A stretch of DNA of 34,438 nt from Eubacteriaceae bacterium (GTDB lineage Bacteria > Bacillota > Clostridia > Eubacteriales > Eubacteriaceae), in the NCBI GenBank assembly GCA_030156895.1, contig JASGLP010000028.1, positions 1 through 34,438 on the forward strand, in the 5' to 3' direction. The translations under genes were made by a program, and so were the position numbers. Numbering within the stretch: the stretch's first letter is position 1; the number at the start of each line of letters is the position of its first letter. Of this stretch, positions 1 through 34,438 are shown piece by piece. Below the pieces are notes generated by a model. It had not been told where the DNA came from and searched no databases. It was given only the letters and a program-made list of their open reading frames with translations.

Positions 1-126
1 TGAGATTTTCTTTAATCATGAGAAAAAAGTGGCCTGATTTTGAAAGGAGTCATAACTAACGTTTTTTCATTTTGTGTCTTGACAAGCGTGTACATTATAG
101 CTGGTAACCGGTAACAGCCCTAAACA

Positions 127-179
127 CCCGGTACCAGGCCTATTTTGAGCATGGGGCAGAACCAGGCCTATCTTAACTT
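127..179. repeat. Degenerate intergenic repeat, copies 1 and 2
   Basis: Two partial copies of a short element lie upstream of the DUF1232 gene. One begins CCCGGTACCAGGCCTATTTT at 127. The other runs through ACCAGGCCTATCTTAACTT, ending at 179. Related copies occur at 1154-1177, 1565-1588 and 1981-2004. The core GGTGCCAGGC resembles half of the GGTGCCTGGCACC-type palindromes common in bacterial REP-like elements. The rest of 1-236 shows no gene that I can support. Confidence 0.55.
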
Positions 180-236
180 CGGTTTCTCTGAGATATCCAA
201 TGTAAGTAACTGGAAATAATTTAAAAGGAGATAAAA

Positions 237-1100
237 ATGTCAGAACTGATTACAAAAGCAGAACTAAAAGCATTTAAAGCATTTCTTAAAAATACTAAAC
301 TGGAAAAACAGGATTATAACAATGTTGATTATAACATTGTGAAAGAAGCTTTGCTGTTAAGTCCATTTGTTAATGAACGCCTGAAATTGACCCCACCTCA
401 GGAATCTGTGCAAAAAAACGATAACGGTGAGTATTATATCGAAACAGAGCAGGGAAACATTGCTTTTGAAGAAAAGTATTATCCGATGGTTTCATTAGCA
501 GTGGCTGGTGGTTTTATCGATGATGATTCAATCGGCTTTCTAAAAGAGATTTTAAACAAAATTGAACAATTTTTTAATAATCTAAAGAATTTCTCAAATG
601 AAGAAAAACGTATCAAAAAAAGTTTGATTGACTATATCGAAAACATCGATACGCAATACCTTAATATGAGAAAAGATATTATTAAAATTGAAGATAAGTA
701 TAACAACAAGATCGTTGAATTATTATTTCTGCTTCCGGATTTGACATTATATTTTATCAAGTTTTTATCTGATGCTGAAGTCCCCATTCGTTTAAAAAAT
801 AAAATTTTGCCGGCACTGCTCTACATTGTACTTCCGCTAGATATAATTCCCGAACAATTTTTGGGACCTATTGGGATGATTGATGATGTGTATGTGGCAT
901 TATTTGTAATTGTGGAGTTGTTATTTAACAGTGAACTATCAGATAAAATGTTAAAAAAGCATTGGCCCGGAAAAACTGAAGATTTTTTGTCATTGAAAGA
1001 AAGATTAACATCACTTTCTGATTTACTTGGCACTAATGTTGTTTATCTGATCAGGAAGAATTTTGAAGAGCGAAGCACAAAAACTTGTACAGCCATTTAA
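237..1100 (+). CDS. DUF1232 (YkvA-like) domain protein
   Basis: This 287-residue protein has a charged, lysine-rich N-terminal two thirds with helical or coiled-coil character around residues 100-150. A hydrophobic DUF1232/YkvA-type segment follows at residues 180-230, containing LPLDIIPE and IGMIDD, which match the family's conserved PlDliPd...G.iDD pattern. The family is membrane-associated and its biochemical role is not established. The start is set by AAAAGGAG a few bases before the ATG. The gene stands alone between repeat-rich intergenic stretches, so neighbours give no functional clue. The protein is longer than the usual roughly 100-150-residue family members because of the N-terminal extension, which I do not recognise. 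The domain call is fairly secure; the function is unknown. Confidence 0.75.
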   Translation: MSELITKAELKAFKAFLKNTKLEKQDYNNVDYNIVKEALLLSPFVNERLKLTPPQESVQKNDNGEYYIETEQGNIAFEEKYYPMVSLAVAGGFIDDDSIGFLKEILNKIEQFFNNLKNFSNEEKRIKKSLIDYIENIDTQYLNMRKDIIKIEDKYNNKIVELLFLLPDLTLYFIKFLSDAEVPIRLKNKILPALLYIVLPLDIIPEQFLGPIGMIDDVYVALFVIVELLFNSELSDKMLKKHWPGKTEDFLSLKERLTSLSDLLGTNVVYLIRKNFEERSTKTCTAI

Positions 1101-1153
1101 ACTGGTGATATTAATCTTAACCCGCTACCAGCCCAATCTCAACTTGGGTAGCC

Positions 1154-1177
1154 CCGGTGCCAGGCCTATCTTAACTT
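1154..1177. repeat. Degenerate intergenic repeat, copy 3
   Basis: CCGGTGCCAGGCCTATCTTAACTT-type copy directly downstream of the DUF1232 gene. It is the best-preserved member of the set found at 127-179, 1565-1588 and 1981-2004. Confidence 0.55.
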
Positions 1178-1238
1178 ATTAACTTAACTTATTGTTTGTC
1201 CACGCTCTTGAAGTTGGAAAGCTTATAAAACACGGTAA

Positions 1239-1267
1239 TTGCCATGCTAATAAGAATCACGTATAAT
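1239..1267 (+). promoter_or_regulatory. Promoter of the small toxin-like mRNA
   Basis: TTGCCA at 1239-1244, a 17-base spacer, and a perfect TATAAT at 1262-1267. Transcription should begin near 1274, inside the left arm of the inverted repeat at 1272-1300. Confidence 0.8.
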
Positions 1268-1330
1268 TAAGAAAGTGCTACATAAACGGTAGGCGGTTAA
1301 CCACTTCCAATTCGATTGGGGGTGATTTAC

Positions 1331-1402
1331 ATGGAATATCTTGTGATCTTAACAATTATATTGTTTTTGCTCAATGAGATTATATACAGTAAAAAACACT
1401 AA
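1331..1402 (+). CDS. Small hydrophobic peptide, probable type I toxin
   Basis: A 23-residue reading frame encodes an N-terminal MEYLV, a single hydrophobic helix (residues 4-19, rich in Ile and Leu) and a basic tail ending SKKH. This is the build of membrane-acting type I toxins such as Fst, TxpA and the small C. difficile toxins. The ribosome site GGGGGTGAT lies 5 bases upstream of the ATG. A consensus-like promoter precedes it, and a consensus promoter on the other strand drives an overlapping antisense RNA. The stop codon falls inside the shared terminator stem. I see no close sequence match to a named toxin from memory, so the assignment rests on architecture. A small non-toxic membrane peptide is the alternative. 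Confidence 0.65.
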   Translation: MEYLVILTIILFLLNEIIYSKKH

Positions 1403-1433
1403 CCGCACGCCCATGCTGAGTTAGTGTTTTTTT
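1391..1433. terminator. Bidirectional terminator shared by toxin mRNA and antisense RNA
   Basis: A 13-bp stem pairs AAAAAACACTAAC (1391-1403) with GTTAGTGTTTTTT (1420-1432) around a 16-base loop. It has a T-run on the plus side and an A-run that becomes a T-run on the minus side, so it can stop both convergent transcripts. Confidence 0.8.
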
Positions 1434-1481
1434 AAACCATTAATTAACCATCGGGCTAACCGTTTATCGGTAGCACTTTGT
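1391..1481 (-). ncRNA. Predicted antisense RNA (type I antitoxin-like)
   Basis: The consensus minus-strand promoter at 1488-1516 should start a transcript near 1481 that ends at the shared terminator, giving an RNA of roughly 90 bases. It overlaps the 3' part of the plus-strand toxin mRNA. Its 5' leader is nearly the same sequence as the toxin mRNA leader, which is a feature of this locus. Transcription is inferred from promoter and terminator only. Confidence 0.6.
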
Positions 1482-1487
1482 AATTTA

Positions 1488-1516
1488 ATTATAAATCCAT
1501 TGCCGAATATTGTCAA
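1488..1516 (-). promoter_or_regulatory. Consensus promoter of the antisense RNA
   Basis: Read on the minus strand: TTGACA (1516-1511), exactly 17 bases, TATAAT (1493-1488). This is a perfect sigma-70/sigma-A type promoter and stronger than the plus-strand one, as expected for an antitoxin RNA. Confidence 0.85.
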
Positions 1517-1564
1517 GATAGGGTAAAATGACAGGTGGATGCGGTTGGCCTTGAGAAAGTGAGG

Positions 1565-1588
1565 GGCGGTGCCAGTCCTATCTTAACT
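1565..1588. repeat. Degenerate intergenic repeat, copy 4
   Basis: GGCGGTGCCAGTCCTATCTT followed by AACT; a diverged copy of the element at 1154-1177. It sits just upstream of the ribosome site of the next gene. Confidence 0.45.
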
Positions 1589-1609
1589 AAGACAAAACGG
1601 AGGTGTAAA

Positions 1610-1945
1610 ATGAACGAATCAATCTTAATCCTTATCATATATGGAATGACTGCAATGATAATGATCGCCATTGGTATTACCCAGTTAAGAAGTAAAAAAC
1701 CGGTCGGATTTTATTCTGGAGAACGAGCTCCAAGAGAAGATGAAATAAGAGATGTTCGAGCCTGGAATAAGAAACATGGCATGATGTGGCTGATTTATGG
1801 CATAATCATTATGGTTTCATGGTTTCTGGGCGCCATGATTGGCGATTCAGCGTTTTCTCTGATCCCATTTTGTGGGGGATTATTGATACCAATTGTTGTG
1901 ATGATTTACTATCATCATAGACTGATTAAATTATACCGAAAATAA
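1610..1945 (+). CDS. Small three-helix membrane protein
   Basis: A 111-residue protein with hydrophobic helices at about residues 3-24, 58-77 and 80-100. Between helices 1 and 2 is a conserved-looking cytoplasmic loop containing GFYSGE, a DEIRDVRAWNKKHG stretch and MMWLIYG. I recall similar uncharacterised small membrane proteins in Clostridia, but no function is known to me. The start is set by GGAGGTG 5 bases before the ATG at 1610. An in-frame ATG at 1535 has no ribosome site and would read through repeat DNA, so it was not used. The gene lies alone between repeat copies. Confidence 0.7.
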   Translation: MNESILILIIYGMTAMIMIAIGITQLRSKKPVGFYSGERAPREDEIRDVRAWNKKHGMMWLIYGIIIMVSWFLGAMIGDSAFSLIPFCGGLLIPIVVMIYYHHRLIKLYRK

Positions 1946-1980
1946 AAAAACCGCGAATTATGAGGGTCGGTGCTAGACAT

Positions 1981-2004
1981 CCGGTGCCTGGCCAATCTTA
2001 ACTT
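1981..2004. repeat. Degenerate intergenic repeat, copy 5
   Basis: CCGGTGCCTGGCCAATCTTA then ACTT. It runs directly into the 62-bp direct repeat that starts at 2000. It is preceded at 1963-1972 by AGGGTCGGTG, which also occurs at 3583-3592. Confidence 0.5.
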
Positions 2005-2061
2005 CGTTCGGATATGTCTGATTGAACATACCCCCGAATACCGGGAGAAATATATGTAGCT
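2000..2061 (+). repeat. 62-bp direct repeat, left copy
   Basis: Starts AACTTCGTTCG and ends AATATATGTAGCT. It differs from the copy at 3667-3728 at two positions only (60 of 62 identical). The two copies bracket the AlbA_2-domain gene. Confidence 0.9.
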
Positions 2062-2127
2062 TGTATTACGCCTGCTTAACTTAATATTTTAATGCAAATA
2101 ACTGATCGATATAGCAAAGGAGTAACA

Positions 2128-3552
2128 ATGGAAGAGCTGTTTACAGGAGAATCCAAAAACATTGAATATAAAAGGGAAATACCAAGAAATAGTGCCAAAT
2201 ATATGAAAACAATCGTTGCCTTTGCCAACGGAAAGGGTGGGAAAATTGTTTTTGGTATTGAGGATCAAACCGGTGAAATTATTGGAATAGACCGGGATGT
2301 TGTCTTTCAGCAAATGGATGCCATTACCAATGCGATTTCCGATAGCTGCCAGCCGACAATTATTCCAGATGTTACTTTGCGCACTATTGAGGATAAAACA
2401 ATGATTGTTGTGGAAATCACTGCCGGAAGACAGCAGCCCTATTTTATTAAAGCACTTGGTTTACAGGCAGGCACCTACATTAGAGTTGCCGGTACAACTC
2501 GGCCTGTCGAGGACTACATGTTAAAGGAATTAATCTTACTGGGACAGAATCGTCATTATGATCAGGAACCATGTGAAAATATTAGTGTGACGAATGTCGA
2601 AATTGATCAGCTATGTGAGAATTTAAAGCATGTCGCAATCAAAAATACGCGTTCAGATGAAGATATATCACAGGTTAGGGATATTTCTAAAAATACGCTG
2701 TTAACGTGGGGTCTTCTAACAGAAATTAATGGAAAACTTATCCCGACTAAAGCTTTTACACTTCTTTCTGAACAATTTACCACCTCACCTCTTATCCAGT
2801 GTGCCATTTTTAAGGGAAGAGATCGTTCTGTATTCGTAGATCGGCGTGAAATAAGCGGTCCAATTCAGGATCAGGTTGAAGGTGCCTTCCAATATATACT
2901 GGAAAAAATAAACCTCGGTGCCCAAATTAAAGGCTTATATCGACATGACATTTACGAACTGCCAATTGGCAGTATTCGCGAATTGATTGCTAATGCTGTG
3001 GCACACCGATCTTATCTGGAACCGGGAAATATTCAGGTTTCCTTATATGATGATCGGCTGGAAATTACTTCTCCAGGAATGCTTTTAAATGGTGTTTCCA
3101 TTGAAAAGATGAAACAGGGCTATTCCAAAATCAGGAATCGCGCAATCTGCAATGCTTTTTCTTATATGAAAATTATCGAACAGTGGGGAAGTGGGATTCC
3201 CAGAATTATAAATGAATGTAGTGAATATAGTCTAAAAGAACCAGAACTGATTGATCTGGATGGTGATTTTCGGGTGAATTTGTATCGGTTGAGCCTTTCA
3301 ACATCTGTCCAAACAAACCAAACAAACCAAACAAACCAAACAAACCAAACTCTATTGTCTGAACCGGAAACAGCCCTCTTAAAACTGATTGAAGGTCATC
3401 CCAAAATGACGAATGCAGAAATGGCACAAGAACTGCAGTGGAACATCAGTAGGGTCAAGTATTATTTACAGAAAATGAAAAAAGATGGTCTAATTCAACG
3501 TTTTGGAACTGTCCATAATGGTTACTGGAAAGTATATAGTCCACTTACATGA
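2128..3552 (+). CDS. AlbA_2 (Schlafen-type AAA_4) / RecG-like ATP-binding transcriptional regulator
   Basis: A 474-residue protein. The N-terminal 130 residues carry the AlbA_2/Schlafen-type domain (GESKNIEYKRE, then AFANGKGGKIVFGIED). A central-to-C-terminal GHKL-like region follows (IRELIANAVAHRSY, DDRLEITSPG, IEQWGSGIPRI), and the protein ends in a winged-helix domain (MTNAEMAQELQWNISRVKYYL). This is the architecture usually annotated as 'ATP-dependent DNA helicase RecG-related' or 'divergent AAA' regulator; helicase motifs are absent. A TNQ tripeptide repeat joins the last two domains. The start at 2128 follows AAAGGAG; an ATG at 2092 has no ribosome site. A 62-bp direct repeat lies on each side, suggesting the gene moved or duplicated as a unit. 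The DNA or RNA target is unknown. Confidence 0.8.
   Translation: MEELFTGESKNIEYKREIPRNSAKYMKTIVAFANGKGGKIVFGIEDQTGEIIGIDRDVVFQQMDAITNAISDSCQPTIIPDVTLRTIEDKTMIVVEITAGRQQPYFIKALGLQAGTYIRVAGTTRPVEDYMLKELILLGQNRHYDQEPCENISVTNVEIDQLCENLKHVAIKNTRSDEDISQVRDISKNTLLTWGLLTEINGKLIPTKAFTLLSEQFTTSPLIQCAIFKGRDRSVFVDRREISGPIQDQVEGAFQYILEKINLGAQIKGLYRHDIYELPIGSIRELIANAVAHRSYLEPGNIQVSLYDDRLEITSPGMLLNGVSIEKMKQGYSKIRNRAICNAFSYMKIIEQWGSGIPRIINECSEYSLKEPELIDLDGDFRVNLYRLSLSTSVQTNQTNQTNQTNQTLLSEPETALLKLIEGHPKMTNAEMAQELQWNISRVKYYLQKMKKDGLIQRFGTVHNGYWKVYSPLT
3311..3350 (+). repeat. In-frame 9-bp microsatellite (TNQ repeat)
   Basis: Four full copies of AAACAAACC plus a partial copy, encoding TNQTNQTNQTNQT in the linker of the AlbA_2 protein. 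The unit is a multiple of three, so copy-number change alters linker length without breaking the frame. Confidence 0.9.
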
Positions 3553-3583
3553 GGCAAGACTGATGAAGATATGCAAACACACA

Positions 3584-3620
3584 GGGTCGGTGGTGTTGTG
3601 CACTTTGAGCCCACCGACCC
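3584..3620. terminator. Strong intergenic hairpin after the AlbA_2 gene
   Basis: A perfect 10-bp stem pairs GGGTCGGTGG (3584-3593) with CCACCGACCC (3611-3620) around a 17-base loop. There is no T-run, so it may act in mRNA stability or be part of the repeat element rather than an intrinsic terminator. Its left arm overlaps AGGGTCGGTG, which is also present at 1963-1972. Confidence 0.5.
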
Positions 3621-3666
3621 GGTGATAGAAACCTCTGTGGGACGTCAAACTTTCGTACTGGATCCC

Positions 3667-3728
3667 AACTTCGTTCGAATATGTCTGATTGAACATAGCC
3701 CCGAATACCGGGAGAAATATATGTAGCT
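3667..3728 (+). repeat. 62-bp direct repeat, right copy
   Basis: Second copy of the repeat at 2000-2061, in the same orientation, with two substitutions. It lies just upstream of the Nim-type flavoprotein gene. Confidence 0.9.
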
Positions 3729-3765
3729 GGCTATCGATAAAAAAACTAAACTTTGGAGGACAAAC

Positions 3766-4245
3766 ATGTTTCCTGAAATGAGAAGATTTAAACAGCAAGT
3801 GTCAGAAAGTGACTGCCAGAAAATATTAACAGAAGAAAAAAGAGCGGCATTTTCAGTGATCGACCATGACGGCTATCCCTATACAATCCCCATCAATTTT
3901 TACTATGATGAAAATGATCATCGGATTTACCTCCACAGCGCCAAAGCAGGACATAAAATGGATGCCCTCAAAAACTGCGATAAGGTCTGTTTAACGACCT
4001 GGAATCAGGGCTTTAAAAAAGATGGCGACTGGGAGTGGAATGCCACCAGTGTGGTGGTTTTTGGTAAGATAAAATTTGTCGAAGACCAAAAGCTTATCAG
4101 CGATCGACTAAGAAAGATGGCCAGCAAATATTATCCAAATCAGGCCGAAGTTGAAGCCGGGATGACAAGTCCGGCCTTTAATCATGTTCAAATGCTGGCA
4201 ATCGAGATCGAACACATGACCGGCAAACTAGTCAACGAAAAATAA
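3766..4245 (+). CDS. Pyridoxamine 5'-phosphate oxidase-like flavoprotein (NimA-type)
   Basis: A 159-residue protein of the PNPOx-like split-barrel family, the NimA-related group that typically begins MF.EMRR.KQ. Family features seen are the FSVIDHDGYPYTIPINFYYD strand pair (residues 26-45), the IYLHSAKAGHKMD flavin-binding segment (residues 51-63) and SVVVFGKIKFV. Relatives bind FMN or similar cofactors, and some reduce nitroimidazoles; the substrate here is unknown. The start is fixed by TTGGAGGA before the ATG. It ends 41 bases before hsdM in the same direction, so they could share a transcript, though the functional link is unclear. Confidence 0.85.
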   Translation: MFPEMRRFKQQVSESDCQKILTEEKRAAFSVIDHDGYPYTIPINFYYDENDHRIYLHSAKAGHKMDALKNCDKVCLTTWNQGFKKDGDWEWNATSVVVFGKIKFVEDQKLISDRLRKMASKYYPNQAEVEAGMTSPAFNHVQMLAIEIEHMTGKLVNEK

Positions 4246-4286
4246 GCGCCACCCCAACTTCACCCCAACTGAGAAAGGAATCAACC

Positions 4287-5885
4287 ATGTCAGAAAACTT
4301 GCAATCCATCACATCCAAACTCTGGGCCATGGCCAACGAACTGCGGGGCAACATGGACGCCGGAGAATTTAAAAACTACATCCTGGCCTTTATGTTCTAC
4401 CGCTATCTGTCCGACCATCAGGCCCAATATCTGCAGTCCAACCACGTCCTCGATCTACATGACGGCCAATCCCTCAATCAAGCCTACCAGGAGCAAGCCA
4501 AGGGGGAGGATCTGGCCGATTATCTGGATGATATCTCATCAAGCCTGGGCTACGCCATCGAGCCCCAGGACACCTGGGCGTCCCTGATCGAAAAAATCAA
4601 TAACAGCCAGGTCATTCCCTCGGATTACCAGACCCTCTTCGATCACTTTAACAAAAACGTGGAGTTAAACAAGGACGGCGCCCAGGATTTTAGGGGGGTC
4701 TTTAACGATATCAATCTGGGCGATTCAAGACTGGGTTCATCCACCACGGCCCGGGCCAAATCCCTCAACAATATCGTCAAGCTGGTGGATACCATCGACT
4801 ATCACAACCAGGATGGCCGCGATATTCTGGGCGAAATCTACGAGTACCTGATCGGTCAGTTTGCCGCCTCGGCCGGAAAAAAAGGGGGAGAGTTCTACAC
4901 CCCTCACCAGGTCAGCCGGATTCTGGCCAAGCTGGTCACCGTCAACCGCAGCCTGACGGAGGGGTCTTTTAGCCTCTATGACCCGACCATGGGCTCGGGC
5001 TCGCTTTTGTTAACCGTCCGCAATGAGCTGCCCGGGGGCGATCAGACCGGGGCCATTAAATTCTATGGCCAGGAATTAAACACCACCACCTACAATCTGG
5101 CGCGGATGAATCTGATGATGCACGGCGTTTCCTACATCAATATGACCCTCCACAATGCCGATACCCTGGAGGATGACTGGCCGGACGGTCCCGATGCCCA
5201 AGGCATCGATCATCCCCGCAGCTTTGATGCGGTGGTGGCCAATCCGCCCTATTCAGCCAAATGGGATAACGACCCCCGTAAACTCAAAGATCAGCGCTTT
5301 CAGGAATTCGGCAAGCTGGCGCCGGCCTCCAAAGCCGATTACGCCTTTATCCTCCACAGCCTCTATCATTTAAACAATGGCGGCACCATGGCCATTGTCC
5401 TGCCCCATGGGGTCTTGTTCCGGGGGGCGGCGGAAGGGGAAATCCGCAAACAACTCATCGCCAAGAATGCCCTGGATGCAGTGATCGGCTTGCCGGCCAA
5501 TCTCTTTTATGGCACCTCCATCCCCACCACTATTCTGGTCTTTAAGAAAAACCGGCCGAGCAAGGATATCCTCTTTATCGACGCCAGCCAGGATTACGAA
5601 AAGGGCAAGAATCAGAACAATCTCTCTGACGCCAATATCGATAAAATCATCGACACCTACAAAGCCCGCCAGGATGTGGAAAAATACGCCCACCTGGCCG
5701 CAATTGAAGAAATCGAAGACAATGATTTTAACCTCAATATCCCCAGATACGTAGACACCTTTGAGGAAGAAGAAGCAATCGACCTGGATCAAATCAATCG
5801 CCTGCTTAAAGAAGACGATCTGGCCATCGCTAAGCTGGAGCAGGAGATTAATGAACAGCTTAGGATGCTTGGGGTTGAGGTGTAA
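4287..5885 (+). CDS. hsdM: Type I restriction-modification DNA methyltransferase subunit
   Basis: A 532-residue HsdM. The N-terminal helical HsdM_N domain (about residues 1-150) is followed by the N6-adenine methyltransferase fold. It has GGEFYTPHQVSRIL near residue 200, the AdoMet motif DPTMGSGSLLL starting at D232, and the catalytic NPPY at 319-322. Length and motifs are complete, so the enzyme looks intact. It needs HsdS to choose a target and HsdR to cleave, and neither lies in this window; the next gene is a TerB-type protein. The codons are clearly more GC-rich than in neighbouring genes (many GCC, CTG, GGC, ATC), which suggests separate acquisition. The start follows GAAAGGAA. It may methylate with a distant HsdS or be a relic of a lost operon. 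Confidence 0.95.
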   Translation: MSENLQSITSKLWAMANELRGNMDAGEFKNYILAFMFYRYLSDHQAQYLQSNHVLDLHDGQSLNQAYQEQAKGEDLADYLDDISSSLGYAIEPQDTWASLIEKINNSQVIPSDYQTLFDHFNKNVELNKDGAQDFRGVFNDINLGDSRLGSSTTARAKSLNNIVKLVDTIDYHNQDGRDILGEIYEYLIGQFAASAGKKGGEFYTPHQVSRILAKLVTVNRSLTEGSFSLYDPTMGSGSLLLTVRNELPGGDQTGAIKFYGQELNTTTYNLARMNLMMHGVSYINMTLHNADTLEDDWPDGPDAQGIDHPRSFDAVVANPPYSAKWDNDPRKLKDQRFQEFGKLAPASKADYAFILHSLYHLNNGGTMAIVLPHGVLFRGAAEGEIRKQLIAKNALDAVIGLPANLFYGTSIPTTILVFKKNRPSKDILFIDASQDYEKGKNQNNLSDANIDKIIDTYKARQDVEKYAHLAAIEEIEDNDFNLNIPRYVDTFEEEEAIDLDQINRLLKEDDLAIAKLEQEINEQLRMLGVEV

Positions 5886-5897
5886 GGGGAGAATAAG

Positions 5898-5921
5898 TGA
5901 TAATTATCTATTTAATTATCA
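5898..5921. other. AT-rich hairpin after hsdM
   Basis: TGATAATTA (5898-5906) pairs with TAATTATCA (5913-5921) over a 6-base loop. A possible mRNA 3' structure or operator; it has no T-run. Confidence 0.4.
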
Positions 5922-5956
5922 TACAGGTCAGTGACACGTGGTGCAGATGTGATAAC

Positions 5957-5985
5957 TTGACTGTCGACCACCCCGAAACTATAAC
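5957..5985 (+). promoter_or_regulatory. Promoter of the TerB/ATPase/helicase operon
   Basis: TTGACT (5957-5962), a 17-base spacer, TATAAC (5980-5985). Transcription would start near 5992, leaving a very short leader before the ATG at 6004. It indicates that the three-gene operon is transcribed independently of hsdM. Confidence 0.65.
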
Positions 5986-6003
5986 CCAGAAAGAAGGCTT
6001 ACT

Positions 6004-7989
6004 ATGAATCTTAAAGATAAAAAACTGCCCGGCATAGCCATGCGGATTCTCTCTTTCGTGCCGGTCATTAATTGTTTTATCATCATCTACCTGGGCATGA
6101 ACTACGCCGAGAAGTTCACCTTTATTCTTGGTATTGCCTACTTTCTCATTTCGGCTATTTTCCCGGATATTTCTCCGATTATCTGGCTAATTTGTGTGAT
6201 TCATTATATAATTTTCTATAATCAACTTAAAAAGAAAATAGCGGAGGCCAAGAAAATACCAACGAATAATTCAGCTGCCAAAACACAACAAAGCAATTTA
6301 AATAATCGTCAATCCTTCTCCGATGTCACCATATCGGGAACATCAGAAAACAGGCAGATGATTCCTCAAAAAGGTTCTGAAACAATTCCCTTATCAGTAT
6401 CCTTCCAAAATCCGCGCGACAATTTTTTCGAAGAAATGAAAAGTCTGGCGGATCGAGAAGGCGATGAAGCGCCATTCGTACCCTTTATGTCATACTGGCC
6501 AACTTATCAGAGCATGTCAGATGCTCAAAGTAAATGGTACTTTTACTGGCGGTCTCAAATTCGCAAGAAAAACTATCTTAAAACTGATTTGTCCTATATT
6601 TTTATTTATGTCTATGAACTTTTAAACGGCATCGGTTATCAAACACCTGCTGAAGGTTACACCTTATTAATTGAGATCTGGCAGGCCTATCGGGAAGATT
6701 TTCCTAAGCTAAATACCTATTTATATGACTGGTCATTCGACTTCGCTTACTTAAATGATATCGACCTGGAATCTGCCAATTATGAGAATGCTTTACATAA
6801 ACCATCCTATGTAACTGATGTAATCATTGGTCAGCATCTTGATGATGTTCCGCTCAAACTTACCCTGGAAATGATTGACACTTTGTGCGATTATTCAATT
6901 ACCGGCAGCAAATTTTATCAAAGCGGTCATCACGAAGTGATCAAAGAGGCAATTCCTCGGATTGTCTCACTAGCAGATGCTCTTTCAAGGAAAAAAAGCC
7001 AAAAGGGTCTTTTAGAAAGCTATGGTCCTGAACAGACAGTCACAAGAGAACTTTATCTATTTAGAAGCGCCCTTTGCCCCAATGCCAATCAGACCATTAA
7101 AGTGACGGTTTTAGAGTATTCATCAGCTCCCCAGCTAAGAAATTATATCAATCAGCTGGTTCGTTTTGGGGAAAATAGCCTGCGAGAAATTTACCAAGCC
7201 AAAGGTCGCTTGCGGGGTATTGAGATGGATGAGGAAACCGGCAATCTGATTGCGGCCTTTCTGAAAAAAGAATACGGCTTATCTGAAAACAAAGAAAGCG
7301 GTCCGACCAAAGCAGCCCCCCTTGAACTGGATTTTGAAAATATCGATGACCTTCGTAGGCAGTCCGATGTGGTGCGGTCTATCTTGCATGTGGAAGATAC
7401 ACCGGGCGTAATTGCAGACGTACCAAAGGAAAAGGATCTGTTAACCGAAGTCGACGAAATGATTGTTATTTACAAAGCGCTTTCTGAAGATGAAAGAGCC
7501 TTTCTGCAAAAGCTCTATGAGAATCATTACGAATCTGAATTTGAAGCAGCAGATAATCAAAGGATTTCTTCAATCAACCGTTTGGCGGATCGGTATTTGC
7601 AAAATGATTTAATCAGCATCGAAGGAAGTCTGATCATTATCGAAGATGACTTTAGAGATGAAATTGATCATGTGTTCAAAAATCCGCCAGAGATTGAAGC
7701 AGAAAAGCAGACTGATTTTGACAATACTCAATTACCGGAAAATTTTCAGGAATTTGTTGCCCAACTCTTGCCTGAACAGCGGCAAAGCTTAATTGCCATT
7801 TTGACACTGACAGAACCCCAAAATGAACTGAAACGAATTGCGGATGAGGCAATGACAATGCCGGAATTATTAATCGATGATATTAACGCGCTGGCCATTA
7901 ATAGCCTTGGGGATATTATGATTGAAGCCCAGTTTGAGCTTGTCGATGAGTATGCGGTTATCTTGAAAAAATCATTAAGAGGAGAATAA
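6004..7989 (+). CDS. Membrane-anchored TerB_N/TerB_C domain protein
   Basis: A 661-residue protein. Two or three hydrophobic helices lie at residues 9-75, then a polar linker. A TerB_N domain covers about residues 137-265, with the typical FMSYWPTYQSMSDAQSKWYF, YWRSQIRKKNYLKTDLSYIF and YELLNG.GY..PAEGY..L pattern. A LDFENIDDLRRQS linker occurs near 442. The C-terminal part (about 515-661) is TerB_C-like. TerB-type proteins are linked to tellurite and stress response and, in this domain combination, to predicted DNA-processing systems together with a P-loop ATPase and an SF2 helicase, as here. The next gene starts 3 bases after its stop, so the products probably work together. The membrane helices suggest a sensor or anchor role, which is inference. 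Confidence 0.8.
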   Translation: MNLKDKKLPGIAMRILSFVPVINCFIIIYLGMNYAEKFTFILGIAYFLISAIFPDISPIIWLICVIHYIIFYNQLKKKIAEAKKIPTNNSAAKTQQSNLNNRQSFSDVTISGTSENRQMIPQKGSETIPLSVSFQNPRDNFFEEMKSLADREGDEAPFVPFMSYWPTYQSMSDAQSKWYFYWRSQIRKKNYLKTDLSYIFIYVYELLNGIGYQTPAEGYTLLIEIWQAYREDFPKLNTYLYDWSFDFAYLNDIDLESANYENALHKPSYVTDVIIGQHLDDVPLKLTLEMIDTLCDYSITGSKFYQSGHHEVIKEAIPRIVSLADALSRKKSQKGLLESYGPEQTVTRELYLFRSALCPNANQTIKVTVLEYSSAPQLRNYINQLVRFGENSLREIYQAKGRLRGIEMDEETGNLIAAFLKKEYGLSENKESGPTKAAPLELDFENIDDLRRQSDVVRSILHVEDTPGVIADVPKEKDLLTEVDEMIVIYKALSEDERAFLQKLYENHYESEFEAADNQRISSINRLADRYLQNDLISIEGSLIIIEDDFRDEIDHVFKNPPEIEAEKQTDFDNTQLPENFQEFVAQLLPEQRQSLIAILTLTEPQNELKRIADEAMTMPELLIDDINALAINSLGDIMIEAQFELVDEYAVILKKSLRGE

Positions 7990-7992
7990 ACA

Positions 7993-9327
7993 ATGGCCCC
8001 TTCCATTAGCCGCCGTGAATCCGGCGCATTAATTAATTCGCTGACTGCTGGTGTGGTTCCCAGAATTGGGCTACGTCATATTGCCGTTGGCCGGCAAAAT
8101 GAAGTCAACGCTTTTTTGAACGATATGAATACCATCGAAGATGGCGGTGCCTCTTTCCGATTAATATCGGGACAATACGGTAGCGGGAAAAGTTTTCTGC
8201 TGCAGATGATTCGCAATAACGCCATGGAGAAGAACTTTGTTGTTGCCGATGCAGATCTTTCACCAGAGCGAAGGCTGACCGGTTCAAAAGGGCAGGGGCT
8301 TTCAACCTATCGTGAGTTACTCCAGCATCTTTCCACACCAACAAGACCAGATGGCGGATCGCTGGAAGCGATATTGCAAAAATGGATCATGGGACTCCAG
8401 TCAGCTGTCAGCAAGAAAAATGGCTTTAAACCCGGCGAGCCTCAGCTAGTTGGCGCCGTCAGTGAGCGTATTGCCGAGATGATGATGGAATTATCGGAAT
8501 TGTCCTACGGTTTTGCCTTTGCCAATGTCCTGGATGCCTACTGGCGGGGAATGAAAACGGATGATGACGCCCTCAAACAAAATGCCCTGCGCTGGCTAAG
8601 GGGCGAATATGCGACCAAAACGGAAGCCAAAAAGGAGTTGCCGGTTGATCGCATTATTGATGATGCGAGCTGGTATGAATTTTTAAAACTGTTTGCTGTC
8701 TTTGTTAAAAAGGCGGGCTACAAAGGTTTGCTGGTTTTTCTGGATGAAGGCGTCAACCTATATAAAATTCCCCATAAACAGGCGCGAGATAGCAACTATG
8801 AAAAACTGCTGACCATTTTTAATGATACCATGCAAGGTAAAGCCCAGAATATTGGCGTTTTTTTAAGCGGAACCCCGCAGTTTATTTACGATGAACGGCG
8901 TGGTCTTTTTAACTATGATGCCCTGCGGACTCGGCTGGAAGACAACCGCTTCAGCAGCCAGAATTTTGTTGATTTTACCACCCCAGTCATTAAATTAAAG
9001 CAGCTCTCGCCAGAAGAGATATTTATTCTGCTGGAACGTCTTTGTGAACTCCATAGTAGCCACTACGATTATGACTGCACATTGGGCAAGGATCAATTAA
9101 CTGCTTTTTTAAACACGGTACTTTCCCGCTTGGGAGCCGATCAGTTACTAACACCACGTGAAATTACTCGTGATTTTCTGGGATTACTCAATATCCTGCA
9201 GCAAAATTCGAATATTACATTCGCAACCTTAATGGACGAACAGAATTACTCTGTCAAAAGTGCTGATGAGGATCCCGAAACAATCAGCTCTGATAATGAT
9301 GATCTCTTTGCTGAGTTTGACATATGA
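7993..9327 (+). CDS. BrxC/BrxD-family (DUF2791) P-loop ATPase
   Basis: A 444-residue ATPase of the DUF2791/BrxC_BrxD group. The family N-terminus is clear (residues 1-50, with SRRESGALINSLTAGVVPR and RHIAVGRQNEV). Walker A is GQYGSGKSF at residues 60-68, and Walker B is LLVFLDEG with D251 and E252. The SGTPQF segment resembles a sensor-1 region. In type 2 BREX the related BrxD is encoded beside an Lhr-like helicase (BrxHI), the same pairing as here. The ribosome site AAGAGGAG lies in the end of the terB gene and the stop overlaps the helicase start (ATGA), so translation is coupled. It probably loads or regulates the helicase on DNA, which is inferred from the pairing. Confidence 0.88.
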   Translation: MAPSISRRESGALINSLTAGVVPRIGLRHIAVGRQNEVNAFLNDMNTIEDGGASFRLISGQYGSGKSFLLQMIRNNAMEKNFVVADADLSPERRLTGSKGQGLSTYRELLQHLSTPTRPDGGSLEAILQKWIMGLQSAVSKKNGFKPGEPQLVGAVSERIAEMMMELSELSYGFAFANVLDAYWRGMKTDDDALKQNALRWLRGEYATKTEAKKELPVDRIIDDASWYEFLKLFAVFVKKAGYKGLLVFLDEGVNLYKIPHKQARDSNYEKLLTIFNDTMQGKAQNIGVFLSGTPQFIYDERRGLFNYDALRTRLEDNRFSSQNFVDFTTPVIKLKQLSPEEIFILLERLCELHSSHYDYDCTLGKDQLTAFLNTVLSRLGADQLLTPREITRDFLGLLNILQQNSNITFATLMDEQNYSVKSADEDPETISSDNDDLFAEFDI

Positions 9328-11507
9328 GCAAGTCAGCCTTTGAACGATACGCTCCCTTTATTCAGGAATACATCTATCGAAAAAAATGGACGGATTTGCG
9401 GGAAGTCCAGGTTGAGGCCTGCGAAGTGATTCTGGACACTGACGATCATGTCATAATTGCTTCGGGAACGGCATCGGGAAAAACGGAAGCCGCCTTTTTT
9501 CCGATACTGACTCAGTTGCAGCAGGCACCGTCAAACACCATTGCGATTATGTATATTGGGCCGCTTAAGGCTTTAATCAATGATCAGTTTGAGCGTTTGA
9601 GCGATCTGTTGGAAGAAAGTGACATGCCGGTTTGGCCCTGGCATGGGGATGTGTCCCAATCGCTGAAAAAACAGGCGCTAAATAAAGCCAGGGGTGTTTT
9701 GCAGATCACGCCCGAGTCGCTGGAAGCACTGATTATGCGTCGCCCGGGAGATGCTGCCCGCTTATTTGCCGATTTGCGTTTTGTCGTCATTGACGAAATT
9801 CATGCCCTGATGGGGGCCGACCGCGGCTTACAGGTGATCTGCCTCTTAAGCCGTCTGGAAAAACTGACAGGCTGTAAACCCAGAAGAATCGGTCTTTCCG
9901 CCACGCTAAACGATTATAAACCAGCAGAAATTTTTTTATCGGCCGGGACAAAACGTGAAACCCTGTCGGTGGGAATAAAAATCCATCAACGAACCATTTC
10001 CCTGGCTGCTCAAAGTTTTGTCCTGCCAGCAGAGGATGACAAAAGAGATGAGGTTTTAGAGCAGTATAATGAATTTCTCTATGACCATTGTCATGATAAA
10101 AAATGCCTGATTTTTACGAACAGTAGAGCCGATGCCGAAAAAGTGATCAACGATATGAAAGAGCTGGCGGTTAACAAGCATGAACGGGATGTCTTCTTTG
10201 TCCATCATGGCAGTGTTTCAGCCATGCTGCGCCATGAAGCTGAGGCCGCCCTCAGAGAACATCAGGGGCCAACCGTCACCGCGGCAACCCTAACACTAGA
10301 GCTGGGTATTGATGTCGGTGATCTGGATTCGATTATACAAATCGGGGCGCCCTTTAGTTGCTCAAGTTTTGTTCAGCGTCTGGGGCGGTCGGGAAGACGC
10401 ACCGGAAAATCTAAAATGCTCTTTGTTAATCAGTTTGAAGAAGACCGGCACAGTCCCTTTGAGATGATTCCCTGGGATTTGCTTCGAACAATTGCGGTCA
10501 TTCAATTGTATCTGGAAGAACACTGGGTAGAGCCATTTGAGGTTAAGCCAAAACCCTTTAGTTTACTTGCACACCAGACTTTAAGCACCCTCTTCACATA
10601 TGGGGAACTCCAGCCTGCCGATTTGGCAAGAAATGTCCTGACCATGCCACCCTTTGCGGAAATTGATCAAAATGAGTATCGATTATTGCTACAAAAAATG
10701 ATTCAAGAAGACTATCTGCAGAGAATGGATTCGGGCGAAGTCATTATCGGTTTAAAAGGCGAGAAAATTGTGCAGCATTTCAGCTTTTACGCAGTCTTTC
10801 AGGATGAGCAAGTTTACCACGTTTTTAGCCAGAGTGGTGAAATCGGTACTTTAAGCAATTGCCCTGCCGTTGGTGAAGTGTTTATTTTAGCCGGCCGCAG
10901 CTGGCAGGTTTCTTCCATCGATGAAGAGCGAAAAATGATCTACGTCAAGCTGGTGAAAAATAACCGGATTCCCAAATGGATAGGAGATCACGCCGGCTTG
11001 ATTCATACCAAAATTGTTAAACGGATGAAGCAGGTTTTACAGGAAGAGACAATGTATGCCTATCTTCAGCCGGGTTCACAGGAGCTCTTAAATAAAACCC
11101 GCAATTTTGTTAAAGAAAATTACATTTTAGACCGGGATTTTATTCCCGCCAGTACAAAATCATTTTATCTGTGTCCATGGGTGGGGTCAAGAGAGCTTTT
11201 TACCATTAACAATCTGCTCTTATGCGGTCTAAAGGATGATCTACAGATTTACACCATTAGACAGGGGAAGCATTACCTTGAAATTAGAAGCGGTTTGAGC
11301 GTTGATGATTTTAAAGCAGCTTTAAACAAAACATCAATTGCTATCGACGATCCAAACCAGGTAATCCCCGATCAACAACCATTAAGAATGGATAAATACG
11401 ATTATATGGTACCAAAAGACCTGCTCAGAGAAGCATTTTTAAGAAATGTGCTTGATGTTAGAGAAGCACAAAGGATTTTGAAGGATAACACCTTCGTTGC
11501 AAGGTGA
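9324..11507 (+). CDS. DEAD/DEAH-box SF2 helicase, Lhr/BrxHI-like
   Basis: A 727-residue superfamily 2 helicase. It has motif I ASGTASGKTEA (A46 to A56), motif Ia YIGPLKALINDQ, motif II DEIH at 157-160, motif III GLSATL and motif VI QRLGRSGRRTG at residues 351-361. A C-terminal half of about 330 residues is typical of Lhr-like and BrxHI-type enzymes. It overlaps the ATPase gene by 4 bases. No nuclease domain is evident, so it probably remodels or translocates on DNA as part of a complex with the BrxD-like ATPase and the TerB protein. The reading frame ends just before a protein-like segment in another frame (11503-11667), so a natural or artefactual frameshift at the very end is possible. Confidence 0.92.
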   Translation: MSKSAFERYAPFIQEYIYRKKWTDLREVQVEACEVILDTDDHVIIASGTASGKTEAAFFPILTQLQQAPSNTIAIMYIGPLKALINDQFERLSDLLEESDMPVWPWHGDVSQSLKKQALNKARGVLQITPESLEALIMRRPGDAARLFADLRFVVIDEIHALMGADRGLQVICLLSRLEKLTGCKPRRIGLSATLNDYKPAEIFLSAGTKRETLSVGIKIHQRTISLAAQSFVLPAEDDKRDEVLEQYNEFLYDHCHDKKCLIFTNSRADAEKVINDMKELAVNKHERDVFFVHHGSVSAMLRHEAEAALREHQGPTVTAATLTLELGIDVGDLDSIIQIGAPFSCSSFVQRLGRSGRRTGKSKMLFVNQFEEDRHSPFEMIPWDLLRTIAVIQLYLEEHWVEPFEVKPKPFSLLAHQTLSTLFTYGELQPADLARNVLTMPPFAEIDQNEYRLLLQKMIQEDYLQRMDSGEVIIGLKGEKIVQHFSFYAVFQDEQVYHVFSQSGEIGTLSNCPAVGEVFILAGRSWQVSSIDEERKMIYVKLVKNNRIPKWIGDHAGLIHTKIVKRMKQVLQEETMYAYLQPGSQELLNKTRNFVKENYILDRDFIPASTKSFYLCPWVGSRELFTINNLLLCGLKDDLQIYTIRQGKHYLEIRSGLSVDDFKAALNKTSIAIDDPNQVIPDQQPLRMDKYDYMVPKDLLREAFLRNVLDVREAQRILKDNTFVAR

Positions 11508-11667
11508 AGAAATCCACGTCTATCTGGGCATCGAAAAACTGGCGCAAGCCGTCAATCGGCCCCTTTCCACAATGGCCCGCAACAACAGTGACTATCCCCA
11601 GATACAGGATTTTTATTACCAGAGTGTCCGCTTTTTTCAATTGGGTAAAAGCTGTTTAAAGCACTAA
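11497..11667 (+). pseudogene. HTH-like coding fragment downstream of the helicase
   Basis: A second frame, open from about 11482, overlaps the helicase end. It encodes HVYLGIEKLAQAVNRPLST, then MARNN, DYPQIQDFYYQSVRFFQLG and a stop at 11667. The pattern L.IEKLA....RP.ST resembles an AlpA/excisionase-type helix-turn-helix. The only start seen is TTG at 11497, loosely spaced from an AAGGA, giving about 56 residues. It is either a tiny translationally coupled gene, the remnant of a larger one, or the helicase C-terminus after a frameshift. I cannot decide between these from the sequence. Confidence 0.4.
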
Positions 11668-11776
11668 AAACATGGTAAAAAAGTATTGAAGCATCCAGTC
11701 AGGCATAAGGGGTGAAACAATCAGATATGGCTAATAATTTAAATCAGCGGTTTGCAAGTAGCAAAGGAGTGAGATG

Positions 11777-12424
11777 ATGAGAGTGAATTCGTCTGCTATA
11801 ATGAAATGGTTGGTGGTTTTTCTGCTTTGGGCGGTGATGCTGATCGGCTTTTCGGCTTGTGAGAACAGCAATAAAACAAACTCCCAAGGTGGGATGACCA
11901 GTGCTGAAATCAGCACAGCTTTTGAAACATATCCAGTTTTTGAACAATTGGAAGTAGGTACGAGCTACTCTGAAGCGACGAAAATTTTAACCGATGCGGG
12001 AATGGTTGAGCAAAAATCCTTATCAAGTAAAGGGCTTCCGGGTGTGGAGTACAGTGAATACAGTTTTGCCGATGAAGACGACCAGGTTTATATTGAGCTG
12101 GACAAAAAGAACGATCTTCTTTACAGCAAATATTATCATTTGCTTTTGAGTAATAGCTTTGACAGCGGTTTTATGCCAACAGAGGCGGTCTATCAGGATC
12201 TGTACGACCAGATCACGGCTGGCACGATCACGACGCTTGCTGATATTGAGGCGGTCATCGGTAATGCCTATCTTTTTTCAGTTCAACCGCAAAGCGCGGA
12301 TGATCCCAGCCTGATCTATATTAACAGCTGGCGAGGGGATCTGGCTCGCTTTGATGCCTTTACCGATGAGAATGGCAAGCTTATCAGCTATAAAATCGGT
12401 TATACCGGAACGCTCAGTAACTAA
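11777..12424 (+). CDS. Small lipoprotein, BLIP/SmpA-like fold suspected
   Basis: A roughly 215-residue secreted protein. The N-terminal helix MKWLVVFLLWAVMLIGFSAC ends in a lipobox with Cys28, so it should be lipid-anchored on the outer face of the membrane. The mature part contains FEQLEVGTSYSEATKILTDAG, a motif like the 'F..I..G.s..ev..ilG..G' helix-turn of BLIP/SmpA-like lipoproteins, and a second weaker match (YDQITAGTITTLADIEAVIG). The ATG at 11777 is better spaced from AAGGAG than the ATG at 11774. A terminator follows at 12507. It appears to be monocistronic. Ligand and role are unknown. Confidence 0.75.
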   Translation: MRVNSSAIMKWLVVFLLWAVMLIGFSACENSNKTNSQGGMTSAEISTAFETYPVFEQLEVGTSYSEATKILTDAGMVEQKSLSSKGLPGVEYSEYSFADEDDQVYIELDKKNDLLYSKYYHLLLSNSFDSGFMPTEAVYQDLYDQITAGTITTLADIEAVIGNAYLFSVQPQSADDPSLIYINSWRGDLARFDAFTDENGKLISYKIGYTGTLSN

Positions 12425-12506
12425 AAAGCAGCATTTTCGATTCTATACTTTGTCGCTTTCATCCCTTATGTAAGATAAAACACCAGATTGCTTTCGGAGT
12501 TTTGTC

Positions 12507-12536
12507 AGCCCGTCCTAGCCTGGGCGGGCTCTTTTT
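12507..12536 (+). terminator. Intrinsic terminator after the lipoprotein gene
   Basis: The stem AGCCCGTCC (12507-12515) pairs with GGGCGGGCT (12522-12530) over the loop TAGCCT, with one G-T pair, followed by CTTTTT. Confidence 0.9.
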
Positions 12537-12645
12537 CAAACAAGCTAGGAAAAGCATTCAAGCCTACATTTTTGCCCGCTCCAAAATTGTGATTATCCGA
12601 TAAATAGGGGTATCTAATCAATAAAAGTTATCAGGAGGAAAGAAG

Positions 12646-13410
12646 ATGAATCAATTAGTTAAAGCGATTATTGGATTGGCTTTGCTGGTTGCGACGCTGC
12701 TAATCAACAGTCTGGGCGCTTTTGGATTTTTCAACGGAATGTCGCAGAAAGCCATTTCAGATATGTACCCAACACTGATTACACCAGCCCCCTTTACGTT
12801 CAGCATCTGGAGTGTCATATATCTCTTGTTGATTGGTGCAGCTATTACCATGATCATTAAGAACAAAGATGACATTTACAGCCAAGCGATTGATCAGATC
12901 GCCCCTTTGTTTTGGATTTCATCAGGTCTTAATATGGTTTGGATTATCTGTTTTTCCTATAATATGATTAATCTATCAGCGGTGGTGATTTTGTGCTTTG
13001 CCATCATTTTAGCATTGATTGTCAAAAAAATCAGTACAATTAAGATTGCTAACAGCTGGTTGCTGCCAACAGCTTTTGGAATGTATGCCGGCTGGCTGTT
13101 GATTGCAACAGTCGTCAATATCGCCGCATTTCTGGTCAGCATCGACTGGCAGGGTTTTGGCATTGAAGCGGAAGTCTGGGCGGCTATTACCCTGGCGGTT
13201 GCAGTGATACTGGCCTTTGTTGTTGCCCATTCTACCCGGAATTTTGTCATTCCCTTACCAATTGCTTGGGGTTATTTGGGGATTTATATGTCATTAAAGC
13301 TCATGAATGCCTTACCCTTTTTGCAAATTTTTACTTTAATCGGGATTGTTCTGCTGCTGGGAATCAGTGGATATCTCTTGTGGTTAAAAAGACGCGTCAA
13401 GGAGACGTGA
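12646..13410 (+). CDS. TspO/MBR-related polytopic membrane protein
   Basis: A 254-residue integral membrane protein with about seven or eight hydrophobic helices. The segment TPAPFTFSIWSVIYLLLIG (about residues 46-64) matches the P.P..f...W...Y...G pattern of the TspO/MBR (tryptophan-rich sensory) superfamily, and the repeated WGY/AW positions later in the chain fit this. Classical TspO has about 160 residues and five helices, so this is the longer variant seen in many bacteria. Classical TspO binds porphyrins; no ligand can be claimed here. The start follows AGGAGG. The next gene starts 16 bases downstream and is probably cotranscribed. Confidence 0.7.
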   Translation: MNQLVKAIIGLALLVATLLINSLGAFGFFNGMSQKAISDMYPTLITPAPFTFSIWSVIYLLLIGAAITMIIKNKDDIYSQAIDQIAPLFWISSGLNMVWIICFSYNMINLSAVVILCFAIILALIVKKISTIKIANSWLLPTAFGMYAGWLLIATVVNIAAFLVSIDWQGFGIEAEVWAAITLAVAVILAFVVAHSTRNFVIPLPIAWGYLGIYMSLKLMNALPFLQIFTLIGIVLLLGISGYLLWLKRRVKET

Positions 13411-13426
13411 GAAACGAGGCCTAGCT

Positions 13427-13972
13427 ATGAATATTTTAAACTGGGGTCTGATTAGCAGTCCTGAGGGTAAGAAACCGATGATCTTTTCTGAATATGTATT
13501 AAATGATTTGGGGGTTTTTGTGAAACGTGAAAGACGAATGCCCAAAAAAGCTAAATTAACAGCACTGACGGGCTTTCGAATCGGTTATCAGGCGCTTGCC
13601 GGAAGCAATTATCGCGCCGCAGCTCTAGATCGAAATGCCATTCTCTGGCACAAGATAACGAGGGTAATATCAGCCCCCGATAATCTGATGATTTACGGCA
13701 ACAGCCAGGACTTGATCACGCTTTATTTCGATCAAGACCAGGCCAAAGCAATCACCTCCTATGTTCATACCATGAGAAAAAACCATCCCCCTGTTAAGAC
13801 GGCTGATTATGATGCCGCTTCCTGGATGTGCTGGCGAGATGATGACGATTGGGGCGACAATCCCTTTATGCCCTTACTAGAAATGATCGAAATTGAAAAG
13901 GATACCGACCGCTTTATCGAACCGGAGATTCTGGAAGAAACGGTCCTGAAATCTGAGATTGAAATTATGTAA
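13427..13972 (+). CDS. Hypothetical protein, possible PH-like domain
   Basis: A 181-residue soluble protein that I do not recognise. No signal peptide or membrane helix is present. Residues 70-120 (LWHKITRVISAPDNLMIYG, DLITLYFDQDQAKAITSYV) alternate like the strands and final helix of a bacterial PH-like domain. The C-terminal 50 residues are acidic and Trp-rich (SWMCWRDDDDWGDNPF). The gene begins 16 bases after the TspO-like gene, with a weak ACGAGG ribosome site, so it may act with that membrane protein. No promoter separates them. Confidence 0.55.
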   Translation: MNILNWGLISSPEGKKPMIFSEYVLNDLGVFVKRERRMPKKAKLTALTGFRIGYQALAGSNYRAAALDRNAILWHKITRVISAPDNLMIYGNSQDLITLYFDQDQAKAITSYVHTMRKNHPPVKTADYDAASWMCWRDDDDWGDNPFMPLLEMIEIEKDTDRFIEPEILEETVLKSEIEIM

Positions 13973-14108
13973 AATATCTAGTTACCAGATGATGCCATTG
14001 AACCGTCTATTTGTACAAAGTTGAAAAAATTATCAAGTATTTTGTTTTTTCTCACTCATTATTATGATAAAATAATTAATAAATATTATTTTAAGGAACG
14101 AAAATAGA

Positions 14109-15434
14109 ATGACCAAAAAGTTATTGCCTCTCATGCTAATTTTAGTCCTGTTATTATCGGCCTGTACAAATTCAAGTAATTCAGATAGCGCTGAAGCGGA
14201 CCCCCTGAGCGACGGAAAGGCCTATTTGCAGGAAGAGATGGATGGCCTGCAGTCAATACTTGAAGAGATCGGATCCTCTGTGGGGGATGCGGCTCCCGGT
14301 GACCAAGCAATCTATGCTATGCTGAATGAGCAACTCAATTCCAAAACATATTTTTACGATATCCTGCTTACCGATGCCCAGACAAATGTCACCCAGGTCG
14401 CTAGCAAAGTCGATGCCCCCTTTATCGGTCTGAACTTAAAAAGCATCAACACCTTGAATGAACTCTTTGTTGACAGCCCCATGCTGGTCATCAAACAAAA
14501 TGCCAATTCTGACGATACACCCTTTCTCTATGCCTCTGTCCCAACCGAAAGTGGGGGATGGGTCATTGCCTATATCGACCCCTATTCTTTTGGCGCGGAA
14601 ATTTCTTCCTTTGCCATCGGACAGGAACTGCGCGTTTATGCCAATACGGAACCGGGCAGCAATTCTAGCGTTTCGGAATTGCGTGCTTTCACTGCCGAAG
14701 AATTGTCCTGGCTCGATCAGGCTTCGGACTACATTAATGATGAATTTGCCACACTTGAAACTTTAACGGATGCTGCCGTATCCGCTTACCAGGAGTCCGG
14801 TCCCGATAGTCCGGCTTTTTCAACGGCTCTGGCGCAGATCTCCCAGGATAGTTTAATTGCCAAAAATGTGGTTTTTGTTGACACCGACAATATGATCGTC
14901 ACATCTTTCCCAACTTATTTAGAGGGCATTTCATTTGATTTGTACGATCTGGATATTCCGTCTTTAACATCCGACCGCCAGCCCTTTATTACGGAAGTCA
15001 ATTTTTCCGATGTTCAGACTTCCGCATTAAAGCAGTTGGGCTTCGTTACACCAGTGGTAAAAGACGATGAGATTGCTGGTTATATTCTTGTTCAGGCCCG
15101 TCTCTTTGATTTAGCCGCCGATCTTTCAAGCCTCAAAGAAATTGGTCAAAATGTCAATTTCATGCTGACCGACAGCCAGGGTACGATTTTATATGATGGT
15201 GATATTGCAGAAGTCGGAAAAAATATCTATAATGATGACCTCTATTCGGATGGCACCCTTCAGGACTATCTGCAAAATGAATTTAAGCCAAACCCAGAAG
15301 GTGAATCAAGCTATGAATTTTATGGCGCTGGCATGACCGAAATTATTCCCAAAGAAGTGACCTGGAAAACCATCACTTTTATGTGGGAAAATTTCAAGTT
15401 GTCCATGAATTCAGAGTGGAAACCGGCACAATAA
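14109..15434 (+). CDS. Cache-like sensor lipoprotein without a signalling domain
   Basis: A 441-residue exported protein. The signal MTKKLLPLMLILVLLLSAC ends in a lipobox with Cys19, followed by a Ser/Asn-rich linker. The remainder looks like one or two extracellular Cache/PDC-type sensor domains. Examples are DILLTDAQTNVTQVASKVD with FIGLNLKSINTL in the first half, and FMLTDSQGTILYDGDIAEVG (about residues 350-370) in the second, a typical Cache strand pair. Sensor domains of this kind usually sit on chemoreceptors, kinases or GGDEF proteins, but here there is no membrane-spanning or output domain. It may be a ligand-binding partner of another signalling protein; that is inference. The start follows TAAGGA. 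Confidence 0.6.
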   Translation: MTKKLLPLMLILVLLLSACTNSSNSDSAEADPLSDGKAYLQEEMDGLQSILEEIGSSVGDAAPGDQAIYAMLNEQLNSKTYFYDILLTDAQTNVTQVASKVDAPFIGLNLKSINTLNELFVDSPMLVIKQNANSDDTPFLYASVPTESGGWVIAYIDPYSFGAEISSFAIGQELRVYANTEPGSNSSVSELRAFTAEELSWLDQASDYINDEFATLETLTDAAVSAYQESGPDSPAFSTALAQISQDSLIAKNVVFVDTDNMIVTSFPTYLEGISFDLYDLDIPSLTSDRQPFITEVNFSDVQTSALKQLGFVTPVVKDDEIAGYILVQARLFDLAADLSSLKEIGQNVNFMLTDSQGTILYDGDIAEVGKNIYNDDLYSDGTLQDYLQNEFKPNPEGESSYEFYGAGMTEIIPKEVTWKTITFMWENFKLSMNSEWKPAQ

Positions 15435-15436
15435 TC

Positions 15437-15455
15437 TTTTGACTTTGAGTCAAAA
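15437..15455. other. Short hairpin between lipoprotein and dehydrogenase genes
   Basis: TTTTGACT and AGTCAAAA form an 8-bp stem around TTG. It is not followed by a T-run, so it is probably a weak transcript-end or stability element rather than a full terminator. Confidence 0.45.
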
Positions 15456-15481
15456 TTAAGCCAATTTACAAGGAGTTCAAT

Positions 15482-16444
15482 ATGATCATTAAAAAATCGA
15501 AAATCGCCATTGTCGGCTGCGGCCTGGTGGGGTCGACAACTGCCTTTAGTCTGGTCACCCAAGGCGTGTGTGACGAAATCCTGATGATTGACATCAACAA
15601 GGAAAAAGCCCTGGGGGAGGTACTGGATTTAAGAAATACCATCAAGTATCTGGAACGAAATGTCAAAATTGTCTGCGGTGACTATGCCGACTGTGCCGAT
15701 GTTGATCTGATCGTCGTGACCGCCGGACCGCCACCAAAACCTGGACAGTCACGGCTGGACAGCCTGGATTTATCGGCTCAGATTGCGGCCTCGATTGTTG
15801 AGCCCATCATGAAAAGTGGCTTTCAGGGGATTTTTGTCGTCATTTCCAATCCCGTTGATATCATGGCCTATCTGATTTACAAACTATCCGGTTTGCCTAA
15901 AAATCAGGTCATTGGTACCGGCACTTCCTTAGACACAGCCCGCCTGCAAAATTTTTTAGCCGATCTGGTAAAGGTCGACCCCCGAAGTATTTATGCCTAT
16001 TCCATGGGCGAACACGGGGATTCTCAGATGGTACCCTGGTCAGTTGTGACCGTTGCGGGAAAGTCCTTTCAGGATATTATTACCGATAATCCCCAGATCG
16101 TCGGCGATGTTGACCTGGATGAAATCGTCTCGAAAACTGCCCGGGAAGGCTGGGAAATTTACAATCGCAAGGGGACAACCTACTTTGGCATCGCCTCAGC
16201 CTGCGTGGGAATTATTAAAGCCATCCTTCATGATGAGAACAAAATTATTCCCGTCTCCACCTTGCTGGAAGGGGAGTATGGCCAGTTTGATGTTTATGCG
16301 GGGATCCCGGGGATTCTCAATCGAACCGGTGTCTCCGATATTCTGGAAATCCATATGACTGAGGAGGAAGAAAAAAAGTTTGATGCGTCTGTCCAAGTCA
16401 TCCGTCAGAATATCAAAAGAATCCAAGTCTATTTACAATCCTAA
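15482..16444 (+). CDS. Lactate/malate dehydrogenase family 2-hydroxyacid dehydrogenase
   Basis: A 320-residue NAD-dependent L-2-hydroxyacid dehydrogenase. Seen are the Rossmann glycine motif GCGLVGS (12-18), the acidic ribose contact MIDIN, the NP motif (123-124), the D151/R154 pair in GTSLDTAR, the catalytic His178 in GEHGDS, and a KGTTYFGIA segment equivalent to the substrate pocket. The mobile loop reads AGPPPKPGQSRLD. Catalytic Arg91 is present, but the position that is Gln in lactate and Arg in malate dehydrogenases is Pro85. The reduced substrate is therefore uncertain, and a branched or larger 2-oxoacid is possible. The start follows AAGGAG. Flanking genes do not indicate a pathway. 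Confidence 0.88.
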   Translation: MIIKKSKIAIVGCGLVGSTTAFSLVTQGVCDEILMIDINKEKALGEVLDLRNTIKYLERNVKIVCGDYADCADVDLIVVTAGPPPKPGQSRLDSLDLSAQIAASIVEPIMKSGFQGIFVVISNPVDIMAYLIYKLSGLPKNQVIGTGTSLDTARLQNFLADLVKVDPRSIYAYSMGEHGDSQMVPWSVVTVAGKSFQDIITDNPQIVGDVDLDEIVSKTAREGWEIYNRKGTTYFGIASACVGIIKAILHDENKIIPVSTLLEGEYGQFDVYAGIPGILNRTGVSDILEIHMTEEEEKKFDASVQVIRQNIKRIQVYLQS

Positions 16445-16598
16445 TTAGCAGCTAACAAGGCCCCTAAAGAAAATTACCCAAATGACGATTATACTAATGT
16501 ACTGACATATTTAAAAAAATACTATTCAAAAAATAGAAAGACTTAACAGATTCGAATTTTAAAACGAAGCAATCTGCTGACTTAAGGGGTAACTAATT

Positions 16599-19310
16599 GT
16601 GAAAACACTATTTGATGGCATTCAAAACGTAAGCGAAACAGAAGCAGTTAATGAACTTGCGGAATTGGCAACAGCTAACACGGATACCTATATCAATGTC
16701 TTACTGTATAATATAAAAAGAAGCATTATAGCATTTTTGGCCTTGTTTTTGCCCGGATTAGAAGAAAAAAGCGATTCTTTAAAACCGGATTCAGTCCAGC
16801 ATCGTTATGTCAATAAACAAATTGAATATTCCGAACGGTCTATGGCTGCCTTAACAGATGAGTATCGACTGCTACTGAAAAAAGCTGTCCGGGGAAATGA
16901 CACCCAAAGTGATGACGAACTACTGGCAAAGGTTACCAAAAAAGCATCCCGCATCCTTGGTAAAAAAGAGATCGAAGGAAAATCACTCTATGAAATAAAT
17001 GATCTGCTCTTTCGCAAATATCCCAATCTGGCCAAGCCCGACTTTGATGACCTCTTATTGGGCGCGATTATTGGTGAAGCCCTGCTTGTGATTGCCCTGT
17101 TTGCAATTGTTGTCTATTGGTCTTTGCCCCTTGTTTTATTTATCGGCATTTTTGTCGGATTTCAGCCCCTTATTTATTATGGGATCAAAAACCGGCTTTC
17201 AACATGGAAACTGGCAAGATTTGTCTGGCTAGCGGCCTCCGGTGCCGGTGGTTTCAACGAGAGCAAGGGTAAACTACCACTCGATATCATCACTAAAAAG
17301 ACCCGAGACAATATGCTTTTAGAAGTGCGAACGATCCATACGCTTTGCAAATCGGTCAATAATCTGGCAGCTGAAAAAGATACGATCAGTAAGAGAATAT
17401 CCGGTATTGAAAATCAGATCAGCGCCAATTATAAGATTATTGATAAGGCGTCTTCCAACAAACAAAAAAGTGACGCCATTCGCATCAGAGAAGATAAAAA
17501 ACTTGAAAATGCCTCATTGATTGAGGAAAAGACAAGTTTGCAGCAAAGTCTAGAAAATAAAAGTCATGATCTTGAAAAATACCAGAAATTATTGTCTGTG
17601 ATTGAAACAGATGTCGCCAATACAATTATCGGCATGTGGAAAAAACTGTTCAGCCAGGCAGAATTTTCCCAAGATTTTGTCTTCGACCTGATCAGAAAAT
17701 TCTCTTTGGAAGATTTCAGCCTGGTGGAGAAGCGGATATTTGAACTTTGCAACACGACATCACCCAAATCTTTGGCCAAGTCTGTAGGGTCCAACTATGC
17801 CCTCACTTTTTTAACCAACAAGTTAGATTTAGCAACGCTTACATTTAGCCTGGATCATTCATCAAAGCCTACATTTCTAAAAATAGACAGAGTGGTTGCC
17901 CTTCAGGAAACACCCTTATCTGGTGAGGAATTTCAACAGATCATCAGCTTATATGAAAAACCCGGGTCAGATAAAAATTTGGATCTGCTGACCGTGTATG
18001 AAATTCAAACCATGGAATTGGCAAGTCAACAAAACAAATGGGAAAAGGAAAGACAGGAACTTAAGGCTCAGGCCAGCGACTTTGAAAACCAAAAGGAAAA
18101 ACTGCTGTCCGATATTAAATTTTCTTACGATAAGATCGATGATTTGCAGCATCAGATTATTGCAAAAGAAAAAGATTGCGCTAATTTGCAAAAGCAGCTG
18201 GAAAAAGCACCGGCATCTGATGAACTCAATTACGCTTTTGCTGATCAGTCGGAAGAGCTGCAAAAACTGGAAAATCTTTATGCCGAGAAAATCGATGAAA
18301 ATAATAAACTGCTTGAAGATTTAACCAATATCAATGAACAAAAAGAAAAACTACACGAAGCGTGTGACAAACAGGAAAAAGAAATAAACGAACAGGAAGG
18401 CATCAATCGTGCCTTTAAAAATGATATTAAAAAACTAAAAGACGATATTAGAAAGAAAGAACAGATTATTAGGCAAAAGTATCTGGATATTTATTCAAAA
18501 GCAAGGCTGCTTGAGAAAATGAAAAGTGAAAAAATAAAAGACAAGGAAATTAGGCAAACTTTAAAAAATGACATTAGCTTGCTAAAAAAGGAAAAACATG
18601 AATTAGAAGAAAGCATTCAAACACAAAGAAAAAATAATGATGCCATCGAGGAGGATTTGAAAAAATATGAAAATTTCTTTGGTGAGGAAAGAGCCAAAGT
18701 AGTCCATTGTAAAAATGAACTCCAGGGCATTACGGCCAAATTACTTGCTGATCAGGCAATTTATGATGCCTTGTATCAGCAAGTTGAATCGGCTCAGAAA
18801 TATATCTATATAGCTGACCCATTTATGACTAGCCAGCAATTTAAAAATTTACTGACTAACCTGGAGACGGCCATGTCCCATCATCCTGATTTAAAAGTAA
18901 AACTCTTATACGGCATGAAGGCGCCTTCCGGCAAGGATCTTGAGGCGGATTTAATTGCTTCTGACGATGATTATAAAAAAGCGTCGAAACTAGAGCTCAG
19001 ATTAGGTAAAAATGCCATGACCAAACGCGGCAATACCCTTGCCAGGGTCATTCTTTTTGATGATCAAAGCTTTATTTTAGGCAGTTCCAATATGATGTCC
19101 TCTGACGAAAATAAGCCAAAAGCCAATGAAAACACATCCTCCGAAATCGATGAAAGCTTGAGCGTTGAACCCCTAAGCAATGAAGTCTTGAGCGATGAAA
19201 CCGCAAATGATGACATCACGAACAATGAGGATGCCAACAAAGATGTCGCCCTATTTTCAACAGATGCACGAATCTGCCAGCAATTAAAAAGACAATACTT
19301 TGACTGGTAA
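16599..19310 (+). CDS. Large membrane/coiled-coil protein with degenerate C-terminal PLD-like domain
   Basis: A 903-residue protein starting at GTG after AAGGGG. The hydrophobic segments are one at about 44-60 and a strong pair at about 148-190. Long heptad-rich coiled coils span about 245-345 and 475-705. The C-terminal region (about 725-835) resembles a phospholipase D domain: KYIYIADPFMTSQQF, then ARVILFDDQSFILGSSNMM. The expected H-x-K-x4-D reads L814-A-R816-x4-D821, so catalysis by the usual route is unlikely. The last 70 residues are very acidic and Asn/Asp/Glu-rich. I know no named family with this layout. It may be a scaffold that senses or binds nucleic acid or lipid through an inactive PLD fold. 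Confidence 0.65.
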   Translation: MKTLFDGIQNVSETEAVNELAELATANTDTYINVLLYNIKRSIIAFLALFLPGLEEKSDSLKPDSVQHRYVNKQIEYSERSMAALTDEYRLLLKKAVRGNDTQSDDELLAKVTKKASRILGKKEIEGKSLYEINDLLFRKYPNLAKPDFDDLLLGAIIGEALLVIALFAIVVYWSLPLVLFIGIFVGFQPLIYYGIKNRLSTWKLARFVWLAASGAGGFNESKGKLPLDIITKKTRDNMLLEVRTIHTLCKSVNNLAAEKDTISKRISGIENQISANYKIIDKASSNKQKSDAIRIREDKKLENASLIEEKTSLQQSLENKSHDLEKYQKLLSVIETDVANTIIGMWKKLFSQAEFSQDFVFDLIRKFSLEDFSLVEKRIFELCNTTSPKSLAKSVGSNYALTFLTNKLDLATLTFSLDHSSKPTFLKIDRVVALQETPLSGEEFQQIISLYEKPGSDKNLDLLTVYEIQTMELASQQNKWEKERQELKAQASDFENQKEKLLSDIKFSYDKIDDLQHQIIAKEKDCANLQKQLEKAPASDELNYAFADQSEELQKLENLYAEKIDENNKLLEDLTNINEQKEKLHEACDKQEKEINEQEGINRAFKNDIKKLKDDIRKKEQIIRQKYLDIYSKARLLEKMKSEKIKDKEIRQTLKNDISLLKKEKHELEESIQTQRKNNDAIEEDLKKYENFFGEERAKVVHCKNELQGITAKLLADQAIYDALYQQVESAQKYIYIADPFMTSQQFKNLLTNLETAMSHHPDLKVKLLYGMKAPSGKDLEADLIASDDDYKKASKLELRLGKNAMTKRGNTLARVILFDDQSFILGSSNMMSSDENKPKANENTSSEIDESLSVEPLSNEVLSDETANDDITNNEDANKDVALFSTDARICQQLKRQYFDW

Positions 19311-19329
19311 GAGGGCGTTATTCTAAGTG

Positions 19330-19376
19330 AAACGGCGCGAAATATTATTTTGCGCCGTCAATATGTAGACAAACCC
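19330..19376 (+). repeat. Hairpin repeat element, copy A (also a terminator-like stem)
   Basis: AAACGGCGCGAAATATTATT, continuing to TTGCGCCGT, forms a hairpin with a 7-bp GC-rich stem (ACGGCGC/GCGCCGT) and an AAA/TTT extension. It is followed by GTAGACAAACCCCGC. A related copy lies in reverse orientation at 25779-25827. It may terminate the 903-residue protein's transcript. Confidence 0.75.
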
Positions 19377-19388
19377 CGCACCGACCTA

Positions 19389-20054
19389 TTAGATATCGCA
19401 GTCTGAAGCAAGATGATTATTTCTTTTTATTTGTTCAATATTTTTATAGTTTAATCGCATATCGATTTTACTGCCATCTGACACTTTCAATTCTATTTTT
19501 TTCTTATCCGAGGAAAGTTTGTATTCCAGCCTTAAGAAATTAGAAATATTGGGATTAAATTGTTCCAGATCTTTTTCTGACAATTCATCCAGATTAAGTA
19601 CCACTTTCTGGGATTTAATAATCACGCGATCCCTGGTAAAATCAAAAACAAAGGGTATTTTAACATAGCGATTGAAAATCCAAAATGCGCTGGTACCTAA
19701 GACCCGATCCTTCTCCTGATCGTTTTGATAAGCAAGTACACAGGCATCATCTTCATGCTCCACAAATCCCTTTAATTGAATCGAGTAACCATACTTTTCA
19801 TAAATTTCCTGAAATTTTAATAACGATACTTTCCCGGGATTCTCAACCGTCAGGTATTTCAATTCTCTTTTTGTAATCATAAAAACAGCAATTACAAAAA
19901 ACAAGAGAAGGGGAATACTTTCCAGACGTTGACTAACATAGGTGGTCAATAAATAATTGATCCCCAGACTGCCAAGCAAACAAACTGCGAAAAAAATAAT
20001 TTGTTTAAATAATGGTTTGATTGTTTCTTTGTTTTTTTCAAAATACGCTTTCAT
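19389..20054 (-). CDS. Hypothetical two-helix membrane protein
   Basis: A 221-residue protein transcribed against its neighbours. Two adjacent hydrophobic helices at about residues 17-38 and 45-62 are followed by a soluble domain of about 150 residues with alternating strands (VPFVFDFTRDRVIIKSQKVV, then LRLEYKLSSDKKKIELKVSDG). The layout recalls YcxB-type small membrane proteins, but I cannot confirm the family. On the minus strand the ribosome site AAAGGAT precedes the ATG. The hairpin element at 19330-19376 lies just beyond its 3' end and could serve as a terminator for it as well. Confidence 0.6.
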   Translation of the reverse strand: MKAYFEKNKETIKPLFKQIIFFAVCLLGSLGINYLLTTYVSQRLESIPLLLFFVIAVFMITKRELKYLTVENPGKVSLLKFQEIYEKYGYSIQLKGFVEHEDDACVLAYQNDQEKDRVLGTSAFWIFNRYVKIPFVFDFTRDRVIIKSQKVVLNLDELSEKDLEQFNPNISNFLRLEYKLSSDKKKIELKVSDGSKIDMRLNYKNIEQIKRNNHLASDCDI

Positions 20055-20219
20055 AATTTCTATCCTTTTAATTTTATTTTACAAAGATGAAAACTATAAT
20101 GATTCCGTATTCTATCATCAAAAGGGCTTAATTTCAATTGAAAACGGTGCTCGAAATTTTTATTCACCTCACTTCTAAAGGATTTTTTAAACTATGAATT
20201 TTAAATATTTCTTAATCAT

Positions 20220-20249
20220 TTGAATAAACTATGCTAGTCTGGGTATATC
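20220..20249 (+). promoter_or_regulatory. Candidate promoter of the GGDEF gene
   Basis: TTGAAT (20220-20225), an 18-base spacer, TATATC (20244-20249). A moderate match, placed about 80 bases before the chosen start. The 20055-20327 interval is otherwise AT-rich and has no gene I can support. Confidence 0.4.
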
Positions 20250-20327
20250 TTACGAATGACTGTTTAAGTGCCATTAGCCAATGCCATTTATATAGCCACC
20301 ATTCAATTCTTATTAGGAAGGTTTTTC

Positions 20328-21329
20328 ATGCAAACATACCAGGATGATATTGCATTACTTGTAACCACTTATCTAGACGCCTATTTTTTAAAACGAGACT
20401 TTCATGAAACAATGAAGCTGTTTGGTAAACCGCTGACCGGATTTGGAACTGGCTTAAGCGAAAATGCTTTTCAATATGATGACTTTATTCGTCTTTTTAA
20501 AAGGGATTTTGCAGAAGCCCCGGAAAAAATAGACTACGACATTACGCAGATGGTTACCCATCAAATCAAAAAAGATCTTGCGACAGCCGCCTGTCAGTTA
20601 AACATAAAAACCACTATCATGAATCAGGAGGTCAGATTTAATTTTTTTCGACTCAGCCTGATTTTTACAAAGACCGATCAGACCTGGCTGATTCATCATA
20701 TGCATATCTCGCTTCCCACCGATGCCCACGAAAAAGATGAATCCTATCCGATTAAAGAGCTGGAAGAACGCAATCTGCTACTGGAAAAGCTGGTAGAGGA
20801 AAAAACTAGGAGTCTGAATCAGGCCTTAAAACAGATCAGTGAATTAGCGGTAACCGACAAATTAACGGGTACTTTCAATCGCAACAGGATCGAAGAAGAC
20901 TTAAAGAAAGAAATTCAGCTGGTCAATCGCTATCACAATCAATTTTCCATCATCCTGATCGATATCGATCATTTTAAAGAGATTAATGACAGCCACGGCC
21001 ATATGGCGGGGGACAACATGCTCAAAGAATTTGCCACGATCCTGAAAGACAACATCCGCGAAACAGATTTATTTGGCCGTTGGGGAGGAGAGGAGTTTCT
21101 GATCATCTGCCCCGAGACCGATATTGCTGATGCCTGCAATCTGGCCGAAAAACTGCGTGATGCCATTGCTACTTATCCCTTTACGATTAAAAATAAAACC
21201 GCCAGTTTTGGTGTTGCCGCCTGTCTGGCGAATGATAATTACGACAGCCTGATCAATCGCGCCGATCAAGCCCTCTATAACTCGAAGCGACAGGGGCGAA
21301 ACCGTGTCAGTGTCGCACAAAAAAGTTAG
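20328..21329 (+). CDS. Diguanylate cyclase (GGDEF) with NTF2/SnoaL-like N-terminal domain
   Basis: A 333-residue soluble protein. The N-terminal ~145 residues look like an NTF2/SnoaL-type alpha-beta cone (YQDDIALLVTTYLDAYFLKR, then TWLIHHMHISLP at the end). A short coiled coil (about 148-175) links to a GGDEF domain with LTGTFNRNRIEEDL, LIDIDHFKEINDSHGH, the active signature GGEEF at 253-257, and an intact inhibitory-site motif RETD at 244-247. It should synthesise cyclic di-GMP from two GTP and be product-inhibited. AGGAAGG sits 6 bases before the ATG at 20328. An upstream in-frame ATG at 20268 lacks a ribosome site. A terminator follows. Confidence 0.92.
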   Translation: MQTYQDDIALLVTTYLDAYFLKRDFHETMKLFGKPLTGFGTGLSENAFQYDDFIRLFKRDFAEAPEKIDYDITQMVTHQIKKDLATAACQLNIKTTIMNQEVRFNFFRLSLIFTKTDQTWLIHHMHISLPTDAHEKDESYPIKELEERNLLLEKLVEEKTRSLNQALKQISELAVTDKLTGTFNRNRIEEDLKKEIQLVNRYHNQFSIILIDIDHFKEINDSHGHMAGDNMLKEFATILKDNIRETDLFGRWGGEEFLIICPETDIADACNLAEKLRDAIATYPFTIKNKTASFGVAACLANDNYDSLINRADQALYNSKRQGRNRVSVAQKS

Positions 21330-21363
21330 CCTAAATTTTATTTTGACCCTTCCTTAAGACCAA

Positions 21364-21406
21364 AACCGCTTGCTGGGATAATAATCCTGCTGGCGGCTTT
21401 TTTAGT
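21364..21406 (+). terminator. Terminator after the GGDEF gene
   Basis: A hairpin with CCGC/GCGG outer pairs and GGGA-TAATAA-TCC inner pairs is followed by CTTTTTT. The internal bulges make it imperfect but adequate. Confidence 0.7.
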
Positions 21407-21461
21407 TAAAAACCTGCCGCCTTATTGCTTAAAAATCTTTTGCCACATTTACTGTCACACA

Positions 21462-21490
21462 TTGTTTTTATTCATAAAAAATGCTAAAAT
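21462..21490 (+). promoter_or_regulatory. Promoter of the kinase-FHA-TPR operon
   Basis: TTGTTT (21462-21467), a 17-base spacer, TAAAAT (21485-21490), located between the GGDEF terminator and the kinase start. It would give a leader of about 70 bases. Confidence 0.6.
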
Positions 21491-21568
21491 TACTTTAAGT
21501 TTAGCTTAAGCAAAATACAAATAAACCACAAACTTTTTAAACTTTGGGAATGGATATGAGCATCATCA

Positions 21569-22480
21569 ATGGAAAAAGAAAAAGTTATCGCCATCGAAGC
21601 ACAAATCAATAAACTCTTTTCTCCGGAATACGCCATCGTCAAAACGCTTGGTTCGGGCGGAATGGGCTGTGTTTTTCTGGTGTGCCATCAGGATCAGACC
21701 CTTTATGCCCTAAAAGTGCTGGAAAAAGCCGCCTATAAAAAAAATAAACTAAATGAAATGGGGGAAATCACCGCTTTACAGGCGCTGTCCCATCCCAACA
21801 TCCCTGATCTTTTTGAAATCACTGAAGATGACAATTACATTTATATGCGTCAGGAATATATTAGCGGCAAACCCCTTAATCAGATATTGCGAAAGAAAAA
21901 AACCATCGAACCAGCATGTCTGTCAGCATGGATGCAAAGCACGGCCGAGATCTTGAGCGATCTCCACCAGCAGGGTTACATCCATCGGGATATCAAACCC
22001 GATAATCTCATGCTCACTGATGATCAGTGTATCCGCATGATTGATTTTGGTCTGGCTCGCCAAATTGGGGTCACAGACCAGGCTGACCGACGGGTTTTTG
22101 GTACTCTTTCCTACACAGCGCCTGAGCGGTTTGACCGCAAACCGGCAACGGTCCAGACCGATATCTACGGTTATGGCGCAACCATGTATCAATTAGCAAC
22201 GGGTATCAAACCTGAAAACATGAAAACTGATCCTCAAAAAAGCATCATTATTATTGAAGAAAAGCTTTCCCAAGCCGTGCCTTCCGACCTTTCCCTGGTC
22301 ATTCGCAAAGCCATGGCAGTTAATGAAAAGGGGAGATATAAAAGTTTCAAGGCTTTGCTTTGGGATCTTAATCATCCTGATCTGATCATCAGCCCGGAAC
22401 AGGAAATTCAAAATATCCGAGTCAGTGCCCTGTTTATCATCGTAACAGTCCTTTTCCTGATTGGACTGACAACATTATAA
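21569..22480 (+). CDS. Hanks-type serine/threonine protein kinase with C-terminal membrane anchor
   Basis: A 303-residue kinase with all catalytic motifs. They are the glycine loop LGSGGMGCVF (27-36), Lys49 in ALKVL, HRDIKPDN (139-146), DFG at 159-161 and a GTLSYTAPE activation segment (178-186) with Thr179 and Thr183 as likely phosphorylation sites. It ends in a hydrophobic helix (residues 284-302) with almost nothing beyond, so it is tail-anchored and, unlike PrkC/PknB, has no PASTA or other external sensor. The ATG at 21569 has no good ribosome site, and the in-frame upstream TGA rules out an earlier start. It heads a three-gene operon with a double-FHA protein 18 bases downstream, its probable partner. 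Confidence 0.93.
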   Translation: MEKEKVIAIEAQINKLFSPEYAIVKTLGSGGMGCVFLVCHQDQTLYALKVLEKAAYKKNKLNEMGEITALQALSHPNIPDLFEITEDDNYIYMRQEYISGKPLNQILRKKKTIEPACLSAWMQSTAEILSDLHQQGYIHRDIKPDNLMLTDDQCIRMIDFGLARQIGVTDQADRRVFGTLSYTAPERFDRKPATVQTDIYGYGATMYQLATGIKPENMKTDPQKSIIIIEEKLSQAVPSDLSLVIRKAMAVNEKGRYKSFKALLWDLNHPDLIISPEQEIQNIRVSALFIIVTVLFLIGLTTL

Positions 22481-22498
22481 AGAGAGAATGGTGAAGTT

Positions 22499-23413
22499 AT
22501 GAAAGACAAGCAAGTGCCAATCGAGACCGATTTATTTCTGGTCGTCGATGGAAAAGAACATGAACTAAAGTCCAGCCCCTTTGTGCTGGGTCGCGACCCC
22601 CTGACCAGTGACCTGTGCCTGAATCAGAAAACGATTAGTCGCAAACACCTTGAACTCAGCTCTACGGATGGTCGTTGGTATGCAGAGGATCTTAATTCCA
22701 GTGCCGGCACCGTTCTTAACGGGGTTAAGATGGATTCCGGCCGTAAACTGGAAATTGTTGCCGGTGATTTTCTGGAACTGTCCGATGTCACCATCACGCT
22801 ACAAAGTCATAGCAATGCAAGCATAAAAGACGCATCGATCGACCCTCAAACCAGTAATTCGGCTGCCCAGATCAACCTGGTTAGAGCCAATCTGCGCCTG
22901 TTTCTGGCGGAAACAAAACTTGACAGCCAGAATCTGAACCGTCTGTCAGCACTGATTGATTCGGTCATTTTATATAATGGGGATGGTCGTCTTTTAAACC
23001 ATGTTGTTGCTGAAATCATCAGCGAAAAAAGTCCAGCTCAAAAACCGCTTCAGACCGCGACAGCACCAACCCCGATCAAAAACCAGCCACCGGCTGCTAA
23101 AAACGCCCCTCAAAAATTACCGGTTTTCCATCCGGTCAAGGTCGAAGGGGAGTGGAAGGAAATTCCCGTCACCAAGATTCCCTTCACCATCGGTCGCGGC
23201 CCGGAAAATGTCGATTTTGTCCTGAGTGCCAAAGGTGTCAGCCGATCCCATTGCCTGGTCAGCTGTCATGACGGCTCCTACCATATAACCGATCTGGGTT
23301 CGATCAATGGCATTTTCTTAAATAAAAAACAGCTCAAGCCCAATGACCATTATCCGATCAAAAACGGTGACTCAATCAGCCTTGGTATTAACCAGTTTTA
23401 TGTTGAAATTTAA
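22499..23413 (+). CDS. Double FHA-domain phosphothreonine-binding protein
   Basis: A 304-residue protein with an FHA domain at each end. The first (about 10-100) has G31-R32, SRKH at 47-50 and NG at 74-75. The second (about 215-304) has GRG with R233, SRSH at 248-251 and NG at 270-271. All key phosphothreonine-contact residues are present in both. The middle (about 100-215) is a helical stretch followed by a Pro/Ala/Gln-rich linker. No membrane segment is seen. It lies 18 bases after the kinase and 17 bases before a membrane protein rich in Thr motifs, so it should act as a bridge that reads phosphothreonines made by the kinase. Binding both partners at once is inference. Confidence 0.92.
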   Translation: MKDKQVPIETDLFLVVDGKEHELKSSPFVLGRDPLTSDLCLNQKTISRKHLELSSTDGRWYAEDLNSSAGTVLNGVKMDSGRKLEIVAGDFLELSDVTITLQSHSNASIKDASIDPQTSNSAAQINLVRANLRLFLAETKLDSQNLNRLSALIDSVILYNGDGRLLNHVVAEIISEKSPAQKPLQTATAPTPIKNQPPAAKNAPQKLPVFHPVKVEGEWKEIPVTKIPFTIGRGPENVDFVLSAKGVSRSHCLVSCHDGSYHITDLGSINGIFLNKKQLKPNDHYPIKNGDSISLGINQFYVEI

Positions 23414-23430
23414 GATAAGAGAGGGATAAG

Positions 23431-24852
23431 ATGAAAAAGACAGAAGCATTTACATCTCAAACAGATGAGACCGAACAGGAAGATCTCCAAGCTAAAAACG
23501 ATCCTGAAAACAATCAGACAGAGACAAATCCGTCTGACCAGGTGGATGAAGTACAGGAGGCTGATCAGTCTACAACAGAAAAGATCGCAGATTCACAGTC
23601 AGATTCAGACACAGGCATTTCTGAAACCAGCGATCAGGAAACTGCGGATTCTATCGATGAAGAAACCGCCGCCCTGATCAATGAAGAAACTGAGGCCTTA
23701 ATCTCCGAGGAAACCGAAGCCCTGGTCATTGAAACCACAGCGGCTCTCATCTCTGAGGAAACCGAAGCCTTGGTCATGACTGATCCCTATGTTATTGAAA
23801 GAACCGAATCACTGATCACCAGCCCAAATAAATCGGGTAAAAGTAAAAAAACGGCACTCATCATCGGTTCCCTTGTACTGGGCATGCTTTTAATTGGCGG
23901 TTCGGTTGTCGGTTATTCGGCTTACGAACAAAAACAGCTGGATGAGCAAATCGCTGCTGCCATGGAAACAGGCTCATCCCTCATGGCCGCTGGCCAATAC
24001 AGTGATGCCATCGTCGCCTATGAAAACGTCAGCGCCCTGGATGCCGACAACACTGAGGCCATCTACGGCAAAGCTATGGCTTATACTGCAATGGGTGATT
24101 ATGGCAACGCCCGAACTTACTATGAGGAAGCCCTCAAACAAAGCACTGAAATTGAAGATATGAAAGTGATTTACAATTCTTACATTGATTCCGAAGTCAG
24201 CGCCCAGGTACCGGAAGAAAGCCTCTTTGCCCTGATGGAACGAGCCGCCAAAGAAACCGGCGACGAAGCCTACATCAAACGTAAAGGCGAATTTATGGTC
24301 AAAGCGCCGGGCTTCAATCTCAATCCTGGCTCCTATCAAGGCGCACAGTCGGTTGATATCATTAAAGGTGACGGCGCCGATCGGGTCTTTTATACGCTTG
24401 ACGGCTCAGAACCGACGACTGCTTCTGCCGAATACGTCAGCACCATTGCTCTCAATCCAGGCGAAACAACTGTTAAAGCGATTGAGGTCGGAGTTAATGG
24501 ATATGCCAGTGAAACCGTTACAGGAACATATTTTATTGAGGAGACCAGCGAGGTTAAATTTGAAAATAACATCTCCGGTTCCTGGTCATCACGCTCCGGC
24601 TCATATCTGTATCAGTATTATTTCAGTGATGGATACGTGACTTATTCCTATACCTCTTCCAGTGGCACTACATATTCCTACAGCGGTAACTACACCATTA
24701 CAGGCGTTAACCAAAACGGTACCATCGGAACCTTGTCAGTCTTTAACACCTCCAGCAGTTACGGTATTTCCAGTACCATCAATATCAACTGTGAACCCCT
24801 GGGCGATAATATGATTTCTATTAATAACAAGGGGTACAGCTATAATCCCTGA
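23431..24852 (+). CDS. Membrane TPR protein with cytoplasmic T-x-x-L repeat array
   Basis: A 473-residue protein. Residues 1-135 are acidic and Ser/Thr-rich. They include five tandem 8-residue units (77-116; EETAALIN, EETEALIS, EETEALVI and so on), plus another TESL at 125-128. One transmembrane helix lies at about 141-164, preceded by the basic KSGKSKK, which puts the array in the cytoplasm and the rest outside. Outside are TPR-like repeats (about 165-250), a chitobiase/CHB_HEX_C_1-like beta domain (about 295-375, with VFYTLDGSEPTTAS) and a Tyr/Ser-rich C-terminus. It is the last gene of the kinase-FHA operon, ended by the terminator at 24860. The array is a likely kinase substrate and FHA docking site. 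Confidence 0.75.
   Translation: MKKTEAFTSQTDETEQEDLQAKNDPENNQTETNPSDQVDEVQEADQSTTEKIADSQSDSDTGISETSDQETADSIDEETAALINEETEALISEETEALVIETTAALISEETEALVMTDPYVIERTESLITSPNKSGKSKKTALIIGSLVLGMLLIGGSVVGYSAYEQKQLDEQIAAAMETGSSLMAAGQYSDAIVAYENVSALDADNTEAIYGKAMAYTAMGDYGNARTYYEEALKQSTEIEDMKVIYNSYIDSEVSAQVPEESLFALMERAAKETGDEAYIKRKGEFMVKAPGFNLNPGSYQGAQSVDIIKGDGADRVFYTLDGSEPTTASAEYVSTIALNPGETTVKAIEVGVNGYASETVTGTYFIEETSEVKFENNISGSWSSRSGSYLYQYYFSDGYVTYSYTSSSGTTYSYSGNYTITGVNQNGTIGTLSVFNTSSSYGISSTININCEPLGDNMISINNKGYSYNP
23659..23778 (+). repeat. 24-bp in-frame tandem repeat encoding the T-x-x-L array
   Basis: Five units of 24 bases encode 8-residue repeats with Thr at residues 79, 87, 95, 103 and 111, each followed at +3 by Leu. 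Codons differ between units, so the protein pattern is better conserved than the DNA, which suggests selection on the peptide motif. Confidence 0.85.
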
Positions 24853-24859
24853 TTTTTAA

Positions 24860-24881
24860 AAAGGGCGATTTTTCGCCCTTT
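24860..24881. terminator. Terminator after the kinase-FHA-TPR operon
   Basis: AAAGGGCGA pairs with TCGCCCTTT around TTTT. The stem can work in both directions and also lies 3' of the decayed CdaR-like gene. Confidence 0.75.
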
Positions 24882-24890
24882 CAGTTATGC

Positions 24891-25631
24891 TTAACCTTGC
24901 GATTGCATACTATTTTCTAGCATCTTAAATGAAAGATGCAAAAAAAGCATCTGATCAGCATTGGAAAAATCGATATTCGTCAGTTGAACCAGTCTTTTCA
25001 AGCGATAAACCATGGTGGCCTGATGAATAAACAAGGCTTTCGCCGTCTGGCTGGCATTCATCTGGTGGTTCAGATAGTTTTAAGTGTCTTAAAATACTCG
25101 GTCTTTTTTTCATCATCATACTGTTTCAAAAAAATCAGCTCTTGAGCGCATAAGAGCCCAACCGGCATGGCCAAGCTCGTCAATCAGAATCAGGCGGCAA
25201 AAATAGTCCTGATTGATAAAAATATCCAAACACAAAGAATCTGCACATAAAATTCCTTTGGGATAAATGAAAGCCTTTTGCTCGGGTTTTGGTGGTCGGT
25301 TATTCAGATCATTCTTCAGATAATTGAAAACTTCTAAAGGAATTTGTGAACCGCGTCCTCCATAATCCAAATAGGGACCAGCCGCTGCCAGGTATTCTGG
25401 CTGATCATCAGCAGCATAGATTGACCGTTTAAAAATGGGGAAGGATACCGACAGTAATTCCTGCAAATCTTCATTCTCAACAGCCTGATTCATCTGATCC
25501 TGCCAATTATTGTATTTCTGAAAAATACCATAAAGAATCGCAAAAATCTGATTGTAAAGGCCTTTGAGATCGCCTTCTCTCGACGCTAAATTGATAAATG
25601 GGTAGCCGCGGTAAACGATGTTATTGACGAT
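24891..25631 (-). pseudogene. CdaR/PucR-family transcription regulator, truncated and frameshifted
   Basis: Read on the minus strand, an open stretch from 25631 encodes NIVYRGYPFINLASREGDL and MNQAVENEDLQELLSV, then a GGAF-like region to RADFFETV. Two single-base homopolymer changes restore a complete C-terminus. Dropping one A of the run at 25128-25134 gives LKQYDDEKKTEYFKTL. Adding one base at the run 25078-25081 gives NYLNHQMNASQTAKALFIHQ, ATMVYRLKRLVQLT and a stop at 24891. That is the classic CdaR/PucR helix-turn-helix. The 5' part is missing: the frame is cut by TAG at 25632-25634, at the junction with unrelated coding DNA. Sequencing error could explain the two indels but not the truncation. 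Confidence 0.75.
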
Positions 25632-25769
25632 CTATTAGTTGGTGGCAATTATATTTTTGATGGCTGGATGTTTGGTGATCCCGAGGATGAGACCGTCAAT
25701 AATAAAAATAAGATGACTGAAGCAATGGTTGAAGATTACGATGTCGCCCGTTATCGCAGTTACTTATAA
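25590..25769 (+). pseudogene. 3' fragment of an unidentified gene
   Basis: The plus-strand frame from 25590 encodes about 59 residues: DKWVAAVNDVIDDLLVGGNY, IFDGWMFGDPEDET and EDYDVARYRSYL, then stops at 25769. It reads like a real protein C-terminus but has no start, and a stop closes the frame at 25587. I do not recognise the family. Its left end coincides with the truncated end of the CdaR-like remnant, so this is a rearrangement junction. A hairpin element follows 10 bases after its stop. Confidence 0.55.
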
Positions 25770-25778
25770 AGATTGAGC

Positions 25779-25827
25779 GGGTTTGTCTACGCACAACAGC
25801 GCAAAAATATATTTCGCGCTGTTTGTT
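25779..25827 (-). repeat. Hairpin repeat element, copy B (inverted relative to copy A)
   Basis: Its reverse complement starts AAACAGCGCGAAATATATTT, then TTGCGCTGT, then GTAGACAAACCCGC. It aligns with 19330-19376 over nearly 50 bases with a few substitutions. The stem is kept by paired changes (A-T here for G-C there), so the structure appears conserved. Confidence 0.75.
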
Positions 25828-25903
25828 TGACTGATTGATAATTTTTCAGTCTTTGATTAAAATTTAGTATAAAAGCCCGGATTTAACCCAGGCTAAGATG
25901 CCT

Positions 25904-26986
25904 TTAATTTGCGTAATTAATTCGTGATTGCTTGTAAAGTTCTTCACGATAAGCTGGCGTCATGATCCCCTGCATTAAACCATAAATACTGACCATAGAC
26001 GATTTGCCTGGTTTACAAACTGCTTTTGCAAAGTCTTTCGCATAATTTCGCTGATCTTCTTCACTGGTGGTTTCCGGATTGAAAGCTGGTGGAATCAGAC
26101 CAATACAAATCTGATCACCATATTCTTCAAACAACTTCATGGTATCATTCATATCCTGAGGACTCCATGAATCCCAACCCGCATCAATAATGCACTGGAT
26201 TCTGCTTTCGATATGTCCACAACTGTGCAGATCCGCCCATAATCCTTTTGAATGAATATGATCAGTCAGTTTACGCATATAAGGAACGATCATTTCCTGG
26301 GCTGTAGCTTCCGAGAAGAAAGGTGAACGTTGAGAACCCCAATCATCATGAACCGTAAAACCATCAATAAAATCGTAGTGTTCAACAACTTTATCGACAA
26401 TTTGACAAGCCAGGTTTGTGGTTGCTTCAAAAATTTCTTTAACCGCATCCTGCTGATCTTCATCAATTAAAGCTTCAGCAGCCCCTTCAAAACCCATGAA
26501 AGAAATTAAACGTTCAAACCACCAGCCATTGATCATCCAGGCCAGCATAAAGGCATTGCCATTTAAAAAAGTTCCGTTATTAGCTTTAGCACTGCCTTCC
26601 CAGTCCCAGCTGTCAATATCCGGGAATTTGATGACTTCCTTCCAATCGTTAGCATCTTTGAGCACATGATTACCAGGACGTACCATTGAACCCTGAGCAT
26701 CCGGAACGTATTCCCAGGGAATTCCGAACATATCAACAGCATCCTGAGGGGGAAGCATATTGGCCTCAAAAACAAAAGCTCTGGCAATATTATCAGGAAT
26801 AACAGATGGACAGAACAAAGCGCCTTCATTACCTAGAAGTTCCCAAACAGGTTCCTTTTTCATCATCAACTGATAATTTTCGCGCATACTCACTGGCGAG
26901 TCAAAAACTGGATCAGTGGCACCAAAAAAATTGGGGATTTCAGCAACGACCTTTAATTCTTTTTCTTCAAATGGAATTTTCTGCAT
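25904..26986 (-). CDS. Uroporphyrinogen decarboxylase-family (MtaA/CmuA-type) methyltransferase
   Basis: A 360-residue URO-D superfamily protein. True uroporphyrinogen decarboxylase is unlikely. The chain instead has VHDDWGSQRSPFFSEAT (212-228) and the zinc-thiolate-like motif LHSCGH (253-258), as in corrinoid-dependent methyltransferases that move methyl groups between a corrinoid protein and a thiol or tetrahydrofolate. Such genes are abundant in acetogens using methoxylated aromatics, methanol or betaines. No corrinoid protein gene is adjacent, so the methyl donor is unknown. On the minus strand AAAGGAG precedes the ATG at 26986. The upstream leader holds an inverted repeat and a TACACGTGTA palindrome. 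Confidence 0.85.
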   Translation of the reverse strand: MQKIPFEEKELKVVAEIPNFFGATDPVFDSPVSMRENYQLMMKKEPVWELLGNEGALFCPSVIPDNIARAFVFEANMLPPQDAVDMFGIPWEYVPDAQGSMVRPGNHVLKDANDWKEVIKFPDIDSWDWEGSAKANNGTFLNGNAFMLAWMINGWWFERLISFMGFEGAAEALIDEDQQDAVKEIFEATTNLACQIVDKVVEHYDFIDGFTVHDDWGSQRSPFFSEATAQEMIVPYMRKLTDHIHSKGLWADLHSCGHIESRIQCIIDAGWDSWSPQDMNDTMKLFEEYGDQICIGLIPPAFNPETTSEEDQRNYAKDFAKAVCKPGKSSMVSIYGLMQGIMTPAYREELYKQSRINYAN

Positions 26987-27015
26987 TATTAAGCTCCTTT
27001 AAAAATATATTTAAA

Positions 27016-27035
27016 AACGATTTGTGTGAATCGTT
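27016..27035. promoter_or_regulatory. Inverted repeat in the URO-D gene leader
   Basis: AACGATT (27016-27022) and AATCGTT (27029-27035), 6 bases apart; 30 bases upstream of the start on the minus strand. A half-site AACGATT recurs at 27072-27078. A possible operator. Confidence 0.45.
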
Positions 27036-27077
27036 CTTAAGACGAGGTAAAGCATTACAGAGCCGCTAACAAACGAT

Positions 27078-27087
27078 TACACGTGTA
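27078..27087. promoter_or_regulatory. TACACGTGTA palindrome
   Basis: A perfect 10-base palindrome about 90 bases upstream of the URO-D gene. Similar cores TACACGTACT (27532-27541) and TACACGTATA (31788-31797) lie upstream of the nitroreductase and leuC-like genes. The remaining 26987-27564 interval is AT-rich and holds no gene that I can support. Confidence 0.4.
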
Positions 27088-27531
27088 GATGTCTGCAATA
27101 GATTAGCTTTTTAGTCAATTTGCTACTTTGATTTTAAATATTATTCACGTTTAATTTTTTATTATTTTATCCTTTTACGAATAACCCGTCAATATATTTT
27201 TGTAAATTTTGAATATTTTATTTTTTACGTATCTAAGTTTCAAGTAAATATTAAATTTCTTCCATTTACTATTATTTTTTCCACATAACATTCGACTACA
27301 AATCAAAGCTTCATTTTCATGGCTTGTTTCTAAAACGACATAATGGTAAAATAAATCAAAGGATTTTTGCTTAACCCCGCGGAATTTTATCCTGAATTCT
27401 CGACCTGATACAAAACATTTTTGATGTCAAGTTTCTTTCAAATTTGAAGATAAAAAGTCGTATCAGACGAGTCTTCAGAATCACATCTTTCCGTATCATC
27501 CGCTCAGAGCCCTTATACCTGAGCATCAGAT

Positions 27532-27541
27532 TACACGTACT
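27532..27541. promoter_or_regulatory. TACACGT-type site upstream of nitroreductase
   Basis: TACACGTACT within GATTACACGT, a 10-base string also present at 27075-27084 near the divergent URO-D gene. It lies 23 bases before the nitroreductase start. Confidence 0.35.
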
Positions 27542-27564
27542 TTTTGTACAGAAATGAGGTTATT

Positions 27565-28104
27565 ATGGAATTACAAAAAACATTGGAAAATCGTCTGAGT
27601 GTGCGTGCTTACGATGCTACAACCAAGGTGTCCCAAAAGACGCTTGAGGATCTTGTTAAAGCAGCACAATTGGCGCCATCATGGAAGAATTCTCAGACTG
27701 GCCGTTTTTATTTCATCGTGTCTGAGCCCCTACTCACAAATTTTAAAGAAAGCTGCCTGCCGCCTTTTAATCAAAAAAACGCCGCTGATGCACCGGTGAT
27801 TCTGGTTACTACTTTTGTTAAAAATCATTCCGGCTTTGAAAAAAGCGGGGAAGCAGTCAATGAATGCGGCAATGGATGGGGGTTTTATGACCTGGGACTG
27901 GCCAATCAGAATTTACTGCTTAAAGCCTCTGAGCTGGGCTTAAAAAGTCTGATTATGGGGATTCGTGATGCTTCTAAAATTCGCCAACTGCTATCAATTG
28001 ATGAAAAAGAAGAAATCGTCTCTGTCATTGCTCTTGGCTATTCAGACGCGGAACCGCAACGACCCAAACGAAAGGATTTTGCCGCCGTCGCAAAGTTTTT
28101 TTGA
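27565..28104 (+). CDS. Nitroreductase-family flavoprotein
   Basis: A 179-residue nitroreductase fold protein. It has the N-terminal FMN-binding signature NRLSVRAY (residues 8-15), the AAQLAPSWKNSQTGRFYFIV segment (about 32-51), a central GWGFYDLGLANQNLLLKASE helix and the C-terminal IVSVIALGYSD. Family members use FMN and NAD(P)H to reduce nitro compounds, quinones or other acceptors; the substrate here is unknown. The ATG at 27565 follows a short GAGG, and an upstream TTG is not needed. The peptidase gene starts only 18 bases after the stop with no ribosome site of its own, implying coupled expression. Confidence 0.85.
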   Translation: MELQKTLENRLSVRAYDATTKVSQKTLEDLVKAAQLAPSWKNSQTGRFYFIVSEPLLTNFKESCLPPFNQKNAADAPVILVTTFVKNHSGFEKSGEAVNECGNGWGFYDLGLANQNLLLKASELGLKSLIMGIRDASKIRQLLSIDEKEEIVSVIALGYSDAEPQRPKRKDFAAVAKFF

Positions 28105-28122
28105 TTCGGCTTACAGTTAAAC

Positions 28123-29718
28123 ATGAAGAAAATTTTACCTTTACTACTATTATCAATTTTGATAATTTGTGAATTTTTGCCCATTTCAGCACAAACTTCA
28201 CCCAATTTGTCTTATCAGACCCACGTTCAATATGTCGGTTGGCAGAATCTGGTCAATATTGGAGAGATGAGCGGCACCAGTGGGCAGAGTCTTCGACTGG
28301 AAGGAATCAAAATCAATCTTGACAACGCTGGCTATGATCTAGGCATTTCATATCAAACCCATATTCAGAATATCGGCTGGGAAGAAGGCAGCAGTGGCTG
28401 GAAAACAAGTGGCCAGATGAGTGGTACTGAAGGTTTGTCTTACCGTCTCGAAGCAATCCAGATCAAGCTCACCGGAGCGGATGCCGATCTCTTTGATATT
28501 TATTATCAGGTTCATGCCCAAAATGTCGGTTGGATGGGATGGGCTAAAAACGGAGAGAGTTCGGGGACTGCCGGTTACTCATACCGGCTTGAAAGTATTC
28601 GCATTGCTATCGTTGCCAAAGGTGAAAGTCCACCGGCAACCACGATCAATAATACAAGTGCTTTTATCGAAAAAAAATCGGTTTCTGGAAATCTGTTACT
28701 GAATGATTCTACAGCAGAATTTGACGATTACGCCTTGGGCCTTGACTCAGTTATCCTAACAGATGACGGTATTACGCTCGATCCCAGTGCTTATATCGGC
28801 GTATATACATCAGTTGAAATGAAAACGCAGGCCTTTAACAAGATGGTCTGTTCCTGGAATGTCACGACCCCGGAAAACTCCCTGATTCAGCTTGAAGCTC
28901 GGGTTTACACCAGTTCTGGCTGGTCAAACTGGTTGTCTTGGGGGCAATGGGGGACAAATATCCAAAGACTATCCGGTACCGGTACCACCAGCGACGCCAT
29001 TGCCAGCGTTGATGTCGATACGCTGCAGGTTAATAATGGGCTTACTGCTACAGGTCTTCAGTATCGGGTGATACTTCTTTCACCACGAGCTGGTGTAACA
29101 CCAACTGTATCTCTAGTTGCTGCCGCCCTGAGAAACACCATAACTCCAATTAGTAAGACTTATACCGATAATCCAGATTTGACAAATTTATCGATTCTCG
29201 CTGTACCGCTGCTTTCACAAATGATTCGTGATCCAGCCATTGCTGATTCGATTTGCAGTCCCACCAGTATGGCAATGATTCTCAACTATTACGGCACAAA
29301 TGTCACACCGGAAACGGCCGCCTGGGGAATTTATGACTATGATTATAAAGATTTTGGTAACTGGCCATTTAATACCGCTTATGCAGGCAGTCTTGGTTAT
29401 CAGTCCTATGTCGATTACTCTACCATCGACGGTCTTAAACGAGAAATCGCCGCCGGTCACCCGGTTGCAGTTGCAGTAGCCTATAAGAATAGCGCTTCCG
29501 TTTCCGGCAATCTGCCTGTTGTCGATGGGGCACCGATTTCCTCAACCGCCGGTCATTTAATTGTAGTTTGTGGATTTACAAACATCAGTGGGGTAGAATA
29601 TGTAGTGATCAATGATCCTGCCGCTAGTTCTGATACGGGTGTCAGAGTTTATTACCGCCTGGATCAGTTTTCAAATGCCTGGGCGCAGTCCGGAAATATC
29701 GCTTATATCGTTAAATAA
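28123..29718 (+). CDS. Secreted ChW-repeat protein with C39-like peptidase domain
   Basis: A 531-residue exported protein. A signal peptide (MKKILPLLLLSILIICEFLP, cleavage near residue 24) is followed by three ChW repeats (about 31-66, 77-116 and 128-164) with the YQTHVQ..GW, GTSGQSLRLEGIKI pattern that binds cell surfaces in clostridia. A beta-rich spacer of about 190 residues comes next, then a Peptidase_C39_2-type papain-like domain with Cys378 in ICSPTSMA, His478 in GHLIVVCGF and Asp498 in INDPA. All three catalytic residues are present. It probably cleaves peptides at the cell surface. It lies 18 bases after the nitroreductase, without a visible ribosome site. Confidence 0.88.
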   Translation: MKKILPLLLLSILIICEFLPISAQTSPNLSYQTHVQYVGWQNLVNIGEMSGTSGQSLRLEGIKINLDNAGYDLGISYQTHIQNIGWEEGSSGWKTSGQMSGTEGLSYRLEAIQIKLTGADADLFDIYYQVHAQNVGWMGWAKNGESSGTAGYSYRLESIRIAIVAKGESPPATTINNTSAFIEKKSVSGNLLLNDSTAEFDDYALGLDSVILTDDGITLDPSAYIGVYTSVEMKTQAFNKMVCSWNVTTPENSLIQLEARVYTSSGWSNWLSWGQWGTNIQRLSGTGTTSDAIASVDVDTLQVNNGLTATGLQYRVILLSPRAGVTPTVSLVAAALRNTITPISKTYTDNPDLTNLSILAVPLLSQMIRDPAIADSICSPTSMAMILNYYGTNVTPETAAWGIYDYDYKDFGNWPFNTAYAGSLGYQSYVDYSTIDGLKREIAAGHPVAVAVAYKNSASVSGNLPVVDGAPISSTAGHLIVVCGFTNISGVEYVVINDPAASSDTGVRVYYRLDQFSNAWAQSGNIAYIVK

Positions 29719-30084
29719 ATTTCAAATATTTCTCAAGTCAGCTGTTATTAAATTATTTTGATACAGCTGATTTTTCTTTTTGGCATAGTATTTTTTCTTG
29801 CGTCAATTTTATTAATTGCAATTATCTTTGATTTCCTGCAATTTTATTTGTCTTTTAAAATTTCAAATTTGATAAAATTGATTCATCATCGAGATATTAT
29901 CAACACTTAGACACTTATTCATTGAAAATATTTTTGTTATTTTGTCCTAGCTTTCAAAACATCACAATTATAGTTAATCTTAATTAATACAATTATTCGA
30001 TTTTTACCAACTGTTAAAACGGCTTATACAAACTGTAAGCAGCAAATATTTTAATCAAATACAAAATTATATCAGTTTAAGTTC

Positions 30085-30113
30085 TTGACAATTCGTAAAA
30101 AACCGATTACAAT
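30085..30113 (+). promoter_or_regulatory. Promoter of the MFS transporter gene
   Basis: TTGACA (30085-30090), a 17-base spacer, TACAAT (30108-30113). Near-consensus. It leaves a leader of about 175 bases, long enough to hold regulation, but no known riboswitch is recognised. The 29719-30080 stretch upstream is AT-rich and I see no gene in it. Confidence 0.8.
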
Positions 30114-30295
30114 ACATTTACTGAACCGGTTAAGTAGAAATGATCATGTTTTAAATTTGGATTGATCTGCACTCACATACAGATTAACCTTGATTGCAAT
30201 CTTAAATCATTAAGTTTGCCGAAATGACTTCAATTAGTAACAAATACTTTTTTACCACTTCGTAAATATTGTATTTATTTAAACAGGAGGAAAAA

Positions 30296-31486
30296 ATGAA
30301 TCAATCTGTTAAACCTATCTCTACTTTTACGATTTTGGCCATGGCCTTTTTGGGAATGGGTGTTGGGACCATTACCCCAGCTCTTAACGCAATATTCGTT
30401 CAATTTTCTGATTTACCCATCACAACCCTCTTATTGGTTTCGACATTACCATCACTAACGGTAATTCCAGCAACCATTATCTCCGGTTCAATCGCCGGCA
30501 ACAAAGTCAGTTTTAAAATTCTGGCAATCATCGGGATGGCACTATTCGTAATTGGTGGTGTTGCACCATATTTTATGACTGACTTTACCAACATTTTAAT
30601 CCAACGCGCTATCTTCGGAATCGGCCTTGGAATAATGTCACCACTTGCAAATTCACTGGTTATGGGCGTTTATGAAGGCGATAAAGTTGCCACAATGACA
30701 GGTATTGTTACCCTGTCTATGAATATCGGTGGTATGGTTCTTCAGTTTTTAGGTGGTTATCTGGCTGGTATTGGCTGGAATTATGCTTTCCTGCCACATG
30801 CTTTAGGGATTGTTTCTTTGGTACTGGTAATCTTCTTCTTACCTGAACCACCTAAAGCACCAGTAACAAGCGAAACTGCCGCGGCACCTAAAGACAAACT
30901 GCCAATGAAACTTTGGATTATCGTTATAGCATATGGTATTTACACCCTCTCAATCTACCCAATGCTTGTCAATATGTCTACTCTGATCGTTGATCGCGGC
31001 CTGGGAACAACAGCTACTGCCGGTGTCGTTCTGGCTCTCTTAACCATCGGGGGCATGGTCGCTGGTACTGTTTTTGGTAAAGTATTCAAAATTTCTGGCC
31101 GTTTTATCATGGCTGTTGGCTACGGGCTTGGTGCAGTAGGTTTAGCACTGGTATCTTTTGCTGGTAATATTGCTATCCTGTCAGTGGGCGTCTTCATTGA
31201 AGGTTTTGCCATGTCAACACTGATTCCAGCCAGCATGATGCTAATCAGCATGACTGTAAAACCGGCGCAAATGCCACTAGGTGTCTCAATTTTTATGGCC
31301 GGCATGAATCTCTTCGGATTCCTGTCAACTTACTGGATTGGTGCCATTGCTTCAATTACCGGTGATGCCGTAACCGCTCCAATCATGGTTGGAACAGCTG
31401 TTGTTGCTGCATTCTTTGTTATCTATCTCTTTGTCAATCCGTTAAAGGGTGGTGCTGGTGCACCAGCTGAGGGGACTGAATCCTAA
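30296..31486 (+). CDS. Major facilitator superfamily transporter
   Basis: A 396-residue, 12-helix MFS protein with two six-helix halves split by a hydrophilic loop of about 25 residues (PEPPKAPVTSETAAAPKDK). The first half has a family-like GIGLGIMSPLANSLV helix and the MTGIVTLSMNIGGMVLQFLGG segment; the second ends with an Ala/Gly-rich tail. It should move a small organic solute. The following leuCD-like pair suggests a carboxylic acid, but the substrate cannot be read from the sequence. AGGAGG sits 5 bases before the ATG at 30296. A terminator follows, so it is monocistronic. Confidence 0.85.
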   Translation: MNQSVKPISTFTILAMAFLGMGVGTITPALNAIFVQFSDLPITTLLLVSTLPSLTVIPATIISGSIAGNKVSFKILAIIGMALFVIGGVAPYFMTDFTNILIQRAIFGIGLGIMSPLANSLVMGVYEGDKVATMTGIVTLSMNIGGMVLQFLGGYLAGIGWNYAFLPHALGIVSLVLVIFFLPEPPKAPVTSETAAAPKDKLPMKLWIIVIAYGIYTLSIYPMLVNMSTLIVDRGLGTTATAGVVLALLTIGGMVAGTVFGKVFKISGRFIMAVGYGLGAVGLALVSFAGNIAILSVGVFIEGFAMSTLIPASMMLISMTVKPAQMPLGVSIFMAGMNLFGFLSTYWIGAIASITGDAVTAPIMVGTAVVAAFFVIYLFVNPLKGGAGAPAEGTES

Positions 31487-31507
31487 ATAACAGACTATTT
31501 ATAATTA

Positions 31508-31544
31508 AGCGCCGAGTGATTAACTGAATCATTTGGCGTTTTTT
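31508..31544 (+). terminator. Terminator after the MFS gene
   Basis: CGCC and AGTGATT pair with AATCATT and GGCG around AACTG, followed by TTTTTT. The rest of 31487-31822 is AT-rich and carries the control sites of the next operon. Confidence 0.85.
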
Positions 31545-31785
31545 TCTATCCTAAAGCGCTGTTTAAAAATGATTTATTAACATATTTCTAAAAACAGCAA
31601 TATTTTTTAGCAACCTTTCTCTTAGAACCTTGCATTTGTTACAATATTTTTTCAATCTGCAAGTACCCCTACAGCAATTGCTTTTTAGTTTAATTCCAAT
31701 TGGACAAATTTCAAAATACTAAAAAAAATATTTTCATTTAAATCGGGATAGAATTTGATTTTTTCTGGTTATTTATGTCATAATA

Positions 31786-31797
31786 TATACACGTATA
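31786..31797. promoter_or_regulatory. Operator-like palindrome upstream of the leuC-like gene
   Basis: TATAC-AC-GTATA, containing the TACACGT core shared with 27078-27087 and 27532-27541. It overlaps or abuts a likely -10 region (TTGATT at 31755-31760 with CATAAT at 31779-31784, 18-base spacer), a position suited to repression. Confidence 0.4.
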
Positions 31798-31822
31798 AAT
31801 AAGAAAAAGAATGGAGATTAAA

Positions 31823-33109
31823 ATGGGAAAAACTATTGCAGAAAAAATATTTGATGCACACCGTGTGGAAGAACCATTTCCAGACACCCATGTTTTAAAA
31901 CTGGATCGTGTTTTTTGCCACGAAATTACTACACCAATTGCGATTACTGATCTGATGGCCAGAGGTCTGGATCGGGTCTTTGATCCCACTAAAATAAAGG
32001 CTGTTATCGATCATGTTACACCAGCCAAGGATTCTAAAACTGCTACCCAGGGAAAAATTTTACGTGACTGGGCCAGACGTCATGAAATTAAAGACTTTTT
32101 TGATATCGGGAAAAACGGTGTCTGTCATGCTATCTTTCCGGAAAAAGGCTTTGTTCGCCCTGGTTACACCATTATCATGGGGGACTCACACACCTGTACC
32201 CATGGTGCATTTGGTGCATTCGCGGCTGGTATTGGCACCACAGATCTGGAGGTCGGGATTCTAAAAGGCGTTTGTGCTTTCCATTTTCCTAAAACCATCA
32301 AAATTGAATTAAATGGAAAACTAAAACCTGGTGTTTATGCCAAGGATCTAATTCTTTTTATCATTAAAGAATTAACCGTAAATGGTGCTACCAATATGGT
32401 GATTGAATTCACTGGCCAGGCAATTGATGCCATGTCCATGGAATCCCGAATGACCTTATGTAATATGGCCATTGAAGCTGGCGGAACCTGTGGCATCTGT
32501 TACCCCGATATGACAACTGTTGATTATTTATGGGATTTCATAAAAGATGAGTACGATTCTAAAGAAGCAGCCTTAAAAGATTACTCAAAATGGGTGTCTG
32601 ACGCTGACGCCGAGTATGAACGCGTGCTTTCTTATGATGTCTCGACCCTTGAGCCAATGATGACAGTTGGCTATAAACCTGATCAGGTTAAGACTGTCAA
32701 GGAAATGACTGGCAGCAAAGTTGACCAGATCTATATAGGCTCCTGTACAAATGGACGAATTGAAGATCTTCGGGTAGCTGCTCAAGTTCTCAAAGGTAAA
32801 ACCATTTCTGATAGTGTTAGAGCAATTGTCAGTCCAGCTACACCAGCCATATATTCCATGGCTTTAAAAGAAGGAATTATCGAAATATTTCAGGATGCCG
32901 GTTTTTGCGTAACCAATCCAACTTGTGGCGCCTGTTTGGGAATGAGTAACGGGGTACTTGCCGAAGGTGAAGTATGCGCCTCTACCACCAATCGAAATTT
33001 TAATGGACGTATGGGGAAAGGCGGTATGGTTCATCTGATGAGTCCGGCAACTGCTGCTGCAACCGCAATTAATGGGTTTGTCACCAATTCTGAATTATTT
33101 AAAGCATAA
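31823..33109 (+). CDS. LeuC-type hydro-lyase large subunit (3-isopropylmalate/homoaconitase/dimethylmalate dehydratase family)
   Basis: A 428-residue aconitase-superfamily large subunit of the LeuC2/methanogen type. The three iron-sulfur cluster cysteines are present: C308 in GSCTNGR, and C368 and C371 in TCGACLG. The MGDSHTCTHGAFGAF motif is also clear. The enzyme isomerises or hydrates C4-C7 2-hydroxy acids with the small subunit encoded 14 bases downstream. No leuA or leuB is near, so the leucine pathway is not certain; citraconate, homoaconitate or 2,3-dimethylmalate are alternatives. The ATG at 31823 follows ATGGAG, which makes an ATG at 31811 unlikely. Confidence 0.88.
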   Translation: MGKTIAEKIFDAHRVEEPFPDTHVLKLDRVFCHEITTPIAITDLMARGLDRVFDPTKIKAVIDHVTPAKDSKTATQGKILRDWARRHEIKDFFDIGKNGVCHAIFPEKGFVRPGYTIIMGDSHTCTHGAFGAFAAGIGTTDLEVGILKGVCAFHFPKTIKIELNGKLKPGVYAKDLILFIIKELTVNGATNMVIEFTGQAIDAMSMESRMTLCNMAIEAGGTCGICYPDMTTVDYLWDFIKDEYDSKEAALKDYSKWVSDADAEYERVLSYDVSTLEPMMTVGYKPDQVKTVKEMTGSKVDQIYIGSCTNGRIEDLRVAAQVLKGKTISDSVRAIVSPATPAIYSMALKEGIIEIFQDAGFCVTNPTCGACLGMSNGVLAEGEVCASTTNRNFNGRMGKGGMVHLMSPATAAATAINGFVTNSELFKA

Positions 33110-33123
33110 GAAGGGGAGAAGCA

Positions 33124-33645
33124 ATGAAAAATTTTAAAGGAAAAGTCCTGTTCTTAAACCGCAGTGACATTAACACAGATGAAATTATTCCAGCCAAATA
33201 TCTGACAGAAATTACTAAAGAAGCCTTAAAGCCCTATTTACTTGAAGATTTGGTACTGGATGGATTTGATCAGAAGGATGTTTTAGATAAAGCAGTCATT
33301 GTTACCCGCGAAAACTTTGGTTGCGGTTCGTCACGTGAACATGCGCCCTGGGCATTGGAAGTCAATGGTATTAATGCCGTGATTGCCGAGAATTTTGCGC
33401 GAATTTTTAGACAAAATATGTACAATTGCGGAATGTTTGCTATTGAACTGTCAAAAGAAACAATCGATAGTCTTTTTGCAAAATACAGTGGTAAAGAAGC
33501 CATCGTTGAAATTGATGTAGACAGCAGTCAAATTATTTTCAGCCTTGATGGGCAAAAAGAAGTAATCAATTTTACGATTGGCGGATTTGATCAAACATTG
33601 ATTAAAGAAGGCGGCTGGGTAGGATACGCCGACAAAAAATATTAA
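33124..33645 (+). CDS. LeuD-type hydro-lyase small subunit
   Basis: A 173-residue swivel-domain partner of the preceding large subunit. It has DINTDEIIPAKYLTEITKEA near the N-terminus (the YL.. loop that tunes substrate choice), and the conserved ENFGCGSSREHAPWAL (about 62-77) and FARIFRQNMYNCG. The YLTEI loop differs from the YLRT-type loop of homoaconitases that I recall, and does not by itself fix the substrate. The start follows AGGGGAG. Length is normal for the family. The subunits are coexpressed and end at the terminator at 33696. Confidence 0.88.
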   Translation: MKNFKGKVLFLNRSDINTDEIIPAKYLTEITKEALKPYLLEDLVLDGFDQKDVLDKAVIVTRENFGCGSSREHAPWALEVNGINAVIAENFARIFRQNMYNCGMFAIELSKETIDSLFAKYSGKEAIVEIDVDSSQIIFSLDGQKEVINFTIGGFDQTLIKEGGWVGYADKKY

Positions 33646-33695
33646 ACTATGTATCATTATTTGAAATTCTTAGATTTTTAATTCAATCAGGAATC

Positions 33696-33734
33696 AAAAA
33701 ACGCGTTTTGGTCAATTGGCTAAACGCGTTTTTT
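33696..33734. terminator. Terminator after the leuCD-like operon
   Basis: AAAAAACGCGTTT pairs with AAACGCGTTTTTT around a 13-base loop, ending in a T-run; it works in both orientations. Confidence 0.85.
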
Positions 33735-33789
33735 TGCTGTTTAAGTTTCTAGGTGAATATAAAGGAATGGATACATGCTTAAGGATTTC

Positions 33790-33865
33790 TTAATCAAGTT
33801 GATTCTTAATTTCAGCAAATTCTGTTTTATCATAATTTTGTCTTCTGATTTTTTCTAGAAACAAG
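33790..33865 (-). pseudogene. Possible C-terminal coding remnant
   Basis: On the minus strand, FLEKIRRQNYDKTEFAEIKN and QLD precede a stop at 33790. It looks protein-like, but the frame is closed upstream by TGA near 33890 and no start is visible. The family is not recognised. Confidence 0.3.
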
Positions 33866-33998
33866 GAGGTGGTCGTTCATTTCGGATTTTTAAATGCAAG
33901 CTTTCAATAAATAAAAAAGCGGTATAATTTCTACCAAACCAACTCGAAATTTATTAATGTTATACTTATTATTTTATTAACCAGCTTATAATGATATT

Positions 33999-34025
33999 AT
34001 TGATAATATATCAAACATTATCAAT
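33999..34025. promoter_or_regulatory. Inverted repeat ATTGATAAT/ATTATCAAT
   Basis: Perfect 9-base arms separated by 9 bases containing ATATCAAAC. A second inverted repeat TGTTTGA-GAAATA-TCAAACA follows near 34107-34126. Both share TATCAAAC, so they may be related protein-binding sites upstream of the promoter at 34162. Confidence 0.45.
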
Positions 34026-34161
34026 TCTAAAAGCTAGTTTTCTAATTTGAACTAAAACGGCATAATAATGGGATTTTAATCGTTAATTCTCTAACAGGCA
34101 TGATATTGTTTGAGAAATATCAAACATAAATGAAATTATTTTGTTATAAAACGATAATATA

Positions 34162-34190
34162 TTGACATATTTTAAAATTAATGTTACTCT
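34162..34190 (+). promoter_or_regulatory. Promoter of the transcript entering the right edge
   Basis: TTGACA (34162-34167), a 17-base spacer, TACTCT (34185-34190). The start point would fall near 34197, on the 14-base palindrome at 34198-34211. Confidence 0.6.
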
Positions 34191-34197
34191 TATAAAA

Positions 34198-34211
34198 ATC
34201 TTTCGAAAGAT
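34198..34211. promoter_or_regulatory. Palindrome ATCTTTCGAAAGAT at the predicted start of transcription
   Basis: A perfect 14-base palindrome placed where a repressor would block initiation, or a 5'-end hairpin of the RNA. Confidence 0.45.
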
Positions 34212-34332
34212 ATTAATTTTTAATTCAGAGGAGAAGAGCAGCCATCCTTTGTAAAGTTTGTCCGTTTAAATTTGGGGGTTCCAATTATCGGTTTAAGAGA
34301 TCAAATTTAATTTTAAAATCAAGGAGGATAAA

Positions 34333-34438
34333 ATGGATTACTCAACTTTCCCAGCTGAAAAATGCGGCTGAGACCGCATTAAAACAAACACCGCAGCTTC
34401 TGAAAAATGAAAGTTGACAGAAAAATGCACCTAACATC
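34333..34438 (+). other. Ribosome-bound short reading frame at the window edge (leader peptide or decayed gene start)
   Basis: AAGGAGG precedes ATG at 34333, but the frame stops after MDYSTFPAEKCG. A frame from 34343 reads QLSQLKNAAETALKQTPQLL, then KNES and a stop, and looks more protein-like, as if one base were inserted after the third codon. A third ATG at 34407 (MKVDRKMHLT) is open to the end of the window but lacks a ribosome site. The stretch also forms AATGCGG/CCGCATT and an outer CAACTTTC/GAAAGTTG pairing. Leader peptide with structure, frameshifted gene and sequence error are all possible. Confidence 0.35.

Follow-up and report, generated by a model that had tools for sequence, protein, structure and literature searches.

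A kinase-FHA-membrane protein operon of Acetobacterium with a conserved T-x-x-L array, a probable phosphothreonine docking platform

In canonical phosphothreonine-binding FHA domains, the loops that hold the phosphopeptide contribute an Arg, a Ser, a His and an Asn, and the Asn of S-x-N-G matters. In the GarA/OdhI proteins, an acidic ETT-type motif with a hydrophobic +3 residue is written by PknG or PknB and read by an FHA domain; the motif is single, lies at the N-terminus of the single-FHA protein itself, and is bound in cis. The TQ clusters of the Rad9-Rad53 and MDC1 systems are also pThr sites read by FHA domains; these systems, and that of TIFA, serve eukaryotic DNA damage or immune signalling with soluble scaffolds and irregular TQ sites. 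According to the excerpts available of each source, TIFA oligomers are assemblies in which FHA domains read pThr sites, FHA ligand classes include pTxx[I/L/V] (both PMC8786283), and OdhI is phosphorylated by PknG at Thr14 (PMC2784874). PknA-dependent sites in M. tuberculosis prefer acidic residues before the Thr and Leu or Val at +3, with no significant motif for PknB in the excerpts of the same study (PMC7164672), and no specific kinase signature is given in those on the C. difficile phosphoproteome (PMC9674922).

In the A. tumefaciens T6SS, a membrane kinase phosphorylates a membrane protein that an FHA protein binds, with activation of the system (PMC11217815). DUF6382 was found in that source alone, which among the matches listed for TseK/TsjK is also the only one that concerns T7SS. 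Its available text, in which every occurrence of 'motif' and 'unstructured' is included, does not mention acidic T-x-x-L motifs. No description of a T-x-x-L array of the kind reported here was found in the literature excerpts searched.

The locus lies in a 34,438-nucleotide stretch of DNA (the window) from the genome of an Acetobacterium, an acetogenic bacterium. Three genes on the + strand follow each other in the order kinase, double-FHA protein and membrane protein, with intergenic gaps of 18 and 17 bases (Table 1). Pfam matches (Pkinase, FHA, TPR, CHB_HEX_C_1) bear out the contents that an earlier note on this DNA had claimed, a kinase, an FHA protein and a membrane protein with a TPR/CHB_HEX-like part. 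The operon probably encodes a membrane-bound phosphothreonine docking platform, with an array that would be written by the kinase and read by the FHA protein.

Table 1. Features of the operon, in window coordinates
Feature	Position	Strand	Evidence or remarks
Ser/Thr kinase, 303 aa, tail-anchored, no external domain	21569..22480	+	PF00069 1.2e-48; HRDIKPDN and DFG
Double-FHA cytosolic protein with linker, 304 aa	22499..23413	+	PF00498, two stretches, 3.3e-35
FHA1	22583..22780	+	R32, S47, H50 present; S-x-N-G Asn replaced by Ala
FHA2	23186..23386	+	Full phosphothreonine signature
Single-pass membrane protein, 473 aa	23431..24852	+	Acidic cytoplasmic tail with array, TM, TPR, CHB_HEX_C_1, C-terminal beta region
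Array, six T-x-x-L motifs, residues 77-128	23659..23814	+	T79, T87, T95, T103, T111, T125
Transmembrane segment of array protein, residues ~140-162	23848..23916	+	Hydropathy; model helix at low confidence
TPR repeats of array protein, residues 181-238	23971..24144	+	Pfam; confident part of model
CHB_HEX_C_1 / Fn3-associated domain, residues 298-364	24322..24522	+	PF13290 1.1e-12

The kinase sequence has both catalytic motifs, and its final stretch, about residues 285-303, is hydrophobic (TM at about 22421-22477). Since nothing lies beyond this segment, the kinase has no external domain, as had been proposed. Orthologues in eight other Acetobacterium genomes are 46-54% identical. It falls outside the PASTA kinases (PknB/PrkC/Stk1), with 162.7 bits for NF033483 against a cut-off of 450 and an alignment to model positions 2-267 of 563 only, the extracellular PASTA repeats being unmatched. 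A PDB sequence search with the kinase gave no match at strict cut-offs. A defence system was rejected as a candidate: the PADLOC matches to the kinase (best 25 of 34) are all to kinase models, and there are none for the other two proteins.

The two FHA domains, both of which the earlier note had taken as intact, differ. FHA2 has the full canonical set (R233, S248, H251, N270), invariant in all seven sequences. FHA1 keeps its Arg, Ser and His, but its Asn is Ala in three of the seven, including the window, and Ser in four, so that FHA2 would be the standard reader. The genome, 85% complete, yielded no second FHA protein. With 55.6 bits for the OdhI model NF041660, whose cut-off is 200, the protein falls outside that family; near its start it has E-T-D-L-F in the window and K-S-D-L in six sister proteins. 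PDB sequence searches matched RNF8 and 1uht with the FHA protein and TPR proteins with the array protein, and nothing at strict cut-offs with an FHA profile. The AlphaFold models are poor (pLDDT 54 for the FHA protein; 52 overall for the array protein, with good confidence for the TPR part only) and preclude analysis of the +3 pocket.

The six motifs in the tail lie exactly where they had been read, five of them with a period of 8 residues. Shuffling residues 1-135 produced six motifs in 0 of 20,000 trials, and even three motifs at period 8 in 0 of 20,000. Across six orthologues from six genomes, the aligned motifs keep the Thr at 36 of 36 sites, never as Ser, Val or Asp, and the +3 Leu at 36 of 36; a failure of this conservation had been named beforehand as grounds to refute the idea. 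The codons drift (two to four Thr codons and two to three Leu codons per conserved site), and the remaining tail sequence diverges while the motifs stay. Together, the shuffles and the codon drift rule out a chance or low-complexity feature. Repeat number does vary, from 6 to 9 motifs per tail in Acetobacterium. The additional distal motifs of sister species have drifted: Ile replaces Thr in G010, and Gln replaces Leu in both G001 and G003.

The array could instead be a structural or charged tail, such as an acidic amphipathic helix, spacer or coiled coil, with Thr and Leu kept for packing. The units are acidic and regular, and AlphaFold draws residues 76-113 as a single helix, at pLDDT ~40. 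Such a role is unlikely, however, since position -1 varies freely (E/K/Q/A/T/R/N) yet the helix-disfavouring Thr is fixed, single copies of the motif occur in sister genera, and the presence of the array protein follows that of the FHA gene (both below). The spacing also argues against it: one unit of 9 residues occurs in G016 and the extra distal motifs are irregularly spaced, a flexibility more in keeping with linear motifs than with a fixed fold.

An FHA gene is present in 7 of 19 Acetobacterium genomes, and the array protein in six of these seven; in the other, G015, the contig ends just beyond the FHA gene. The array protein was not found in any of the 12 genomes without FHA, although several of the genomes compared are incomplete and absences are thus not certain. 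The operon of G008 has decayed; it retains a whole kinase and has lost FHA together with most of the array protein and the catalytic part of VanY. Against a strict link, G025 has a TEEL-tailed protein, and no FHA gene was found in this genome (87% complete). The kinase is retained without FHA and array in both G008 and G017, suggesting that it has other work. This persistence and the non-canonical FHA1 would fit an array that is phosphorylated mainly to buffer or regulate the kinase, as a substrate sink or a docking site that holds the kinase at the platform, with the FHA protein mainly reading the kinase or another partner. That arrangement seems quite improbable, because the pair that co-occurs and is jointly absent is FHA and array, the kinase excepted, and because the motif matches a published FHA ligand class (PMC8786283, in excerpt).

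A zinc-ribbon TPR paralogue carries E-K-T-E-S-L-V in G001 and G003, both with FHA. It has no motif in G010, which has FHA, or in G005, G007, G012 and G018, which lack it, and a degenerate G-K-T-D-S-L-G in G002, also without FHA. As a clean control, the paralogues gave a mixed outcome.

Beyond the genus, the suggested survey of FHA neighbours showed single copies in other Eubacteriaceae, and a wide spread of the array in the same form was not found. Profile A1, run against 391 genomes of the class (at least four of them Acetobacterium), matched strongly in G000 and G001 only; weak matches in five other genomes (E 2e-4 to 0.009) were judged unrelated from their open frames. At 11 FHA loci from other Eubacteriaceae, 8 of 34 one- or two-TM proteins have a single E-x-T-E-x-L in the N-side tail, against 0 of 68 in controls (p 8e-5). 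The regular expression was set after viewing these loci, making such p-values optimistic. FHA was matched in 11 Eubacteriaceae genomes outside Acetobacterium, and the loci come from eight of them (G022, G033 and G034 were left out). The 418 kb of control DNA comes from G021, G028, G033 and G036, with none from G023 or G031. An earlier run of this comparison gave 9/20 against 0/68, or 8/18 without L082, in whose genome no FHA was found; five other loci, with 0 of 16, are pooled into the 8/34. A kinase was recognized by regular expression at two of six motif-tagged loci (L081, L083), the other four being short contigs or contig ends, and at none of five untagged ones. The motif is not a property of all FHA loci. 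The TExL form appears in 0 of 109 one- or two-TM proteins at 31 other loci (L086-L096 and L137-L156, including the five untagged). Generic clustering (at least two motifs within 60 residues) shows no enrichment (3/358 vs 2/205 ORFs), and the strict motif rate is modestly higher at FHA loci than in controls (0.65 vs 0.38 per 1000 residues, p 0.018).

Acidic T-x-x-L motifs also recur in ten TsxK-like proteins, the kinase neighbours of T7SSe/j, with one to eight each and in one protein five at period 7. Their tails hold 31 motifs in total, compared with a mean of 3.8 and a maximum of 13 in 5,000 shuffles. In one genome, two motif-bearing TsxK-like proteins have FHA, kinase and phosphatase-like genes as neighbours. 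The array protein shows no sequence similarity to the TsxK-like proteins, whose profile A6 has no match in G000 or G001. Nor is the locus of the T7SSe/j type as far as it was searched: Pfam, run on 20 of the window's 28 ORFs, matched no EssC/FtsK-type ATPase gene, and the genome, 85% complete, gave only one FHA protein.

The recurrence of such motifs in related and in unrelated systems suggests a docking code under phosphate control that has not been described before. There is perhaps an even chance that acidic T-x-x-L motifs in single-pass protein tails are a portable phospho-address of Clostridia, written by the adjoining kinase and read by FHA, with copy number as an evolvable gain setting. 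This address would supply the missing link between kinase and FHA in T7SSe/j, and unlinked proteins could join it. Copy numbers run from one in several other Eubacteriaceae to six to nine in Acetobacterium and one to eight in TsxK-like proteins. The E-K-T-E-S-L-V paralogue of G001 and G003 would be an example of an unlinked joiner.

For the steps from array phosphorylation and multivalent FHA2 binding to the direction of signalling and the output, we infer the following. The tail-anchored kinase would phosphorylate the Thr of the acidic E-x-T-E-A-L motifs in the cytoplasmic tail, and every pThr-x-x-Leu would become a site for the canonical FHA2. How much of the cytosolic FHA protein gathers at the membrane would thus depend on the count of phosphorylated sites, the dose dependence that the earlier note had suggested, with FHA1 or the linker carrying a partner or second contact. 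The TPR/CHB_HEX ectodomain may couple the platform to something outside the cell, and the membrane protein may be the sensor, as the earlier note had also suggested. The last gene of five sister operons encodes a VanY-type D-Ala-D-Ala carboxypeptidase, which hints at a cell-wall output, and through this enzyme the platform may act on peptidoglycan. That the motifs are phospho-independent docking sites, in the way that EssC FHA domains lacking the binding site contact the EssB pseudokinase, presumably without phosphorylation (PMC11217815, in excerpt), is highly improbable given the full pThr signature of FHA2 in 7/7 sequences, the catalytic residues of the operon kinase, and a Thr that no Ser, Val or Asp replaces.

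If the docking-platform reading is correct, the operon provides a multivalent membrane scaffold for bacterial FHA signalling, comparable to eukaryotic phospho-arrays and variable in copy number. Two questions would then become testable: which partners FHA proteins have at clostridial kinase loci, and which role the poorly described TseK/TsjK component plays in T7SSe/j. Tails with E-x-T-E-x-L or T-x-V-L would be a sequence handle for finding further targets.

Among the closest known systems are the kinase-TsxK-TsxJ/FHA genes of T7SSe and T7SSj, where, in the excerpts of PMC11217815, a kinase likewise adjoins a protein that crosses the membrane once and has a cytoplasmic tail, often with an FHA protein nearby. 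The TM lies before the tail motifs in TsxK and after them in the array protein, no sequence relation between the two was found, and the ORFs searched here contain neither an EssC-type nor a phosphatase gene. The A. tumefaciens T6SS shares the trio of kinase, membrane protein and FHA protein, whose phosphorylation and binding are predicted here, but it is a secretion machine, and a repeat array is not mentioned in the available text of PMC11217815. The actinobacterial GarA/OdhI system resembles the operon in its acidic motif with hydrophobic +3, its Ser/Thr kinase writer and its FHA reader, roles that are predicted here, and differs in that the operon has two FHA domains and six motifs on a separate membrane protein. 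Rad9-Rad53, MDC1 and TIFA offer pThr sites, FHA readers and assemblies of the sort predicted here; they are eukaryotic and soluble, with irregular sites, whereas the Acetobacterium array is a regular repeat on a membrane protein.

The three genes of the operon lie where the earlier note had placed them, all on the plus strand and separated by 18 and 17 bases, and their products match Pfam Pkinase, two copies of FHA, and TPR with CHB_HEX_C_1. The third product, a single-pass membrane protein, carries the array claimed for its cytoplasmic tail, with T-x-x-L at T79, T87, T95, T103, T111 and T125 and an exact period of eight residues in five of these; none of 20,000 shuffles of the tail matched it. 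The claim of two intact FHA domains holds for FHA2, which has the full phosphothreonine signature, but not for FHA1, where the signature is incomplete. The window is the entire contig 29 of a 3.0 Mb source genome (101 contigs, 85% complete). A SnoaL_3-GGDEF diguanylate cyclase is encoded 239 bases upstream of the kinase on the same strand.

Named sources of relatives of the array protein are Acetobacterium dehalogenans DSM 11527, A. fimetarium DSM 8238 and two Acetobacterium MAGs. The earlier note had made its proposal depend on conservation of Thr and +3 Leu in homologous operons, and all six Thr and all six +3 Leu are kept in the six array proteins compared (that of the window and five from the sister operons L066-L070, which share 56-59% identity with it). 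Positions -1 and +4 of the units are variable in this set, and the sole invariants in tail residues 1-76 are M1, K3, T49 and E50. Each array site uses two to four Thr codons and two to three Leu codons across the six, so the pattern has been kept through synonymous change rather than by fresh duplication. Copy number does vary, as had been raised, with 6, 7, 9, 7, 8 and 8 acidic T-x-x-L per tail. The extra distal copies are irregularly spaced and partly degraded (Thr lost in the genome G010, Leu in G001 and G003), and the A. fimetarium array has one 9-residue unit. Rigid spacing is therefore not required, and such an array fits linear motifs. A structural role is improbable; what speaks for it is that AlphaFold draws the array region partly as helix, at low confidence, in a set of models that are poor except for the TPR part of the array protein.

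Read as linear motifs, the array agrees with published rules. FHA ligand classes include pT-x-x-[I/L/V] (PMC8786283). At PknA-dependent sites of M. tuberculosis, an acidic stretch ahead of Thr and a Leu or Val at +3 are favoured, with no motif preference reaching significance for PknB-dependent sites (PMC7164672). Together, the FHA-ligand and PknA-site rules imply that the same array residues would suit both writer and reader. We propose from the sequences that the kinase phosphorylates the array and the FHA protein binds it. Because the two FHA signatures differ, each FHA protein would make one standard contact, rather than two equal ones, with several FHA proteins per tail.

FHA is present in 7 of 19 Acetobacterium genomes (source genome counted), six of which also have the array protein, at 58-64% identity in the five relatives. 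The seventh is G015, where a contig of 29,067 bases stops shortly after the end of the FHA match (28,972), so the third gene falls outside the covered sequence. The array protein was not found in any of the 12 FHA-negative Acetobacterium genomes, a few of them only 81-86% complete, where the search gave just paralogues (at most 45% identity) or short matches. Two genomes, G008 and G017, have the kinase without FHA. In G008 two short frames come after the intact kinase: one of 44 residues corresponds to the array protein C-terminus, and one of 87 residues retains both ends of a VanY-type protein with the catalytic part missing. Since only these remnants remain, FHA, array and carboxypeptidase genes appear to have been lost and the kinase retained.

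Downstream of the array gene, each of the five sister operons has an open frame for a membrane-anchored VanY-type D-Ala-D-Ala carboxypeptidase; the A. fimetarium product, the one of the five given to Pfam, matches PF02557 (2.5e-43). That this gene closes five sister operons suggests that peptidoglycan may be the output. Signalling may pass inward, from ectodomain to kinase, or outward, from kinase to ectodomain and VanY. The window has no VanY-type frame downstream of the array gene. Elsewhere it encodes matches to SngA, SngB and SngC, which we take to be the Shango anti-phage system, and a methyltransferase whose stretch, with a G+C of 0.51 versus 0.40 in the flanks, was perhaps acquired.

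Coordinates of features in the window and at related loci
Feature	Location	Details
Type I methyltransferase gene	window 4287-5885	N6_Mtase 8.4e-112; directly ahead of Sng genes
SngA, SngB, SngC matches	window 6004-11507	three adjacent genes; PADLOC E 1.6e-83, 3.8e-188, 2.6e-233
Diguanylate cyclase	window 20268-21329 (+)
Kinase	window 21569-22480 (+)
Double-FHA protein	window 22499-23413 (+)
Array protein	window 23431-24852 (+)
Decayed operon, G008	L211 (G008:C20:134000-147000) 5853-7218
Zinc-ribbon TPR paralogue, G003	L071 3919-5307	E-K-T-E-S-L-V before TM
Zinc-ribbon TPR paralogue, G001	L234 3534-4936	E-K-T-E-S-L-V before TM; split over two frames

At other Eubacteriaceae FHA loci, membrane proteins of differing architecture have one E-x-T-E-x-L in a short tail before the transmembrane segment (TM): E-K-T-E-E-L-L, E-N-T-E-E-L-L and E-K-T-E-P-L-V in G023, E-V-T-E-D-L-T and E-E-T-E-D-L-L in G021, and E-V-T-E-D-L-L, E-V-T-E-Q-L-L and E-P-T-E-D-L-N in G031. 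G025, where FHA was not found, has E-T-T-E-E-L-L in such a tail, and in G021 the C-terminus of a further, small protein reads E-E-K-T-E-K-L. At 11 FHA loci, drawn from 8 of the 11 Eubacteriaceae genomes outside Acetobacterium that have FHA, 34 proteins have one or two TMs, and 8 of these carry the motif under a definition chosen after viewing the tested loci; among 68 such proteins in 418 kb of control DNA, taken from four genomes of this family, none does. None of the 16 such proteins at five of these loci has it, nor does any of the 109 at a further set of 31 loci that takes in the same five. Zinc-ribbon TPR paralogues elsewhere in two FHA-positive genomes also have one such motif. One FHA-containing protein is protease-like, and its cytoplasmic FHA end could be phospho-controlled.

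In G145 an FHA locus encodes a kinase whose C-terminal part is long and, adjoining it, a single-pass protein of 240 residues that has eight T-x-[VI]-L motifs. With this protein as query, then a four-row profile, ten proteins resembling TsxK (the TseK/TsjK component of type VII secretion variants) were collected in 9 of 391 genomes. Matches in G180, G229 and G430 (E 0.003-0.007), whose open frames looked unrelated, were set aside. Each of the ten has one or more acidic T-x-x-L, and together they have 31, where 5,000 shuffles gave a mean of 3.8 and a maximum of 13. For seven of them the match to the query does not cover the motif region, the matched stretch includes it in G394 and G360:C11, and the G145 protein was chosen by motif. 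G360 holds two of the ten; five T-E-[LV]-L copies keep an exact period of 7 in the first, and the second has six more widely spaced T-x-[LV]-L. It is an evenly balanced proposal, drawn from the sequence patterns of a modest sample, that acidic T-x-x-L is a portable clostridial phospho-address of evolvable copy number.

A kinase gene (by signature or Pfam) is next to all ten, and our home-made model finds an FHA protein in the stretch taken at six loci (L150, L161, L162, L163, L230 and L231) and none within 16 kb at L227, L228, L229 and L232. Several of these FHA proteins have T-T-V-L-type motifs immediately N-side of the FHA domain. At L227, L228 and L232, phosphatase-like, kinase and TsxK-like genes are consecutive, with one to three motifs; among these three, L227 is the one with PP2C confirmed by Pfam. 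An EssC-type ATPase (Pfam FtsK_SpoIIIE) is confirmed at one locus, L231, together with PP2C, kinase and FHA. The survey of T7SS variants that names TseK/TsjK and TseJ/TsjJ raises threonine phosphorylation as T7SS regulation, in passages that name no target motif (PMC11217815). The ten proteins are assigned as putatively TsxK-like by gene position and architecture; TseK in that survey consists of one TM helix and a brief, unstructured part in the cytoplasm (PMC11217815).
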